From Chitinophagaceae bacterium (GTDB lineage: Bacteria; Bacteroidota; Bacteroidia; Chitinophagales; Chitinophagaceae), in NCBI GenBank assembly GCA_019638615.1, contig JAHBTL010000006.1, forward strand, positions 124,001-188,000: a stretch of DNA of 64,000 bases, written 5' to 3'. The notes under the pieces were generated by a model that ran no database searches, was not told the DNA's origin, and worked only from the letters and a program-made list of their open reading frames with translations. Below are positions 1-64,000 of the stretch, piece after piece. Both the position numbers and the translations under genes were made by a program. How positions within the stretch are numbered: the first letter of the stretch is position 1; each line of letters begins with the position of its first letter.

Positions 1-1
1 T

Positions 2-712
2 TCTGCTACTTTGTTGCGGGCACTTAATCCGCAGATAATGAAAAGCGAAGGAGCAAATGATCGCAAGCGGATGCTCCGATTATCAATGATTGCAAGTAAA
101 TTTTGTTTTTTTCTGCTTGCATTTGTTGCCATACCGTGCATATTTGAAATGGAAACTATACTGGCGGTATGGTTAAAAAACGTTCCGGATTATACGGCTA
201 CTTTTTGTAGGTTGATTTTGATAGGTACACTTACGAACCAGTTAACGGTTGGTCTGCAGTCGGCTGCTCAGGCAACAGGAAAAATTAAATTCTACCAGAT
301 TGTCATAGGTGGTTTTTCTTTGTTGAATTTGCCACTCTCTTATCTAATGTTATATTTCCATTTTCCGGCATACAGCGTTTTAATAAGCTTTATATTAATC
401 GAAGCCATAGCATGTACGATGCGATTGTTCTTTTTGAGGAGTCTTGCAGGGTTGTCAATAAAAGAATATTTTAATAGGGTCTTTTTAAAAGAAGCGATCC
501 CTGTTTTATTGATGGTTGCTACTTGTTATCTTATTACGATTGTTTTTGAACCGGATTATCGGTTCCTTATAACAGCGTTTACTTCTGTTGTAGTTTGCCT
601 GGTTGGTATATATTTTTGGGGGTTGTGTTCCGATGAAAAGTATACAATACATCAGTTGCTTGAAAAGCTTAGAGGCAAACTGCAGCCGGGTAGAAAACTG
701 CAAACTTTTTGA
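2..712 (+). CDS. Polysaccharide flippase (Wzx/MATE-like), 3' part only
   Basis: This is the C-terminal part of a multi-spanning membrane protein. The frame is open to the left edge, so the gene starts outside the window; the first possible internal start (TTG at 11) lies within a conserved stretch and is not a real start. About six hydrophobic segments are visible, and the beginning resembles the NPQI(x)KS region of Bacteroidetes oligosaccharide flippases, which move lipid-linked repeat units across the inner membrane. The neighbours (glycosyltransferases, polymerase, Wzi) support a role in exporting exopolysaccharide repeat units. Family assignment rests on pattern and context. Confidence 0.82.
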   Translation, partial: SATLLRALNPQIMKSEGANDRKRMLRLSMIASKFCFFLLAFVAIPCIFEMETILAVWLKNVPDYTATFCRLILIGTLTNQLTVGLQSAAQATGKIKFYQIVIGGFSLLNLPLSYLMLYFHFPAYSVLISFILIEAIACTMRLFFLRSLAGLSIKEYFNRVFLKEAIPVLLMVATCYLITIVFEPDYRFLITAFTSVVVCLVGIYFWGLCSDEKYTIHQLLEKLRGKLQPGRKLQTF

Positions 713-784
713 ACCAGATTTAAATATTGGAAATATAATTAAGGCATGAACGTTTAATGAGTTACATCAAAAATTCTTATATTG

Positions 785-1960
785 ATGAAAATAGGAGTTG
801 TTACGTTTTGGTATACGAATGAAAATTATGGACAAATGCTGCAGGCGTATGCTCTGCAGCGATTTTTGAATGAGAAGGGACATGATGCCTATCTTATTAA
901 ATACGACAAGGCTAAATCTGTTCAGCAGTTGCGCCCTTCCATTGCCAAACGCTTGCTTGGTTTAGATTTTAAAGGAGTTTTTAAGTCAATACAAAAGAAG
1001 CTTTTTTATACCAGTAAGTCTAAAGCCAGTAAACAGGATAGTGCTAAGCGGGAGTTTAACAAATTCAGGGACACTTACCTGAAGTTCAGTGACGTACTGT
1101 TTACTTCTTATCAGGAAATGCAAAATAACCCTCCAGAGGCAGATGTGTATGTTTGTGGAAGCGACCAGGTATGGAATTATTCCTTTATCGGTGATCCGCG
1201 CCCTTATTTTTTGCAATTTGGCAATGATAAAGTAAAGCGCTTGTCATATGCTGCAAGTTTTGGACATGCAATACTAACGGCTGAAATGGCAAGGGAATAC
1301 AAGGGCTATCTTGATATATTTGATGGCATTAGTGTGCGAGAAAGCAGTGGTATTGATATTTGCGCCCGTATGGGTTTTAAAGATGTTTCATTATTACCAG
1401 ATCCTACCTTTTTGCTCAGTAAGCAAGCATGGAATGCTATAGCATCAAATGATCGTCAATTTCCACAAACGACTGCAAAAAATTTTTTTATATATACATT
1501 GGGTAACAGGCCTTCTGAAGCTACAGACCGCCTTCTGAACTATATATCGGATCTTGATGAGGTATTTATTCTGCATTCTTCTATTAATAATGATTCGGCG
1601 GGGAATGTGTTCCCTACTATTCACGAATGGCTAAAGCTAATAAGTGAGGCAGACGTAGTACTTACAAACTCATTTCACGGTATGGTATTCAGTATAATTT
1701 TAAACAGAAACTTTATTGTTTTGCCGAGTACTGGTAGTACAAAAGGGATGAATGAACGGATGGTAAGTTTGTTAAAAAAACTGAGTCTTTCGGAAAGGTT
1801 GTTAATGGAGTTCGATGAAGGGTTTGTTCAACGGCTGATAGAGGGAAAGATAAATTGGACTGACGTAAATTCTATAATCGAAGAGTGGAGAAAAGAGGCA
1901 GAAGAATTTTTACGAATGGAAAAATATTTTGTGAACAGAAAACTGGCAACAGAACAATAA
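785..1960 (+). CDS. Polysaccharide pyruvyl transferase family protein
   Basis: The protein begins MKIGVVTFWYTNENYGQMLQ, the typical opening of the polysaccharide pyruvyl transferase family (PF04230): a strand followed by N-x-G and a long helix. The middle holds VYVCGSDQVWN and the later part TNSFHGMVFSIIL, two further family landmarks. Members add pyruvate ketals to sugars of surface polysaccharides, although many Bacteroidetes members have no tested activity. ATG at 785 is preferred over the overlapping TTG at 782 because it places the first strand correctly. It lies in the exopolysaccharide locus and is one of two such genes here. It could instead act on another polysaccharide decoration. 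Confidence 0.85.
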   Translation: MKIGVVTFWYTNENYGQMLQAYALQRFLNEKGHDAYLIKYDKAKSVQQLRPSIAKRLLGLDFKGVFKSIQKKLFYTSKSKASKQDSAKREFNKFRDTYLKFSDVLFTSYQEMQNNPPEADVYVCGSDQVWNYSFIGDPRPYFLQFGNDKVKRLSYAASFGHAILTAEMAREYKGYLDIFDGISVRESSGIDICARMGFKDVSLLPDPTFLLSKQAWNAIASNDRQFPQTTAKNFFIYTLGNRPSEATDRLLNYISDLDEVFILHSSINNDSAGNVFPTIHEWLKLISEADVVLTNSFHGMVFSIILNRNFIVLPSTGSTKGMNERMVSLLKKLSLSERLLMEFDEGFVQRLIEGKINWTDVNSIIEEWRKEAEEFLRMEKYFVNRKLATEQ

Positions 1961-2030
1961 ATAAAAATTGGCAAGCCTTGAAGCAGGCCGGTTTTATATC
2001 TCAATATCTTTTGGATACAGATAAGCAGTA

Positions 2031-3038
2031 ATGAGTAACACTATTTACATGTACCCTATGAGGTCAAGCAGGGTGATTAAGGAAAAAAGTCCTTATGTGT
2101 ATAACCTGTCCACCGGACTTCTTACCCGGTTCAGAATTGCCAACTATGGTATAAGCTCAAGTTATGGAGTATTAGATATACGGAGGTATTTTTTTAAGTG
2201 CAATATTTTTTATTTTAATTGGATTGAAGACCTGGCTCCTGTTCAAATACCTTTTTTTTTGTTTTTTTGGGTAATGGCCAGGTTGTTTAAAAAGAAAATC
2301 ATCTGGACGCATCATAATAAACATCCTCATCGTTCCAACAGGTGGTCAAATAAATTTTTAATGAAATTGCTTATACGGCAAGCTGATGTTGTGATTGCGC
2401 ATACAAAAGAAAGTTATCCTTTGCTGACAGAAAGAAAGAAAGAGAAAAGCACGATGTATTTTTTTCACCCCTTTTTTACCGATCAGATGTTGATCAAAGA
2501 GGGTTTGCCGGATAGTACCGTTAAGGCTTACGACTTATTGATTTGGGGCAATGTAAGGAGAAGTAAAGGGATAGAACAGTTTATGGAATATCTTCTTAAG
2601 AAAAACAAGATTGATGATTACCGGATAAAAATAGTAGGAAGATTCGAATCAGAAGAGTACTACAAGGCGTTTAAAGATAGATACACAGGTTCATTTGTCA
2701 GTATAGAAAATAAGTTTATTGAGCATTCTGAGTTGGATGTTCTTCACTACAAGTCGCACGCTGTATTTTTCCCTTACACGGGAACCAGCGTTTTAAATTC
2801 AGGAGCGCTCATTTTGTCTCTTCCTAAAGGTATTCCTATAATTGGACCTTGCGAGGGTGCTTTTAAAGAAATGGGAGATAGAGGATTTATATATGTTTAT
2901 AAAACATTTGATGATGTGTTAACATTGATAAATGAAAAGAAAAGTACGACACCCAATTATCAGCATTCATTTGCAACCTTTTTGCAAGAGCATACATGGA
3001 ATAAGTTTGCAGACCGCTTATATGCTGAATTACAATAA
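2031..3038 (+). CDS. Glycosyltransferase, GT4-like (GT-B fold)
   Basis: A 335-residue soluble protein with GT-B character. The N-terminal half contains a hydrophobic amphipathic stretch around residues 70-95 (IPFFLFFWVMARLFKKKIIW) followed by a TWHHN-like stretch (WTHHNKHPHR). The C-terminal half begins with a LLIWGNVRRSKGIEQFME segment that matches the start of the donor-binding domain of GT4 enzymes. A later segment (FFPYTGTSVLNSGALILSL) corresponds to the nucleotide-sugar binding region. The donor and acceptor are not predictable. It sits between pyruvyl transferase-like and polymerase-like genes, so it probably adds one sugar of the exopolysaccharide repeat unit. Confidence 0.72.
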   Translation: MSNTIYMYPMRSSRVIKEKSPYVYNLSTGLLTRFRIANYGISSSYGVLDIRRYFFKCNIFYFNWIEDLAPVQIPFFLFFWVMARLFKKKIIWTHHNKHPHRSNRWSNKFLMKLLIRQADVVIAHTKESYPLLTERKKEKSTMYFFHPFFTDQMLIKEGLPDSTVKAYDLLIWGNVRRSKGIEQFMEYLLKKNKIDDYRIKIVGRFESEEYYKAFKDRYTGSFVSIENKFIEHSELDVLHYKSHAVFFPYTGTSVLNSGALILSLPKGIPIIGPCEGAFKEMGDRGFIYVYKTFDDVLTLINEKKSTTPNYQHSFATFLQEHTWNKFADRLYAELQ

Positions 3039-3092
3039 ATATGGTGGAAATATGAAAAATAGTGTTCCTGATTAAAATTATAGTAGTAGTAA

Positions 3093-4472
3093 ATGTATAA
3101 ATCAGTTGTATTAGCGCTTGTAGTTGTTATTGGTATAATCCGATGGCTGTATTTTGACGCAAAAGGTCAAAAGTCTGACTATTTGTTGTTAAGTTTGGTT
3201 TTTCAGGTATTGATTTTTGGGTTTGGAGTACCCTTGCATACTTTTTTCTCAGTACAATCAATGGGGGAAACTGAAACAGAAAGGCTTGGACAGTTTGGCA
3301 ATGCCATAAGGCTGGAAGGCTATTTTCTTTTTCTGGCGATATTTATAGCGTTAGGGTTGGGGAGATTTAAACCAGGAGCCTTTAGCTTCAGGAATAATCT
3401 TTGGCTGTATATATTAATATTGTTTTGTTTGATTTCCATATTGAATCCGGTTAATCCGTTTGTTCCTTCAATTTTTGTTTTTTTATTTTCATTTTTTCAA
3501 CTGATAGTCATTTTAAAAGTAATCGAGTCGAACTTTAGCAGGGGAGAAATCATTAAGGGCATTTTTGATGCTTTATTGCTTGTTTCAATTTTACAATTAT
3601 TCCTTGTGATATGTTACCCCGTTTTGGGTATACAGGCGGCTACCACCTGGTTTCGGGGAGAGCAAACATTAGAAACGACATTGAAACGCGAAGGCTATAA
3701 TTCGGCCGTTGGAATTTTTGGGCATCCCGGGCCACTTGCGTTGTTCTGTTTAATAGTGACTATATTTTATGTATCCTGCTATTTGAACAGGTTTAAGATG
3801 AAGAAGTCTTTAATTCTCATTGTTATCAATATCGTTATTATTTTACTTACTTTTTCGCGAACAACATATATTACCTGTATAGGTGTGCTAACGCTTATTT
3901 ATATCGTATATAAACAGCGGGAAGGATTGTTCTCATTTAAGAACCTGGCAATGATATTTTCTATCTTCATAGCATTCCTTCTTGTACTTTACCTTACACC
4001 ATTGAGTGATGTGTTTTTAAAAAGTGACGCCGAAAGCCAGATTGATAACAGGTTCGCGCACTGGTACCTGGGTTACCAAACCTGGCTCGACTCTCCCTGG
4101 ATAGGAGTAGGAATCAATTCACATGTGTATTACATGGCTCATGTTCTTCAGATAAATGCCGACTTGCCGATCCTATGGTTTTTAACAAGCAACCCTATTC
4201 ACAATATCCACTTTATTATCCTGTCGGAGGTGGGTGTAATTGGATTGGTGTTTTGGGTTTATTTCTTTATATCGCAAATAAATTTTTTTTCAAAGCATGC
4301 GCATACCTTGTTTTTGGAAACAAGTATTCTTAATCTGGCTACAACAGGTATATTGGTTGCTTTTTTCTTATATGGATTTTTTGGATGGGCACCATTTACA
4401 AAAGAAGTATTTAATTCAACTATTTTTTTATGCTATTTCTCTGCCGGCAGAAAAGAAATGCAGGTGGTTTAA
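3093..4472 (+). CDS. O-antigen ligase/polymerase-like membrane protein (Wzy candidate)
   Basis: A 459-residue protein with about ten to twelve hydrophobic segments and one large hydrophilic loop near residues 310-365. Two landmarks of the Wzy/WaaL family are present: LLTFSRTTYITCIGVLTLIY and, in the large loop, a DSPWIGVGINSH segment followed by HNIHFIILSEVGVIG. Such proteins polymerise lipid-linked repeat units or transfer glycans in the periplasm. In a locus with a flippase and an initiating transferase, a Wzy-type polymerase is the simplest reading. Sequence similarity within the family is low, so polymerase and ligase cannot be separated here. Confidence 0.75.
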   Translation: MYKSVVLALVVVIGIIRWLYFDAKGQKSDYLLLSLVFQVLIFGFGVPLHTFFSVQSMGETETERLGQFGNAIRLEGYFLFLAIFIALGLGRFKPGAFSFRNNLWLYILILFCLISILNPVNPFVPSIFVFLFSFFQLIVILKVIESNFSRGEIIKGIFDALLLVSILQLFLVICYPVLGIQAATTWFRGEQTLETTLKREGYNSAVGIFGHPGPLALFCLIVTIFYVSCYLNRFKMKKSLILIVINIVIILLTFSRTTYITCIGVLTLIYIVYKQREGLFSFKNLAMIFSIFIAFLLVLYLTPLSDVFLKSDAESQIDNRFAHWYLGYQTWLDSPWIGVGINSHVYYMAHVLQINADLPILWFLTSNPIHNIHFIILSEVGVIGLVFWVYFFISQINFFSKHAHTLFLETSILNLATTGILVAFFLYGFFGWAPFTKEVFNSTIFLCYFSAGRKEMQVV

Positions 4473-4519
4473 GCTGTTTTAGAGGGAGATATTATTTAAG
4501 TTGTTTATAAAGAATTGAT

Positions 4520-5641
4520 ATGCAGGAACGAAAACTGGTTTTTTTTCAGGGGAATACACAATATGAAAATACCGGAGATGTATTAATTAATAAATCATTC
4601 ATTGTACTTATAAAGAAGTATGCCCAACTCATTATTAATGATAAAGAAATGCCTGACTGGTATGTTGCAAGTTTAGGCTTAACTAAGGAAGAATGTATTT
4701 CCGATCGGGGATCTCACTTTTATCTTTACTTAGCAGGCAAAGCATTAATGTCTCGTTTGGGAGTAGCTAAAAATACAGTTTATTTAATTGGAGGAGCTCC
4801 CGGGCATGAATTCGGCAGCTCAGTTTCCAAGGCTGTCAAAAATTTTATCATAGCTATTTTATATTTTATTTTAAGAGTATGCGGGGCGCAGATTTTTAGG
4901 CTGGGGTTTTCAATAGGGCCCATAGGAAAAGCTGTTGGCGTTTCTGAAAAATTCCGTTCTGTTTTTATGAATCAATATTTTGTCCGGGATTCCTTATCCC
5001 TTAGCTTATGCCATCAGATTGGCATCAATAAAGCACGTTTCTTTCCCGATCTTGCGTGGCTGTATCAGCCGAATCGAACTACATCCTTTACAAAAAACAA
5101 GATCGTACTTAGTTTCCGTCATTCCGTATTGGATGAGTCTTCGGATGATCAATATCTTGAGAGACTCAAGGCGAATCTTTTTTTTATGTTACAGTCAGTT
5201 TCAGAAAAATATTCGATTGAAGTGCTATATCAGGTTAAAAGAGATTTAGAATTTTGTGGCAAGTTGTATGATGAACTAAAAAATGTGATGCCTGTAACTT
5301 TCAGACAGGAACAGGTAACACTTGAAACTGCTGAAGCGGCCTATGGTGGCGCTTGCTGTATTTTAACCAATAGGTTACATGTAGCCCTTTTGGGGTATAA
5401 ATATGGAGGACTTCCTTTAATACTAACAGACTCAGAAAGTCATTTAAAAATTAAAGGCATATATACAGACGCGGGTATGGGCTATTTACTACTTGATGTC
5501 AACAATGGCATAGAAAAGAATGCCCATGATTTTAATGGATTGCTACAAAATCGAGATGATATAATAAATAAATTGAATAAAAAAGAAGGTGAATATAAAC
5601 AACTGGCAGGCACATTATTGGAAGAAGTTTTCAAGAAATAG
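4520..5641 (+). CDS. Polysaccharide pyruvyl transferase family protein, second copy
   Basis: A 373-residue protein with the pyruvyl transferase layout (PF04230): an N-terminal GNTQYENTGDVLINK segment, a central LGFSIGPIGKAVG strand-loop, FVRDSLSLSLC, and a late ILTNRLHVALLGYKYGGLPL segment corresponding to the conserved R-x-H region. It is clearly diverged from the protein encoded at 785-1960, so this is not a recent duplication. The product probably decorates the same surface polysaccharide. Sugar acceptor and donor are unknown. Confidence 0.8.
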   Translation: MQERKLVFFQGNTQYENTGDVLINKSFIVLIKKYAQLIINDKEMPDWYVASLGLTKEECISDRGSHFYLYLAGKALMSRLGVAKNTVYLIGGAPGHEFGSSVSKAVKNFIIAILYFILRVCGAQIFRLGFSIGPIGKAVGVSEKFRSVFMNQYFVRDSLSLSLCHQIGINKARFFPDLAWLYQPNRTTSFTKNKIVLSFRHSVLDESSDDQYLERLKANLFFMLQSVSEKYSIEVLYQVKRDLEFCGKLYDELKNVMPVTFRQEQVTLETAEAAYGGACCILTNRLHVALLGYKYGGLPLILTDSESHLKIKGIYTDAGMGYLLLDVNNGIEKNAHDFNGLLQNRDDIINKLNKKEGEYKQLAGTLLEEVFKK

Positions 5642-5664
5642 CCTTTTAATTGCTAAACTAAAAA

Positions 5665-6591
5665 ATGAAGATGGATATGAATGAAAGAGTCACATTTTCA
5701 GTAGTAATTCCGATGTATAACCGCCAGCATCTCATTAAAGAGACTATTGAATCTGTATTCAATCAAAACATCGAAGAAACTATTGAGGTTGTAGTAGTAG
5801 ATGATGGCTCTACAGACAACTCTGCTGAAGTTGTTAAAAGTATTCAAGACGAGAGGGTAAAATACATACATCAAGAAAATGCTGGAGCTAATAAGGCGAG
5901 AAATACCGGTATTTTGGCTGCCAGGGGAGAGTATATAGCACTGCTTGATTCGGATGATAAATTTTTACCACATCATTTGTCAAATGCCTTTGAGTATTTA
6001 ATGTCTAACCCCAATAGTGTGGTATATGGCAGGATAATTGTCGACAGAGGTGGCGGGCGAACTTTTATAAAACCGCCACGATCTATTATGAAGGGAGAGC
6101 ATATGGCGGAATATTTGTTGTGCGACAGGGGATTTTTACAAACATCCACACTGGTACTTTCTACACAATTGGCAAAAGATGTTCTTTTTTCGGAGTGGTT
6201 GCCTTTTGGCCAGGATACTGATTTTGCTATCAGGTTGTTTTCTAAGGGGGCATCCTTTTTTCTAATGGAAGAACCAAGTGTGGTATGGCTGGATATAAGT
6301 GATGGAAACAGAATATCTTCTAAATCCAGGCCTGATGTCCGGGAAAAGTGGTTGAACGAAGTAAGACCGTTGATTACTTCCAAAGCTTATGTGGGAGACA
6401 AAGGGTGGTTTGTTGCAAAAGCTTATGCCAGACGGGGGCATTATGTAAAGGCTTTTAAGTTGTATGCAAATGCACTATTGAAGGGTTGCTATAATTTTCG
6501 GCATTCCATGGTAGTAGGTTTTCAAGTCTTTTTTCCGGCAAACATATACCGGCGTATTGCTGATTTATATATAGGGCTTAAAAAGAAGTAG
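5665..6591 (+). CDS. Glycosyltransferase family 2
   Basis: A canonical GT-A fold transferase of 308 residues. FSVVIPMYNR opens the nucleotide-binding domain, the first acidic motif is VVVDDGSTD near residues 43-51, and the metal-binding DxD region is ALLDSDD near 92-98. NAGANKARNTG precedes it as usual. No membrane segments are obvious, so it should act at the cytoplasmic face of the inner membrane. Several in-frame ATG codons (residues 1, 3, 5) leave the exact start open by a few residues. The gene ends two bases before the GH16 gene, indicating one transcript. Confidence 0.93.
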   Translation: MKMDMNERVTFSVVIPMYNRQHLIKETIESVFNQNIEETIEVVVVDDGSTDNSAEVVKSIQDERVKYIHQENAGANKARNTGILAARGEYIALLDSDDKFLPHHLSNAFEYLMSNPNSVVYGRIIVDRGGGRTFIKPPRSIMKGEHMAEYLLCDRGFLQTSTLVLSTQLAKDVLFSEWLPFGQDTDFAIRLFSKGASFFLMEEPSVVWLDISDGNRISSKSRPDVREKWLNEVRPLITSKAYVGDKGWFVAKAYARRGHYVKAFKLYANALLKGCYNFRHSMVVGFQVFFPANIYRRIADLYIGLKKK

Positions 6592-6593
6592 AT

Positions 6594-7511
6594 ATGAATG
6601 TTTTGAAAGTATTGCAGCAGGTCGCTATACTTATCATACTGATCTTTGCTGCTATTAATGTAAGTGCTCAGAGGGCACAAATCAAATCGTTTTCAAAACT
6701 TGTTTGGGCAGACGAGTTTGACTATACAGGTTATCCAGACACTTCCAAATGGCAATATGAGCAGGGTTTTGTAAGGGGAACCGAAAGCCAATTGTATACA
6801 AAGCAACGAATAGAAAATGCAAAAGTGGAAAATGGTTGCCTGATAATAACTGCAAGAAAGGAGAAGTACAGCAATCCTGTATTTTTAAAAAACAAGGGAT
6901 CAGGAAAGTCAACTCAATACCCCTCAAAGTACGAAGGCGTACTTCACGATAGTATCCCACCTTCCGTAAGAAATAAATTTGATTCAGTTGCAGAGTATAC
7001 TTCAGCATCACTGATAACCATTGGAAAAGCATCTTGGACGTATGGCAAGCTAGAGGTGAAAGCAAAACTTCCTGAAGGCAAAGGACTATGGCCGGCTATT
7101 TGGATGATGGGAATTAATCGGTCTGAGGTGGGATGGCCTCAATGCGGAGAAATAGATGTAATGGAACATGTAGGGAAAGATCCTCCCCATGTATATGCTA
7201 CTGTGCACTACAAAGACAATCAAACGGGGAAACGAGTGAAGAACGGCTCTAAAGTAAAAAGCAATGATTTGGCAAAGAGCTTTCATATTTATTCTGTGAA
7301 ATGGGACAGCACCAGCATCCAGTTTTCCTTTGATGACCATGTGTATCATACATTTGAAATAGACCAAGCAGGAAAAGGTCTTGATAATCCCTTTAGGAAA
7401 CCATTTTATTTGTTGATCAACCTCGCGTTGGGAGGATCCTGGGGTGGACCAATAGATGATGCTACATTGCCAGAAACGTTTACGATAGATTATGTTCGGT
7501 TCTATCAATAA
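6594..7511 (+). CDS. Secreted glycoside hydrolase family 16 (beta-glucanase-like)
   Basis: An N-terminal signal peptide ends near residue 25 (INVSAQ). The catalytic motif of GH16 is visible as GEIDVMEHVG, with Glu186 the expected nucleophile, Asp188 the helper and Glu191 the acid/base. WADEFDYTG near residue 38 and LWPAIWMMG near 165 are further GH16 landmarks. An extra segment of about 45 residues (roughly 90-135) is inserted ahead of the central sheet. GH16 enzymes cut beta-1,3/1,4-glucans and some galactans. Within an exopolysaccharide locus, the likely role is trimming or release of the polymer; a catabolic role is less likely. Substrate is not predictable. Confidence 0.9.
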   Translation: MNVLKVLQQVAILIILIFAAINVSAQRAQIKSFSKLVWADEFDYTGYPDTSKWQYEQGFVRGTESQLYTKQRIENAKVENGCLIITARKEKYSNPVFLKNKGSGKSTQYPSKYEGVLHDSIPPSVRNKFDSVAEYTSASLITIGKASWTYGKLEVKAKLPEGKGLWPAIWMMGINRSEVGWPQCGEIDVMEHVGKDPPHVYATVHYKDNQTGKRVKNGSKVKSNDLAKSFHIYSVKWDSTSIQFSFDDHVYHTFEIDQAGKGLDNPFRKPFYLLINLALGGSWGGPIDDATLPETFTIDYVRFYQ

Positions 7512-7541
7512 TATAAAACCTGTCAATTAACCTGATTTCCC

Positions 7542-8243
7542 ATGGATACAAAAGTATGGAACATCATTCTTAAAAAAATTACTGATTTTGAAGTAAGAGG
7601 CGGATTAACCTCTTTTGTTAACCCTTATTCAATGCTGCTGTTACAAAATCAAAAGGAGATAGCAGAACAGATCGATTACTGGCATGTGGACGGTATATCG
7701 CTTGTAAATGAATTGAATAAAAGCTTTAAGAAATGTATACAACGTTTTAGCTTCGATGATACTTCGGTAGCTCCATTGGTATTTCAATTTGCTAAGACTA
7801 ATAAACTTAGTATAATCATAGTCGGAACAAAAGAGGAGCTTATACACAGTGCAATTAAAAACATTGAAAAAAAATATTCAGTAGCAATTGCTTACTACCG
7901 GAATGGCTTTTTTTCTGATGAAGATGAGAGGCGGAGTTGCATGGATGATATAATAGCAGTTGGAGGTGGAATTGTAATATGCGGCATGGGCACACCCTAC
8001 CAGGAACAGTTTTTAATTGACTTGAGAAAAAAAGGTTGGAATGGTTATGGATACACCTGTGGTGGATATTTACACCAGATAGCACAAAAAGAAAATTATT
8101 ACCCGCGTATTTTCGATAAGCTCAATATACGGTGGGTATACAGAATTATTGATGAACCCAAACTTTTCAGAAGGTATTTCTTGGATTATCCCAATTTCTT
8201 TTTTCGTTTCTTTTTGTATAAAAAGCAATTCAATAAGGAATAG
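7542..8243 (+). CDS. WecG/TagA/CpsF family glycosyltransferase (GT26)
   Basis: A 233-residue protein with the family layout: VNPYSMLLLQ near the start, the DGISLV segment near residue 50 containing the conserved aspartate, and VICGMGTPYQEQFL in the C-terminal half, matching the family's G-x-P-x-Q-E motif. RWVYRIIDEPKLFRRY near the end is the usual ER-PxRxxRY-like segment in diverged form. Members add a ManNAc-type or related sugar to a lipid-linked intermediate on the cytoplasmic side of the inner membrane. The location between GH16 and Wzi fits synthesis of the same polymer. Confidence 0.85.
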   Translation: MDTKVWNIILKKITDFEVRGGLTSFVNPYSMLLLQNQKEIAEQIDYWHVDGISLVNELNKSFKKCIQRFSFDDTSVAPLVFQFAKTNKLSIIIVGTKEELIHSAIKNIEKKYSVAIAYYRNGFFSDEDERRSCMDDIIAVGGGIVICGMGTPYQEQFLIDLRKKGWNGYGYTCGGYLHQIAQKENYYPRIFDKLNIRWVYRIIDEPKLFRRYFLDYPNFFFRFFLYKKQFNKE

Positions 8244-8297
8244 TAAATTCCATCATCCCGTTGCCTGAGAAGGTTATAATAATCTTTTTGATTTGAT

Positions 8298-9863
8298 ATG
8301 AACAGAAATTATTTTAAAAAGGTATTGGCTAATATACATCAAGCGCACCTCATTCATTACCTTATCAAAAAGGTAATGTTGTTGCTTATGTGCCTTGTTT
8401 TTGGTAGTCCTGGCATTTTCTGTCAGGATAGTTTAATTACCGGCGAAACAGAGAGTCAAATAAGAGCCGGAATAGGAATGCAAACTTTTGTGAGTTCCAA
8501 TAATGCTGCTCCATTTTGGCTGCGTACCAATAAGTATGGAAGTATTCCTGTGGAAGGAGTATCAGCAAGTTTATTAGCGGCAGTAAAAAAAGATTATAAC
8601 GCAAACAAGGATTTACTAATGGATTGGGGGTTTTCATTAGAAGCCCGCGCAAACATTGGAAAAAGAAGCAACTTTCTGCTTATAGAAGGCTTTGCTAAAG
8701 CAAGAATGAGTATATTTCAACTAAAAGCAGGTAGGGCTAAAGATGTTTCGGGACTCGTAGACAGTACGCTTTCTTCGGGAGCATTTGCTCTTTCAGGCAA
8801 TGCACTTGGAATTCCAAAAATAGAGCTTTCAATTCCTACATACTGGAATATTCCCTTCACAGGCAATATATTGGCAATAAAGGGAAGTTTTTCACATGGT
8901 TGGTTTGGAAAAACAAAGCTTAACTATACAGAGCATGCTACAGAGGTATCGTCCTATTATCACCAAAAAACATTTTATGGACGTATTGGCAAGCCGGAAT
9001 GGAGATGGAAGTTGTATGCCGGGTTTAATCACCAGGTAATGTGGGGCAACGAAAAGCAGATTAATGGAAGTGAAGCGTTTCCCTTATCGGATTTTGAAAC
9101 ATACTGGTATGTAATTAGCGGCAAGGCTTACGGCACGCCTGGCATACTGGCAACTTCAAAAGTGGGTAATCATATTGGTTCAATTGATCAGGCATTTGAA
9201 TACAATTTTGATGATCTTGGGATTCATTTTTATCATCAGTTCTTTTATGAAGTGGGGGGGCTGTATTATGGTAATAATGTAAAAGATGGATTGTGGGGTA
9301 TTGCATTCAAGAACAAAAGAGTTGACAAAACAAAACTAGGGTGGAAAAAAGTTCTTTTTGAATATTGGGGATCTAAAAGCCAGGGTGGAGAGTTGGATGC
9401 TCCAATAACTCCTTCTGGCGATGAAGATTATTATAATAATTACACATATTATAATGGATGGACATATGGAGGAGAAAATATGGGAAACAATTTTTTAACG
9501 AATAAGAAATACGCCCTTCAACACCTGCCTTCACGACCTAAAGAATATATTGTTAATAACCGGGTTATTCTTTTCCACACAGGTATAGAGGGTCATGTGG
9601 GGGAATGGAATTGTACAGGAAAATTTTCATTTTCTCGTAATTTTGGAACTTATGGTTCCAGTTCCATAGGAGGTTCAATGGGTGAAGAACGCTTTCCCGG
9701 ACCTCCGCCATATTTTGAGGAAGTAAGACAGCTGTCAATTTTTTTGAATGCAAATAAAACATTTGGTAACAATTATTGTATAGGCTTTTCGTTTGCACTG
9801 GATAGTGGTAAATTGCTTCCAAATTCGGCTGGTGCGCAGATCACGCTGTCAAAAGCATGGTAG
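8298..9863 (+). CDS. Wzi-like capsule assembly outer-membrane protein
   Basis: A 521-residue protein with a signal sequence that appears preceded by about 25 extra residues. The hydrophobic core lies near residues 26-42 and cleavage is likely after FCQ. The mature start, with FVSSNNAAPFWLRTNKYG, is typical of the capsule assembly Wzi family in Bacteroidetes. Alternating short amphipathic strands and many aromatic residues indicate an outer-membrane beta-barrel, ending in a strand near TLSKAW. Wzi-type proteins help anchor or organise capsule at the cell surface, so its presence argues that the polymer stays cell-associated at least in part. Confidence 0.85.
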   Translation: MNRNYFKKVLANIHQAHLIHYLIKKVMLLLMCLVFGSPGIFCQDSLITGETESQIRAGIGMQTFVSSNNAAPFWLRTNKYGSIPVEGVSASLLAAVKKDYNANKDLLMDWGFSLEARANIGKRSNFLLIEGFAKARMSIFQLKAGRAKDVSGLVDSTLSSGAFALSGNALGIPKIELSIPTYWNIPFTGNILAIKGSFSHGWFGKTKLNYTEHATEVSSYYHQKTFYGRIGKPEWRWKLYAGFNHQVMWGNEKQINGSEAFPLSDFETYWYVISGKAYGTPGILATSKVGNHIGSIDQAFEYNFDDLGIHFYHQFFYEVGGLYYGNNVKDGLWGIAFKNKRVDKTKLGWKKVLFEYWGSKSQGGELDAPITPSGDEDYYNNYTYYNGWTYGGENMGNNFLTNKKYALQHLPSRPKEYIVNNRVILFHTGIEGHVGEWNCTGKFSFSRNFGTYGSSSIGGSMGEERFPGPPPYFEEVRQLSIFLNANKTFGNNYCIGFSFALDSGKLLPNSAGAQITLSKAW

Positions 9864-9907
9864 TCAAATAATTGACATAGAAAGCAATAAAATTTGAGGT
9901 ATTTTTT

Positions 9908-11299
9908 ATGAACCAGCATCTTTCAAACCTTGTAAAAATTGGTTTTTTACTGCTTGATCTACTTGCATTAAATACCGTGTACCTTACATGTGAATTTTTA
10001 TTGAAGCAACACATCCCTGATGAATTTGCTCTTCAGTATACTTATTTATGGATGTATTGTAATGCCATTTGGCTATTGGTGAGCTGGGGCAACAATACTT
10101 ACCGTAATGATGAAATATTTTCATTTGAAAAGTTCTCCCGCAGGTCCATTCATGCATATGTATATTTTCTTGGCTTAATAGCTTTATACCTGTTTCTTAA
10201 CAAGGAGTCCGAAATATCAAGGATATTTTTCATAAGCGTACTTGCTTCCTTTGCACTTGGAATTTTTGCTAACAGGATCATTCACCTGGGGCTCTATCAT
10301 TATTTTAGAAATAAAGCCTACATTACCCGGAAGGTGATGATCATTGGTTACAATCAAAGGGCCAAAAAACTGGTTGAGTATCTTGAGCAACAGCCTATAA
10401 CCACCGAAATACTGGGGTATTTTGAAGATGCGGAAAATGTGCATGAGCTCACCAATTATCCAATCATCTCTGACAAAAAAAATATTATCAACATTTCAGT
10501 TGAAAACCAGGTTACTGAAATTTATTCTACTATTTCTCCGGAAGAGGATAAATCATTATACACTATAATGAATCATGCAGACCAGGCCTGTATCCGTTTC
10601 AGGATACTGCCCAACCTGGATCATTTTATCCGTAGGCCTGTTCATATAGAATATATAGAAGACATGCCTGTGTTGTCGTTGCGCAATGAACCGCTGGATG
10701 ATGTGGGTAACAGGATTAAAAAAAGAGCTTTTGACCTCGTTGTTAGTTCGCTTGTCATCATTTTTATCCTCTCCTGGCTGGTACCTCTTATTGCGTTGTT
10801 AATTAAGCTTGAGTCGAAAGGTCCGGTATTTTTTATACAAAAAAGAAACGGTAAAGATGGAAAACCGTTCAACTGCCTGAAGTTTAGGAGTATGAAGGTA
10901 AATGCTGACTCCAACCAGAAACAGGCCACCAAAAATGACAGCAGGATTACCAGGCTTGGAGCATTCATGCGCAAAACGAGCATAGATGAATTACCCCAGT
11001 TCTTTAACGTATTAATGAGTGATATGAGTGTGGTTGGTCCCCGCCCACATATGCTTAAACATACCGAAGATTATTCCCGGCTCATCAACCAGTTCATGAT
11101 CCGGCATTTTCTGAAACCTGGCATTACAGGCTGGGCGCAGGTAAATGGCTACAGGGGCGAAACAAAAACAACCCAGGATATGGCTGACAGGGTAAAATAC
11201 GATATATGGTACCTGGAAAACTGGAGTATGCTCCTTGATGCGCGTATTGTGTTTATGACCGCTTTCAATGTAATTAAGGGCGAAAAGAATGCATATTAA
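9908..11299 (+). CDS. Undecaprenyl-phosphate sugar phosphotransferase (initiating enzyme, WcaJ/WbaP type)
   Basis: A 463-residue polyprenyl glycosylphosphotransferase. Four N-terminal membrane segments are followed by a Rossmann-like CoA-binding domain (VMIIGYNQRAKKLVEYL near residue 140). A further membrane helix near 280 leads into the bacterial sugar transferase domain. The catalytic domain shows KFRSM, TRLGAFMRKTSIDELPQF, MSVVGPRPH and the GITGWAQVNGYRGET signature. It loads the first sugar-1-phosphate, commonly glucose, onto undecaprenyl phosphate. It thereby starts repeat-unit synthesis for this locus. Confidence 0.95.
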   Translation: MNQHLSNLVKIGFLLLDLLALNTVYLTCEFLLKQHIPDEFALQYTYLWMYCNAIWLLVSWGNNTYRNDEIFSFEKFSRRSIHAYVYFLGLIALYLFLNKESEISRIFFISVLASFALGIFANRIIHLGLYHYFRNKAYITRKVMIIGYNQRAKKLVEYLEQQPITTEILGYFEDAENVHELTNYPIISDKKNIINISVENQVTEIYSTISPEEDKSLYTIMNHADQACIRFRILPNLDHFIRRPVHIEYIEDMPVLSLRNEPLDDVGNRIKKRAFDLVVSSLVIIFILSWLVPLIALLIKLESKGPVFFIQKRNGKDGKPFNCLKFRSMKVNADSNQKQATKNDSRITRLGAFMRKTSIDELPQFFNVLMSDMSVVGPRPHMLKHTEDYSRLINQFMIRHFLKPGITGWAQVNGYRGETKTTQDMADRVKYDIWYLENWSMLLDARIVFMTAFNVIKGEKNAY

Positions 11300-11339
11300 A
11301 GCTGACGGCTGCTTACAAAATAATTTAAAAATAGACAGG

Positions 11340-12209
11340 ATGCGGATAGCCTATTTAATAGTTGCACATGATAATTTTTTACATCTGGAACGCCTTATTG
11401 AAGAGCTTACAGACGAAAATGTGGATTTTTTTTTGCATGTAGATAAGAAAGCGGAATTACCTGCAACCTTCCCGAAATATAAGAATGTAAGTATAATTAA
11501 TAAGCGCGTAAAGATATATTGGGGTGGATTTTCGTTGGTTATGGCAACAATTAATTTGTTAGAAGCTTCTATTAGCGGCAACTATGATTACTATATTTTT
11601 TTAAGCGGAGTACATTTTCCTATTAGGTCCAAGCAAAAAATCTATGATCATCTGTCTAAAGGGGGAGAGTTTTTAGATATTATAAAAGGATTTTCTAAGC
11701 ATAAGCCTGAAACAAGGGTAGCAAGATATTATTTTGAAGGATTTAATCGGAAAAACAGGCGCAGTATAAAAACCTTATTTTTTCTGGTATATGAACTAGT
11801 GTTGTCTAAATTAGTGAAGCGAAAATATCCTGTTGCTCAGTTTTATAATGGAGCTACCTGGTTTGCTGTAACACATGCATGTAATGAGTTTATTTTGAAT
11901 TACATTAAACAAAATAATAATATTTTAAAATTTTATTCCAATACATTTTGTGCTGATGAAGGCTTTTTCCACACAATTATTGGTAACTCAGATTTTTATA
12001 AGAATGTAAAACCTAATTTGACTTATACTGATTGGAGTGCCCATGCGGCGAGTCCTGCCAATATCGTAGATAAACATGTAGAGATGTTTAAAAATCAGGA
12101 AGAGTTTGAAAGTGTATATGGAAAGTTCAAACCTTTATTTGCCCGAAAATTCACGGATAACTCTTTTCAGGTAGTGCAGAAAATTCAAAAAGAGCTTCTC
12201 AGGTTATGA
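11340..12209 (+). CDS. GT14-like beta-1,6-N-acetylglucosaminyltransferase family protein
   Basis: The protein starts MRIAYLIVAHDNFLHLERL, the standard opening of the core-2/I-branching GT14 family in bacteria. It continues with DFFLHVDKKAELP, INLLEASI and YYIFLSGVHFPIRS, all family landmarks, and CADEGFFHTII near the end. An earlier in-frame ATG at 11289 would overlap the upstream gene by 11 bases and add a 17-residue extension with no family match, so ATG 11340 is preferred. It probably adds a branching sugar to the exopolysaccharide. It is the last gene of the locus before the sigma factor. Confidence 0.85.
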   Translation: MRIAYLIVAHDNFLHLERLIEELTDENVDFFLHVDKKAELPATFPKYKNVSIINKRVKIYWGGFSLVMATINLLEASISGNYDYYIFLSGVHFPIRSKQKIYDHLSKGGEFLDIIKGFSKHKPETRVARYYFEGFNRKNRRSIKTLFFLVYELVLSKLVKRKYPVAQFYNGATWFAVTHACNEFILNYIKQNNNILKFYSNTFCADEGFFHTIIGNSDFYKNVKPNLTYTDWSAHAASPANIVDKHVEMFKNQEEFESVYGKFKPLFARKFTDNSFQVVQKIQKELLRL

Positions 12210-12288
12210 GAGGGCACCTGCTTAAGCTTGTAACATGGGCTTAAATCGGCTACAGATATTAACATTTGAGGTTAGAGAGCTAAAAAAC

Positions 12289-12320
12289 TTGTATTTCAAT
12301 TTATTTTTTTGTTATTTTTA
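12289..12320 (+). promoter_or_regulatory. Possible Bacteroidetes-type promoter before the sigma factor gene
   Basis: TTG at 12289-12291 is followed after 21 bases by TATTTTTA at 12313-12320. This resembles the TTG-N17-23-TAnnTTTG promoter of Bacteroidetes, with A in place of the last G. The sigma factor ATG follows about 30 bases later. The match is imperfect in AT-rich DNA, so confidence is low. Confidence 0.33.
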
Positions 12321-12350
12321 GAACCAAAATTAATTGATTAATGATAAAAA

Positions 12351-12914
12351 ATGCGCTTCATGACAGCAAGGAGTACCGATCATCAGCTGCAGTTGCATTT
12401 TGCCAATATCTTTAAATGCCACGAGTATAAATTATATACTTTGGTTTTACGGCTTACCAAATCTGACCAGCTTGCTAAAGATATTGTTCAGGATGTATTT
12501 TTAAAATTATGGCAACGGCGTAGCAATGTCGCAGTAATAAACAATCCCGAGGCTTTGTTATATAAGCTTGCAGAAAGCCGGGTTGTCGAATTTTTGTCGC
12601 GGGCCGCTTCTGATAAACGCGTAAGAGATGCAGTATGGGTTAATATGCAATACAATGTATTTGAAGCCGAAGGATATGCGTGTTGTAAAGAAAAGGAATA
12701 CAACCAGCTAATTGAAAACGCTATTGATCAATTACCTCCGCAGCGCCAGAGGATTTATCAGTTACAAAATGAAAACGGATTTCATTATACCCATCTGAAT
12801 CGCAAAATAGATATAGCTGATTTTAAATTAAAAAAACGGGTGTTGGAAGGAAAACATTTTGTAAAAAGCAAGTTTTCAAATTTCATTAAACATTTGGGTA
12901 ATTTTTTTAATTGA
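12351..12914 (+). CDS. ECF RNA polymerase sigma factor, PUL-associated
   Basis: A 187-residue sigma-70 family protein of ECF size. Region 2 is recognisable (LAKDIVQDVFLKLWQRR near residues 42-58), as is the start of region 4 (QLPPQRQRIYQL near 125-137). The expected helix-turn-helix that follows is strongly diverged (GFHYTHLNRKIDIADFKLKK) though similar in length to normal members. Followed by FecR, FecR, SusC and SusD, it should direct transcription of the polysaccharide utilisation locus when released by its anti-sigma partner. Start is ATG 12351; ATG 12360 is an alternative. Confidence 0.87.
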   Translation: MRFMTARSTDHQLQLHFANIFKCHEYKLYTLVLRLTKSDQLAKDIVQDVFLKLWQRRSNVAVINNPEALLYKLAESRVVEFLSRAASDKRVRDAVWVNMQYNVFEAEGYACCKEKEYNQLIENAIDQLPPQRQRIYQLQNENGFHYTHLNRKIDIADFKLKKRVLEGKHFVKSKFSNFIKHLGNFFN

Positions 12915-12972
12915 CCTTTTATTATTTTAAAATATCGGTTGCTTCTTTTTGAGGTAGGGAGATAGTTTGTGT

Positions 12973-14022
12973 ATGAACGATAGAATTCAATATTTGCTTA
13001 GCCAGTACGAAAGTAACAATTGCTCCAGGGAGGAAATGGAGGAATTGTTTTACTACCTCCGCCATTCCAGAAGCAATGACGGCCTTTTAAAAAGAATAGT
13101 GTACCATGTGTACGAAGGCATTCGGAAAAACCATCCTTCGTTTACATACGTGGACAGAGACGGAAAGCTCGTTTCTACGGAGCCCGATCAGCTACAGGCT
13201 GTACTTGGTCAGCCGCCCGGATTTGATAAGAAGGTACTAAGAAAATATACAAGAATAGTAGTGTTTTCCGGCATCCTCATTTTTACTATCATTACAGGCA
13301 TTGGCATAAAACGCTTGTCAAATATCAGCCCGGGCGAAGAAACTGCCATGAGCGTTCTCACTAAAAAATTCAGTGAAAGATCCGAGCAAAAATACCTGCT
13401 TTTGGCAGATAGCTCTCAGGTTTGGTTAAATGCTTCCAGTGTCCTCGAGTTTCCTGATCATTTTTCCGGGAATGTCAGGGAGGTAATCCTTAAGGGCGAG
13501 GCCTATTTTAGGATCAAACAGGTGCCTGGCAAGCCGTTTATTATATATACTGCGCATTCAGGAAAAATTACGGCTCAAACTTCAGGTGCGGCATCGTGCA
13601 ATGTTAAAGCCTATAAGGACGAAAATGAAGTAGTGGTAGCTGTAAGCCAGGGAGTGGTTTCCGTAGAAAGGTCCGACAAACAGATGGCGGAACTGTCATC
13701 GGGGCGCGAAGTTAAAATTGGTAAAATTGACCGGAGCGTGCTGGAAAAAAATATTGAAATAGGGAAAATAGCTGCGTGGCAATGGGGTGAGCTGATTTAT
13801 GATGAAGCAATGCTGACGGATGTGATTGCCGACCTGGAACGGGTATATAATACCAAAATCACTATTTCCGCGACAGAAAAGGAGCGAAAAAAAATATCTG
13901 TCACCTTTAGACGTGAAATAGGTATTGAAGAAGCGCTAACCCGGATCTGTGGGCTGACCCATACACAACTTAATATCTCCGGAAATGAATTTTTTATAGA
14001 ACCTTTATCCGATAGTAAGTAG
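12973..14022 (+). CDS. FecR family anti-sigma factor, first copy
   Basis: A short cytoplasmic N-terminal region (about 90 residues) is followed by one membrane helix near residues 93-115 (VVFSGILIFTIITGIGI). A periplasmic FecR domain comes next (LADSSQVWLNASSVLEF, EVILKGEAYFRI), then a C-terminal DUF4974-like domain that resembles the STN fold. ATG 12973 is chosen over the TTG at 12967. FecR proteins receive a signal from the STN domain of the transporter across the periplasm and control the ECF sigma factor encoded directly upstream. The usual VLGTxFNV segment is diverged here (QTSGAASCNVKAY), unlike the second copy. Confidence 0.9.
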   Translation: MNDRIQYLLSQYESNNCSREEMEELFYYLRHSRSNDGLLKRIVYHVYEGIRKNHPSFTYVDRDGKLVSTEPDQLQAVLGQPPGFDKKVLRKYTRIVVFSGILIFTIITGIGIKRLSNISPGEETAMSVLTKKFSERSEQKYLLLADSSQVWLNASSVLEFPDHFSGNVREVILKGEAYFRIKQVPGKPFIIYTAHSGKITAQTSGAASCNVKAYKDENEVVVAVSQGVVSVERSDKQMAELSSGREVKIGKIDRSVLEKNIEIGKIAAWQWGELIYDEAMLTDVIADLERVYNTKITISATEKERKKISVTFRREIGIEEALTRICGLTHTQLNISGNEFFIEPLSDSK

Positions 14023-14076
14023 TAATATGTAAATTATACTTTGTTATTAATCATTTTTTTGTAATTAAATATTGAG

Positions 14077-14106
14077 AAGGATCCTGCAACGGCGGGATCC
14101 TTTTTC
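14077..14106 (+). terminator. Rho-independent terminator after first fecR
   Basis: AAGGATCCTGC and GCGGGATCCTT form an 11-bp hairpin with one G-U pair and a 4-base loop, followed by a run of T. It would end most transcripts from the sigma-fecR pair before the second fecR. Confidence 0.75.
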
Positions 14107-14111
14107 ATTTG

Positions 14112-14123
14112 TACGGGTAAAAC
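14112..14123 (+). promoter_or_regulatory. Shared 12-bp element upstream of second fecR
   Basis: TACGGGTAAAAC occurs here and again at 15451-15462 in front of susC; I saw it nowhere else in the window's gene-free stretches. It lies just after the terminator and about 100 bases before the second fecR. It may be part of a promoter read by the local ECF sigma factor, but function is inferred only from the repetition. Confidence 0.4.
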
Positions 14124-14224
14124 AAATTTTTTATAAAGCTTGGGGGTATCTGTATCTCAGCATTGTCTTGAAGTATTAGGAAGTTTCACATTATTATAAC
14201 TAACTGAATCAACGAGCTTGCTTT

Positions 14225-15352
14225 ATGACTGTGGATAGAATCTGGTATATACTGGGGAAAAAACTTTCCGGGGAAGCTTCTGAAGAAGAATTAAATGAGC
14301 TGGCCCGGTTACTTCGTATCCACCCCGAATTACATTATCCCATACAAAATTTAACAGATTTGTGGAAGCTGGGGAAGCCAGTCGACGATCAGGAGGCCCG
14401 GCAGGCTCTGCAAAATCATTTATTGAAGCTGGGGATAACCGGCAATGAGTTGCCTGCCCGGTTTGAACAAGAAGCGCACTTGCCTTATAAAGCAGCCTCT
14501 AAAATAAAACCCTGGTTTTTTGCCGGCATGGCCGCAGCAATTGCAGTAACCCTGGTGTCTTACTTTTTATACCCTGTCCTTTCTCCCGGTTTTGAAGATC
14601 CAAAGCAACACATATTACCGGTTGCCCAAACAAATAGTGTGTCGGGGGGAGACCGAAATACCATCTCTACCAAAACAGGTTCTCAGTCAAAAATTGTTTT
14701 GCCCGATGGATCTGCCGTTTGGCTGAATGCGGGGAGTACGATTGAATACGATAAAGGGTTTGATAAAAATATCCGGGAAGTATCGTTGAACGGGGAAGCC
14801 TATTTTGATGTAGTAAAAGACTCCGGCCGCCCTTTTGTTATTCATACTCATAAAATAAATATTAAAGTATTAGGAACCGCATTGAATGTAAAATCTTACA
14901 CAAATGATTCGTATTCCGAAACCAGCCTGATCCGCGGCTCTATAGAAGTGACCATGAAGGATCATCCGGAAGAGAAGATCATTATGAAGCCATCGGAAAA
15001 GCTGACTGTAATGAACGATGCCGTGAGCTTTGTACAGGAAACAAGGCCTGCTGAAAAAGATCCGGCTGTAATGGTTGATAAAATTAACTGGCTGCCTGCC
15101 GACGGAACGATCATAGAGACCTCCTGGGTGGAGAACAGGTTTGTTTTCCGGGATAAGAAATTTGTTGACCTGTCTCATGAAATGGAGCGGAAATACGGAT
15201 TCAGCTTCCGGTTTGAAAACAATGAGCTAAAGCAGCTGATGTTTAGCGGCAACTTTAAAAATGAAACGGTGGAACAGGTGATGCAGGCGCTGCAATTGGC
15301 CAATTACTTTTCCTATTCTATTGAAAACGATGTAATTACTATAACTCCATAA
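14225..15352 (+). CDS. FecR family anti-sigma factor, second copy without its own sigma gene
   Basis: A 375-residue FecR protein: cytoplasmic N-terminal part with a LSGEASEEELNELARLL helix, one membrane helix near residues 97-120, and a FecR domain (IVLPDGSAVWLNAGSTIEY, VSLNGEAYFDV, IKVLGTALNVKSY). A C-terminal DUF4974 domain follows (FVDLSHEMERKYGFSFRF). It is a more canonical FecR than the copy encoded at 12973-14022. No sigma factor gene accompanies it; it is separated from the first fecR by a terminator and lies ahead of susC. It may be the true partner of the SusC protein here, with the first copy acting as a modifier, or the reverse. Confidence 0.92.
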   Translation: MTVDRIWYILGKKLSGEASEEELNELARLLRIHPELHYPIQNLTDLWKLGKPVDDQEARQALQNHLLKLGITGNELPARFEQEAHLPYKAASKIKPWFFAGMAAAIAVTLVSYFLYPVLSPGFEDPKQHILPVAQTNSVSGGDRNTISTKTGSQSKIVLPDGSAVWLNAGSTIEYDKGFDKNIREVSLNGEAYFDVVKDSGRPFVIHTHKINIKVLGTALNVKSYTNDSYSETSLIRGSIEVTMKDHPEEKIIMKPSEKLTVMNDAVSFVQETRPAEKDPAVMVDKINWLPADGTIIETSWVENRFVFRDKKFVDLSHEMERKYGFSFRFENNELKQLMFSGNFKNETVEQVMQALQLANYFSYSIENDVITITP

Positions 15353-15405
15353 CCAAACTATTTGCCTGATGTATAAGCTAAACACGTCATAAGAGAACAA
15401 TAAAA

Positions 15406-15429
15406 CGGGAAATGCGCCAACATTTCCCG
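15406..15429 (+). promoter_or_regulatory. Stem-loop in the region upstream of susC
   Basis: CGGGAAATG and CATTTCCCG form a perfect 9-bp stem around a 6-base loop. No T-run follows, so it is a poor terminator. It sits between the second fecR and susC, 21 bases before the second TACGGGTAAAAC element. It could stabilise the transcript end or bind a regulator. Confidence 0.4.
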
Positions 15430-15450
15430 CAAAGGTCAGTCAACTTGTCT

Positions 15451-15462
15451 TACGGGTAAAAC
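15451..15462 (+). promoter_or_regulatory. Shared 12-bp element upstream of susC
   Basis: Second copy of TACGGGTAAAAC, about 40 bases before the chosen susC start. See the copy at 14112-14123; both precede genes expected to respond to the same ECF sigma factor. Confidence 0.4.
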
Positions 15463-15503
15463 GAAAGATGCAAGTTTATTTTTTTAACCTTAATGATAAA
15501 AAT

Positions 15504-18500
15504 ATGAAAAATAATTGGCTCCAGCGCAGGAGCAAATTACCGGCTGCTTATAAAAAAGTTTTTACCGTTATGAAGCTTACGGTTTTATTATTACTGCTGA
15601 ATGTTTGCCAGGTAACAGCAAAAGTAAAAGCCCAGGAAAAAATCACATTGAACCTGGATAAAATAGCCATTGAAAAGCTATTGAACGTTATTGAAGAGCA
15701 GGGTTATTATCGTTTTGTATACAACAGTAATCTCAAAGATCTTCGCCAAAAAATATCGATTGATGTGCGCGATGCTGAAATTACGGATGTTTTACAAAGT
15801 GTGCTCTCCAAAACCGGCTTACTGTATAATATACTGAGCGATCATCTCATTGTGATCCGCGAAAACAACCTGCGCCGGGATATTGTAGTGAAAGGAACTG
15901 TAATGGATCTTAATGCAACCCCGCTTGCAGGCGTTTCAGTTACCGTTAAAGGAACCAGCCAGGGAGTTACTACAGATGCAGATGGAAAGTATTCTATTTC
16001 TGTTCCGGAAAATGGCACACTGGTGTTTTCTTTTGTAGGATTTCAGACCTACGAGGAGCGCGTAAACAATCAAACAGAAATCAATGTAACGCTTTCACCC
16101 TCTGCCACCCAGCAGTTAAGTGAAGTGGTGGTAATCGGTTATGGTACCGCAAAAAAGGGAGACTTAACGAGTGCGATCAGTACAATTAAGCCGGAAGAAT
16201 TGAAGAAAACCCCGAGCGGAGCATTGCTTAATGCCGTGCAGGGCAATGTAACCGGAGTACAAATCAGCAGCCTGGGCGGCCCGGGTGATGCACCCGAAAT
16301 TAATATTCGCGGGATCAAATCCTTATACGGTGGAAGTGTTTTATATGTAGTGGATGGGGTATTCGTTGACAATATCGATTTCTTAACGCCCAATGATATC
16401 CAGGATTTCCAGGTATTAAAAGACGCTTCGTCCGCTGCTATCTATGGGTATAAGGCTTCTAACGGAGTAATAGTAATTACCACCAAAGGCGGCAAATATA
16501 ACAGGGATGCTACCGTTACTTATTCCGGTTATTATGGCATACAAAGAGCCACTAATGTAGTAAAAATGGCCAATGCGGAACAATTTGTAAACTTTGCAAA
16601 TGAATCAGGTTCCAGCGTTGAAATGGCAAGCGTACAGGCGGCTATTGCCAGGTATGGAAGGAGCCGGGTTAACCCCAACTTACCCGATGCAAATACCGAT
16701 TGGTACAGGGAAGCATTGCGCCTGGCCCCTATCATGAACCATGATATTTCAGTTGACGGGGGGTCTGAAAAAATATCCTATTCTGTAGGGGCCAGTTATT
16801 TCACCCAGGATGGGATATTAGATATAAAAAGCAGTAGTTATCAACGATACAATTTAAGGGCAAAAGTAGAAGCAAAAGCCAAAGATTGGTTAACTGTCGG
16901 TGCCGGTTTGGTTTACAGTAAGAGTGAGCAATACGGCTACGACAAGATTAACCCATGGTCAGAGATCTATTATGCTGTGCCCATCCTACCCGTGCTGGAT
17001 GCCCATTATGCCGGTCAAACGGTATATTCCCAGCCTTATTCTTCAGCAAAAGATGTAGGGTACAGGGATCACCAGAACCCATTCCCCAACATAAATAATA
17101 TAGACAATCAGGGAGAAAGAAGAAGGATCACGGCCAATGTGTTTGGCGATTTTCATATTCTTCCAAAGACGTTGAACTTCAGAACGAGCCTTTCTTATAA
17201 TAACAAAAATGATAATAACAGGCTGATGAATTTGCCTTATTATATAGCCGATGCTTATCAAAGAAGTTTAGTACAATCGTCTATCACAAGGTCTAATGTA
17301 CTGGAGGAGAATTACACTTTTGATAATACGTTAACATATACCAAAGTATTTGGCGACCACGATGTTACTGCTATGGGGGGATTTTCCTTCAGGGATGAAA
17401 GGTTCAGCTTTAATTCAATGACAGGGAACTTTTATGAAGGAAGCCCCTTTTCCAGGGACTTAAAACAAAGCTGGTATATTAATAATACCTCTGCAGATTC
17501 AAGGGTGGCAAGTGATGCTGATGCAGACCATACGCCAAGCAGGGTATACAGCCGCTCCTATTTCGGGCGCCTGCAATACAAGTACAGGGATAAATACATT
17601 GCGTACGCTACGCTCAGGAACGAGGCCGCCAACAAGTACAACCAGGAAAGAAGTATTACGCTGCCTTCTGTTGGGCTGGCCTGGGTCGTTTCCAGCGAAG
17701 GTTTCATGAAAAACCTGTCTTTTGTTAATTATTTGAAACTCAGGGCAGGCTGGGGCCGTTTGGCCAATGGTAATGTACCAACAGCAAGGGCACAAAGCGC
17801 CATTTCAGGATGGAGCGTATTCAATGATACAAAAGTAGACGGCTTTGCTTTTTCAACTTACCAGGACAATTTAAGCTGGGAATTTAACGAAGAGCTGAAC
17901 GTGGGGGCAGATCTGGAGTTGTTAGACAGAAGGTTAAGCATTACTGCAGATTATTTTGTAAAAAATACCAAGAACCTCGCTATTCCTGTATTGCCGCAGG
18001 TAGGTAACGAAACGAGTTATCAGAATGTGGGATCTATGCGTAATAAGGGCATAGAAATTTCGGCTACCTGGAGAGGAAAGATTGCTCAGGATTTCGGGTA
18101 TACAGTAAGTGCTAATTTTAGTACCATTCGCAATGAAGTTACCGACCTGTTCGGGCAGGCTTTTATAACCAGGGGACCGCTGGCCGAATTCCCGCAACGA
18201 TTGACAGTAGGGCAGCCCTTTGAAGTATTTTATGGATACGAGATCACAGGCGTTTATCAAACCCAGGCTGAAGTAGATGCAGACCCGGCAGCCGCGGCGG
18301 CAAATGCAGCCGGTGCAGGAACGGTAAAACCGGGGTATTTTAAATTCAGGGATGTAAGCGGACCTGACGGCAAGCCTGATGATGTAATAGATGCCAACGA
18401 CAGGGTATATTTAGGCTCCCCGGCTCCTACTTATTACTACGGTGGTAACATCGGGTTAAACTATAAAAACTTTGATTTATCGGTACGTATTTACGGGCAG

Positions 18501-18893
18501 GGTGGAAATATAATCTTCAACAGCAGCCGTGCCGAGGTTTTCAGGAACCAGGGAAGAAATATAGACGCCCAGTTAGCCGAAAACCGCTGGCATGGCCAGG
18601 GAACCTCCAACAGCTATCCCTCATCTGAAGGGTACAGGACATCATGGAACCAAAAAGCTTCAAGGTTTTGGTTAGAAGACGGGAAGTTCTTCAGGGTTCA
18701 AAACATCCAGTTAGGATACTCCATAGAGAAGCGTAACAAGATACCTGAAATGCGTTTTACGCTTACTGCCGACAGACCTTATGTATGGTCTAAGAGTAAA
18801 TCAACCAATGTGGAAGTGGGTTTTGATGGTATTGATTCGAATACTTATCCTACCCCCTCCGTATTTACCATTGGTTGGAGCGTTAAATTTTAA
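15504..18893 (+). CDS. SusC/RagA-type TonB-dependent transporter with STN signalling domain
   Basis: ATG 15504 gives a 1129-residue protein; the upstream ATG 15468 would add twelve residues. A signal peptide (LTVLLLLLNVCQVTAK) leads into an STN domain of about 70 residues (ITLNLDKIAIEKLLNVIEEQ), the part that contacts FecR proteins. A carboxypeptidase-like domain (VKGTVMDLNATPLAGVSVTV) and the plug (LSEVVVIGYGTAKKGDLTSA) follow. A 22-strand-type barrel ends in FTIGWSVKF. It imports an oligosaccharide through the outer membrane using TonB energy and signals to the anti-sigma factor. It pairs with the SusD gene 24 bases downstream. Confidence 0.97.
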   Translation: MKNNWLQRRSKLPAAYKKVFTVMKLTVLLLLLNVCQVTAKVKAQEKITLNLDKIAIEKLLNVIEEQGYYRFVYNSNLKDLRQKISIDVRDAEITDVLQSVLSKTGLLYNILSDHLIVIRENNLRRDIVVKGTVMDLNATPLAGVSVTVKGTSQGVTTDADGKYSISVPENGTLVFSFVGFQTYEERVNNQTEINVTLSPSATQQLSEVVVIGYGTAKKGDLTSAISTIKPEELKKTPSGALLNAVQGNVTGVQISSLGGPGDAPEINIRGIKSLYGGSVLYVVDGVFVDNIDFLTPNDIQDFQVLKDASSAAIYGYKASNGVIVITTKGGKYNRDATVTYSGYYGIQRATNVVKMANAEQFVNFANESGSSVEMASVQAAIARYGRSRVNPNLPDANTDWYREALRLAPIMNHDISVDGGSEKISYSVGASYFTQDGILDIKSSSYQRYNLRAKVEAKAKDWLTVGAGLVYSKSEQYGYDKINPWSEIYYAVPILPVLDAHYAGQTVYSQPYSSAKDVGYRDHQNPFPNINNIDNQGERRRITANVFGDFHILPKTLNFRTSLSYNNKNDNNRLMNLPYYIADAYQRSLVQSSITRSNVLEENYTFDNTLTYTKVFGDHDVTAMGGFSFRDERFSFNSMTGNFYEGSPFSRDLKQSWYINNTSADSRVASDADADHTPSRVYSRSYFGRLQYKYRDKYIAYATLRNEAANKYNQERSITLPSVGLAWVVSSEGFMKNLSFVNYLKLRAGWGRLANGNVPTARAQSAISGWSVFNDTKVDGFAFSTYQDNLSWEFNEELNVGADLELLDRRLSITADYFVKNTKNLAIPVLPQVGNETSYQNVGSMRNKGIEISATWRGKIAQDFGYTVSANFSTIRNEVTDLFGQAFITRGPLAEFPQRLTVGQPFEVFYGYEITGVYQTQAEVDADPAAAAANAAGAGTVKPGYFKFRDVSGPDGKPDDVIDANDRVYLGSPAPTYYYGGNIGLNYKNFDLSVRIYGQGGNIIFNSSRAEVFRNQGRNIDAQLAENRWHGQGTSNSYPSSEGYRTSWNQKASRFWLEDGKFFRVQNIQLGYSIEKRNKIPEMRFTLTADRPYVWSKSKSTNVEVGFDGIDSNTYPTPSVFTIGWSVKF

Positions 18894-18917
18894 TAGCAGC
18901 ATTTTAAACTAAATAAA

Positions 18918-20471
18918 ATGAAAAGTAAAAAATATATATTGACGCCTTTATTAATTGTTACAACGTTTTTATTAACGGATTGTAATAAGCAATTAGATGC
19001 GTCAAAAGAATTAGAAACTGTGGCTGGAAGTGTGGATTATACCAGTCCCAGCGCAGCAAAAGCAGCTTTGGTAGGCGCGTATAAATCATTCTATGATTTT
19101 TGGTGGGAGCACGTTCCCTGCCTGTCAGTTCGCGGAGACGATGTAAATTCCGGGGGCGGCAGAAATGGCGTATTCGATCAACCTCCTTTTCACGATGAGG
19201 ATATGTTTGTGTATGATGCTAATTTTTGGATGATAAACAGTGCCTGGGATGGCCTGTTTCAGCACGTGCTGCAAATCACAGCACAAATTGAACAATTGGA
19301 AAAGTTCAGGGAAGCTGGCGTAAGCTCAACATTAATTGATCAATACATTGCCGAATGCCAGGTATTGAAGGGCTGGCTTACATTAACGTTATCAAAAACA
19401 TTTGGTGGCGTGTTTAAAGTAACTTCTACAGACCCGACAGTCCTTTCAATGCAGACTAAAGACGAAATCATGAACTGGATTAAGACGGAAATGGAAGAGG
19501 CATCAACGAAATTACCGGATATGCATCCTAACCAAAGGCCTGATTTAAAAGGAGGGGTTACAAAATATACCGCTTTAGCAATAAAGGCAATGGCCGAGCA
19601 GGAATTAAAAGATTACACTGCGGTGGCGGCTACCACGGGGGCTATTATTGCTTCCAACAAATTCAGCCTGTACGGCGATTTTAATAAAGCATTTAAAACC
19701 GCAGGTAAATTATCAAGTGAGAATATCCTGGAAGTGCAGTACTCGGATTTTAATTCAGGTTCGGGGGATAGCCGGAATTATTTAAATGATTTTTTTGGAC
19801 CTACAAACTGGACGCCTGCAGTTAGTGGCGCCGGTGGCGGATGGGGATTCTTTGAACCAAGCGAGAAATACATTAAATTTATGTTGGCCAGGGGCGAAAA
19901 GACCCGTCTCCAGACAAGTGTAATTTTTACCCCCGATGGTATTGATAAAATAAAATCAGACCCTGCATTTGCTACGCTGCCGGCATGGGTTTCTAACACT
20001 ACCCCAGAAGGAGATGTTTTCTTAAATTCCCCCAGGGTTTATTTCTATAGTGGCAAGCATTACCTTCCTACAACAGAATTGATACCGGGAAGGACGGGTT
20101 ATGCCAGTAATAAAAACATGATCATTACCAGGTATGCGGAAATACTGTTAATGTATGCAGAAGCGGTAACCCGTGGCGGCAATGCATCTGCAGGAAGCGC
20201 AGATGCTGCTGTAAACCTGGTAAGGGCGAGGGCAGGTTTGGCGCCTTTATCAGGGGTAACCAGCCAGCAGGTAATAGATGAGAAATTTGCGGAACTGGCC
20301 ATGGAATGGGGTAACAGATTTTATGATATGATCCGTTTGGAAGACGTTGCCGCATTGAGCTATGACGGCAGAACATTTACCATGTCCAAAAAATACCTCC
20401 CTTATCCTTTACCACAATTAGACAAGAGCCCTATTTTAAAAGAATATGCAGATACGCATCCCGATCATTAA
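18918..20471 (+). CDS. SusD/RagB family surface glycan-binding lipoprotein
   Basis: A 517-residue lipoprotein: the signal peptide ends at LLTDCNKQLD with the lipid-attached cysteine near residue 22. The SusD alpha-helical layout is present, including GWLTLTLSKTFGGV, YTALAIKAMAEQEL, the late ITRYAEILLMYAEAV helix and VNLVRARAGLAPL. SusD proteins cap the SusC barrel on the cell surface and hand over the oligosaccharide. Position directly after susC is standard. The glycan bound cannot be read from the sequence, but adjacent GH144-type genes suggest a beta-glucan. Confidence 0.95.
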   Translation: MKSKKYILTPLLIVTTFLLTDCNKQLDASKELETVAGSVDYTSPSAAKAALVGAYKSFYDFWWEHVPCLSVRGDDVNSGGGRNGVFDQPPFHDEDMFVYDANFWMINSAWDGLFQHVLQITAQIEQLEKFREAGVSSTLIDQYIAECQVLKGWLTLTLSKTFGGVFKVTSTDPTVLSMQTKDEIMNWIKTEMEEASTKLPDMHPNQRPDLKGGVTKYTALAIKAMAEQELKDYTAVAATTGAIIASNKFSLYGDFNKAFKTAGKLSSENILEVQYSDFNSGSGDSRNYLNDFFGPTNWTPAVSGAGGGWGFFEPSEKYIKFMLARGEKTRLQTSVIFTPDGIDKIKSDPAFATLPAWVSNTTPEGDVFLNSPRVYFYSGKHYLPTTELIPGRTGYASNKNMIITRYAEILLMYAEAVTRGGNASAGSADAAVNLVRARAGLAPLSGVTSQQVIDEKFAELAMEWGNRFYDMIRLEDVAALSYDGRTFTMSKKYLPYPLPQLDKSPILKEYADTHPDH

Positions 20472-20490
20472 TTTATTAATTATTACTATC

Positions 20491-21576
20491 ATGAAAAGTA
20501 TTTTTAATTATATTATTACAGGGATAGTGTTATCATTATCCCTTGCAGCCTGTAAGAAAGGCTACATAGACCCGATCTCGAAAGTAGACCCGGGACCTGA
20601 TGAGCTGGCGCCCACAGTAGAAATAATCAGCCCTTCATCTGATGTCCAGATTCCACCTACTACTGAGGCTACAAATTTTGATTTTAAATTTAAGGTTGCA
20701 GATGATATTGAGCTAAGCAAAGTTGATATTTCTCTTGACGGGGCTTTATTAAAGTCGTATGCCAATACTGATCTTATAGATTACAGGGGAATATCAGGTA
20801 CGTATACTTATGCTGATTTAGGTTTAGGCGCTCATACTTTTGAAGTTGTCGCAACCGATCTATCCGGAAAAAGCACTACTAAATCATTTGCGTTTACCAT
20901 CAGTAATGAGTATATCCCACTCTTGCCAAGTGAAGTTTTATATGTTCCTTTTGATGCAGATTTTGGCGATTTGATAAATACTGTTTCCCCGGTTGTTACA
21001 GGCAGTCCTGCTATTGTTGCGGGAGGGCACAATAGCGCAGCTTACCAGGGAGCGACGGATGCTTATTTATCATACCCTCTTGCCGGGTTATATGGCGCAA
21101 ATAATGAGATGAGCTTTGCTTTTTGGTATAAGCTTAATGGTACACCCGACAGGTCGGGGATAGTTGTTGTAGGTAACCCAATAGTTCAGGCTGCCAGTAA
21201 TGATGAAAGCAGGAAATACGGCTTCCGTTTATTTAGGGAAGGCGCTAATCAACTTTTAAAAATTAATGTGGGTACAACAACTTCGGAAAATTGGATTGAC
21301 GGCGCCCCAATGGCTACAAATGCTGGTGTGTGGAAGTTTATTACAGTTACTATTTCAGCTACTGGAACTAAACTCTATATTAACGGGGAGCAAGTTGGTT
21401 CTGGAACTTATCCTTCTAAACTTGAATTAAGCGGCTGTAGTACGATAGTTTTAGGATCAGGTGGGCCTACATTCGCTTACTGGGATCACAAATCCGATTT
21501 AAGTTTATACGATGAATTCAGGGTATTCAATAAAGTATTAACACCGGAGGACATTCAACTTTTAATGCAGCACTAA
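20491..21576 (+). CDS. LamG-domain surface lipoprotein (SusE-position protein)
   Basis: ATG 20491 is chosen; a longer frame from 20446 overlaps susD. The 361-residue product has a lipoprotein signal (LSLSLAACKKGYID). An Ig-like/PKD-like domain follows at about 45-140 (APTVEIISPSSDVQ, LGLGAHTFEVVATD), then a LamG/concanavalin-like domain to the end (FAFWYKLNG, WKFITVTISATGTKLYINGE, YDEFRVFNKVLT). Such proteins occupy the SusE/SusF position and bind the target glycan at the surface. No catalytic motif is seen. A strong terminator follows. Confidence 0.87.
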   Translation: MKSIFNYIITGIVLSLSLAACKKGYIDPISKVDPGPDELAPTVEIISPSSDVQIPPTTEATNFDFKFKVADDIELSKVDISLDGALLKSYANTDLIDYRGISGTYTYADLGLGAHTFEVVATDLSGKSTTKSFAFTISNEYIPLLPSEVLYVPFDADFGDLINTVSPVVTGSPAIVAGGHNSAAYQGATDAYLSYPLAGLYGANNEMSFAFWYKLNGTPDRSGIVVVGNPIVQAASNDESRKYGFRLFREGANQLLKINVGTTTSENWIDGAPMATNAGVWKFITVTISATGTKLYINGEQVGSGTYPSKLELSGCSTIVLGSGGPTFAYWDHKSDLSLYDEFRVFNKVLTPEDIQLLMQH

Positions 21577-21616
21577 TAATAAATTACAGGCTTAAACTAA
21601 ATTGGCATATTTGTTA

Positions 21617-21653
21617 AACGCTTTACGGTACGGCAAAACCGTAAGGCGTTTTT
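21617..21653 (+). terminator. Rho-independent terminator after LamG lipoprotein gene
   Basis: AACGCTTTACGGT pairs with ACCGTAAGGCGTT over 13 positions (one G-U), with an 8-base loop, followed by TTT. It marks the end of the susC-susD-LamG transcript, so the enzymes behind it probably have a separate promoter or depend on read-through. Confidence 0.85.
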
Positions 21654-21720
21654 ACTATAAGAGTAAGAACCCGGAAGCATGACTTTGCCATATACCATTA
21701 ACGCTATGATTGTTTAAAAC

Positions 21721-23388
21721 ATGCGGGCCTTGAAAATGAGAAAAATATTATTTGCAGTTTTGTTGTTTCATGCGGTTTTGATCAGCGCATGCAGAAAGGG
21801 CAGCGGCCCTGCACCGCCCTCCCCGGCTCCCGATTTTTCTATCAACAGTTGGGAGGTGGACGGAGTCACTAACCGGGACGACAACAAAGGAACAAACGTA
21901 AACCCGGGTATCCGGCTTTATTTTCCGGCTGCGATTGACAGGGCTTCGGTTGCTTCCGCTATTGCGCTGCACACGGCCGGTTATCGTGTAAACTATCAGA
22001 ATGGCGACAGCACATTGGTAATACAGCCCACATCTGCCTTATCCTACCTTTCAAACTATAAGCTTACGGTTAGCAATACCCTGAAATCAAAGGATGGGGG
22101 AAGCCTGATCTTTCCTGTTGAAATAAAGTTGCAGACAGGGTATGACGCCTCAGATAAATTTCCTGTAATAAGTGACAGCGCCCTGCTTGATAAAGTGCAG
22201 CAACAAACATTTAAATACTTCTGGGACTTTGGCCACCCTGTAAGCGGACTGGCAAGAGAAAGAAGCAACGGCGATAATGAGGTGGTTACTTCCGGCGGTT
22301 CAGGGTTTGGCATAATGGCTATACCGGTGGCGGTTAGCCGGAACTTTATTACCAGGGCAGATGGACTTGCCCGCATGCAAAAGATAGTTGACTTTTTAAA
22401 GAACAAGGCGGTGAAAGTGAAAGGGGCCTTTCCGCATTGGTTAAATGGCTCTACCGGCGCTATCATACCTTTTAGCGCCAATGATGATGGCGCAGACCTG
22501 GTGGAAACTTCTTATTTAATGGCAGGGCTGTTGGCTGCCAGGCAATATTTTAACGGAGCAGACGCTGATGAAACTGCTTTAAGGAACGATATCAATGCGC
22601 TGTGGAATGCAGTGGAATGGGATTGGTTCAGGAATGGCGGGCAGAACGTGCTGTACTGGCACTACAGCGATGCAAAACAATGGATCATGAACCTCCTGGT
22701 ACAGGGCTGGAATGAATGTCTCATCACTTATATACTGGCAGCATCTTCCTCTACTCATGGCATTCCTCCATCGGTTTATACAAATGGCTGGGCCTCCGGT
22801 TCATCATTCTTAAATGGCAATAATTTTTACGGATACCCATTGCCGTTAGGACCGTCGCTGGGAGGGCCGTTGTTCTTTTCACATTACTCATTTTTAGGGA
22901 TAAACCCCAATGGACTAACTGATGCTTACGCAAACTATACCACTCAAACCACCAATCATTCACTCATTAATTATGAATATTGCAAAGCAAACCCCAGGAA
23001 ATGGTATGGCTATAGTGAAAATTGCTGGGGACTAACGGCAAGCGATATACAAGATGGTTATACGGCAAGCTCCCCTGCAAATGACATTGGAACAATTGCT
23101 CCAACCGCTGCAATATCTTCATTGCCATATGCTCCTGCTGAGTCAATGAAAGCTTTAAAATTCTTTTACTATACACTTGGCGATAAAATATGGAAGGACT
23201 ATGGCTTTGTTGATGCGTTTTCACTGCATGACCTTTGGTTTGCCAATTCTTTTTTAGCAATAGACCAGGGACCGCAAATTGTAATGATTGAAAATTACCG
23301 GAGCGGGCTGCTTTGGAATTTATTGATGAGTTGCCCGGAAGTGAAAGCAGGGTTGAGATCGTTAGGATTTAATGCACCCGGATTGTAA
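21721..23388 (+). CDS. GH144-type glucanase lipoprotein with Ig-like domain
   Basis: A 555-residue lipoprotein (HAVLISACRKG). Residues of roughly 40-140 form a bacterial Ig-like (Big_5) domain with VNPGIRLYFPAAIDRASV. The rest is a glucoamylase-like (PF10091) alpha/alpha-barrel starting at DKVQQQTFKYFWDFGHPVSG. RERSN, FGIMAIPVA, GAFPHWLNGSTG, DDGADLVETSYL and the late AIDQGPQIVMIENYRSGLLW are shared with the adjacent paralogue. Characterised relatives in GH144 are endo-beta-1,2-glucanase and sophorohydrolase, the former from Chitinophaga. ATG 21721 or 21736 may be the start. It lies on the cell surface or in the periplasm. Confidence 0.88.
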   Translation: MRALKMRKILFAVLLFHAVLISACRKGSGPAPPSPAPDFSINSWEVDGVTNRDDNKGTNVNPGIRLYFPAAIDRASVASAIALHTAGYRVNYQNGDSTLVIQPTSALSYLSNYKLTVSNTLKSKDGGSLIFPVEIKLQTGYDASDKFPVISDSALLDKVQQQTFKYFWDFGHPVSGLARERSNGDNEVVTSGGSGFGIMAIPVAVSRNFITRADGLARMQKIVDFLKNKAVKVKGAFPHWLNGSTGAIIPFSANDDGADLVETSYLMAGLLAARQYFNGADADETALRNDINALWNAVEWDWFRNGGQNVLYWHYSDAKQWIMNLLVQGWNECLITYILAASSSTHGIPPSVYTNGWASGSSFLNGNNFYGYPLPLGPSLGGPLFFSHYSFLGINPNGLTDAYANYTTQTTNHSLINYEYCKANPRKWYGYSENCWGLTASDIQDGYTASSPANDIGTIAPTAAISSLPYAPAESMKALKFFYYTLGDKIWKDYGFVDAFSLHDLWFANSFLAIDQGPQIVMIENYRSGLLWNLLMSCPEVKAGLRSLGFNAPGL

Positions 23389-23417
23389 GTTATTTTTTAA
23401 ACGAAATCTTGATCATT

Positions 23418-24746
23418 ATGAAGCATATATTACTTTTCACGTTTCTTCTTTTCAACATTTCAGCCGTTGCTCAAAAAAAGAAAGCACCCCCCGTTTTTAA
23501 TCCTGTTAGCCGCCCTGTAAACTTAACCGATTCCGCTTTGCTGGACCTGGTGCAAAAGCAAACATTCCGGTATTTCTGGGATTTTGCGCACCCGGTCAGC
23601 GGAATGGCGCGTGAGAGGAGCAATACCGAACATTATGGTCATGAAGTGGTAACAACCGGCGGTACAGGCTTTGGTATCATGGCTGTAATTGTTGCAACGG
23701 AAAGAGGTTGGATAGGCAGGGATACCGCCGCCAGGTTCATGCGCAAGATGGTTAATTTTTTGTTGAAGGCGAATTCCTACCACGGGGCTTTCCCGCATTG
23801 GCTGGACGGCACCACGGGTAGGACCATTCCCTTCAGCAGGAAAGATGATGGCGCTGACCTCGTAGAGACTTCGTTTCTCTTCCAGGGGTTGCTGTGCGCA
23901 AGACAATATTTTAACCAGGATAACACGGTAGAAAACGAATTAAGAAATAAGCTCAACTGGCTGTGGACAGGTGTTGAATGGAACTGGTTTACGCGCGACG
24001 GGCGGGAAGTGCTTTACTGGCACTGGAGCCCTAACAATGGATGGTCAATGAACTTCCCGGTGCGGGGTTTTAATGAATGCCTGATCATGTATGTGCTTGC
24101 AGCCAGTGATGAGAAATATTATCCTGTAAGTCCTGCTGTGTACCACCGCGGTTGGGCAGAAAGCAGTTTTTTTAAGAACGGTAAACAGTTTTACGGTCAT
24201 ACCTTACCATTGGGTTTTGATTATGGCGGCCCCCTGTTTTTTTCACATTATTCCTTTCTGGGCTTAAATCCGAAAGGATTGAAAGATCGTTATGCGGATT
24301 ACTGGCAGCAGAACGTAAATCATACACTCATCAATCATGATTACTGTGTGGACAATCCAGGAAAATTCAAAGGCTATAGCGATAGTTGCTGGGGCCTGAC
24401 AGCCAGCGACACTTATAATGGCTACGATGCCCATTCGCCTACCAATGATCATGGAACGATTACACCCACTGCGGCTTTATCTGCCTTTCCCTATACTCCT
24501 GACTTATCTATGAAAGCGCTCAAATATTTTTACTATACTCTTGGTGACAAGATATGGGGCGAATACGGCTTTACCGACGCTTTCAACGAAACGCAGGACT
24601 GGCATTCAAAAAACTATCTTGCAATAGACCAGGGCCCGATCATTGTGATGATTGAAAATTACCGGAGCGGTTTACTATGGAATTTATTTATGAGTTGCCC
24701 GGAGATACAGTATGGATTAAAGAAGCTGGGATTTGAGGGGCATTAG
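23418..24746 (+). CDS. GH144-type glucanase, secreted/periplasmic paralogue
   Basis: ATG 23418 is preferred to the TTG at 23409. The signal peptide ends near NISAVAQ, without a lipid cysteine. The single glucoamylase-like domain is closely similar to that of the upstream gene: TFRYFWDFAHPVSGMARERS, GAFPHWLDGTTGR, DDGADLVETSFL, GPLFFSHYSFLGLNP, AIDQGPIIVMIENYRSGLLW. There is no Ig domain. The pair probably divides work, with the lipoprotein cutting polymer at the surface and this enzyme cutting imported oligosaccharides in the periplasm. That division follows the general Sus scheme and is inference. Confidence 0.9.
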   Translation: MKHILLFTFLLFNISAVAQKKKAPPVFNPVSRPVNLTDSALLDLVQKQTFRYFWDFAHPVSGMARERSNTEHYGHEVVTTGGTGFGIMAVIVATERGWIGRDTAARFMRKMVNFLLKANSYHGAFPHWLDGTTGRTIPFSRKDDGADLVETSFLFQGLLCARQYFNQDNTVENELRNKLNWLWTGVEWNWFTRDGREVLYWHWSPNNGWSMNFPVRGFNECLIMYVLAASDEKYYPVSPAVYHRGWAESSFFKNGKQFYGHTLPLGFDYGGPLFFSHYSFLGLNPKGLKDRYADYWQQNVNHTLINHDYCVDNPGKFKGYSDSCWGLTASDTYNGYDAHSPTNDHGTITPTAALSAFPYTPDLSMKALKYFYYTLGDKIWGEYGFTDAFNETQDWHSKNYLAIDQGPIIVMIENYRSGLLWNLFMSCPEIQYGLKKLGFEGH

Positions 24747-24755
24747 TGGGTAGTA

Positions 24756-24768
24756 GTCGCCAGGCGAC
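24756..24768 (+). repeat. REP-like palindrome GTCGCC-A-GGCGAC
   Basis: A short hairpin with the same GTCGCC/GGCGAC arms as those bordering the RAYT element further right, followed by a GCGTGGCG fragment also found there. It lies ten bases after the GH144 gene and appears to be an isolated REP. Confidence 0.6.
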
Positions 24769-24823
24769 AAGAAAAACATGCGTGGCGAACCATAGTCGTT
24801 AAGCTAAGTGAAAAATGTGAACT

Positions 24824-24842
24824 AACTCATTAACAATGAGTT
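24824..24842 (+). repeat. Perfect 8-bp hairpin
   Basis: AACTCATT and AATGAGTT surround the loop AAC. No T-run follows. It lies in the 153-base gap between GH144 and DoxX genes and could stabilise the transcript end. Confidence 0.35.
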
Positions 24843-24899
24843 CCTGTGAAGAAGTGATTCGTGAGACACGAATTAGTTGATAAATTCAAATCATACACA

Positions 24900-25313
24900 A
24901 TGAAAAGAATATTTTCTCCTGATTCCTGGATGATACAGGAAGGATTAACTTTCATTAGAATCATTACAGGTCTGTTAATGGCATATCACGGTTGGGAAGT
25001 GTTCGACCATGCAAAGATGGAGGAGTATGCTAAATGGGAAAGCTTTAATAGCTATGCTTCTCCTTCCATAATGGTATATATTGGCAAAGGTGCAGAATTA
25101 ATAGCAGGAGTGTTGATGACATTGGGTTTGCTGACTCGCGTTGCCGCACTGGTATTGGTGATTACCATGCTATACATATGTTTTAAAATTGGAAACGGCA
25201 GGTTTTGGTATGAAGACCAGCACCCGTTTTTATTTGTGCTGATAGGGATGGTGTATTTTTTTGCCGGCGGCGGAAAATATAGTATGGATAGCATATTGTT
25301 TAAAAGGAAGTAA
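24900..25313 (+). CDS. DoxX family membrane protein
   Basis: ATG 24900 gives 137 residues; the longer frame starts at a GTG (24861) inside the preceding gap. Four membrane helices are visible (FIRIITGLLMAYHGWEVF, YIGKGAELIAGVLMTLGLL, ALVLVITMLYICFKI, FLFVLIGMVYFFAGGGKYS). RxxxGLLMxxHG and GGGKYSMD are typical for DoxX-like proteins. The biochemical role is unknown in this branch. It is found between PUL enzymes and a REP-derived sequence. Confidence 0.85.
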   Translation: MKRIFSPDSWMIQEGLTFIRIITGLLMAYHGWEVFDHAKMEEYAKWESFNSYASPSIMVYIGKGAELIAGVLMTLGLLTRVAALVLVITMLYICFKIGNGRFWYEDQHPFLFVLIGMVYFFAGGGKYSMDSILFKRK

Positions 25314-25340
25314 TGATATACATGCTGTATGAGGCGACAC

Positions 25341-25514
25341 GCTGTGTGTGACGTCTTCGCCTCACACGTATCTCTTGTCGCCCCTGGCGACGTAACCGGC
25401 ATTATTTATAACCTGTAAATACACTTTTTATGAACTATAAATTCACCGGCGGATATAAGATCCGTGATCAATTTGGACTATTTTTTATGATATTTAGGCG
25501 AAGATACCTCATGC
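25341..25514 (+). mobile_element. Internally deleted RAYT element (non-autonomous copy)
   Basis: Bases 25341-25490 repeat the left end and first codons of the RAYT element at 27749-27896, including the hairpin GTCGCC-CCT-GGCGAC (25377-25391). Directly afterwards, 25496-25514 (AGGCGAAGATACCTCATGC) matches the right-end REP at 28471-28489 with two differences. The transposase body is missing. This is the expected structure of a miniature derivative that could be moved by the full-length relative. Confidence 0.72.
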
Positions 25515-25600
25515 CGCGGAGGCTGAAAAGAATATGTTCTCCTACAATAATGCCGTATATTGGTTTGTATATTATCTTCAAATTTGAAACAGCTATATGA
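25430..25600 (+). pseudogene. Remnant of RAYT transposase start, 56 codons
   Basis: ATG 25430 encodes MNYKFTGGYKIRDQFGLFFM, the intact N-terminus of the RAYT family, then runs into unrelated codons and stops at 25598-25600. The stop overlaps the ATG of the following peptidase gene (ATGA at 25597-25600). It preserves the ATG start that the longer copy has lost. No function is expected beyond a possible effect on translation of the peptidase gene. Confidence 0.7.
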
Positions 25601-27714
25601 AGTACTTATCTACTGTCGCGTGTTTAATTTGTTTTATAGCATGTAACAGCAGCGACAATCAAAAGCAAACCGGCATACACTACCCATCCACAACAAAAGA
25701 TACCTCCGTTAAAGACACATACTTCGGAAAAGAGATTGCAGACCCGTACCGGTGGCTGGAAAACGATACCAGTGCAGAAACTTCTGCATGGGTAAAAGTG
25801 GAAAATGATATTACGCAAGGCTACCTTGCAACTATCCCATTTCGTAATGCAATCAAAAACAGGTATAAGTCTCTATACAATTATGAAAAATATTCCTCGC
25901 CTTTCAAAGAGGGTAATTATACTTACTATTTTAAGAATTCAGGGCTTCAGAACCATAATGTTTTATACAGAGAGGCTGAAGGCAAAGAACCTGAAGTTTT
26001 TTTGGATCCCAATGCCTTCTCAAAAGATGGCACTGTAGCGCTTTCAGAAATAAGATTCAGCAAAGACGGCAGCCGGGCCGCCTACAATATTTCTGAAGGT
26101 GGCAGCGACTGGCAAAAGTTGTTAGTAATAGATGCCACAACAAAGCAAATAATAGATGATACCCTTTTGCTAAAGTTTAGTGCAGCCAGTTGGAAAGGAA
26201 ATGAAGGGTTTTATTACAGTACTTATGATACAATAAAAGGAGGTTCCCGGCTTTCGGGTATCACGGAAAATCACAAACTGTATTATCACAAGATAGGCAC
26301 ACCTCAAAGCAGGGATCAACTGGTTTTCGGTTCAGACAATACCCCCCTGCGATATGTATGGGGGTCTGTAAGTGAAGATGAAAAATGGCTTTTTATATCT
26401 GGCTCTACTGAGACCTATGGCAACAACCTGTATATGATAAACCTGGGCATACCCGGTAGTAAACTTATTGCGGTTGTGGCTGATATGAATAACCAGCATG
26501 GAGTTGTTTATTCAGATGACAGTTTTTTATATATTCTTACAGACAAAGATGCGCCTACAGGAAAGCTTATAAGAACTCCTGTAATCAATCCTGCTATAGA
26601 AAACTGGCAAACAATCATAGCTCCTAAGCCTGAAGTACTGGATGTTAGCGCTGCAGGCGGGTCTCTCTTTTGTAACTATATGAAAGATGCGCTTTCAAGC
26701 GTGAGTCAGTACGATACGGCCGGTAAAATGATAAGAGAAATTGCTTTACCCGGCAAAGGCACTGCATATGGATTCTCGGGAAAGAAAACAGAAAAAGAGA
26801 CTTATTACAATTTTACTTCGTACATACATCCTTCTACTATCTTCAGGGTTGATATAGAAACAGGTAAAAGCAGTATCTACAAAAAACCCGGGGTTCAGTT
26901 TAATTCCGGCGATTATGAATCTAACCAGGTGTTTTATACATCAAAAGACGGAACAAAGATCCCGATGATGATTACTTACAAGAAAGGGCTAAAGTTAAAT
27001 GGAAAAAACCCATGCCTTTTATATGGGTACGGAGGGTTTGGCGCCAGCATTACACCCTATTTTAGTACTTCTCAAATTATATTACTGGAAAATGGGGGAG
27101 TGTATGCTGTTGCAAACCTGAGAGGTGGAGGCGAATATGGTAAGGAGTGGCATGATCAGGGAATCAAAACAAAAAAACAAAATGTATTTGATGACTTTAT
27201 TGCTGCTGCGCAATACCTCGTAGATAATAAATATACATCACGGAATATGCTGGCTATAGAAGGAGGCAGTAACGGGGGGCTTTTGGTGGGCGCCTGTATT
27301 ACACAGCAGCCGGATATGTGCCGCGTGGCTATTGCTGATGTAGGCGTTCTGGATATGTTGCGGTACCATAAATTTACGGCCGGAGCCGGTTGGGCATATG
27401 ACTATGGCACCTCCCAGGACAGCAAAGAAATGTTTGAATACCTTTTAGGATATTCACCCTTACACAATGTGAGGGATACAGGTTACCCTGCTACACTTAT
27501 TAGCACAGCCGACCATGACGACAGGGTAGTCCCGGCGCACTCGTTCAAGTTCGCAGCTACATTACAGGAAAAAAACAAAAGCGATAACCCTGTACTCATC
27601 CGTATTCAAACAAATGCAGGGCATGGTAGCGTAAATACTGAGCAGATTATAGAATATGTAACAGACAAGTGGAGCTTTATGTTTTATAATATGGGGATAA
27701 AACCCGGGTACTAA
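25597..27714 (+). CDS. Prolyl oligopeptidase family serine peptidase (S9A), lipoprotein
   Basis: A 705-residue protein with a lipoprotein signal (CLICFIACNSSDN). The N-terminal S9 propeller domain includes DPYRWLENDTSAE near residue 49. The hydrolase domain has the catalytic serine in EGGSNGGLL (Ser558), aspartate in DHDDRVVP (Asp641) and histidine in AGHGS (His676). GYGGFGASITPYF and NLRGGGEYG are further family marks. It cuts short peptides after proline, probably in the periplasm. It is an odd member of a glycan locus, and is flanked on both sides by copies of a RAYT left end. Confidence 0.95.
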   Translation: MKYLSTVACLICFIACNSSDNQKQTGIHYPSTTKDTSVKDTYFGKEIADPYRWLENDTSAETSAWVKVENDITQGYLATIPFRNAIKNRYKSLYNYEKYSSPFKEGNYTYYFKNSGLQNHNVLYREAEGKEPEVFLDPNAFSKDGTVALSEIRFSKDGSRAAYNISEGGSDWQKLLVIDATTKQIIDDTLLLKFSAASWKGNEGFYYSTYDTIKGGSRLSGITENHKLYYHKIGTPQSRDQLVFGSDNTPLRYVWGSVSEDEKWLFISGSTETYGNNLYMINLGIPGSKLIAVVADMNNQHGVVYSDDSFLYILTDKDAPTGKLIRTPVINPAIENWQTIIAPKPEVLDVSAAGGSLFCNYMKDALSSVSQYDTAGKMIREIALPGKGTAYGFSGKKTEKETYYNFTSYIHPSTIFRVDIETGKSSIYKKPGVQFNSGDYESNQVFYTSKDGTKIPMMITYKKGLKLNGKNPCLLYGYGGFGASITPYFSTSQIILLENGGVYAVANLRGGGEYGKEWHDQGIKTKKQNVFDDFIAAAQYLVDNKYTSRNMLAIEGGSNGGLLVGACITQQPDMCRVAIADVGVLDMLRYHKFTAGAGWAYDYGTSQDSKEMFEYLLGYSPLHNVRDTGYPATLISTADHDDRVVPAHSFKFAATLQEKNKSDNPVLIRIQTNAGHGSVNTEQIIEYVTDKWSFMFYNMGIKPGY

Positions 27715-27835
27715 TAGTTTGTTAACGGTATTAGTTGGCCAAACTTTGCTGTGTGAAGCGTCTTCGCCTCACACGCATATTCTGTCGCCGGAGGCGACGT
27801 AACCAGTATTATTTATAACCTGTAAATACACTTTT

Positions 27836-28393
27836 ATAAACTATGAATTCACCGGCGGATATAAGATCCGTGATCAATTTGGACTTTTCTTTATGACCTT
27901 TACTGTGGTAGACTGGATTGATCTTTTCAGCAGAAAGCTTTATAAAGACATCCTGATAAAAAACATGGAGTATTGCAGAATACATAAAGGACTTTCTGTT
28001 GGAGCATATGTAATAATGACAAACCATATGCATGTAATATGGCAGTCAAAATCTGGTAAATTGAGTGATACGCTTAGAGATTACAAATCTTTTTGCACAA
28101 AAGAGCTGATTGAAGCAATAGAACACAACCCGGAGAGCAGGAAAGATTGGTTATTGAGAGCATTTGCATTTCATGCAAAGGGCACTAATCAAAATAAGGA
28201 TTACAAGATATGGGTAAGCGGTAATCATCCCGAACAGATTTTTACGGAGGATTTTATGAGGACGAAGCTTGACTATATTCATAATAACCCGGTAAGAGCG
28301 GGTTTGGTGGAAAAGCCGGAAGATTATCTGTATTCGTCTGCATCGAATTATATACTTGGGAAAGGAATAATGGAGATAGATTATTTATTTTAA
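27836..28393 (+). CDS. REP-associated tyrosine transposase (Y1_Tnp), start codon altered
   Basis: The family's N-terminus (NYEFTGGYKIRDQFGLFF) is readable from 27836, but its first codon is ATA, while the deleted copy has ATG there. The first ATG in frame is 27893, giving 166 residues that lack the first 19. The Y1 domain is otherwise present: TNHMHVIW with the metal-binding HxH pair, YIHNNPVRAGLV, and PEDYLYSSASNYI with a candidate catalytic tyrosine region. RAYT proteins cut and join at REP hairpins. Loss of ATG may weaken or abolish expression; ATA is a very poor start in known bacteria. Confidence 0.8.
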   Translation: MNYEFTGGYKIRDQFGLFFMTFTVVDWIDLFSRKLYKDILIKNMEYCRIHKGLSVGAYVIMTNHMHVIWQSKSGKLSDTLRDYKSFCTKELIEAIEHNPESRKDWLLRAFAFHAKGTNQNKDYKIWVSGNHPEQIFTEDFMRTKLDYIHNNPVRAGLVEKPEDYLYSSASNYILGKGIMEIDYLF

Positions 28394-28404
28394 AATGAGT
28401 TTAA

Positions 28405-28513
28405 GTCGCCAGAGGCGACAGGACAACTGTGCGTGGCGAGGACGCCACGCACAGCAGCCTCCGCTGCATGAGGCGAAGACGCCTCATGCATTTCTCCTGT
28501 CGCCTCTGGCGAC
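28405..28513 (+). repeat. Compound REP palindrome with nested hairpins
   Basis: A 19-bp perfect inverted repeat (GTCGCCAGAGGCGACAGGA at 28405-28423 and its complement at 28495-28513) encloses two perfect 10-bp hairpins. These are GTGCGTGGCG-AGGA-CGCCACGCAC (28429-28452) and GCATGAGGCG-AAGA-CGCCTCATGC (28466-28489). Each outer arm is itself a GTCGCC/GGCGAC hairpin. The whole block ends 14 bases before the ATG of the GH43-like gene, so it also forms part of that gene's leader. Confidence 0.8.
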
Positions 28514-28527
28514 AAAAACATAATAAT

Positions 28528-30264
28528 ATGAAACGATTAATTTTTACAATGCTGTTGCTGCTTGTTATACAAGCTTCATTTACCCAGCAACGCACCTATT
28601 GCAATCCAATCAATATTGATTATGGCTACACGCCCATTCCAAACTTCAGCGAATGGGGCAGGCACAGGGCAACGGCCGACCCCGTGATTGTAAATTACAA
28701 AGGGGATTATTACCTGTTCAGCACCAACCAGTGGGGTTATTGGTGGAGCAGTGATATGCTCAACTGGACATTCATCAGCAAAAAATTTTTGCGCCCCTGG
28801 AATGGTGGCGTGTACGATGAATTATGTGCTCCTGCCGTAGGTATTATCGGAGATACGATGCTGGTTTTTGGATCTACCTATACATCAACATTTACGATAT
28901 GGATGAGCACCAATCCCAAAGCAAGCGAGTGGAAACCCCTGGTAGATTCATTTTCATTAGGCGGTTGGGATCCATCCTTTTTTACAGATGATGACGGTAA
29001 GTTTTATATGTATAACGGCAGCAGCAATAAATTCCCGATGTATGGCATAGAATTAAACCGGCAAACAATGGCGCCCATCGGCTATAGAAAAGAAATGTAT
29101 CTGCTGGAGCCCTGGCGTTATGGCTGGCAACGTTTTGGCGAGTATATGGACAATACCTTTCTCGACCCTTTTATCGAGGGCTCACACATGACGAAGCATA
29201 ACGGTAAATACTACCTGCAATACGGAGCACCGGGTACCGAGTTCAGCGGATATGCGGATGGCGTTATTGTAGGGGATCATCCGCTGGGACCATTTACGCC
29301 CCAGTCGGATCCTTTAAGCTTTAAGCTGGGTGGTTTTGTAAGGGGGGCTGGCCATGGAGCCACATTTGAAGATAACAACAGAAAATTCTGGCATGTAAGC
29401 ACTGTTGTGCTTTCAGTAAAAAATAATTTTGAAAGAAGGCTGGGTATTTGGCCAACCGGCTTTGATAAAGATGGGGTGATGTGGTGTAACACAGCCTTTG
29501 GCGATTATCCCACCTATTTGCCGGGAGCTGAAAATGCCGGGGACTTTACCGGTTGGATGCTGCTGAATTACAAAACGCCTGTGCAGGTTTCGTCTACCCT
29601 TGGGGGTTACCATGCCAATAACGCGGTAGATGAAGTAATGAAGACCTATTGGAGCGCAGCAACAGGAGCTAAAGGCGAATGGATACAATCAGATCTGGGG
29701 AAGATATCAACCGTAAACGCAGTGCAGATCAATTACGCCGACCAGGATGTAGCAGATGACCGGTTGGGTAAACGAACAGACCAGTTCCATCAATACAAAT
29801 TGTATTATTCAGCAGATGGAAAAAAGTGGAAGCTGTTGGCAGATAAAAGCAATAATGCAACGGATGTTCCGCATGATTATATTGAATTATCGCAGCCTGT
29901 GCAGGCAAGGTTTATTAAGCTGGAGAACATTCATATGCCAACAGGAAAGTTTGCCATTAGTGGTTTACGTGTGTTTGGTAATGGCGGCGGCGCCAAGCCC
30001 GATCAGGTAAAGCAGTTCATTGTATTGCGCACGGAGAAGGATAAGCGAAGCGCATATATGAAATGGAGCCCGGTTGATAACGCATACGCATACAATATTT
30101 ACTATGGTACCGATCCGGGCAAATTATACAACTGTATAATGGTACATGATTTGAATGAATATTGGTTTAAAGGTATGGATAGCCAGAAGACTTACTATTA
30201 TACGATTGAAGCCATCAACGAGAATGGAGTATCTGAGAAGTACCCGGTGCTAAAAGCTGAATAA
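28528..30264 (+). CDS. GH43-like secreted glycosidase with F5/8C and FN3-like domains
   Basis: ATG 28528 is chosen; a longer frame from 28429 only translates the REP block. A signal peptide ends near QASFTQQ. The five-bladed propeller of family 43 type covers about residues 20-345: RHRATADPVIVNYKGDYYLFS carries the expected catalytic aspartate, and GWDPSFFTDDDGKFYMYNG and DPFIEGSHMTKHNGKYYL follow. A discoidin (F5/8C) domain (about 345-480, GEWIQSDLGKIS) and a fibronectin III-like tail end the protein. Family 43 enzymes usually act on arabinose, xylose or galactose linkages. The exact subfamily is unclear, and its role in a beta-glucan locus may be removal of side groups. Confidence 0.8.
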   Translation: MKRLIFTMLLLLVIQASFTQQRTYCNPINIDYGYTPIPNFSEWGRHRATADPVIVNYKGDYYLFSTNQWGYWWSSDMLNWTFISKKFLRPWNGGVYDELCAPAVGIIGDTMLVFGSTYTSTFTIWMSTNPKASEWKPLVDSFSLGGWDPSFFTDDDGKFYMYNGSSNKFPMYGIELNRQTMAPIGYRKEMYLLEPWRYGWQRFGEYMDNTFLDPFIEGSHMTKHNGKYYLQYGAPGTEFSGYADGVIVGDHPLGPFTPQSDPLSFKLGGFVRGAGHGATFEDNNRKFWHVSTVVLSVKNNFERRLGIWPTGFDKDGVMWCNTAFGDYPTYLPGAENAGDFTGWMLLNYKTPVQVSSTLGGYHANNAVDEVMKTYWSAATGAKGEWIQSDLGKISTVNAVQINYADQDVADDRLGKRTDQFHQYKLYYSADGKKWKLLADKSNNATDVPHDYIELSQPVQARFIKLENIHMPTGKFAISGLRVFGNGGGAKPDQVKQFIVLRTEKDKRSAYMKWSPVDNAYAYNIYYGTDPGKLYNCIMVHDLNEYWFKGMDSQKTYYYTIEAINENGVSEKYPVLKAE

Positions 30265-30281
30265 TATTTAATTATTTCAAT

Positions 30282-31556
30282 ATGGAGTTGCAGAATGTCA
30301 GCAATAAAGATTTAGAAGCCGCTGCTGCTGATAATCACCGGCAACTGTTTTGTAAAGGAACTATAATGAATGGCGGTGAGGTGTATTCACAGAACGGGCT
30401 TACCTACACTTATATCAATCATGGTTTTGAGTCCAGTGTGGCATTCCCTTTCATGCATGAATCTACGGCGGGCGAACAGTTAGATGAAATGATGGACTAC
30501 TACCGGAAGCATAAAGCGCAAAATGTCGGATGTTGGTCACTTGCTCCACCTCAGCCTGCAGATTTGGGTGTTAAACTGTTAGCAAGGGGTTTTCAGCCCG
30601 GATGGCAGCCTTGCTGGATGGCTTGCGATCTTAAAACGATCAGCACATATAACAATGTACCGGAAGGAGTGGTCATAAAACCGGATAACAATGTTTCTGT
30701 TTCACATATAAAAGATCTTCCCTACAACCAGGAGCAGGGTTATCTGTCTCCGGCTTTATTACAAGCCAATCCCGCGCAGGCACAACGTTTGATCGCTGTT
30801 TCTGACGGTACTATTATAGGGCAGTGTTGCATTTTTTTTACTGTTGGTAAGTATGGAGTTGCAGGCATATACAATGTAGGAGTGGTACCGGTAATGAGAA
30901 ATAAAGGGATTGGTAAAGCTATGGTACTGGCTGCATGTATGCTGGCAAAAGAAAGAGGGTATGAATATGCCACACTCAATGCAAATCACATGGGAAGACC
31001 TGTGTATGAGAAAGCAGGGTTTGTATTTATAAGCTACGGCATTACCTGGTGGTTGATGAGCGAACGCTATTTTACTGACCCTGATGCTGCCGGTACCATT
31101 AAGCTGGCAGAAGCTGTTGGGTGTGGGGATATTGCAACGCTTGACATTTCAGGCGCGCTCTTTTCTTCTGCCAGTCTCAGCAAACCCCTTGCTAATGGGA
31201 TGACACTGATGCAGCTCGCGGTGCAGTGTAGCCAACCGGGCTCAGCGGAGTGGCTGATTGATCACGGCATTTCTTATACGGCTCTTGATGCATGGGATTT
31301 TAAATGGAAAGACAAAGCAATGGATTTGCTTGCCCGAGATCCTGCTGAAGCAAACCGCTTGTACTATAGCTGGAACGGTACGCTTATGCATATAGCTGCT
31401 CAACGGAATGATATAGCGCTTGCACAGGTTGCGCTATCCGCCGGGGTTGATCTGACAATCCGGGATACGGATCACCAGGGTAACGCGCTTGGTTGGGCAA
31501 TTCATTTTAACAGGCCTGAAATAATTAAGCTTATACAGGAAAATAACAGTAATTAA
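30282..31556 (+). CDS. GNAT acetyltransferase fused to ankyrin repeats
   Basis: A 424-residue cytoplasmic protein. Residues of about 125-260 form a GNAT domain: VAGIYNVGVVPVMRNKGIGK holds the acetyl-CoA binding R-x-x-G-I-G loop, followed by ATLNANHMGRPVYEKAGF. The C-terminal third has at least two ankyrin-like units (NGMTLMQLAVQCSQPGSAEW, GTLMHIAAQRNDIALAQVAL). The N-terminal 120 residues are probably a second, degenerate GNAT half. Substrate is unknown. It lies 17 bases after the GH43-like gene and 28 before an SGNH hydrolase gene, so it is probably co-transcribed. Confidence 0.83.
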   Translation: MELQNVSNKDLEAAAADNHRQLFCKGTIMNGGEVYSQNGLTYTYINHGFESSVAFPFMHESTAGEQLDEMMDYYRKHKAQNVGCWSLAPPQPADLGVKLLARGFQPGWQPCWMACDLKTISTYNNVPEGVVIKPDNNVSVSHIKDLPYNQEQGYLSPALLQANPAQAQRLIAVSDGTIIGQCCIFFTVGKYGVAGIYNVGVVPVMRNKGIGKAMVLAACMLAKERGYEYATLNANHMGRPVYEKAGFVFISYGITWWLMSERYFTDPDAAGTIKLAEAVGCGDIATLDISGALFSSASLSKPLANGMTLMQLAVQCSQPGSAEWLIDHGISYTALDAWDFKWKDKAMDLLARDPAEANRLYYSWNGTLMHIAAQRNDIALAQVALSAGVDLTIRDTDHQGNALGWAIHFNRPEIIKLIQENNSN

Positions 31557-31584
31557 AAACCTATCACCATTAAAACAGGATATA

Positions 31585-32247
31585 ATGAAAAAACTATTTC
31601 TTCTTCTTTTTGTATCAGGATTGGCAACTATACTGCAGGCACAAACAGAAGAACCGCCTTTTTACAGTGATATTCAAAATTTTAAAAAGCAGGACAGTAT
31701 TTCGTTTCCCCCTAAAAAAGCAATACTTTTTATCGGCAGCTCCTCGTTCACAATGTGGAGAGATGTACAGGATTATTTTCCGGGCTATACAATTATTAAC
31801 AGGGGGTTTGGCGGTTCCACATTGCCTGATCTTATCCGTTATGTAGATGATATTGTAGTGCCGTATAAGCCCGGGCAGGTTGTGATATACTGTGGCGAAA
31901 ACGATATTGCTTCTTCTGATACAATCACCGCGGAAACAGTGGCGCAAAGATTTGAAACGCTGTTTGAAGCTATCAGGCGGGCATACCCTAAGATGCCGGT
32001 TGCTTTTATATCTATGAAGCCAAGCCCCAGCAGGGAACAGTTTTTGCCAAAAATGCAATCCGCCAACCGGCAGATCAAAGACTATATTGCCACACAAAAA
32101 AAGGCAGCTTACATAGATATATATCCTTACATGATGCATGAAAACGGTAGTCCCAGAAAGGCTTTGTTTCTGGAAGATATGCTGCACATGAACAAAAGCG
32201 GCTATGCCATCTGGCAATATGCAATATTACCTTACCTGAAAAAATAG
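31585..32247 (+). CDS. SGNH/GDSL hydrolase, secreted
   Basis: A signal peptide (LLLFVSGLATILQAQ) precedes a 200-residue SGNH domain. The four blocks are visible: ILFIGSSSFTMW with the catalytic serine, INRGFGGST with the oxyanion glycine, YCGENDIAS with the asparagine, and EDMLHMNKSGY with the aspartate-histidine pair. Family members are esterases that remove acetyl or other acyl groups from sugars and lipids. In this locus deacetylation of the imported glycan is plausible. It lies 25 bases before the GH3 gene. Confidence 0.92.
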   Translation: MKKLFLLLFVSGLATILQAQTEEPPFYSDIQNFKKQDSISFPPKKAILFIGSSSFTMWRDVQDYFPGYTIINRGFGGSTLPDLIRYVDDIVVPYKPGQVVIYCGENDIASSDTITAETVAQRFETLFEAIRRAYPKMPVAFISMKPSPSREQFLPKMQSANRQIKDYIATQKKAAYIDIYPYMMHENGSPRKALFLEDMLHMNKSGYAIWQYAILPYLKK

Positions 32248-32272
32248 ATGTACAACACTAATACTTCGTTAT

Positions 32273-34552
32273 ATGAAAAGAATACTAGCCATACTGTTGC
32301 TGCTGTACATAGTTGTTCCTGTTACAGCGCAAAAGGCCTCTGATGCCAAAATGAATGCCTTTATCAGCAGCTTAATGCAGAAAATGACGGTTGATGAAAA
32401 GATCGGGCAATTGAATTTACTTACCGGCGGAGAGGCAACAACCGGTTCCGTAGTCAGTTCAGGTGTGGAAGCCAAAATAAAGAACGGACAGGTAGGCGGA
32501 ATATTCAGCATGTCCACACCTGCGCGTATACGTAAGGCGCAGGAAATAGCGGTTACGCAAACCCGTTTAAAGATCCCGATCATTTTTGGGATGGATGTGA
32601 TACATGGTTACAGAACCATGTTCCCCATTCCCCTGGGTTTGTCCTGTACCTGGGATATGAAGCTGATTGAACGTACTGCAAGAATTGCCGCAACAGAAGC
32701 AAGCGCTGATGGGCTGAACTGGACATTTTCACCCATGGTGGATATAGCCCGCGACCCGCGCTGGGGGCGTGTATCGGAAGGCAATGGCGAGGATCCTTAC
32801 CTTGGTTCGCAGATTGCAAAAGCAATGGTAAAAGGCTACCAGGGCGATGATCTTTCAAAGAACAATACCATTATGGCATGTGTGAAACACTTTGCATTAT
32901 ATGGTGCAGGTGAAGCAGGACGCGATTATAATACTGTTGATATGAGCCGTGTGAGAATGTACAATGAATACCTGCCTCCTTACAAAGCAGCAGTGGATGC
33001 GGGAGTTGGCACGGTGATGACTTCATTCAATGAAATTGATGGTATACCTGCAACTGCTAATAAATGGTTGTTTACAGATTTATTGCGTAAACAATGGAGT
33101 TTTAAAGGAATGGTTGTTACCGATTATACTGCCGTGAATGAAATGATAGATCACGGCATGGGAGACCTGCAGCAGGTATCTGCGTTGGCATTGAAGGCAG
33201 GTGTTGATATGGACATGGTGGGAGAGGGATTTCTTACTACTTTAAAAAAATCACTGCAACATGGGAAGATCACCCAAAAAGAAATAGATGATGCCTGCCG
33301 GAGGGTGCTGGAAGCGAAATATGCATTGGGCTTGTTTGATGATCCTTACCGTTACTGCAATGAAGAAAGGGCAGGAAAAGAAATATACAGTGAAGCCAAC
33401 CGGAAGGAAGCAAGATCCATTTCAGCAGAAAGCTTTGTGTTGCTTAAAAATGCCAACAATGTGCTGCCCATAAAAAGATCAGGCACCATTGCATTGGTCG
33501 GGCCTCTGGCAGACAACCGGTCAAACATGCCGGGCACCTGGAGTGTATCTGCCGATTTTACAAAACCCATATCTGTGCTGGAAGGATTGAAGCAGGTGGC
33601 GGGCAACAATGCAAAAATAGTATACGCCAAAGGTTCTAATCTTACTGAAGACAGCTTGCTTGAACAACGGTCTACCATGTTTGGTAAAACATTGGGCAGG
33701 GATAACCGTAGTGATGAAACATTGCTGAAAGAAGCGCTGGATGTAGCTGCACAATCTGACGTAATTGTGGCGGCATTGGGAGAAGCGGCGGAAATGAGTG
33801 GCGAAAGCGCCAGTAGAACGGATATTGGCATTCCGGATGTACAAAGAAAATTACTGGAAGCTTTGTTAAAAACAGGCAAACCGGTTGTATTGGTATTATT
33901 TGCCGGCAGGCCGATGACACTGGTTTGGGAACAACAGCATGTTCCTGCTATACTCAATGTTTGGTTCCCCGGCTCTGAAGCAGGCACTGCTATAGCAGAT
34001 GTATTGTTCGGTGATGTAAATCCTTCCGGTAAATTATCCGCTACCTTTCCTCAGAACGTAGGACAGATACCTTTATACTATAATCATAAAAACACCGGAC
34101 GCCCATTAGCTGATGGTCAATGGTTTCAGAAATTCCGTTCTAATTATCTTGATGTATCAAACGATCCGTTGTATCCCTTTGGATTTGGGCTGAGCTATAC
34201 AACTTTCAGCTACAGCAATATTATATTGAGCAAAGCTTCCTTCAAACCCGGAGAGAAAATTACAGCTTCTGTAACGGTAACCAATACCGGGAATATAACC
34301 GGTAAGGAAGTGGTACAATTGTACATTCGTGATATGGTGGGCAGTATTGCACGTCCTGTAAAAGAGTTAAAAGGGTTTCAGAAGATTGAATTGAAAGCAG
34401 GGGAATCAAAAACAGTTTCATTCACCATTACAACCGAAGACCTGAAGTTTTATAACAGTGATTTAAAGTTTGTGGCTGAGCCGGGGGATTTTAAAATGTT
34501 TATAGGTACGAACAGCCGGGATGTAAAAGAAGCAGGTTTTAAATTGTTATAG
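32273..34552 (+). CDS. bglX: GH3 beta-glucosidase (BglX type), periplasmic
   Basis: A 759-residue enzyme with a signal peptide ending near VPVTAQ. The TIM-barrel domain contains FGMDVIHGYRTMFPIPLG and FSPMVDIARDPRWGRVSEG, and the nucleophile Asp284 lies in GMVVTDYTAVNE. The second domain has LVGPLADNRSNMPGTW and LGEAAEMSGES, where the acid/base glutamate is expected. A fibronectin III-like domain (FKPGEKITASVTVTNTG) ends it. It releases glucose from beta-linked oligosaccharides. A characterised Bacteroides relative acts on beta-1,2-gluco-oligosaccharides, which would complete the pathway begun by the two GH144-type enzymes; linkage preference here is inferred from context. Confidence 0.95.
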   Translation: MKRILAILLLLYIVVPVTAQKASDAKMNAFISSLMQKMTVDEKIGQLNLLTGGEATTGSVVSSGVEAKIKNGQVGGIFSMSTPARIRKAQEIAVTQTRLKIPIIFGMDVIHGYRTMFPIPLGLSCTWDMKLIERTARIAATEASADGLNWTFSPMVDIARDPRWGRVSEGNGEDPYLGSQIAKAMVKGYQGDDLSKNNTIMACVKHFALYGAGEAGRDYNTVDMSRVRMYNEYLPPYKAAVDAGVGTVMTSFNEIDGIPATANKWLFTDLLRKQWSFKGMVVTDYTAVNEMIDHGMGDLQQVSALALKAGVDMDMVGEGFLTTLKKSLQHGKITQKEIDDACRRVLEAKYALGLFDDPYRYCNEERAGKEIYSEANRKEARSISAESFVLLKNANNVLPIKRSGTIALVGPLADNRSNMPGTWSVSADFTKPISVLEGLKQVAGNNAKIVYAKGSNLTEDSLLEQRSTMFGKTLGRDNRSDETLLKEALDVAAQSDVIVAALGEAAEMSGESASRTDIGIPDVQRKLLEALLKTGKPVVLVLFAGRPMTLVWEQQHVPAILNVWFPGSEAGTAIADVLFGDVNPSGKLSATFPQNVGQIPLYYNHKNTGRPLADGQWFQKFRSNYLDVSNDPLYPFGFGLSYTTFSYSNIILSKASFKPGEKITASVTVTNTGNITGKEVVQLYIRDMVGSIARPVKELKGFQKIELKAGESKTVSFTITTEDLKFYNSDLKFVAEPGDFKMFIGTNSRDVKEAGFKLL

Positions 34553-34560
34553 TATAGCCA

Positions 34561-34660
34561 CAGATTCGCAGATGGAGATTTGAAATCTGCCAATGGATAT
34601 GATTTCATTACAAAAAAACGAATGATAACAACTACTGTTTAAAGACAATCTGCGAATCTG
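34561..34660. repeat. 13-bp inverted repeat around a 74-base spacer
   Basis: CAGATTCGCAGAT at 34561-34573 is the exact complement of ATCTGCGAATCTG at 34648-34660. The pair fills the gap between the GH3 and HAD genes. It could fold into a large stem-loop or be the remains of a small inserted element; no T-run makes it a clear terminator. Confidence 0.6.
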
Positions 34661-34696
34661 CGGCGACAGAACAAAAAACCTCCTTATTTTTACGCT

Positions 34697-35311
34697 ATGC
34701 AAAACATAGATAATATCATATTCGATCTGGGAGGTGTAATTCTCACCCTGGATATGCCCCGGGCGGAAAAAAAATTCATGGAGCTGGGAGTAAAAGATTA
34801 CAATGCCCTGTTTAGAAACGGAAATGTTTCCTCGTTTTTCAGGGACTATGAAATAGGAAAAATTGATGATGCTGCGTTCCTGGATGCGCTCAGGGATTTG
34901 GCAGGATTTCCACTGAAGGATGAGGACCTGGTTGCAGCGTGGAATTCAATGCTGGGCGTATTTCCACGGGAGAGGATCGCTTTACTGAACAGCTTAAAGG
35001 GAAAGTACAGGTTGTTTCTTTTTAGCAATACCAATGCCCTGCACCTGGTAGAATGCAGAAAAAAATTTGCGCTGGAGTTCCAGGGAAAAGTTTTTGACGA
35101 CCTCTTTGACAAGGTCTATTACTCACAGGCGCTGGGTATGCGAAAACCTGATCCTTCCTCGTTTCAGTTTATTGTAGACGAAAATGAACTGGACGCAGAA
35201 CGTACTGTTTTTATAGATGATTCAGCAGCTAATATAGAAGGCGCCCGGTTGGTGGGATTAAAGGGCATTCATATTAACCCGGGCACTACCATACTGGATA
35301 TCGGGCTGTAA
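34697..35311 (+). CDS. HAD family phosphatase (HAD-IA type)
   Basis: A 204-residue cytoplasmic protein. Motif I is IIFDLGGVILTLD; the second aspartate position of the usual DxDxT/V motif is changed to DLGGV as in the YihX-like subgroup. Motif II is FLFSNTN, motif III lies in the KVYYSQALGMRKPDPSSFQF segment, and motif IV is TVFIDDSAAN. The helical cap lies between residues 17 and 95. Members of this subgroup dephosphorylate sugar phosphates such as alpha-glucose 1-phosphate. The stop codon is immediately followed by the stop of the convergent lipoprotein gene. Confidence 0.92.
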   Translation: MQNIDNIIFDLGGVILTLDMPRAEKKFMELGVKDYNALFRNGNVSSFFRDYEIGKIDDAAFLDALRDLAGFPLKDEDLVAAWNSMLGVFPRERIALLNSLKGKYRLFLFSNTNALHLVECRKKFALEFQGKVFDDLFDKVYYSQALGMRKPDPSSFQFIVDENELDAERTVFIDDSAANIEGARLVGLKGIHINPGTTILDIGL

Positions 35312-35821
35312 TTATTGTTCCTTTTCTTTATAGTTTTCATAATCGCTTTTGGGAAAAACACCGGGCGTTGCATGGCTTCCTTCCCGGAAGTCGAGGTTCA
35401 CGAAATGGATGCTGTCGAGGGTAGTGAGATTTAATACCACGGTTGAAATATATTCAGAAGCCCCGTAGGAACCCATATCACTGGTGAGGGTTTCAGCTTT
35501 ATCTATGTGTGCGTAAACTGTATCCCCCGATTTTTTTACAAACTCCAGTTCTATTGAGGGGTAAATGGAATTGATGCCGTTAATAACACTTTCCGGACTG
35601 GTTATTTTAACGGAGTCTGCATACACCCTTTTCTTTAGTTTATTGGTATTGTCAACTGTCCAGAACAGCACAGTATCCGGTTGTTCTACTATCTCTTCCT
35701 CCAATGCATTTTCCTTTTCACTTTTTGTTTTCGGATCTTCGTCTGGTCCGCCACAGGCCTGTAATAAAAAGAGTGCAATAACTGAGGGAAGAAAAAAACG
35801 GCGTGTAAAAGTTTTAATCAT
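35312..35821 (-). CDS. Uncharacterised lipoprotein downstream of feoB
   Basis: A 169-residue protein with a clear lipoprotein signal (VIALFLLQACGGPDED), then an acidic and lysine-rich linker (about 28-48) and a compact domain with alternating strands. ESVINGINSIYPSIELEFVK and GSYGASEYISTVVLNLTTL resemble GerMN-like folds only loosely, so no family is claimed. It starts 33 bases behind feoB on the same strand and is probably co-transcribed with it. Function is unknown; a periplasmic role linked to iron supply would be guesswork. Confidence 0.8.
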   Translation of the reverse strand: MIKTFTRRFFLPSVIALFLLQACGGPDEDPKTKSEKENALEEEIVEQPDTVLFWTVDNTNKLKKRVYADSVKITSPESVINGINSIYPSIELEFVKKSGDTVYAHIDKAETLTSDMGSYGASEYISTVVLNLTTLDSIHFVNLDFREGSHATPGVFPKSDYENYKEKEQ

Positions 35822-35854
35822 AACCCAAGATACTAATATCCCTGCTGGATATCT

Positions 35855-37978
35855 TTATTTTAACAAATTATAAGCCAGTAAGCTGAGCAGGTAGGCAAGG
35901 ACTGTCATGTAGGCGAGTTGTACGAGCGGCCATTTCCACGAACGGGTTTCGCGTTTTACAATGGCGAGCGTGCTCATGCATTGCATGGCAAATACATAAA
36001 ATATCATTAAGGATACACCTGTGGCGAGGGTATAGATTTTTGAGCCGTCGGGCCAGGTGGCGGAATGCATTTTTTCGCGCAGGGTGGCATCGTTTTCATC
36101 CGCCTCACCCCCCACACTGTATATGGTAGCCATGGTTCCTACAAACACTTCACGTGCCGCAAAGGAAGTGATCAGCGCTATGCCTATCTTCCAGTCATAG
36201 CCGAGCGGTTTAATTGCCGGTTCAATGGCTTTGCCTAAAATACCCACGTAAGAATTTTCAAGCAGGGCCGATTTCTTTTCTTCTTCCAGTATCTCAGCCT
36301 GCTGCGGCTGTTCCGTCATCAATTGCTCATACCTGGCTTCTACCGCGTTCATTTTACCGGAGGGGCCATATGTGCTCAGCGCCCACAGGATCAGCGATAT
36401 TACCAGGATCACCTTGCCCGCCTGCAACGTAAATATTTTTGCTTTCTCAATCATGGTCGTCAGCATATTCTTCCACCGGGGGCTGCGGTATACAGGCAGC
36501 TCCAGTATAAAAAAGCTCTTTTCTTTTATGTTGATGAACCATTTCATTACATAGGCAACCACCAAAGCCATTACAATGCCCAGCAGGTAGAGCCCTGTCA
36601 TTACCAACCCCTGCAGGCTGATAAAGCCGAGATAATAAGTGGGTGGTATAACCAGCGAAATAAGAATAATATAAACCGGGAGCCGGGCGCTGCAGCTCAT
36701 GAGCGGCGATACCAAAATAGTAAGCAGCCTTTCCTTTTTATTTTCAATATTCCTGGTGCTCATAATGGCAGGAACAGCGCAGGCAAAGCTGCTGATCATA
36801 GGCATCACACTCTTGCCATTCAACCCTACCTTTCGCATGAGCTTATCAGTTAAAAAGCTGATACGGGCCATATAACCGGTATCTTCCAGTATGGTGATCA
36901 GTCCGAATAATATCATTATCTGGGGAATAAATACAACGATCCCTCCCAGTCCTGCCACCAGCCCGTTCACTATTAAATCGCCGAACCAGTTTTGCGGCAA
37001 AATACCGGCAAGCCAGTTGCTGAATTCACCGAAGACCCATTCAATAGCATCCATGGGATAAGTAGCCAGCCAAAAAATGCTCTGGAACAAAAGGGCCAAT
37101 ACCCCCAGTAAAATAGCGTATCCCCAAAACCGGTGGAGGAACACACGATCGAGCCTGTCGCTGATCAGTTGTTTTTCTTTCGGATCGCTTTCCACCACGC
37201 TTTGTTGCATAATATGCCGGATGCGTGCGTACCGTTGTGTTATTTCATCTGCCTGCACTTTGGTATGGTTGAAGGAATGTTTTTTTTCAATCCCTTCAAT
37301 GGCATCCTGTGCCTGGCTGTCTAATTCAAACGATTCGTGGTGGATCAGGTAATGGATGGCGGCATAGTCGCTGATCTGCGGAAACAATTTTCGCACCTCG
37401 GCAACCGCATTGTTTGCCAGTTGAGAGACATCGGCGAAATTCCAGGAAGGCGGTCGGTATAAATGCCTTGCCGTTTGATCTATGGCTTTCTTCAGCTCAT
37501 TAATGCCTTTGTCTTTGCGCGGGTTAACCGGGATCACCGGGATGCCCAGCAACCTTTCCAGTTCCGGAATATCAATACTGATTCCCTTCTTCGAAGCGAT
37601 ATCCATCATCGTGAGGGCTATTACCACCGGCTTTTTCAGATCAATGATCTGCGATGCAAACAACAGGTTGCGTTTCAGGTTGCTGGCATCCACGATCAAA
37701 ACAAACAGCTCCGGTTTTTCCCTGGCTCCCGGATTCATGAGCACATTGTAAGCTACCCATTCATCACTCCTGCGGGGGTAAAGACTGTAGGTTCCCGGCA
37801 GGTCGATGATATTGGCGGACAGGTTGTCTGATATTTTTGATTCGCCGGATCGTTTATCCACGGTTACGCCCGGAAAATTCCCCACTTTCTGCCTTAATCC
37901 TGTAAGGGCGTTGAAAAGGGAGCTTTTCCCGCTATTAGGATTACCTATCAGTGCAATATGTAATGATTGTGGTCTCAA
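35855..37978 (-). CDS. feoB: Ferrous iron transporter FeoB
   Basis: A 707-residue inner-membrane iron transporter. The N-terminal GTPase domain shows IALIGNPNSGKSSLFNALTG (G1), GNFPGVTVDK (G2), IIDLPGTYSLYP (G3) and ALTMMD (G4). The C-terminal half has paired gate domains with many membrane helices, including MISSFACAVPAIMSTR and ITSFAAREVFVGTMATIYSVG. The start codon appears to be TTG, since no ATG lies in frame near the conserved beginning. No feoA gene or FeoA domain is present beside or within it. It imports Fe(II), relevant to the many heme and iron proteins encoded nearby. Confidence 0.97.
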   Translation of the reverse strand: MRPQSLHIALIGNPNSGKSSLFNALTGLRQKVGNFPGVTVDKRSGESKISDNLSANIIDLPGTYSLYPRRSDEWVAYNVLMNPGAREKPELFVLIVDASNLKRNLLFASQIIDLKKPVVIALTMMDIASKKGISIDIPELERLLGIPVIPVNPRKDKGINELKKAIDQTARHLYRPPSWNFADVSQLANNAVAEVRKLFPQISDYAAIHYLIHHESFELDSQAQDAIEGIEKKHSFNHTKVQADEITQRYARIRHIMQQSVVESDPKEKQLISDRLDRVFLHRFWGYAILLGVLALLFQSIFWLATYPMDAIEWVFGEFSNWLAGILPQNWFGDLIVNGLVAGLGGIVVFIPQIMILFGLITILEDTGYMARISFLTDKLMRKVGLNGKSVMPMISSFACAVPAIMSTRNIENKKERLLTILVSPLMSCSARLPVYIILISLVIPPTYYLGFISLQGLVMTGLYLLGIVMALVVAYVMKWFINIKEKSFFILELPVYRSPRWKNMLTTMIEKAKIFTLQAGKVILVISLILWALSTYGPSGKMNAVEARYEQLMTEQPQQAEILEEEKKSALLENSYVGILGKAIEPAIKPLGYDWKIGIALITSFAAREVFVGTMATIYSVGGEADENDATLREKMHSATWPDGSKIYTLATGVSLMIFYVFAMQCMSTLAIVKRETRSWKWPLVQLAYMTVLAYLLSLLAYNLLK

Positions 37979-38154
37979 TTTTTTAAGGTGTGCAAAAATA
38001 CAGTAAAACGCCTGTCTCCTTTTACGAATTTGGAAACCTTATTTCAAAACATCACGATATAGCATAATTTTAAGATTGTGGCATGAAAAATGACTGTAGG
38101 GAGTATAACTTTGCCCGATCTACTAATAATACCAATAAATTGTATCGCTCTCAA

Positions 38155-39804
38155 ATGAAAAAAATAATATTACCGGTACTGTTGTTTGTTTTTTGTACGG
38201 ACGCGTTTTCTCAAAAATTGAAGAAGGCCGACAGGGCCATTGTTGAAAACCTGAAAACCAATATCGGTTTTCTTGCAGACGATAAGCTGGAAGGAAGGCG
38301 CGCGGGAACGGAGGGAGAAAAAGCTGCGGCTGGCTACATCAGCGAGCAATTTAAACGGGTGGGCATTTTACCTAAAGGAGATAAGGAAACCTATTTGCAG
38401 TCGTTTACGATTCCCGACGGTAAGAAGATAAATGCAGCAACCCTGTTTATGGTAAACGGAAAGGAATTAAGTGTTCAGCAGGATTATTTTCCACTGGCGT
38501 TCAGCCCGAATGCTTCGGTTGCGGAAACGCCTGTCGCCACCTCTCTGTCGGAAAAGGGAGGGCCCTGGTTTAAAGACATTGAAGCCATTGTGGAAGACAA
38601 CAAGGACAATCCTCATTTTGATATCTATGATCATATAAGAAAAGAAGCAAAAATTGCCGCTGGCAAGGGCGCCACCGCTTTGGTGATTTATAACAGCGAA
38701 AGCGTAGACGATCATATAAAGTTTGAGAAAAAAGATAAATCGGAGCTGGCGGACATACCGGTAGTATATCTTACAAAAGCAGGGAAGGAAAAATATTTGA
38801 AAGATGCATCTGCCATCTATGATGTTAGAATTAAAGTAGACCTGGGCGAGGACAAAAGAACCGGGATGAATGTGGTTGGATATATTGATAACCAGGCAGC
38901 CGGTACGGTTATTATTGGCGCACATTACGATCACCTGGGATATGGCGAAGATGGCAACAGCATGTTACGCAATGCATCGGGGCAAATTCATAATGGCGCC
39001 GACGACAATGCGAGCGGCGCCGCAGCTTTAATTGAAGTGGGCAGGATGCTTAAAAAATCGAAAGCCAGGAACAATAATTATTTATTGATCGCTTTTTCGG
39101 GAGAGGAGCTGGGATTGTTTGGCTCAAAATATTATACGGAAAACCCTACCATCGACCTCGCTTCCGTCAACTATATGATCAATATGGATATGGTTGGACG
39201 GTTGAATGACAGCTCCAAAACAATTACTATTGGAGGTTTTGGCACTTCGCCTGTATGGAGTGAGGTAGTTTATACGCAAAAAAATGTTCCGTTTAATATC
39301 AGGGTAGATTCGAGTGGAACAGGTCCCAGTGATCATACTTCTTTCTACAGGAAAAAAATCCCGGTATTGTTTTTCTTTACGGGTTTGCACCAGGATTATC
39401 ATAAACCCAGCGATGATGCCGATAAGATCAATTACACAGGTGAGCTGCATATAATAAAATACATTGTAACGCTGGTAGAGCAGGTAAACAAAAAAGGCAG
39501 GCTTGCATTTACACCAACGCGCGAAATACAAACAGGAACAACGGCAAGGTTTTCCGTAACACTGGGTATTATGCCCGATTATACGTATAGCGGCCAGGGC
39601 GTTAGGGCAGATGGAGTAAGTGAAGGCAGACCTGCGCAAAAAGCAGGACTGAAAACGGGAGATGTGATCACGAAGATAGGTGAATACGGAACCGCTTCAC
39701 TGGAAGCATATATGCAGGCATTGAGTAAATTTAAAAAGGGGCAGCAAACGCAGGTAACGGTTAAAAGGGGCAATGAAGAATTGAAGTTTGATGTTGTTTT
39801 TTAA
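38155..39804 (+). CDS. M28 family zinc peptidase with PA and PDZ domains
   Basis: ATG 38155 is chosen because a signal peptide follows immediately (LPVLLFVFCTDAFSQ); the longer frame from 38083 would bury it. The protein has 549 residues. A PA domain inserted near 120-230 is followed by the zinc site: GAHYDHLGYG, HNGADDNASGAAAL, GEELGLFGSKYY, INMDMVGRL and LHQDYHKPSDDADK supply the ligands and the catalytic glutamate. A PDZ domain ends the protein (GVSEGRPAQKAGLKTGDVI). It is an exported aminopeptidase. A TAACTTTG box at 38106-38113 could be its -7 promoter element, but no convincing upstream partner was seen. Confidence 0.93.
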   Translation: MKKIILPVLLFVFCTDAFSQKLKKADRAIVENLKTNIGFLADDKLEGRRAGTEGEKAAAGYISEQFKRVGILPKGDKETYLQSFTIPDGKKINAATLFMVNGKELSVQQDYFPLAFSPNASVAETPVATSLSEKGGPWFKDIEAIVEDNKDNPHFDIYDHIRKEAKIAAGKGATALVIYNSESVDDHIKFEKKDKSELADIPVVYLTKAGKEKYLKDASAIYDVRIKVDLGEDKRTGMNVVGYIDNQAAGTVIIGAHYDHLGYGEDGNSMLRNASGQIHNGADDNASGAAALIEVGRMLKKSKARNNNYLLIAFSGEELGLFGSKYYTENPTIDLASVNYMINMDMVGRLNDSSKTITIGGFGTSPVWSEVVYTQKNVPFNIRVDSSGTGPSDHTSFYRKKIPVLFFFTGLHQDYHKPSDDADKINYTGELHIIKYIVTLVEQVNKKGRLAFTPTREIQTGTTARFSVTLGIMPDYTYSGQGVRADGVSEGRPAQKAGLKTGDVITKIGEYGTASLEAYMQALSKFKKGQQTQVTVKRGNEELKFDVVF

Positions 39805-39830
39805 AGAAACGCTTTTTCATTTTTAAACGC

Positions 39831-40265
39831 ATGAAGCTCGCGATTGACAATAACACACTGGCGGAAGATTTTTTTTCGGATACAAGAATACTGGGCATTG
39901 TGGCGCCGGTAAAAGACTATCGTTTTTGCTGGCTGCTGAACCAGTCCCTGGGCTGCGATTTCAGGCTGAACAGCGATATTGAAATTCAGTTGACAAAGAA
40001 AAACAGGCAATACTACTTTTCAATTTATGAGCACGGTGAAGCAGGAGCCTCTTTGATGCACTACATTTACAGCAACCAGTTTGATGGTGAATATTTGCTG
40101 CCCGAGTTCCGGCATCTTGATTTTTTATGGCTCATGAAAGGCGATGATGTGCAGGATGATTACCTGAAGTATTTGCAGCAATCAATAAAAGCCATCAGCA
40201 ATGTTCAGCTAATTACGGAGCTCGATAAGGACAGGATAAAGAATAAAATGCATTTGGTGTTCTAA
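39831..40265 (+). CDS. IPExxxVDY family protein
   Basis: A 144-residue cytoplasmic protein whose segment YLLPEFRHLDFLWLMKG is a diverged version of the motif that names the Bacteroidetes IPExxxVDY family. The opening KDYRFCWLLNQSLGCDF and the surrounding strand pattern also fit. The function of the family is unknown; it is often near housekeeping genes. It begins 26 bases after the M28 gene. Confidence 0.75.
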   Translation: MKLAIDNNTLAEDFFSDTRILGIVAPVKDYRFCWLLNQSLGCDFRLNSDIEIQLTKKNRQYYFSIYEHGEAGASLMHYIYSNQFDGEYLLPEFRHLDFLWLMKGDDVQDDYLKYLQQSIKAISNVQLITELDKDRIKNKMHLVF

Positions 40266-40356
40266 TAATTTGAAAATTTGAAAATGTGAGAATATGGAGA
40301 TCATTTCAAATCTCAAATTTCGAATCTCAAATCAGCAATCAGAAATTTCAAATCAC

Positions 40357-40593
40357 ATGTGGCAGGAAAAAAACAACCAGTTGTATAAAAAATTTGAGTT
40401 CCAAAACTTTTCAGAGGCCTTTGCCTTTATGACACGCGTGGCAATGGAAGCGGAAAGAATGAACCATCATCCGTTATGGACGAACGTATACAACAAGGTG
40501 GAGATATGGCTGAGCACTCATGACGCGGGAGGTGTTGTTACCGATAAGGATGAAAAGCTGGCTCAAAAAATAGATGCATTGCTGAAGGCATAG
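40357..40593 (+). CDS. 4a-hydroxytetrahydrobiopterin dehydratase-like protein
   Basis: ATG 40357 gives 78 residues; the longer frame from 40294 only translates AT-rich repeat words ([18 protein letters not shown]). The core motif [20 protein letters not shown] holds the histidine pair typical of pterin-4a-carbinolamine dehydratases. [20 protein letters not shown] completes the family pattern. The protein is shorter than usual at the N-terminus. Members recycle the pterin cofactor of aromatic amino-acid hydroxylases or serve in other pterin chemistry. Confidence 0.9.
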
Positions 40594-40619
40594 CCGTTGG
40601 TCAGCCCCGGCAATACACA

Positions 40620-41681
40620 TTACCCTTTACGTTGGCCGTAACATACTTCGTGTATGAATTGCAGCTTTTCCAATACAGAAGCAGAGATGACAAAAGGATA
40701 GGCATCCGGCAATCCCATGCTGCGGTTCAGGCTGTTCATAACGATGGTAAGCGGCATCCATAATTTTATAATGGTAGCAAAATCTTTTGTGTGATAAGGA
40801 TCGGCTGTTACTGCTATATCAAGATCTGTTGTATTGGCCGCCGTTTTTGGACGAATGCCGATACCGAAAGCGTAAGCTGTCTCCAGTGTATCTATCATGT
40901 GGAGATAATGCGCCCAGGTTTCAGCCCAGTCTTCCCAGGGGTGGGCGCTGGCATAGGCGCTGATGAACTGCCGGTTCCAGTTTAACGGAGCCCCGTTTTT
41001 ATAATGTGTTTTAAGCGCCTTGCCGTAATTCTTTGTTTCGTCGCCGAATAGTTGCCTGAAATCTTCAAGCAGAGGAGTATTCAATATCAGCCTGTCCCAG
41101 TAATAATGACCTACTTCATGCCTGAAATGTCCTAATACCGTGCGATACACTTCATCCAGGTTCCTGCGTGCCATTTCGCGTTCAATATCGTTGGCTTCAG
41201 ATATATTGATTGTGATAACGCCCAGCGCATGGCCCGTAAGCACCTTTTTTTTATCATCTGCCTTAAAATCGAAAATCAGCCCTGTTGCTTCATCCTGTAT
41301 TTTGCTTACCACGGGCAGTCCAAGCTGCAATAAGCTGTATACCAGGCGATGCTTGGCCAGCTCGAGCGCTTTCCACCTGTCGTGGTAATCGTTTTTATCA
41401 AGATCGGGGATGGTGCGGTTCAGGTTACAGGCTTTACAAAAGCTGTTCCCGCTTTCATCAGGAACCAGCCAGTTGCATACATTGTAAGCACGGTTGCTGC
41501 AATAGCGGTACCGGCGCGGGTCGCCGGCATTGACGGGAACCACTCGTCCGTCAGTATTTTCTGCCACCGGGATGAATTCAAGCACTGCAGGATCGAACCC
41601 GACATCAGCGCCGCAATTGCCACAATAATAATTCTCAAAATAGAGCGGCTGGCTGCAATGGGTGCATATAAAGAGTTTCAT
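40620..41681 (-). CDS. Putative zinc-binding metallopeptidase with zinc-ribbon
   Basis: A 353-residue protein. The N-terminus is a zinc ribbon with CTHCSQPLYFENYYCGNCG, and a second cysteine group lies near residues 60-85 (CSNRAYNVCNW, CKAC). The catalytic motif is FRHEVGHYYWDRL (HExxH) near residue 190, and WEDWAETWAHYLHMIDTLE supplies the downstream glutamate/histidine. This layout matches the family annotated as putative zinc-binding metallopeptidase. Substrate is unknown. It lies 27 bases behind the purN fusion on the same strand. Confidence 0.87.
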   Translation of the reverse strand: MKLFICTHCSQPLYFENYYCGNCGADVGFDPAVLEFIPVAENTDGRVVPVNAGDPRRYRYCSNRAYNVCNWLVPDESGNSFCKACNLNRTIPDLDKNDYHDRWKALELAKHRLVYSLLQLGLPVVSKIQDEATGLIFDFKADDKKKVLTGHALGVITINISEANDIEREMARRNLDEVYRTVLGHFRHEVGHYYWDRLILNTPLLEDFRQLFGDETKNYGKALKTHYKNGAPLNWNRQFISAYASAHPWEDWAETWAHYLHMIDTLETAYAFGIGIRPKTAANTTDLDIAVTADPYHTKDFATIIKLWMPLTIVMNSLNRSMGLPDAYPFVISASVLEKLQFIHEVCYGQRKG

Positions 41682-41708
41682 ATACCAGGATAAAACGTTA
41701 ATGCCTGA

Positions 41709-42818
41709 CTACGATGACTGAAGGCTTTGCGTATCATGCGCACTGATCAGCTTTTCAATGATTTCGGGGTAATGTTTGTGTTCCAGTACCTGCACTTTTT
41801 TTGCCAGGATATCAGGAGTGTCACCCGGTTCTACAGGGCAGGTAGCCTGTAAAATATGCTGCCCGTGGTCAAACTGTTCGTCTACATAATGTATTGTTAT
41901 GCCACTTTCTTTTTCGCCGGCGGCTATTACAGCTTCGTGTACAAAATGCCCATACATGCCCTTGCCGCCGTACTTAGGCAAAAGAGCAGGGTGTATGTTG
42001 ATGATCTTGCCCGGAAATGCCTGTATGAGAGACAACGGTACTTTCCATAAAAAACCGGCCAGGATGATCCAGTGGATATCCAGCGCCTTTAACTCACCTG
42101 TATAACCATCGCCACGGAAAAAATTTTCCCGTTCTATGATCAGTGACGCGATATTTTCCCGTTGGGCGATCTGTAATACGCCTGCCTGCGGTTTGTTGCT
42201 TACTATAAGGGTTACTTTAATAGCAGGGTGATCCCGGAAATAGTTGATGATCTTTTGCGCATTGGAGCCGGCGCCGGAGGCAAAGAGGGCGAGGTGAACG
42301 GATTTGAGATTTGAGATTTGAGATCCGCCACGGCGGACAGGTTTGAGATTTGAAGTTTCATCACTGACCGCTGACTGCTGATCGCTGATCGCTGATCGCT
42401 GATTTGTTGATCTCTGATTTCTGGTTTCTGATCGTCCATCGCTCATTGCCGACCGCTGACTGCTGATAGCTGATAGCTGACCGCTGATAGCTGACCGCTG
42501 CCTTCCTTCTTCCCTATACCCTCCATCTTCCACCTTTATCCCCATCCACCTCAGCATTCTTTTTTCAAACTCCCAGAAAAAGGCAAATTGCCCGAAAAGA
42601 AAGGCTACGGTTAATAATATTATCTGGTAGCCTATTACCAGCATGCCCAGGCGGAGCAATAATTTCCAGAGCCAGAAGGTTGCTGCCGTAAAGCCCATCC
42701 AGGTTGTAATTACTTTGGTAAGCCAGGCGGTTGTTGTGCCGGTTATGGCAAAAACACATAATATTAAGAAGAACTGTTTACCACCGACATTCCATTTTTG
42801 TTGTAGCTTTTTGAGCAT
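41709..42818 (-). CDS. purN: DUF6787-like membrane domain joined to PurN through translated repeats
   Basis: One open frame from ATG 42818 (369 residues). The first about 95 residues (LQQKWNVGGKQFFLILCVFA, then a second helix pair and FLFGQFAFFWEFEKRMLRWM) match DUF6787 small membrane proteins. A linker of about 75 residues is encoded by intergenic-type repeats and is rich in Ser, Gln and Arg. The rest is glycinamide ribonucleotide formyltransferase: LALFASGAGSNAQKII, then NIHPALLPKYGGKG with the catalytic Asn and His, and DEQFDHGQ with the catalytic Asp. No start codon lies at the expected purN beginning near 42300; the nearest ATG is in the linker (42446). The enzyme serves purine synthesis. 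Confidence 0.82.
   Translation of the reverse strand: MLKKLQQKWNVGGKQFFLILCVFAITGTTTAWLTKVITTWMGFTAATFWLWKLLLRLGMLVIGYQIILLTVAFLFGQFAFFWEFEKRMLRWMGIKVEDGGYREEGRQRSAISGQLSAISSQRSAMSDGRSETRNQRSTNQRSAISDQQSAVSDETSNLKPVRRGGSQISNLKSVHLALFASGAGSNAQKIINYFRDHPAIKVTLIVSNKPQAGVLQIAQRENIASLIIERENFFRGDGYTGELKALDIHWIILAGFLWKVPLSLIQAFPGKIINIHPALLPKYGGKGMYGHFVHEAVIAAGEKESGITIHYVDEQFDHGQHILQATCPVEPGDTPDILAKKVQVLEHKHYPEIIEKLISAHDTQSLQSS
42370..42404 (-). repeat. Tandem 7-bp repeats, cluster 1 (inside purN fusion linker)
   Basis: Five head-to-tail heptamers written on the plus strand: GCTGACT, three GCTGATC and GCTGATT. They lie in the coding frame of the minus-strand fusion gene. Seven is not a multiple of three, so gain or loss of one unit would shift the frame. 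Confidence 0.85.
42455..42500 (-). repeat. Tandem 7-bp repeats, cluster 2 (inside purN fusion linker)
   Basis: Six heptamers plus a partial unit on the plus strand: GCTGACT, GCTGATA, GCTGATA, GCTGACC, GCTGATA, GCTGACC, GCTG. They belong to the same repeat family as cluster 1 and are also translated in the fusion gene. Confidence 0.85.
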
Positions 42819-42985
42819 GATGGAGTGCAAATTGCGGAAAAAGCACGAAAAATTTGCATGTAAAATAATGCAAATATGACAGGTGTAACAGCTTACAAAA
42901 ACATGACAAAATTTTATACCGTGTTTACAAAATTTGCTGAAAGCCAGGCCAGATGCGGGAAAATTTTTTTCAGGAATGTTAATAT

Positions 42986-43011
42986 TTTGTCAGCGGGGTG
43001 GCCTATTTTTG
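42986..43011 (+). promoter_or_regulatory. Promoter of the alternative complex III operon
   Basis: TATTTTTG at 43004-43011 matches the Bacteroidetes -7 consensus TAnnTTTG exactly, and TTTG at 42986-42989 is a possible -33 element. The 14-base spacing is shorter than usual (about 17-23). Transcription would start near 43018, giving a leader of roughly 38 bases before ATG 43056. Confidence 0.5.
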
Positions 43012-43055
43012 CAGCCGAACGGGATACGACCACATCACACAAACTCCTGGATATA

Positions 43056-44306
43056 ATGAGCTACCACCGATCAACTGTTAAGAGTTTTTTTTCCGGATTA
43101 GCAATTGTCTTCGCTCTCTCTTTGTTGAGTATTTCAGTGAACGCGCAGGATGGAAAAGCGATCTTCAACCAGAAATGTGCTACATGTCATAGTATTACAA
43201 AAAACCTTACCGGACCTGCCCTTGCAGGATTTGAAGAGCGTGGGCCCTGGAGCGACAGGAAAAAATTGTATGCGTGGATTCATAATCCTGCCGCGTTCAT
43301 GGCAAGTGACCCTTATACCCAGGGGTTAAAAGCGCAATACAATGGCATTGTAATGACCGGTTTTCCTGATTTAAAAGAAGCGGAAATCGATGCAATTGTA
43401 ACTTATGTTAATACGGCGGCAGCGCCCAAAGGACCTGAAGGACCTAAAGAAGTTGTTCCCGCTGAACCTGAAAGCGACAATACTTTATTATTTGGCGTAC
43501 TTACGCTGATACTGGCTGTTATAGCGCTTACCTTATTGCAGGTAAATGCCAACCTCAAAAAAATGTCCGATGATAAAGAGGGTATTCCTGCTTCCGAGCC
43601 AGTTCCTTTTTATCGCAACAAATTATACATTGCGCTGGCTATCATTGCCTTATTTGTAGTGGGCGGTTATGCTACCATCCAGGGGGCCGTTGGTTTGGGA
43701 CGTCAGCAAAACTACGAGCCCGAGCAGCCTATTTATTATTCGCACAAAGTGCACGCAGGCATCAACCAGATCAGTTGTTTGTATTGCCACAATGGCGCGC
43801 AGGAAGGCAAACAGGCCAATATACCCTCGGTAAACGTGTGTATGAACTGCCACATGGCCATCAACGAGTATACCAAAGGACCGGAATTGTACAGGGCAGA
43901 CGGCTCTGTGGTAAACGGAACAGCGGAAATCAAAAAATTATATGAATATGCCGGCTGGGACGATGCCAAACAGCAATATACCGGCAAAGGCAAGCCCATT
44001 GAGTGGGTACGCATCCACAATCTCCCCGATCATGTGTACTTCAACCACTCCCAGCACGTAGTAGTAGGCCAGCAACAGTGTCAAACCTGTCATGGCAGCA
44101 TCACCGAAATGGATGAAGTAAAACAGTTTACCGATTTAAGCATGGGCTGGTGCGTTAACTGTCATCGCGAAACAAAAGTTCAGTTCAACGATAATAAATT
44201 CTACAGCATTTACGAAAAGTTCCATGAGGATATCCGTAACAAGAAGATAGACAGCGTAACTGTAGAAATGATCGGTGGACTGGAATGTCAGAAATGCCAC
44301 TACTAA
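43056..44306 (+). CDS. actA: Alternative complex III subunit ActA (hexaheme cytochrome c)
   Basis: ATG 43056 is chosen because a signal peptide follows (SGLAIVFALSLLSISVNAQ). The 416-residue protein has six CxxCH heme sites: CATCH in an N-terminal monoheme domain, then CLYCH, CMNCH, CQTCH, CVNCH and CQKCH in a pentaheme domain. A membrane helix near residues 145-165 and another near 190-210 separate the parts. The pentaheme unit is the ActA core of alternative complex III, and the extra monoheme domain resembles the arrangement known from Flavobacterium. It passes electrons from quinol oxidation toward the oxidase in the periplasm. Confidence 0.95.
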   Translation: MSYHRSTVKSFFSGLAIVFALSLLSISVNAQDGKAIFNQKCATCHSITKNLTGPALAGFEERGPWSDRKKLYAWIHNPAAFMASDPYTQGLKAQYNGIVMTGFPDLKEAEIDAIVTYVNTAAAPKGPEGPKEVVPAEPESDNTLLFGVLTLILAVIALTLLQVNANLKKMSDDKEGIPASEPVPFYRNKLYIALAIIALFVVGGYATIQGAVGLGRQQNYEPEQPIYYSHKVHAGINQISCLYCHNGAQEGKQANIPSVNVCMNCHMAINEYTKGPELYRADGSVVNGTAEIKKLYEYAGWDDAKQQYTGKGKPIEWVRIHNLPDHVYFNHSQHVVVGQQQCQTCHGSITEMDEVKQFTDLSMGWCVNCHRETKVQFNDNKFYSIYEKFHEDIRNKKIDSVTVEMIGGLECQKCHY

Positions 44307-44421
44307 AAACAGTGGCAGTTTGGGAGTGACGTGATTTCAGTGACAGCCTGTTCAAGCGCTTTCCGGATTACTCGCCCCCGTCCTGCTGAAAAGCAGATCA
44401 AATTTTCAAATCACTTAATAA

Positions 44422-47400
44422 ATGGAGCAAAAAAAGTACTGGCAAAATTTAGGTGAATTAAACAATACGGAAGGTTACCAGCAATTAGTGAAGGATGAAT
44501 TTCAGGAGGATCTTCCATTGATGGAAGACCGTAAAGGATTACTGGATGCCAAAGCTCCCCGCAGGGATTTCTTAAAATATGTTGGTTTCAGCACAGCGGC
44601 GGCAGCAGTAGCTGCAGGTTGCGAAATGCCTGTAAGGAAAAGTATACCCTATCTTAACAAACCCGAAAATCTCACTCCCGGCGTTGCCCGGTATTATGCT
44701 ACTACATTTGTAGCCGAAGGCGATGTGGTGCCTGTGGTAGCCAAAGTGAGAGACGGAAGACCTATTAAGGTAGATGGTAACGACCGGTCTTTTATAAGCG
44801 GTAAAATTGAAGGCACATCCGCCAGGGTGCAGGCTTCGGTGCTTGATCTGTACGATACTGCCAGGCTGCAATGGCCGGCAGAAATAGTAAACAGCAATGA
44901 GCCGCCGAAAGAATTGCCGCTGGTACTGGATCCCCTGGATAAAAAAATTACAGACGAACTGGCAAAGGGCCCGGTGGTGTTATTGACTTCTACCATCAAT
45001 TCACCTACTACCAGGCAAATCATAGATGATTTCTTTAAAAAATTCCCCGGGGGACGTCATGTACAGTATGATGCTGTTTCTTATAGCGGCATCCTGCAGG
45101 CCAACGAGATCAGCTATGGTAAAAAGGCAATTCCTGATTATAAGTTCGACAAGGCGAAGGTGATCGTGGGCATAGGGGCCGACTTCCTGGGAACATGGCT
45201 GAATTCAGAAGAATATGCTTCTCAATACGCTGAAGGACGTAAAATAAACCAGGAAAACCCTCAAATGAGCAAGCACATCCAGTTTGAAGGTGTGTTGAGT
45301 CTCACGGGTTCCAATGCCGATGACAGGTTTATTCATCGTCCGTCTGAAACCGGGGCGGTGGTATTGAACCTGCTGGCTAAATTGGGCGGTGGTGTTTCCG
45401 CTCCCGCGCTGAGCGACGAAAAGCTGAAAAAAGGAATTGATATTACTGCTGCGCTTCTGAATGAAAATAAAGGCGCCGCACTGGTCGTTTGCGGCAGCAA
45501 CGATCCGGATATACAGGTGTTGGTAAATGCGATCAACGAGCTGGTTGGTGCAAACGGCACCACCATCAATTGGGCAAATCCTGTTCAAACCCGCCAGGGC
45601 ATTGACAGTGAGATGGATCAGCTGGTAAAAGATTTGAATGACGGCAAGGTCAATACCCTTCTGGTATACGAAGCCAATCCTGCATACAACTATCACAATG
45701 CAGATGCTTTTAAAACAGGCATTCAAAAAACCAAGCTGGCGGTATCTTTCAACGACAGGGCAGACGAAACCTCTGTGCTTTGCAAATACATTATTCCGCA
45801 CCCGCATTATCTTGAAAGCTGGGGCGATGCCGAAGGACGCGCAGGGCTGATCAGCTTGCAGCAACCTACCATTGATCATCTTTTCCGTACAAGGTATTTC
45901 CAGACCTCCTTGTTGAAATGGAGCGGCAGCAATCTTGATTACGAAGATTATTTTAAAAATCACTATGTTACCAAACTGGGAAGCCAGTCGGCTTTTGACC
46001 AGGCTTTACAGGACGGCTTTATAGAACCGAAAGAATTAACAACCGCTTCTACGCCCTATAACGGAGCTGCGGTAGCCGATGCAGCCTCTAAGGCTTCAGC
46101 AATAAAGGCTGGCTCAGATATAGAACTGGTACTTTACCAGAAAGTATCAATGGGCAGCGGGGCAGCGGCCAACAATCCCTGGCTGCAGGAAATGCCCGAT
46201 CCCATCAGTCGTGCTACCTGGGACAACTATGCCATGATATCGTATAAAATGGCTGCAGACCTTGGTATTAAGCTGGATGATCATTATGAAGTGGAATTTA
46301 CCAAGCCTGTGGTAGAATTTACCATCAATGGCAACCCTGTTAAATTACCCATACTGGCTATACCCGGCATGCACGACAAAGTAATTGCGGTAGCCGTAGG
46401 TTACGGAAGGGGAGAAGGCGCAGGAAGGGCAGGACGGGGTGTTGGGTACAATGCATACCCGCTGGTAGACGGCAAAGGCGCTACACGCAAATATTATATA
46501 ACGGATGTAACCGCGGCAAAAAATACAGGCGACATCTACCCGATTGCTTATACGCAAACGCACAACCAGTATGAAGGCCGTAAAGAAGTAGTACGTGAGT
46601 TTTCATTGGGTGATTTCAGGAAACAGCCCGATGTTTTACCACATTATCGCCAGGAACTGGCTGAAGATTTTGCGAAGAAGACACAGAATTTCCGCGATGA
46701 AGCGACACTGTATCCTGTGTACGAATCTCCCGGTGCGCACTGGGGCATGAGCATAGATCTGAACGCCTGCACCGGCTGCGGAGCCTGTACCATTGCCTGT
46801 ACTGCCGAAAACAATGTGCCGGTAGTAGGTAAAAATGAAGTTCAGCGTTCGCACGAAATGCACTGGTTGCGTATAGACCGTTACTATGCCTCTCACAGGG
46901 ATAATACGGAAGGAGACAACCTGAATGTAGTGTTCATGCCAATGCTTTGCCAGCATTGCGACAATGCGCCTTGCGAAAACGTATGTCCCGTATCTGCCAC
47001 CAACCATAGTACAGAAGGGTTAAACCAGATGGCTTATAACCGTTGTATCGGTACCCGCTATTGCGCCAACAACTGTCCTTTTAAAGTACGCCGCTTTAAC
47101 TGGGCCGATTATACCGGCGCCGACAGCTTTGGCGACAACCAGAATTTCAGCGGGGTGGGTAAGCTGGATGAAGCAGTATTACAAATGAACGACGATTTGA
47201 CCAGGATGGTTCTGAATCCTGATGTAACCGTTCGTTCGCGTGGTGTTATTGAAAAATGTTCTTTCTGTGTGCAGCGTTTGCAGGATGCAAAACTGAAAGC
47301 TAAAAAATCGCAGGATCCTTCTATTATCCGTGATGTTAAAACAGCCTGTATGCAGGCCTGTTCAACAGGAGCGATCGTTTTCGGCAATGTGAACGACAAA

Positions 47401-47592
47401 GAAAGCCGTGTATATAAATTGAGGAATGAAGAACAGAACCGCAGGATGTATTACGCGCTGGAAATGATACATGTGCTGCCCAATATCAGCTACCTGGCAA
47501 AAATCAGGAATACTGACCGCCCTGTAGGTGTTAAAGAAGAACATGGCGCTGTGGAAAAGAAGGAAGCGGCACATGAGCAATCTCATGGATAA
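44422..47592 (+). CDS. actB: Alternative complex III subunit ActB (molybdopterin-oxidoreductase-like, Fe-S)
   Basis: A 1056-residue protein. APRRDFLKYVGFSTAAAAVA is a variant twin-arginine signal displaced about 45 residues from the N-terminus, as in TAT-variant members. A molybdopterin-oxidoreductase-like domain of about 700 residues follows, in a family branch that has lost the cofactor. The C-terminal ferredoxin-like domain carries cysteine clusters: CTGCGACTIAC, CQHCDNAPCENVCP, CIGTRYCANNCP, CSFCVQ and CMQAC. These fit three [4Fe-4S] and one [3Fe-4S] cluster. It is the peripheral electron-transfer subunit of the quinol-oxidising complex. Confidence 0.95.
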   Translation: MEQKKYWQNLGELNNTEGYQQLVKDEFQEDLPLMEDRKGLLDAKAPRRDFLKYVGFSTAAAAVAAGCEMPVRKSIPYLNKPENLTPGVARYYATTFVAEGDVVPVVAKVRDGRPIKVDGNDRSFISGKIEGTSARVQASVLDLYDTARLQWPAEIVNSNEPPKELPLVLDPLDKKITDELAKGPVVLLTSTINSPTTRQIIDDFFKKFPGGRHVQYDAVSYSGILQANEISYGKKAIPDYKFDKAKVIVGIGADFLGTWLNSEEYASQYAEGRKINQENPQMSKHIQFEGVLSLTGSNADDRFIHRPSETGAVVLNLLAKLGGGVSAPALSDEKLKKGIDITAALLNENKGAALVVCGSNDPDIQVLVNAINELVGANGTTINWANPVQTRQGIDSEMDQLVKDLNDGKVNTLLVYEANPAYNYHNADAFKTGIQKTKLAVSFNDRADETSVLCKYIIPHPHYLESWGDAEGRAGLISLQQPTIDHLFRTRYFQTSLLKWSGSNLDYEDYFKNHYVTKLGSQSAFDQALQDGFIEPKELTTASTPYNGAAVADAASKASAIKAGSDIELVLYQKVSMGSGAAANNPWLQEMPDPISRATWDNYAMISYKMAADLGIKLDDHYEVEFTKPVVEFTINGNPVKLPILAIPGMHDKVIAVAVGYGRGEGAGRAGRGVGYNAYPLVDGKGATRKYYITDVTAAKNTGDIYPIAYTQTHNQYEGRKEVVREFSLGDFRKQPDVLPHYRQELAEDFAKKTQNFRDEATLYPVYESPGAHWGMSIDLNACTGCGACTIACTAENNVPVVGKNEVQRSHEMHWLRIDRYYASHRDNTEGDNLNVVFMPMLCQHCDNAPCENVCPVSATNHSTEGLNQMAYNRCIGTRYCANNCPFKVRRFNWADYTGADSFGDNQNFSGVGKLDEAVLQMNDDLTRMVLNPDVTVRSRGVIEKCSFCVQRLQDAKLKAKKSQDPSIIRDVKTACMQACSTGAIVFGNVNDKESRVYKLRNEEQNRRMYYALEMIHVLPNISYLAKIRNTDRPVGVKEEHGAVEKKEAAHEQSHG

Positions 47593-47677
47593 GAAAAGAC
47601 GATAATAGTAACTTGATCAGCAATAATTAAAAAAATATGCACTCCGGATATCCGGATGCAGGTAAATAACCCAGTCA

Positions 47678-49126
47678 ATGAGTTTGATTAAATACGAATC
47701 TTTTGTCAGGGAACCACTGGTAGATGGCGACAAGAATTATCACCAGGTTACGGAAGACATTGTATATACAATCGAAGCCAAGCCTACGCGCCTGTGGTAT
47801 ATTGGATTCTGGATTTCTGTAGCGCTATTGTTATTTGGTGTGTTTTCTTTGTACAGGGAAGTAACCTACGGTACCGGTCAGTGGAACCTGGGTAAAACCA
47901 TTGGCTGGGGTTGGGATATTACCAACTTCGTTTGGTGGGTAGGTATCGGTCACGCAGGTACGCTTATTTCCGCCATCCTTTTGCTGTTTCGCCAGGGGTG
48001 GAGAACCGGGGTAAACCGGGCTGCGGAAGCCATGACCATCTTTGCGGTAATTTGCGCCGGGCAGTTCCCTATCTGGCACATGGGCAGGGTTTGGATGGCG
48101 TTTTTTGTAATGCCTTATCCCAACAGCCGTGGTCCCTTATGGCCCAACTTTAACTCTCCTCTTTTGTGGGACGTGTTTGCGATCTCTACTTATTTTACGG
48201 TGTCATTGTTATTCTGGTACTCGGGATTGCTGCCCGACCTGGCAACAGTTCGCGACCGCGCCAAAACCAAGCTCCGGAAACTTTTATACGGTATCGCTTC
48301 CTTTGGGTGGAGCGGCTCTACCAAGCACTGGCAACGTCATGAAAGTCTTTCGCTGGTACTGGCAGGTTTAAGTACACCGCTGGTGCTTTCGGTACACACC
48401 ATCGTATCGTTCGACTTTGCCACTTCCGTGGTTCCGGGATGGCATACAACCATTTTCCCTCCTTACTTTGTGGCGGGTGCGGTGTTTTCAGGCTTTGCAA
48501 TGGTGCAAACGCTTATGCTGATCGTGCGTAAAGTAATGAACCTCCAGGATTACATTACCCTGGGACATATAGAAGCGATGAACAAGGTAATCGTGCTGAC
48601 CGGTTCTATTGTAGGGTGCGCTTATCTTACTGAATTGTTCATTGCCTGGTATGGAGCCAACCAGTACGAATACGATATCTTCTTTAAATACCGCATAGCG
48701 GGCGCTTATGGCTGGAGCTACTGGCTGATGATGACCTGTAACGTGATCTCCCCCCAGTTGTTCTGGTTTAAAAAACTGAGAAGGAATATCGGGTTTACGT
48801 TCTTTATGAGCGTGATCGTAAATGTGGGCATGTGGTTCGAACGGTTTGTGATCATCGTATCATCGTTGTACCGCGATTACCTGCCATCTTCCTGGTCGTT
48901 GTATTACCGTCCTACAATATATGAGATCGGTTTTTATATGGGAACCTTCGGTTTGTTCTTTACCTGCTTCTTCCTGTTCGCCAAATATTTCCCGGTAATA
49001 GCTATTGCGGAAATCAAGAGCGTGCTGAAAACAACAGGCGAAAGCTATAAGGCTAAAATGGCAGACCTGGAGAACCTGAGTGTGGAAGAATTTTACGCTA
49101 AAACACATCACGACGATCACCATTAA
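47678..49126 (+). CDS. actC: Alternative complex III subunit ActC (NrfD-like quinol site)
   Basis: A 482-residue NrfD/PsrC-like membrane protein with about ten helices. WISVALLLFGVFSLYREV, AGTLISAILLLFRQGWRTGVN and PLVLSVHTIVSFDFATSVVPGWH are conserved family segments; the last includes the histidine and aspartate near the presumed quinol site. The protein sits in the inner membrane next to ActB. A histidine-rich tail (HHDDHH) ends it. It follows actB after 85 bases. Confidence 0.95.
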   Translation: MSLIKYESFVREPLVDGDKNYHQVTEDIVYTIEAKPTRLWYIGFWISVALLLFGVFSLYREVTYGTGQWNLGKTIGWGWDITNFVWWVGIGHAGTLISAILLLFRQGWRTGVNRAAEAMTIFAVICAGQFPIWHMGRVWMAFFVMPYPNSRGPLWPNFNSPLLWDVFAISTYFTVSLLFWYSGLLPDLATVRDRAKTKLRKLLYGIASFGWSGSTKHWQRHESLSLVLAGLSTPLVLSVHTIVSFDFATSVVPGWHTTIFPPYFVAGAVFSGFAMVQTLMLIVRKVMNLQDYITLGHIEAMNKVIVLTGSIVGCAYLTELFIAWYGANQYEYDIFFKYRIAGAYGWSYWLMMTCNVISPQLFWFKKLRRNIGFTFFMSVIVNVGMWFERFVIIVSSLYRDYLPSSWSLYYRPTIYEIGFYMGTFGLFFTCFFLFAKYFPVIAIAEIKSVLKTTGESYKAKMADLENLSVEEFYAKTHHDDHH

Positions 49127-49206
49127 CAAGTGATTGTAGGGATGATATAGGACATTCGATTGATCATTGATTTATTCACCTTAAAAATCCCGCAGGGTTT
49201 AGGGTT

Positions 49207-49800
49207 ATGACAATAAAAAAATTTGTAGTTGGAAGTTTTGATGATGAAGCGGTACTGTTTCCGGCAGTAAAAAAAGTTCGTAAGGCCGGGTATAAGATCC
49301 ATGATATTTATACTCCTTTCCCCGTGCACGGTTTAGACGGCGCCATGGGATTGAGGGATACCAGCCTGCATACTGCCGGGTTCATATACGGGCTTACGGG
49401 TCTTACCACCGCGTTGTCGTTCATCAGCTGGGTATTAACAAGAGACTGGATACAGAATTATGGAGGCAAGCCGCACTTTTCGTTACCGGCATGGATCCCT
49501 ATCATGTTTGAATTGACTGTGCTGTTTTCGGCTGTAGGTATGGTACTTACTTTCTGTTACCTGTGCCAACTGGCTCCCTTTGTAAAAAAGCATCATTTCC
49601 ATTTGCGTGCTACCGACGATCTTTTTGTGATGGTGATAGAATGTACTTCCAAAACCAATGTGCAGGAGGCGGAAGCGTTTTTAACCGCTGCCGGGGCGCA
49701 GGAAGTGAATGTGCAGCTGGCTGAAACCGGCTGGTGGCTTGGCAGGTATGATATGGAGAAAAAATTATTTGAAAATAAAACAGAAACGGTTACTGCTTAA
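49207..49800 (+). CDS. actD: Alternative complex III subunit ActD (DUF3341)
   Basis: A 197-residue protein matching DUF3341. It starts KFVVGSFDDEAVLFPAVKKV, followed by DIYTPFPVHGLDGAMGLRDT, a family signature. Two membrane helices (AGFIYGLTGLTTALSFISWV and LTVLFSAVGMVLTFCYL) frame a short loop. The C-terminal domain (DLFVMVIECTSKTN) is soluble. In known complexes this subunit helps hold ActB and ActC/ActF together. Confidence 0.93.
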   Translation: MTIKKFVVGSFDDEAVLFPAVKKVRKAGYKIHDIYTPFPVHGLDGAMGLRDTSLHTAGFIYGLTGLTTALSFISWVLTRDWIQNYGGKPHFSLPAWIPIMFELTVLFSAVGMVLTFCYLCQLAPFVKKHHFHLRATDDLFVMVIECTSKTNVQEAEAFLTAAGAQEVNVQLAETGWWLGRYDMEKKLFENKTETVTA

Positions 49801-49872
49801 TTCAAAAACAAATTATCAAAAAGGATGAAACAGGCAGGTTCCATCCAACCGAATTAAAAACAGGATCTACGG

Positions 49873-50499
49873 ATGAAAAAAATATCAGTCATATCGCTTC
49901 TTGCTTTTACTGTTGTAGTGGCTGTAGTAAGTTGTGGCGATAATAAAAAGCCCGGTAAGATATATATGCCCGATATGGCGTACAGCCGCGCTTACGAAAC
50001 CTATTCCGAGAATCATCTTTTTGAAGACAGGCAAACCAACCGCACACCGGTGGCCGGCACTATTTCAAGAGATGAGCTGTTGCCTTTTCGTATTCCCCAG
50101 GATGCAGCCGGCGATACTACCAATTTCGGCAAGGCCCGGTTTGTAAACAATCCGCTGCCCCCGCTGAATGAAGCGGATAAAAAAGAAGCGGAACGTTTGT
50201 ACCTGATTTATTGTGGTATTTGTCATGGTGCCAAGTTAGACGGCAACGGACCTTTATGGAAGGGAGGCGATGGTCCTTATCCCGCCGCCCCAAAAGACCT
50301 GACAGATCCTGTAATCGGCAACCAGGGAGACGGGCAGATCTTTTACACCATTACTTATGGAAAGAACAAAATGGGCAGCTACGCTTCGCAATTAAGCACA
50401 AAGCAGCGCTGGATGGTAATACATTATATTAAAGATAAATTAGGCAAATCTGCTGCTCCGGCAGCAACTGCAGCAACCGATAGCAGCGCAGCAAAATAA
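49873..50499 (+). CDS. actE: Alternative complex III subunit ActE (monoheme cytochrome c lipoprotein)
   Basis: A 208-residue lipoprotein (VVVAVVSCGDNKKPG) with one heme site (YCGICHGAKLDGNGP) near residue 117 and a methionine ligand candidate in KNKMGSYASQL. The N-terminal MPDMAYSRAYETYSEN segment is usual for ActE-type proteins. It probably receives electrons from ActA and passes them to the oxidase or a soluble cytochrome. It ends with an alanine-rich tail. Confidence 0.93.
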   Translation: MKKISVISLLAFTVVVAVVSCGDNKKPGKIYMPDMAYSRAYETYSENHLFEDRQTNRTPVAGTISRDELLPFRIPQDAAGDTTNFGKARFVNNPLPPLNEADKKEAERLYLIYCGICHGAKLDGNGPLWKGGDGPYPAAPKDLTDPVIGNQGDGQIFYTITYGKNKMGSYASQLSTKQRWMVIHYIKDKLGKSAAPAATAATDSSAAK

Positions 50500-50514
50500 A
50501 AAACTGATTGAGCA

Positions 50515-51738
50515 ATGATTAAGCAACAATTCGAGATTCCTTCAGGTTATAAGAAATGGACATATGGTTTGTTGGCTATTGGCATAGTGGCGTTTGTGGC
50601 AGGGTTCATTTTCCTGGGAATGAGTAAAGACGAACATGACCAGACACGTTTCTGGGCGGTGCTGTTACAAAACAGCCTTTACTTTCTTATGATATGCAAT
50701 GCCGCTATGTTTTTTATATGTGCACTAACGTTGGGGCATAGCGGGTGGCAAATTACTTTCAGGAGGGTGCCGGAAGCCATTTCTGCGGTGGTGCCGGTAT
50801 TTAGTGTTGTGGCATTGTTGGTTTTCATCGGCATCATCATGGGGCATCAGCATCATATCTATCACTGGATAGACAAAGACGCAGTAGCCAATGACAGCAT
50901 TCTTACCTGGAAAAAAGGATTTTTGAACCCTACTTTCTTCTTCATCTGGACAATCATTACCGTGGGCACCTGGTCGTTGGTTGGTAGAAAAATGAGGCAG
51001 TTATCCCGTAAGGCAGACGAGGGACCCATGAGTGTTGAGGAGGCAAAGAAATACACCTGGAACAGTACGGTTTGGGCAGCTATTTTTATTGTGGCTTTTG
51101 CATTAACAACAGGCTCTACCATTCCCTGGCTTTGGTTGATGAGCATCGATGCCCACTGGTATTCTACCATGTATAGCTGGTACACTTTTGCCAGCACATT
51201 TGTATCGGGGCTTGCGCTGATCGCTTTGTATATCGTATTTCTTAAAAACCACGGGTATCTTGAATATACTACCCGCGAGCAATTGCACGATGTTGGTAAG
51301 TTTATCTTTGCGTTTTCTATTTTCTGGACCTATTTATGGTTCTCACAGTTTATGCTGATCTGGTATGCGAACATACCCGAAGAAACCATCTATTTTAAAA
51401 CGCGTCTGCAGGGTGCGTACAGAGGAATTTTCTGGTTTAACTTTATCGTCAATTTCGTGGCGCCCATTCTCATCTTAATGACAAGGGGCTCGAAACGGAA
51501 CTACGCGGTGATGACTTTCATGTCGGTGCTGATCATACTGGGTCACTGGCTCGATTTTTACCAGATGGTGATGCCGGGCACACTGGGCGATCATTTTACA
51601 TTGGGTTGGTTTGAGTGGGGTACACTGGCGTTGTTTTTGGGCATGACCATGTTCTTTGCCGGAAGGGCGTTAACAAAAGCGCCGATGTTGCCAAAGTATC
51701 ATCCTTATCTGAAAGAAAGTTTGATTCATCATACATAA
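50515..51738 (+). CDS. actF: Alternative complex III subunit ActF
   Basis: A 407-residue membrane protein with about ten helices, annotated in relatives as quinol:cytochrome c oxidoreductase membrane subunit. The first helix (YGLLAIGIVAFVAGFIFLGM), the segment WNSTVWAAIFIVAFALTTGS and the late FWTYLWFSQFMLIWYANIPE are characteristic. ActF is a structural relative of ActC. It starts 15 bases after actE. Confidence 0.93.
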   Translation: MIKQQFEIPSGYKKWTYGLLAIGIVAFVAGFIFLGMSKDEHDQTRFWAVLLQNSLYFLMICNAAMFFICALTLGHSGWQITFRRVPEAISAVVPVFSVVALLVFIGIIMGHQHHIYHWIDKDAVANDSILTWKKGFLNPTFFFIWTIITVGTWSLVGRKMRQLSRKADEGPMSVEEAKKYTWNSTVWAAIFIVAFALTTGSTIPWLWLMSIDAHWYSTMYSWYTFASTFVSGLALIALYIVFLKNHGYLEYTTREQLHDVGKFIFAFSIFWTYLWFSQFMLIWYANIPEETIYFKTRLQGAYRGIFWFNFIVNFVAPILILMTRGSKRNYAVMTFMSVLIILGHWLDFYQMVMPGTLGDHFTLGWFEWGTLALFLGMTMFFAGRALTKAPMLPKYHPYLKESLIHHT

Positions 51739-51784
51739 GCTATACCGGAGAGCAAACATTATTAAAGTATAATTTTTATATAAA

Positions 51785-52831
51785 ATGACCTGGACCGAGT
51801 ATTTTGTTGTAATTATTGTTGTCCTGATATTTATTGTGGTCTTTCAGATAGCCAAGGCCAGCGAATATGTATCTGTTTTAAAAGGCGAGAAAAAAGCTTT
51901 TGAACAAAATAATCGTATCAACGCCTTCCTCATGCTTGTGTTCCTGGTATTGGGATTGGGAGCCGCCTGGTGGTGCAACAACCTGTTGTATGATAAAACA
52001 TTGCTGGGATTTCCTTCCGCGTCGGAGCATGGCAAGGACATTGACAAGATGATGTGGATCACCCTTGCATTAACGGGCTTTGTATTTGTTGTTACACAGG
52101 TATTGCTTTTCTGGTTTGCGTACCGTTACCAGGCTTCCGAAAAAAGAAAAGTTTATTACTTCCCCCATAATAACAAACTGGAGCTGATATGGACGGTTGT
52201 GCCGGCCATTGCTCTAACCGTACTCGTATCTTTCGGACTGTATTATTGGTACCGCATTACCGGTGATGCACCCAAGGATGCGATGGAGGTGGAAATAACA
52301 GGGCACCAGTTCGGCTGGGAATATCGTTACCCGGGTAAAGACAGTGTATTGGGGCGCCAGAATTTTAAGCTGGTGGATGCCGCTAAAAGCAATCCTTTGG
52401 GCCAGGACTGGAGCGATGTGGCGAACAGGGATGACCTTCATCCTTCCGAGCTGCACCTTGTAAAGGGTAAGCCTGTAAGACTGATCATTCGTTCGCAGGA
52501 TGTAATACATGATGTAGGGCTTGCCCATTTCCGGTTAAAGATGGATGCTGTGCCCGGCACGCCTACTACCCTGTGGTTTACTCCCCAGTATACCACGGAA
52601 GAGATGAAAAAAATTACAAAAAATGAGAACTTTGTATATGAAATAAGTTGTGATCAGATGTGCGGGTCAGGACACTATTCAATGAAAGGAACCATTGTTG
52701 TGGAGACGCAGGAAGAATTTAATAAGTGGATAGCATCTCAAAAACCACAGTACGATGCGGCGCACCCCAATGTTGCAGAAGCTAAGCCTGCAGCTGATAG
52801 CGCCACTTCTGCTGCACCGGCACAGCAATAA
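51785..52831 (+). CDS. coxB: Cytochrome c oxidase subunit II
   Basis: A 348-residue protein with three hydrophobic segments rather than two; the first (MTWTEYFVVIIVVLIFIVVF) precedes the usual pair. The periplasmic cupredoxin domain contains the CuA site: HDVGLAHFRLKMDAVPG supplies one histidine, and SCDQMCGSGHYSMKGTIVV supplies the two cysteines, second histidine and methionine. There is no fused cytochrome c domain, so electrons must come through ActE/ActA or another cytochrome. An alanine- and proline-rich tail of about 20 residues ends the protein. Confidence 0.96.
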   Translation: MTWTEYFVVIIVVLIFIVVFQIAKASEYVSVLKGEKKAFEQNNRINAFLMLVFLVLGLGAAWWCNNLLYDKTLLGFPSASEHGKDIDKMMWITLALTGFVFVVTQVLLFWFAYRYQASEKRKVYYFPHNNKLELIWTVVPAIALTVLVSFGLYYWYRITGDAPKDAMEVEITGHQFGWEYRYPGKDSVLGRQNFKLVDAAKSNPLGQDWSDVANRDDLHPSELHLVKGKPVRLIIRSQDVIHDVGLAHFRLKMDAVPGTPTTLWFTPQYTTEEMKKITKNENFVYEISCDQMCGSGHYSMKGTIVVETQEEFNKWIASQKPQYDAAHPNVAEAKPAADSATSAAPAQQ

Positions 52832-52866
52832 TAATATAACCGTTCGCTGAACATAAAATTTTAGTA

Positions 52867-54669
52867 ATGAGTAACGAAGCAGTAATACAACATGGGACGG
52901 TCTCTCACGAAGTGCATGAACATCATGAGGGTCATCATCACGAAACTTTTATCTCCAAGTATGTGTTTAGCCAGGATCATAAAATGATCGCTAAGCAATT
53001 CCTGATAACCGGTATGGTATGGGCTGTGATCGGAGGTTTGATGTCGGTGTTGTTCCGTATTCAGTTGGGATACCCCGATGCGCATCTTCCCTGGCTCGAA
53101 GATATTTTCGGGCATTGGGCAAAAGACGGCAAAATTCAGCCTGAATTTTACTACGCGCTGGGTACCATGCACGGTACCATTCTCGTGTTTTTCGTGTTAA
53201 CGGCAGGACTGAGCGGAACCTTTGCCAACCTTTTGATTCCCTTCCAGGTAGGAGCAAGAGACATGGCGTCTCCGTTCATGAACATGCTTTCCTACTGGTT
53301 CTTTGTATTGGCCAGTATTGTAATGCTGGCTTCCCTGTTTATTCAAACAGGCCCTGCCTCCGGTGGGTGGACGGTTTACCCCCCGTTGAGCGCTTTGGGC
53401 GATGCTTCCCAGGGTTCTAAGCTGGGGATGGATTTGTGGCTGATCAGTATGGCATTGTTCGTTGTATCGCAGCTCCTGGGTGGGTTAAACTATGTATCTA
53501 CTATTTTGAATATGCGTACCAAGGGTATGACGATGACCCGTTTGCCCTTAACTGTATGGGCGATCTTATTTACCGCGATACTTGGTATTCTTTCATTCCC
53601 TGTATTGTTCTCCGGGTTTATCCTGTTGCTCTTCGACAGGCACCTGGGCACGAGCTTCTATTTGTCGGATATAGTGTTGAGCGGAAAAATATTGCCGAAT
53701 GAAGGAGGCAGCCCCATCCTTTACCAGCACCTGTTCTGGTTCCTGGGGCATCCTGAAGTATACATCATCATTTTGCCAACGATGGGACTGGTATCGGAGG
53801 TAATGTCGATCAATGCGCGAAAACCCATTTTCGGGTATATGGCCATGATCGCTTCCATGTTCGCGATCGCATTGCTGGCATTTCTGGTGTGGGCGCATCA
53901 TATGTTTGTAACGGGCATGAATCCGTTCTTGGGTTCTGTGTTTGTACTGCTTACCCTGCTCATTGCTGTGCCTTCGGCTATTAAAGTATTTAACTGGCTT
54001 ACTACTTTATGGAAAGGCAATATTCGCTTTAACCCGGGAATGTTGTTCTGCATCGGGTTTGTGAGCATGTTTATTTCCGGTGGGTTAACAGGCATCTTCC
54101 TGGGTAACTCAACGCTCGACATTCACCTGCACGATACTTATTTTGTAATTGCCCACTTCCATATAGTAATGGGTGTATCTGCCTTCATGGGTATGTTTGC
54201 CGGAATTTACCACTGGTTTCCCAAAATGTATGGCAGGTATATGAACAATACGCTGGGATATATCCATTTTTGGGTAACGCTGGTTTGCGCATACGTTATT
54301 TTCTGGCCCATGCACTACGAAGGTTTTGCGGGTATGCCACGCCGTTATTATGATTATTCCAACTGGGAATCGTTTAAGCAGTTTGTTGAACTGAATAAAG
54401 TGATCAGCTTTGCGGCTATCCTTTCATTCCTTGTTCAGCTGATGTTCATATTTAATTTCATTTATTCCATCTTCAAAGGCAGGAGAGTTACTTCTAAAAA
54501 TCCCTGGGGCGCTACCACGCTCGAATGGACTACGCCTATCAGGCCCGGGCACGGTAACTGGCCCGGAGAAATTCCTGAAGTGCATCGCTGGGCATACGAT
54601 TATGGAAAAGATGGTATGGACTTTATCGACCAGACAACGCCTGTAGGCAAAGACGAGTCGAAACATTAA
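52867..54669 (+). CDS. coxA: Cytochrome c oxidase subunit I (A-type heme-copper oxidase)
   Basis: A 600-residue protein with about twelve to fourteen helices. The low-spin heme ligand is in GTMHGTILVFFV. CuB ligands are in WFLGHPEVYIIILPTMG and WAHHMFVTG, and the high-spin heme ligand is in HDTYFVIAHFHIVMG. GHPEV contains the glutamate of type A1 enzymes. The N-terminus has a histidine-rich stretch (HEVHEHHEGHHHE) that may bind metal. It reduces oxygen to water and pumps protons. Confidence 0.97.
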   Translation: MSNEAVIQHGTVSHEVHEHHEGHHHETFISKYVFSQDHKMIAKQFLITGMVWAVIGGLMSVLFRIQLGYPDAHLPWLEDIFGHWAKDGKIQPEFYYALGTMHGTILVFFVLTAGLSGTFANLLIPFQVGARDMASPFMNMLSYWFFVLASIVMLASLFIQTGPASGGWTVYPPLSALGDASQGSKLGMDLWLISMALFVVSQLLGGLNYVSTILNMRTKGMTMTRLPLTVWAILFTAILGILSFPVLFSGFILLLFDRHLGTSFYLSDIVLSGKILPNEGGSPILYQHLFWFLGHPEVYIIILPTMGLVSEVMSINARKPIFGYMAMIASMFAIALLAFLVWAHHMFVTGMNPFLGSVFVLLTLLIAVPSAIKVFNWLTTLWKGNIRFNPGMLFCIGFVSMFISGGLTGIFLGNSTLDIHLHDTYFVIAHFHIVMGVSAFMGMFAGIYHWFPKMYGRYMNNTLGYIHFWVTLVCAYVIFWPMHYEGFAGMPRRYYDYSNWESFKQFVELNKVISFAAILSFLVQLMFIFNFIYSIFKGRRVTSKNPWGATTLEWTTPIRPGHGNWPGEIPEVHRWAYDYGKDGMDFIDQTTPVGKDESKH

Positions 54670-54738
54670 TGATTCATGAAGCAGGGATCCCGTATGGTTC
54701 ACTGCCTTGTGTAAAAATAGAGGAGGTTTTTGAAGGTG

Positions 54739-55647
54739 ATGGAAAGTCAGGAAAGGGTACAGCATTCAGCATCGTTTGTGGTTGTTGATAAGCTTAAGGA
54801 CTACATGCTGCTGATCAAGTTTACGCTGAGTTTTACAGTAGTTTTTTCTTCTGTGATCAGTTACCTGCTGGCTCCCAACATTACCTTTAACCTCGTATCA
54901 GTTCTTTTATTATTGATCGGCGGTATGCTGATAACCGGTTCTGCCAATGCTATTAACCAGATAGCGGAGAAGGATACCGATGCATTGATGAAACGTACGG
55001 CTAAGCGGCCTGTTGCAAATGGAAAAATGAGCGTGGGAGAAGCCTCTGTTTTTGCTGCAGTTACTGGTGCGGCAGGTGTATACATTATTGGTGAGTGGTT
55101 TAACTGGACGGCGGCCATGTTGGGTTTGTTCAGTCTTTTTTTATACGGGTTTGTATATACCCCTTTAAAAAAAGTACATTCCATATCGGTGCTGGTGGGT
55201 GCAATACCCGGAGCTTTACCCTGCCTGATAGGATGGGTAGCCGCTACTGAGGAAATGAGTGTTGGCGGCTGGGCTTTATTTGGTATACAATTCCTGTGGC
55301 AGTTCCCGCATTTCTGGGCAATTGCCTGGGTAGCGCACAACGATTATACCAGGGCCGGCTTCAAGCTGATGCCGTCAGACGCGGGGCCGACCAAATATTC
55401 AGCCATACAGGCCGTTATTTATTCGTTGCTGATGATACCGGTTGGACTGATACCCTATTTCATACAAATGAGCGGGATGGTGAGTTTGATCATTGTATTG
55501 CTGGCAAATTTGTTTATGGTATGGCAAAGCATACGGTTGTATCGCGAAATGAATGTGCAGGCGGCACGAAGGGTTATGTTCAGCTCTTATATATACCTGC
55601 CGGTAGTATTGTTGAGCTTGCTGGCAGATAAGGTAGCGGGGGTTTAA
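54739..55647 (+). CDS. ctaB: Protoheme IX farnesyltransferase (heme O synthase)
   Basis: About 302 residues with nine helices of the UbiA family. The first aspartate-rich motif is NAINQIAEKDTDALMKRT with RPVANGKMS; the second is HNDYTRAGFKLMPSDAG. An unusually good ribosome site, AGGAGG at 54721-54726, lies 12 bases before ATG 54739, favouring this start over TTG 54730; GTG 54736 is also possible. The enzyme farnesylates heme B for the A-type oxidase encoded around it. Confidence 0.95.
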   Translation: MESQERVQHSASFVVVDKLKDYMLLIKFTLSFTVVFSSVISYLLAPNITFNLVSVLLLLIGGMLITGSANAINQIAEKDTDALMKRTAKRPVANGKMSVGEASVFAAVTGAAGVYIIGEWFNWTAAMLGLFSLFLYGFVYTPLKKVHSISVLVGAIPGALPCLIGWVAATEEMSVGGWALFGIQFLWQFPHFWAIAWVAHNDYTRAGFKLMPSDAGPTKYSAIQAVIYSLLMIPVGLIPYFIQMSGMVSLIIVLLANLFMVWQSIRLYREMNVQAARRVMFSSYIYLPVVLLSLLADKVAGV

Positions 55648-55760
55648 TTTGAAAATGAATGTGAGAATGTGGAAATGTGAGAATGCCGGGCCTGGCAATA
55701 TTCAAAAGATGATGTGGAAGTGATAGAGTTTAGCGTTATTCTATAACGCCACCTCCTTTT

Positions 55761-55780
55761 CCTGTCTGCCGACAGGCAGG
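55761..55780. repeat. Intergenic palindromic repeat
   Basis: CCTGTCTGCCGACAGGCAGG contains the hairpin CCTGTC-TGCC-GACAGG and lies inside a pyrimidine/purine-rich stretch (about 55750-55805) that can pair over part of its length. Such units are widespread in Bacteroidetes intergenic DNA. It fills the otherwise empty 189-base gap within the oxidase operon. Confidence 0.55.
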
Positions 55781-55836
55781 CTTTGGAGAGGAAGAAGGGA
55801 GGAGAGATGGGCTTTTGACTTTTAAAATTTGAATAA

Positions 55837-56412
55837 ATGAGTGATGTAATGACAATGCAGCGTAAGAAAATACATCCCTACAAGTTCAGTCTTTGGCTGG
55901 GGTTGGCAGGGATCATAATGATGTTTGCCGGGCTAACCAGCGCTTATATTGTTAAGCGCAGTCAGCCGGGCTGGCAAAGTTTTACATTGCCCACGATCTT
56001 TATATATTCCACGCTGGTTATTTTGGTGAGCAGCGTAACTGTGCAGGTGGCTTTAAAAGCATTCAGGGAACGTTTAATGTCGAAATATCGTTTGTTTTTC
56101 GCCATTACCGCTGCGTTAGGACTGATATTTATCAGTATGCAGATAATCGGCTTTTACCAGTTCCAGGCCAGTGGAAAAAAAATGATAGGCTTGGGGTCAA
56201 ACCCCGCTTATTCTTTTGTGCTGGCCATAGCCGGGTTGCACATCGTGCATATACTGGGTGGATTGATCGCATTGGCTATCGTGTTTTTCAAAGCCTTTGG
56301 CCGCAAAACCAGGAATTATGATGTAGTGCCTGTAGAGCTTATTGCCACTTACTGGCATTTTGTAGATATTTTGTGGGTGTATTTGTTTGTATTTTTTAGT
56401 TTATTGCATTAA
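55837..56412 (+). CDS. Cytochrome c oxidase subunit III-like protein, first copy
   Basis: A 191-residue membrane protein with five helices. LWLGLAGIIMMFAGLTSAYIV opens it, and LHIVHILGGLIALAIVFFKAF and VELIATYWHFVDILWVYLFV are subunit III landmarks. It is one of two adjacent subunit III genes, an arrangement common in Bacteroidetes. It lies in the inner membrane with subunits I and II and stabilises the oxidase. Confidence 0.93.
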   Translation: MSDVMTMQRKKIHPYKFSLWLGLAGIIMMFAGLTSAYIVKRSQPGWQSFTLPTIFIYSTLVILVSSVTVQVALKAFRERLMSKYRLFFAITAALGLIFISMQIIGFYQFQASGKKMIGLGSNPAYSFVLAIAGLHIVHILGGLIALAIVFFKAFGRKTRNYDVVPVELIATYWHFVDILWVYLFVFFSLLH

Positions 56413-56445
56413 CAGAACTTAGTATAATAATAAAAATTCAACTGC

Positions 56446-57192
56446 ATGTCAACACACGTACCGGCAGGATACAAATGGTGGACCGGGGGCAAAAGTCCTT
56501 ATAACGTTAGTTATGGAAAGCTCATGATGTGGATTTTTCTTTTGAGCGATACATTTACGTTTGGGGCATTGCTGATTTCATATGGCACTATACGGGTAAG
56601 CCAGAACTATTGGCCGGATCCTAACCATGTATTTAATGCGTTCCCGCTTATGGGCCACGCAAACCTGCCATTGGCGTTTGTGAGCCTTATGACATTCATA
56701 CTCATCATGAGCTCCGTAACAATGGTACTGGCGGTTCATGAAGGACATAAAAGAAACCGTGCGGGTGTTGAGAAGTGGTTATTATGGACTATACTGGGCG
56801 GTTCGTTGTTCTTGAGCTGCCAAGCCTGGGAGTGGACGCACATGATCACCGGAAGTCATTCTGTATTGATTGATGGAAAGATCCAGGAGATTGGGGCCAC
56901 CATCACTCAAAATCCATATGGCCCTGTGGTTCCCGGTATGCTTGATAGCCACGGGCATGCGGTAACTATGCCCGGTCCTGTAGGGTTTGGAGGTTTCTTT
57001 TTTGGTATCACTGGGTTCCACGGCTTTCACGTTTTTAGCGGAGTATGTTTACTGGTATTGGCTTTCTTTTGGACCCGCGGCGGACGCTTTGACCGGCTGG
57101 GGCATTATGAAATGATTGAAAAAATCGGATTGTACTGGCACTTTGTGGATTTGGTTTGGGTATTTGTATTTCTTTGTTTCTATCTTATCTAA
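56446..57192 (+). CDS. Cytochrome c oxidase subunit III, second copy
   Basis: A 248-residue protein with about six to seven helices. Landmarks are MMWIFLLSDTFTFGALLISY, HEGHKRNRAGVEKWL, GFHGFHVFSGVCLLVLAFFW and IGLYWHFVDLVWVFVFLCFY. Compared with the preceding gene it has an extra extramembrane loop near 140-180. The two subunits probably occupy the positions of one longer subunit III plus an accessory protein. It lies 33 bases downstream of the first copy. Confidence 0.94.
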   Translation: MSTHVPAGYKWWTGGKSPYNVSYGKLMMWIFLLSDTFTFGALLISYGTIRVSQNYWPDPNHVFNAFPLMGHANLPLAFVSLMTFILIMSSVTMVLAVHEGHKRNRAGVEKWLLWTILGGSLFLSCQAWEWTHMITGSHSVLIDGKIQEIGATITQNPYGPVVPGMLDSHGHAVTMPGPVGFGGFFFGITGFHGFHVFSGVCLLVLAFFWTRGGRFDRLGHYEMIEKIGLYWHFVDLVWVFVFLCFYLI

Positions 57193-57219
57193 CGGCTATA
57201 AAAGTTTAAGAAAAAAATT

Positions 57220-57666
57220 ATGTCACAGCACGAACACGACCATCATACACATGCGGCGGCAGCTTCTCCCGAAATAACTTTCGAACACGAGCCGGCGCCC
57301 AATACGAAACGTATATGGAAGACATTCTGGATCCTGCTTTGCCTTACCATTGCCGAACTTGCTTTAGGCTTGTCGCATTACGCTTTTGATTTGCATGGCT
57401 GGATCCTCCTGTTCTTAAAAGGCGGTATGATCATACTGTCTTTGGCCAAGGCGGTTTATATCGTTTCCATATTCATGCACCTGGGCGATGAAATAAGAAA
57501 TATGCGTCTTACTATATTGGTGCCATTGCTTTTATTCATCTGGTTCATACTCGCCTTTTTATGGGATGGAGTAGCCTGGAGAGATTTGCGTAACCGGTAC
57601 GACAAGGCGCCTCCTACAGAGCAGGTGCAGCCTCATGGAGAACAGAGGCCTGGTCACTTGAATTAA
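57220..57666 (+). CDS. Cytochrome c oxidase subunit IV (caa3/COX4-like)
   Basis: A 148-residue protein with a histidine-rich start (HEHDHHTHAAAA) and three helices (FWILLCLTIAELALGLSHY, LKGGMIILSLAKAVYIVSIF, LTILVPLLLFIWFILAFLW). The LSLAKAVYIVSIFMHLGDE segment is typical of prokaryotic COX4 proteins. It is the last gene of the respiratory operon and is followed by a terminator. A SCO/copper-assembly gene that often comes next in relatives is absent here. Confidence 0.92.
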   Translation: MSQHEHDHHTHAAAASPEITFEHEPAPNTKRIWKTFWILLCLTIAELALGLSHYAFDLHGWILLFLKGGMIILSLAKAVYIVSIFMHLGDEIRNMRLTILVPLLLFIWFILAFLWDGVAWRDLRNRYDKAPPTEQVQPHGEQRPGHLN

Positions 57667-57695
57667 GACCAATTAATATATTTTTTAACAGGAAG

Positions 57696-57718
57696 CCACC
57701 GCACTGCGGTGGTTTTTT
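57696..57718 (+). terminator. Terminator of the respiratory operon
   Basis: CCACCGC-ACT-GCGGTGG forms a perfect 7-bp GC-rich stem followed by six T. It lies 30 bases after the subunit IV stop codon. Confidence 0.9.
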
Positions 57719-57795
57719 GTTTGCAGGTTTATGATTGCTATCAGCTATGGGCGGTGAGCTATCAATCAGCAATTTATTTATAGTTTATAGTCAGT

Positions 57796-58138
57796 ATTGT
57801 CCGGTAAAATATGAAGGGATGTCGGCCTCGGAAAAATGGCGTTAAGAAAATTGGCTTGGACGGCGCTAAAAGAAAAACACCATATGCCACAGTTAGGGAG
57901 TGCAATTAGCTCAAAAGTCGCACCGCTACCGGGTTTGGTCTACAGCTGGAACTTGTTTTTCTTAGCCGGAAAAGACAATTTTTAGCCATTTTTCCGCAGC
58001 CTTGATTTTTTGCTCCACTTTTTTATCAAGAAAAAAGTGGAATACCCAATGGTAAGTGCTTCATGCTGTAAACTTTAATGAAATTCAGTACAGCACTGGC
58101 TTTGGTCGGTTTGATTAACATTTTAACCGGACAACAAT
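57796..58138. mobile_element. MITE-like or hairpin element in a gene-free stretch
   Basis: The 644-base gap 57667-58310 has no plausible gene. An outer inverted repeat (ATTGTCCGGTAAAAT at 57796-57810 and ATTTTAACCGGACAACAAT at 58120-58138, with small gaps) borders it. Inside, 57824-57879 and 57954-58001 form a long imperfect stem (GGCnnCGGAAAAATGGC with its complement). This is consistent with a small non-coding mobile element. No transposase or target duplication was identified. The rest of the gap (58141-58300) is AT-rich repeat words. Confidence 0.45.
58015..58040. repeat. Perfect 10-bp hairpin inside the gene-free stretch
   Basis: CCACTTTTTT and AAAAAAGTGG surround the loop ATCAAG. It lies within the MITE-like element and could act as a weak bidirectional terminator. 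Confidence 0.55.
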
Positions 58139-58310
58139 GGTTTATAGTTTTGTTGTTTATAGTTTGTTTTGACAACATTAATCCATGAACTATAAACTCC
58201 AAACCACAAACATCTTGAATTTCAAATCAAAAATCACCAAATCAACAATCAGCAATCCCCTATAACATAGCTATCTTTAGCATATTACTATAACCTGTAA
58301 ACGATCAGCT

Positions 58311-59672
58311 ATGTCCGGGACATTTTCGAAAATCAAAAGTACTATCAGCTTATTAAGGAATATTGATTTTGACCAGTTAGCCAGGCTTTCGAAAAAGGTA
58401 GATCTGCAGAAGGTAATGGAAGGGTTTTCAAAGATGGATGACAAGCAGCTTACAATGCTGATGAAGATGATGGATGGCAGTGGCGGGAAGAAAAAAGAAC
58501 TCCCGGAGATAAACGGAGACTTTTATGAGCTGCACCTGCGCCTGAATGAAGAAGATAAGGCCCTGCAGTTACGTGTGCGGGAATTTATGGAGACAGAGAT
58601 TAAGCCGATCGTAAACTATTACTGGCTGCACGACGAATTTCCTTTTGAAGTAATACCCAAACTGGCAGAGCTGGGATTGTGCGGGGTGACGTACAAGGGA
58701 TATGACTGCCCCGGTAAATCCTTTTTAATGGAAGGGATCATTGCTATGGAAATGGGACGGGTAGATGCATCCATCGCTACTTTTTTTGGTGTGCAGAGCG
58801 GGCTGGCAATGGGATCTGTATACCTGTGCGGATCGGATGAGCAGAAACAGGAATGGCTGCCTGCTATGCATCAGCTGAAAGCCATAGGTGCATTTGGGCT
58901 TACCGAGCCCGAAGTAGGCTCAGGCGCTGCCGGCGGACTTACGACTACGGTTAAGCGAACCGAAAAAGGCTGGGTATTGAACGGGCAAAAAAAATGGATT
59001 GGCAACGCCACGTTTGCCGATGTAATTATTATCTGGGCAAAAGACGTGGATGATGGCGAAGTAAAAGGTTTTTTGGTAAGGAAGAATACACCCGGGCTGG
59101 CGGTGGAAAAGATCAAAGGCAAAATGGCATTACGTATTGTACAGAATGGTTTGATCACGCTGACTGATTGCCTTGTAGAAGAAAAAGACAGGCTGCCGGG
59201 CGCCAATTCCTTTAAAGATACGGCTAAAGTATTGCAGATGACCCGCGCCGGAGTAGCCTGGATGGCGGTTGGCTGTGCAAGAGGCGCTTACGAAAATGCA
59301 TTGGACTATACGCGAAAGCGCAAACAGTTCGGGAAGCCTATTGCCTCCTTCCAGTTGATACAGAACCATCTTGTTGAAATGCTGTCGAACCTTACGGCCA
59401 TGCAATCCATGGTATTCCGTTTGTCGGAGCTGCAGGACCAGGGACTGCTGAAAGATGAGCATGCTTCGCTTGCGAAAGTATTTTGTTCGTTGCGCACGCG
59501 CGATATTGTAAGCCAGGCAAGGGAAGTAATGGGAGGCAATGGCATATTACTTGATCACAATGTTGCCCGTTTTGTGGCAGATGCGGAAGCGATCTATTCT
59601 TATGAGGGTACCAAGGAGATCAACTCGCTGATCGTAGGAAGGGCCATTACAGGCTTCAGCGCGTTTGTGTAA
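58311..59672 (+). CDS. Acyl-CoA dehydrogenase family protein with N-terminal extension
   Basis: A 453-residue flavoprotein. The acyl-CoA dehydrogenase fold begins near residue 80 (EEDKALQLRVREFMETEIKP). AFGLTEPEVGSGAAGG and KKWIGNATFADVIIIWAK are the FAD-binding segments, and REVMGGNGILLDHNVAR and YSYEGTKEINSLIVGRAITG contain the catalytic glutamate in the position used by glutaryl-CoA dehydrogenases. The first about 75 residues (FDQLARLSKKVDLQKVMEGF) are helical and not part of the fold. Substrate could be glutaryl-CoA or another acyl-CoA. It converges with the DUF692 gene. Confidence 0.92.
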   Translation: MSGTFSKIKSTISLLRNIDFDQLARLSKKVDLQKVMEGFSKMDDKQLTMLMKMMDGSGGKKKELPEINGDFYELHLRLNEEDKALQLRVREFMETEIKPIVNYYWLHDEFPFEVIPKLAELGLCGVTYKGYDCPGKSFLMEGIIAMEMGRVDASIATFFGVQSGLAMGSVYLCGSDEQKQEWLPAMHQLKAIGAFGLTEPEVGSGAAGGLTTTVKRTEKGWVLNGQKKWIGNATFADVIIIWAKDVDDGEVKGFLVRKNTPGLAVEKIKGKMALRIVQNGLITLTDCLVEEKDRLPGANSFKDTAKVLQMTRAGVAWMAVGCARGAYENALDYTRKRKQFGKPIASFQLIQNHLVEMLSNLTAMQSMVFRLSELQDQGLLKDEHASLAKVFCSLRTRDIVSQAREVMGGNGILLDHNVARFVADAEAIYSYEGTKEINSLIVGRAITGFSAFV

Positions 59673-59686
59673 ATTAAAAGATAGGA

Positions 59687-60814
59687 TCACTTCTTCATCC
59701 ACTTCCTGGCTATTTTCCTGGCAGTTTCAATCATAGCGCTGTTCCATGTTTCAATCTTCCAGTCGGAGCATGCAAGAGAAGAAGCGTTTAATTTCTTTAC
59801 AGCGTCTTCGTACGACAGGGCTGTTTCTAAAATATGTGAAAGCTCCATTTGCTGGAAGTGTAATTTTTCATCTTCAACAATGATAGAAGGGACAGGAGGA
59901 TGGACCGGTAAAAATGAAAAGTTTTCATGGTCACGGATTTTTTTATTGTTTTTTTGTACAATATCTTCCATTCGCAGGAAATCGTTATAAAAATTTTGCC
60001 GGCTTTCTTCAGTCCGTAAGCCATTGCCCAGTTGTTCCAATACTACATACTTCAAATGAGTGCATTTTGGAATTGTTTTTTCCAGTAAGCCGAACACTTC
60101 TGACGGTACGGCATCGTCGTGAGTATCTCGCCGGATGGTCTTTTGTGTACCCGTGTCTGTAATATCCCAGCTGCCACCGGAAATATGGATCTCTCTTACT
60201 TTATGCAAAGGGTAAAGAGCGATCATCTCTTCATACCCAACAGAAAAGTTATGGAGCTGACAGAAAAGATTGTGGAGATCAAGAATAATAAATCCGTTCA
60301 CATCTTGTATCAGCTTGTCGAGAAATTCACCATGCTGCTTTACTTCCTCCAGCGAATAAGAGAAGGCCAGATTTTCAAGCCCCACAGGGCACCTGCATGC
60401 ATCATAGATTCTCGACAGGCGGTCTTTGCCAATGCTTAATGTAACGGGTGTATACGGAATGTTCAACGGCGCGCCGTGATGAAAGTCTGCGCCGGTCATA
60501 AAACCAAAATGCTCTGTTATATGATCAAAATGAAACTTTGTGCAGGTCTGTTTTAAATGATTCAGCCATTCAGCCTGGTGATCTGACCACCTGCCCGAAA
60601 ACAATGAAAAAAACACTCCGTGTCCTAACAACCTGTTTTCATTGCTATAGGCATGTAGTAACTCCTCGAACCAGCCCGGGATTTCCTGTACCTGGTACAA
60701 TGCATCAAACGACCATTCAATCGCTTCCACCCTTGATTCCTGTAACAGGGGCAGGCATCCGGCAAGGACAGCAGCATCAAGATTACAGGCAACAGACGAA
60801 AAAATTTTCTTCAC
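59687..60814 (-). CDS. DUF692 family multinuclear iron oxidase (MNIO)
   Basis: A 375-residue protein of the DUF692 TIM-barrel family. Likely iron ligands are His65 (LLGHGVF), Glu101 (HITEHFG), Glu147 (VGLENLAF), Asp179 and His181 (ILDLHNLF), His210 (EIHISGGSWD), His232 (RRDTHDD) and Glu260 (VVLEQLGN). Characterised members (MbnB, TglH, ChrH) modify cysteine-containing precursor peptides. Here a 56-residue cysteine-ending peptide gene lies just upstream on the same strand. About 75 extra C-terminal residues after the barrel are helical and could replace the separate partner protein that such enzymes usually need. No ATG is available; GTG 60814 or TTG 60820 starts it. Confidence 0.9.
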   Translation of the reverse strand: MKKIFSSVACNLDAAVLAGCLPLLQESRVEAIEWSFDALYQVQEIPGWFEELLHAYSNENRLLGHGVFFSLFSGRWSDHQAEWLNHLKQTCTKFHFDHITEHFGFMTGADFHHGAPLNIPYTPVTLSIGKDRLSRIYDACRCPVGLENLAFSYSLEEVKQHGEFLDKLIQDVNGFIILDLHNLFCQLHNFSVGYEEMIALYPLHKVREIHISGGSWDITDTGTQKTIRRDTHDDAVPSEVFGLLEKTIPKCTHLKYVVLEQLGNGLRTEESRQNFYNDFLRMEDIVQKNNKKIRDHENFSFLPVHPPVPSIIVEDEKLHFQQMELSHILETALSYEDAVKKLNASSLACSDWKIETWNSAMIETARKIARKWMKK

Positions 60815-60830
60815 TGCCAAATTTTAAGGA

Positions 60831-61001
60831 TTACCCCATTCCGCAGGCAGGGCAGGATTCGGGCAACCTGGATTTTTCCTGGTCTTTTTTTGCTTCTTTC
60901 TTTTCCTTGAGATCGGTCAGTTTATCCTTTTTGCAGGAAGTACCTGTTTGCACCGCCAGTCCGATAAGGATAGCGCTCAGAAGCGTTTTGGAAAGTTTCA
61001 T
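60831..61001 (-). CDS. Small exported peptide with C-terminal CPACGMG; candidate precursor for the DUF692 enzyme
   Basis: A 56-residue peptide from ATG 61001. Residues 1-22 form a signal sequence (MKLSKTLLSAILIGLAV); Cys23 could be a lipid-attached cysteine although the lipobox (GTSC) is weak. A lysine- and glutamate-rich spacer (24-45) leads to the end ESCPACGMG with Cys50 and Cys53. The stop codon is 10-16 bases before the DUF692 gene, so the two are surely co-transcribed. Size, position and the paired cysteines fit a precursor of a modified peptide. It could instead be a small metal-binding lipoprotein. Frames from earlier starts (61103) lack the signal sequence. Confidence 0.78.
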   Translation of the reverse strand: MKLSKTLLSAILIGLAVQTGTSCKKDKLTDLKEKKEAKKDQEKSRLPESCPACGMG

Positions 61002-61166
61002 AACGAGCTTTTTTATATTGGTTTGTAAGCCGGAACTCTTATGCTGACAGCATGGATTCGAAAAACGTTGTTTGGGGCAGAAAAAAAACAGCCTGGTTAC
61101 CATGCTGCCATAGGGTTGTCACTCCCCGGTTGTTAGTTTGCAGATCAATCTGTTAAATCAGTTTTT

Positions 61167-61391
61167 ATGAAAGTAGTAGAAATATATAAAACCAACGTAC
61201 AAAGCAAGATGCAGGGAAGCCGGATCATTGGTTTCCTCCATCGCCATTATCCCTGGTACAATGCCAATTTTGACCTGGAAGACACAGACAGGATCTTACG
61301 GGTTGAAAGCTTCCATCAGCATATCGACAATGAAAATATCATCGGCATTATGAAGCAGTTTGGCTGTAAAGCAGAGCCGTTGCCGGATTAG
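61167..61391 (+). CDS. Small HMA-like (ferredoxin-fold) protein
   Basis: A 74-residue protein, MKVVEIYKTNVQSKMQGSRI to the C-terminal FGCKAEPLPD. The strand-helix-strand-strand-helix-strand pattern, with FDLEDTDRILRVE in the middle, resembles small heavy-metal-associated-like proteins common in Bacteroidetes. The CxxC metal motif is absent, so copper binding is not supported. It is divergent from the DUF692 pair and shares a 165-base intergenic region with it. Function is unknown. Confidence 0.75.
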   Translation: MKVVEIYKTNVQSKMQGSRIIGFLHRHYPWYNANFDLEDTDRILRVESFHQHIDNENIIGIMKQFGCKAEPLPD

Positions 61392-61410
61392 GCTTCAGAT
61401 AATGAATTGA

Positions 61411-64000
61411 TTATCGCAATAATGTAACTGTTCCTTTTCGGTTAACTGTTCCATGATTATCGGTACCATTTATAAAATAGATATAAGTGCCCGTGGGAGC
61501 CGGCGAACCGTTGATCTTTCCATCCCATCCTTTATCAATGCTGCCCGAGGAAAAAATTTTGTTTCCCCAGCGGTCGAAAACCGAAAATTCTTTCAGTATA
61601 AGCATTGCACCGGGAGGAATGCGGAATATATCATTTACCCGGTCGTTGTTAGGAGTAAACACATTGGGCATAAACAGGTCTGTAAAAACCTTTATGGTTG
61701 CTTTGGCAGATCCTTTGCAAAGGTGTTCATTTTGCGCGGTGATGATGTATGTCTGGCTTTCGGTTAAATTTTTTGTGAGCGGATTAAATGACAAGGGATC
61801 TTCCAACTGATAGACCGGGCTCCATTCGTAGGCAACTACGTTTTCGGTTACCAGGGGTTTCAGTTGAATTTGAGTTCCGGAAATTATAGCAGTATCAGAA
61901 GGGTATACTGAAATAACAAGCGTATCATATATAACAGGAGACAGGCTGTTTGATAAAACGGGCGTGTTGGCACATGCGGCATCGGCGCCGGGCATCATTT
62001 CACAGGACACCTGATCTCCCGCACGTAATGTTGTTGTCCTGAACAGATCTTCATTATTGCCGGTAACCATATCATTTACTTTCCAGGTAAATACCGGCGA
62101 TGCACCTGCATTTGCAACGGATACCCGGAATTCTATGGATTCACCTGCACATGCTGCTGTTTTTGAACTTTGAATGCTGATGGATGGACTTACAGCGCTG
62201 CTTACATTGATTATAATGCTATTGGATATGGCAGTGGAAACAGGCGCGCAGGTATTGGACGGATCAATGGTTACAGTGCAGTTAATCTCATCCTTATCAT
62301 TAAGAGCAGAAGTAACAAATGTAGCTTTATTACTACCGGCGCTTATTCCATTGATCATCCATTGCCAGGAAGGGTTGTTGCCTGCGTTTTGCGTGGTGGC
62401 CGTAAATGTTACAGGATAGTTTTGGCATATATTGGTTTGAGACGCGGTGATCGTTACTGTTGGCGGCAGGGCTTCGTTTACCGTCATAGTGATGATGTTG
62501 GAAGTGGCAGAAGTGGAGCCCGCGCAGGTATACTGGGGATCGACCGAAATGCTGCAGCTTACCTGGTCATTGTTTTTTAAGGAGCTGGTAGTATAGGTAT
62601 TGCTGTTATCCCCCACGCTTATATCATTTACTTTCCAGAGGTATGTTACATTGGTTCCGGCGTTTTGTGTAACAGCGGTAAAGCTTACAGCCGCTCCCTT
62701 GCAAACCATATTATCGGGTGTGGTGATATTTACTGTAGCAGGCTCAGTGGTGCCGGTAGTGATTTTGATGGTATTTGATTCAACCGATCCATTGGGAATA
62801 CAACTTGAGTTATCGGTATAAATGCAGCGTATTTCATCGCCATTCCGGAAAGTACCACTGGTGAACCAGTTGCTGTTATTGTCTTTGTTAACGCCGTTTA
62901 CCTGCCATTGAAAATGCGGCGCTTCGCCCCCATCGGTAACTGTGGCACTGATGATAACAGGCTCGCAATCGCAAATAACCGTATTGTTGGCAACAAGGTT
63001 GACCACAGGGGTTGTATGGGCGCTGGTAATGTTGATGGTAACTGCATTGCTTGCAGATTGCGTGGCAGCTTCACAGGTACCACCGCTGGTAACATAACAT
63101 CTCAACTGGTCATTATCATTCCAGTCTGATGCTGTGTACCACGCCTGGTCGCCGCCAACGGTAATCTCGTTCCTTTCCCAACGGTAACTGAAATGAGTGC
63201 CACCATATTTCACAGAAGCCTTAAAAGTGGCGGCGCTTCCCGCGCATACTTTACCCGATGCAGGGCTGATGGTTACCTCTGGTACCGGCGTTACGTTGGA
63301 TGCAGTAAGCTTGATGATCCAAAAATCACCACAGGTGCCGTTGCCTCCCTGGTGTGGATGGCGTTCAGTTACATCGTCCGAACAGGTAATGCCTGAAATA
63401 ATGTATTGACCTGTTCCAAGCGCTTTGATATCGTAAGCCTCATCATAATGATTGCCTCCCATACTTTTTTGCCATTCCAATGCACCGGAGCTGTTTACTT
63501 TTATGACCCATACATCTGTTATAGAAGCATGACAATTAAGGTCGCCGTCATCCGACTCGGCATTACCTGCCACTATATATCCGCCGTCAGGTGTTACATC
63601 CAGGGCGTAAGCCATTTCATTCTTACTGCCCCCATAACATTTCTGCCATTGTAACGTACCCGACTGGTCTATTTTAACCAACCAAAAGTCAGCGCCCGGT
63701 CCGTGGTTACCGGATACATCGCCGTTGTTGGATGAAGTGTGTCCACCTATAATATAGCCTCCGCTCAGCACCGGTTTTATTGACCAGGCAACATCGCTTC
63801 CGCTGCCGCCATAACATTTCTGCCATGCTATATTGCCGGTATTGCTGAGTTTAACCACCCAGTAATCCGATGCTCCGTGGTTGTTGGTAACATCGCCGTT
63901 TACAGATGAAGCATGCCCGGCTGTGATGCATCCCCCGTCAGGAGTAGCCTGCACGGAGTAAGCGGCATCCTCTCCGCCTCCGCCCATGCTTTTTTGCCAT
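61411..64000 (-). CDS. Large type IX-secreted repeat protein with CHU_C C-terminal domain, 3' part
   Basis: The frame is open to the window edge (WQKSMGGGGEDAAYSV reads through 64000), so the start is missing. At least four repeats of about 60 residues begin the visible part, each with a GG(S/N)..A(Y/W) core, a DGGYIVAG-like turn and W(V/L)VK(L/I). Five Ig/PKD-like repeats follow, each with paired cysteines, then one PKD-like domain and the gliding-motility-associated (CHU_C, type IX sorting) C-terminus: MPNVFTPNNDRVNDIF, FDRWGNKIFSS, PAPTGTYIYFI. The product should be exported and attached to the surface. Function may be adhesion; this is inferred from architecture. Confidence 0.9.
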   Translation of the reverse strand, partial: WQKSMGGGGEDAAYSVQATPDGGCITAGHASSVNGDVTNNHGASDYWVVKLSNTGNIAWQKCYGGSGSDVAWSIKPVLSGGYIIGGHTSSNNGDVSGNHGPGADFWLVKIDQSGTLQWQKCYGGSKNEMAYALDVTPDGGYIVAGNAESDDGDLNCHASITDVWVIKVNSSGALEWQKSMGGNHYDEAYDIKALGTGQYIISGITCSDDVTERHPHQGGNGTCGDFWIIKLTASNVTPVPEVTISPASGKVCAGSAATFKASVKYGGTHFSYRWERNEITVGGDQAWYTASDWNDNDQLRCYVTSGGTCEAATQSASNAVTINITSAHTTPVVNLVANNTVICDCEPVIISATVTDGGEAPHFQWQVNGVNKDNNSNWFTSGTFRNGDEIRCIYTDNSSCIPNGSVESNTIKITTGTTEPATVNITTPDNMVCKGAAVSFTAVTQNAGTNVTYLWKVNDISVGDNSNTYTTSSLKNNDQVSCSISVDPQYTCAGSTSATSNIITMTVNEALPPTVTITASQTNICQNYPVTFTATTQNAGNNPSWQWMINGISAGSNKATFVTSALNDKDEINCTVTIDPSNTCAPVSTAISNSIIINVSSAVSPSISIQSSKTAACAGESIEFRVSVANAGASPVFTWKVNDMVTGNNEDLFRTTTLRAGDQVSCEMMPGADAACANTPVLSNSLSPVIYDTLVISVYPSDTAIISGTQIQLKPLVTENVVAYEWSPVYQLEDPLSFNPLTKNLTESQTYIITAQNEHLCKGSAKATIKVFTDLFMPNVFTPNNDRVNDIFRIPPGAMLILKEFSVFDRWGNKIFSSGSIDKGWDGKINGSPAPTGTYIYFINGTDNHGTVNRKGTVTLLR

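Follow-up and report, generated by a model that had tools for sequence, protein, structure and literature searches.

The two adjoining genes described here, found in the window (the whole stretch of 64,000 nucleotides that was analysed), encode a short precursor peptide and an enzyme of the DUF692 family and represent, with a probability of roughly 0.9, a 'DAG-RiPP' cassette of the DybAH/ChsAH type, with the mechanism described for it. The peptide/enzyme cassette is not unrecorded: it belongs to a kind that has been published and has an NCBIfam model to itself, and the window pair mainly extends the host list of that kind. What may surprise a specialist is how well the signal peptide of the precursor is conserved.

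The available text of a bioRxiv preprint of November 2025 (PMC12636315) describes a non-Chryseobacterium group of the ChrH subfamily in which precursor and enzyme form the minimal cluster, and the precursors end in CPxCGxG and have one extra cysteine, that of the lipobox. According to the same text, DybH, ChsH (Chitinophaga sancti), and HymH give a −4 Da product without a partner; CPACGMG is the site modified by DybH, the DybA product is a macrocycle plus a hydantoin by NMR, and DybA is tri-acylated in E. coli, i.e., it is a lipoprotein. Together with the match of the window peptide to NF050125, the DybAH and ChsAH experiments (PMC12636315) bear out the earlier idea of a compact two-gene modified-peptide system with cysteines as the target.

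The chemistry, lipidation, and partner-free activity of the window pair are those expected by analogy with these homologues. The cytosolic iron enzyme (59687-60820) would hold the precursor (56 residues) by its C-terminal CPACGMG and remove four hydrogens, generating a macrocycle derived from the two cysteines and a hydantoin; the precursor would then be exported by Sec, receive a diacylglycerol at Cys23, and be cut by signal peptidase II. Transfer of the lipoprotein to the outer membrane would probably follow, perhaps with a flip to the cell surface, leaving the modified ring at the tip of a charged tether of 26 residues. The fused helical domain of the enzyme would do the work for which other MNIOs have a separate partner. 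The features on which this scheme is built are listed in Table 1.

Table 1. Position and basis of the features of the cassette in the window.
Feature	Position	Strand	Basis
Precursor peptide gene, 56 aa, ATG start, ends CPACGMG	60831..61001	-	ORF; NCBIfam NF050125
Signal peptide (predicted), residues 1-22 (MKLSKTLLSAILIGLAVQTGTS)	60936..61001	-	Alignment; conservation versus controls
Cys23, predicted lipobox cysteine (lipid attachment site)	60933..60935	-	Precursor counts
Lys/Glu-rich spacer, residues 24-49, starts KKDK	60855..60932	-	Sequence
CPACGMG modification site (predicted), residues 50-56	60834..60854	-	Precursor counts; DybH homology
ChrH/DybH-type MNIO (DUF692), 377 aa, TTG start	59687..60820	-	PF05114, NF050165, AlphaFold2, Foldseek
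Barrel domain, about residues 1-292	59945..60820	-	Conserved residues in alignment A1
Extra C-terminal helical domain, residues 318-377	59690..59869	-	AlphaFold2 models
Cassette, missing from the nearest relative (1,433 bp, against 75 bp there)	59672..61104		blastn versus L333 of G696

The Precursor Peptide

The 56-residue peptide ending in CPACGMG and the complete DUF692 gene behind it, both reported by the first-pass annotation, were confirmed as ORFs at their positions. The enzyme ORF begins 10 bases past the peptide stop, on the minus strand; this distance to the TTG agrees with the 10-16 bases given earlier, a range due to an alternative GTG start at 60814, 6 bases further in. The peptide matches NF050125 (ChrA_rel_RiPP, 'chryseobasin-related MNIO class RiPP peptide') over residues 1-56 of 56 with 80.6 bits (cut-off 40), and the same model is matched by 24 of the 26 members of precursor alignment A2 at E ≤ 0.001.

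The C, C, G, and G of the C-terminal motif are invariant in all 102 precursors counted, a set compiled without the first peptide of L118, which does not fit the pattern, and without L065 (CLACGMG) and L134 (CPACSMG), which lie outside the strict motif. The CPxCGxG pattern followed by a TRR codon occurs at one site in the 7.18 Mb genome, the precursor gene itself, and this search found no orphan substrates. For the LysC fragment SRLPESCPACGMG, the calculated [M+H]+ is 1307.554 in the unmodified and 1303.523 in the modified form (−4.03 Da).

The peptide has a signal, as had been claimed, and the third cysteine (Cys23) that follows it points to a signal of the lipoprotein type rather than a plain one; the predicted product is accordingly anchored by lipid. 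The lipobox position is a cysteine in 102/102 of the precursors counted and is always preceded at −1 by S, G, or A (Ser in the window peptide), while the Gly of the window peptide at −3 is unusual, occurring in 1 of 102. After the lipid cysteine, 67 of 102 precursors have Lys at the third position, and Asp, Glu, or Lys predominates at the fourth and fifth. Of the 99 distinct spacers, 54 contain K[DE] within +2 to +6, where shuffling gives 16.1 (sd 3.6), and 24 contain looser surface-signal patterns, where shuffling gives 3.1 (sd 1.7); neither comparison allows for common descent. The published surface-export signal is K-(D/E)2 or Q-A-(D/E)2 in the available text of PMC5080379; the CKKDK of the window peptide fits K[DE] and, only partially, K-(D/E)2. 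Surface exposure may thus be guessed from these residues at the level of the family.

In six of the 102 precursors (L122, L130, L152, L155, L160, and L162), from Saprospiraceae-like records and other Bacteroidota MAGs, the spacer shares a motif of approximately HLxxCxxxC-x-(I/V)-(D/N)H with two additional cysteines, which is possibly a second modification site or a metal site.

The Enzyme and Its C-Terminal Domain

The enzyme matches PF05114 (MbnB_TglH_ChrH) with 100.8 bits (cut-off 25), the single match in the whole 7.18 Mb genome. Its top NCBIfam model is NF050165 (MNIO_ChrH), which covers residues 14-374 with 406.9 bits; this score lies below the cut-off of 600, and the window enzyme is therefore not a ChrH equivalog. 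Six other Bacteroidota homologues score similarly (386-408 bits). In a tree, the window enzyme falls in a group of 28 rows, mostly enzymes of Chitinophaga and other Chitinophagaceae, with weak support (98/56).

The rank of ChrH as top match and the identity of the C-terminal motif are what would favour a chryseobasin proper, S-methylated (+10 Da), exported through signal peptidase I, and unlipidated as in Chryseobacterium. This alternative is very improbable: the class-mates G496 and G550 score 707 and 686 bits against the 406.9 of the window enzyme, their ChrA-type peptides read ...SVSAQTTKP or ...GVSAQTTKP with no cysteine where the window precursor has its extra one, and the non-Chryseobacterium homologues DybH, ChsH, and HymH gave the −4 Da product (available text of PMC12636315).

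A copper buffer similar to bufferins or oxazolins, in which the cysteines would be converted to thiooxazole or thioamide copper ligands, is more improbable still. It shares with the window pair the MNIO fold, a signal peptide, and cysteines, and the enzyme matches NF050167 (BufB) weakly, with 81.9 bits; the cut-off of that model is 310, and motif and enzyme subfamily are different. Moreover, in bufferin-type MNIO loci of the phylum a partner-sized gene follows the enzyme (DUF2063 in 3/3 scanned), whereas ORFs and Pfam revealed no DUF2063 partner gene beside the window pair, and the available text of PMC12636315 reports for the DybA product no UV feature of such rings. The MbnB model TIGR04159 gives 17.3 bits, far from its cut-off of 325.

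H67, E103, H104, E149, N150, D181, H183, N184, H212, D232, H234, and E262 are invariant in the 20/20 aligned enzymes (A1). The role of the barrel His, Asp, and Glu as iron ligands is presumed from what is known of MbnB and TglH. An AlphaFold2 model, obtained with the window enzyme and 19 relatives as input (mean pLDDT 89.5, pTM 0.90), has a barrel followed by helices at 318-333, 337-345, and 361-375, and its top Foldseek matches are TglH 8hci (E 3.7e-13) and MbnB 7tcr, 7fc0, and 7dz9.

The C-terminal helical region had been proposed to do the job of a partner protein. This agrees with the available text of PMC12636315, where a C-terminal helical bundle, reported for ChrH, is common to the whole subfamily and, in a cyanobacterium-type cluster, is encoded separately as MelHc, which is needed for activity. 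Modelled alone, the domain reached a pLDDT of 84.9 and gave no PDB fold match with Foldseek at E ≤ 0.001 and no Pfam match, and hhalign against eight DUF2063-type partners from bufferin-type loci of the phylum returned a probability of 0.35%. The fold resemblance to MbnC/TglI-type partners raised by the first-pass annotation did not appear in any of these comparisons. A disguised DUF2063/TglI partner is thus unsupported by Pfam, hhalign, and Foldseek, all three of which can miss small helical domains.

Pairing across Genomes and Gene Neighbourhood

A full-length ChrH-like enzyme (at least 365 bits) is encoded in 20 of 294 genomes of the family, and in 20/20 a peptide ending in CxxCGxG lies just upstream (19 CPxCGxG and one CLACGMG). 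In the sample of the phylum, six of 392 genomes have a match of at least 310 bits, two being true ChrH above the cut-off. The scan of genome contigs gave 224 relatives, the best 80 of which are the named loci, belonging to Chitinophaga, Hymenobacter, Pontibacter, Pedobacter, Dyadobacter, Fluviicola, Saprospiraceae MAGs, and others. The peptide is present at 79 of these best 80 of 224 (78 with a strict C..CG.G and one, L134, with CPACSMG), and the pairing that the first-pass annotation had suggested looking for is thus conserved; what it had named as counting against the system, an enzyme kept without the peptide, occurs once, at L131, where no peptide was found in the range searched.

That an unrelated small ORF merely happens to adjoin a DUF692 gene of other function has the shortness of the ORF, and nothing else, to commend it; this pairing across the phylum refutes it, and the family match and the joint absence from the nearest relative argue in the same direction, so that its probability is negligible.

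Two or three tandem precursors per enzyme are found at eight of the named loci (best 80 of 224) and in five of the 20 family genomes, two of these being genomes also among the named loci with tandems. Taibaiella-type loci are of this sort (L118 = L074, L081, and L104 = L082); the outer precursor of L118 and L081 ends in CPPCGRG, and that of L118 lacks the lipobox cysteine and keeps a similar MK..KLLQAI start. In G162, only a ChrH-like fragment of 173 aa was found (102.7 bits, G162:C19:147611-147880), with no motif peptide, the only motif match of the genome lying elsewhere and running on into TGG; the fragment is likely a decayed copy, since the gene is complete in the other sampled genomes of that genus. 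In G335, a ChrH-like match of 310.8 bits (G335:C41:410-1282) contains an in-frame TGA and lies near a contig end, and the motif search of the surrounding stretch found no precursor.

Besides enzyme and peptide, no third gene family is shared by more than 16 of 94 loci, the commonest other families being ECF-sigma-like (16), SusC-like (14), and FecR-like (10), labelled by eye from sequence. The earlier statement that there is no separate partner gene is consistent with this count and with the activity of DybH without a partner (available text of PMC12636315). In particular, no conserved receptor, transporter, or protease gene accompanies the pair, which narrows the search for function.

In the window, the neighbours of the pair are an acyl-CoA dehydrogenase, a 74-aa ORF, and an 858-aa ORF. 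The dehydrogenase was not counted as a partner, since in a smaller comparison 3/5 of such neighbours came from one other genus group and lay on the opposite side. The 74-aa ORF (61167-61391, plus strand, opposite to the precursor) gave no hit in Pfam or in NCBIfam at E ≤ 1, is conserved at 86% in the relative devoid of the cassette, and by eye resembles a small HMA-like protein of ferredoxin fold without CxxC. The promoter scan yielded 2 sigma-70-like sites against 2.5 expected, which is uninformative, and the promoter/terminator scan no terminator. The Bacteroidota promoter pattern TTTG...TANNTTTG has 0 matches in the window, an equally uninformative result, and ARAGORN found no tRNA or tmRNA there.

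The Cassette as a Self-Contained Unit

The enzyme is present in one of the 12 genomes of the genus of the window, namely its own. In the nearest relative, G696, the adjoining acyl-CoA dehydrogenase is 97% identical and both flanks are found in order by blastn (window 58247-59671 at 88.9% and 61105-64000 at 84.5%) around an empty site; the two genes therefore look like a whole unit that came or went together and alone. Gain is likelier than loss, given that only 1/12 genomes of the genus has the enzyme. Six other relatives that were fetched keep the dehydrogenase and not the other flank.

One of the 70 matching plasmid records has a match covering 80% of the query: plasmid NZ_CP095062.1 of Hymenobacter volaticus (L340:3983-5116), whose enzyme is 63% identical to that of the window. 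A CPACGMG peptide, missing from the supplied gene table, which is incomplete, lies upstream of it and ends at L340:3955, and the pair is close to replication and ParA genes. Taken with the empty site, the plasmid copy indicates that the pair behaves as a self-contained unit. No relative was found in viral contigs with a one-protein query, which is sensitive to close relatives only.

Conservation of the Signal Peptide

The signal peptides were compared in 33 genomes, 10 of the family (one to two per genus from the 20 genomes with the enzyme; 10 for precursor and BamD, 9 for LptE) and 23 named loci, 24 of the 80 having been chosen by hand for taxonomic spread and L107 then left out. The lipoproteins BamD and LptE of the same hosts served as controls; excluded were two rows of BamD and one of LptE in which the reading frame was not recovered, as well as three genomes with a weak BamD match. 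SCO1 was rejected as a third lipoprotein control, its N-terminus reading as a membrane anchor without lipobox in the genomes compared.

In terms of the best ungapped 16-residue match, the mean identity is 0.556 for the precursor signal, 0.322 for BamD (28 genomes), and 0.301 for LptE (31 genomes); over same-genome pairs, the precursor signal is above BamD in 351 of 378 (7 lower) and above LptE in 444 of 465 (4 lower). The signal also exceeds the spacer of the same peptides (0.280) in 513 of 528 pairs. Among the 102 precursors, Gly14 is found in 96, Leu8 in 94, Ala10 in 91, Leu7 in 90, Lys5 in 89, and Gln18 in 68, and the conserved I, L, G, and A positions use 3-6 synonymous codons, so that the DNA is well diverged and selection acts on the protein.

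The starts had been chosen by a pattern that favours M[KNEH][LIV][SPEQDN] at residues 1-4, and for this reason the test was repeated from residue 5. With 12-residue windows, the precursor mean is 0.530 versus 0.368 (BamD) and 0.356 (LptE), and the precursor exceeds BamD in 296 of 378 pairs and LptE in 371 of 465; in the genome means it does so in 28/28 and 31/31. A within-family control, restricted to cross-genus pairs and to the last 18 residues, showed a narrower difference (0.392 versus 0.300 and 0.248), the precursor leading in 106 of 170 and 112 of 151 pairs. A conserved helix face in the signal peptide was not significant (p 0.11 to 0.22 over four ranges), and no helical interface is claimed.

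The conservation could be trivial if the cassettes diverged recently or if every lipoprotein signal in these hosts were constrained. The enzymes share a mean of 60% identity between the same genomes, against 39% for BamD and 36% for LptE, so part of the effect may come from lesser divergence, the cassette perhaps being younger than its hosts, and the smaller within-family gap points the same way. However, the less conserved spacer and the varied codons indicate that lesser divergence is not the whole explanation, the BamD and LptE signals are unalike in the same hosts, and the result stands without the first four residues; a trivial origin is, on balance, unlikely, though far from negligible. 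Signal-peptide similarity tracks the enzyme more than the host (partial correlations of 0.45 and 0.36 versus 0.17 and 0.18), a pattern that linkage of two neighbouring genes would also give.

A Possible Leader Role for the Signal Peptide

The conservation of the signal peptide suggests, and is compatible with, a role as recognition leader. In the boldest form, to which we assign somewhat less than even chances, the signal peptide would double as a sequence-specific leader held by the ChrH-type enzyme, perhaps through its fused C-terminal helical domain, and would be masked from Sec until ring formation at the C-terminus is complete. Less boldly, it may be bound by another dedicated factor, or the cleaved fragment may itself be functional.

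The available text of PMC12636315 proposes that recognition of the motif only relaxes selection on the precursor N-terminus, and reports that GFP-CPACGMG is modified on over-expression; the conserved signal peptide of DybA-like precursors is the reverse of such relaxed selection. The same text describes lipidated DybA as only partly modified, which implies that modification competes with export. The literature searched, the available text of PMC12636315 included, makes no statement on signal-peptide conservation in the DybA-like group.

Antoine et al. (PMC12452194) see an open problem in how a RiPP precursor bearing a Sec signal is kept waiting until it has been modified; their available text speculates that in bufferins the partner protein masks the signal peptide and mentions preliminary support. 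If true, the leader role would amount to export proofreading for RiPP lipoproteins within one enzyme and no partner protein, and would contradict the view that the motif alone matters; in a partner-free system the masking idea becomes testable with two genes.

Comparison with Known Systems

Methanobactin (MbnABC) and pearlin (TglAHI) enzymes have the barrel fold of the window enzyme in common with it (Foldseek 7tcr and 8hci); these systems differ in their separate partners MbnC and TglI, in leaders without Sec signals, and in their products. Bufferins and oxazolins (BufABC, HvfABC) are closer in that an MNIO acts on cysteines of a Sec-exported precursor; in contrast to the window pair, they have a separate DUF2063 partner, other motifs, and aromatic copper-binding rings.

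Chryseobasin (ChrA/ChrH/ChrI of Chryseobacterium; PMC10214503) shares the CPACGMG motif and the enzyme subfamily. Unlike the window peptide, ChrA is longer, lacks the extra cysteine, and carries a signal for signal peptidase I; its product is S-methylated and its operon contains more genes. The window enzyme misses the NF050165 cut-off.

With DybAH (Dyadobacter crusticola), ChsAH (Chitinophaga sancti), and HymAH (Hymenobacter gelipurpurascens), as presented in the available text of PMC12636315, a comparison of the genes alone revealed no difference of kind, the window peptide being particular for the Gly at lipobox −3. The window pair has in common with these systems the CPxCGxG end, the extra cysteine of the predicted lipobox, and the organization as a two-gene unit without partner gene, in which the enzyme carries a fused C-terminal helical bundle.
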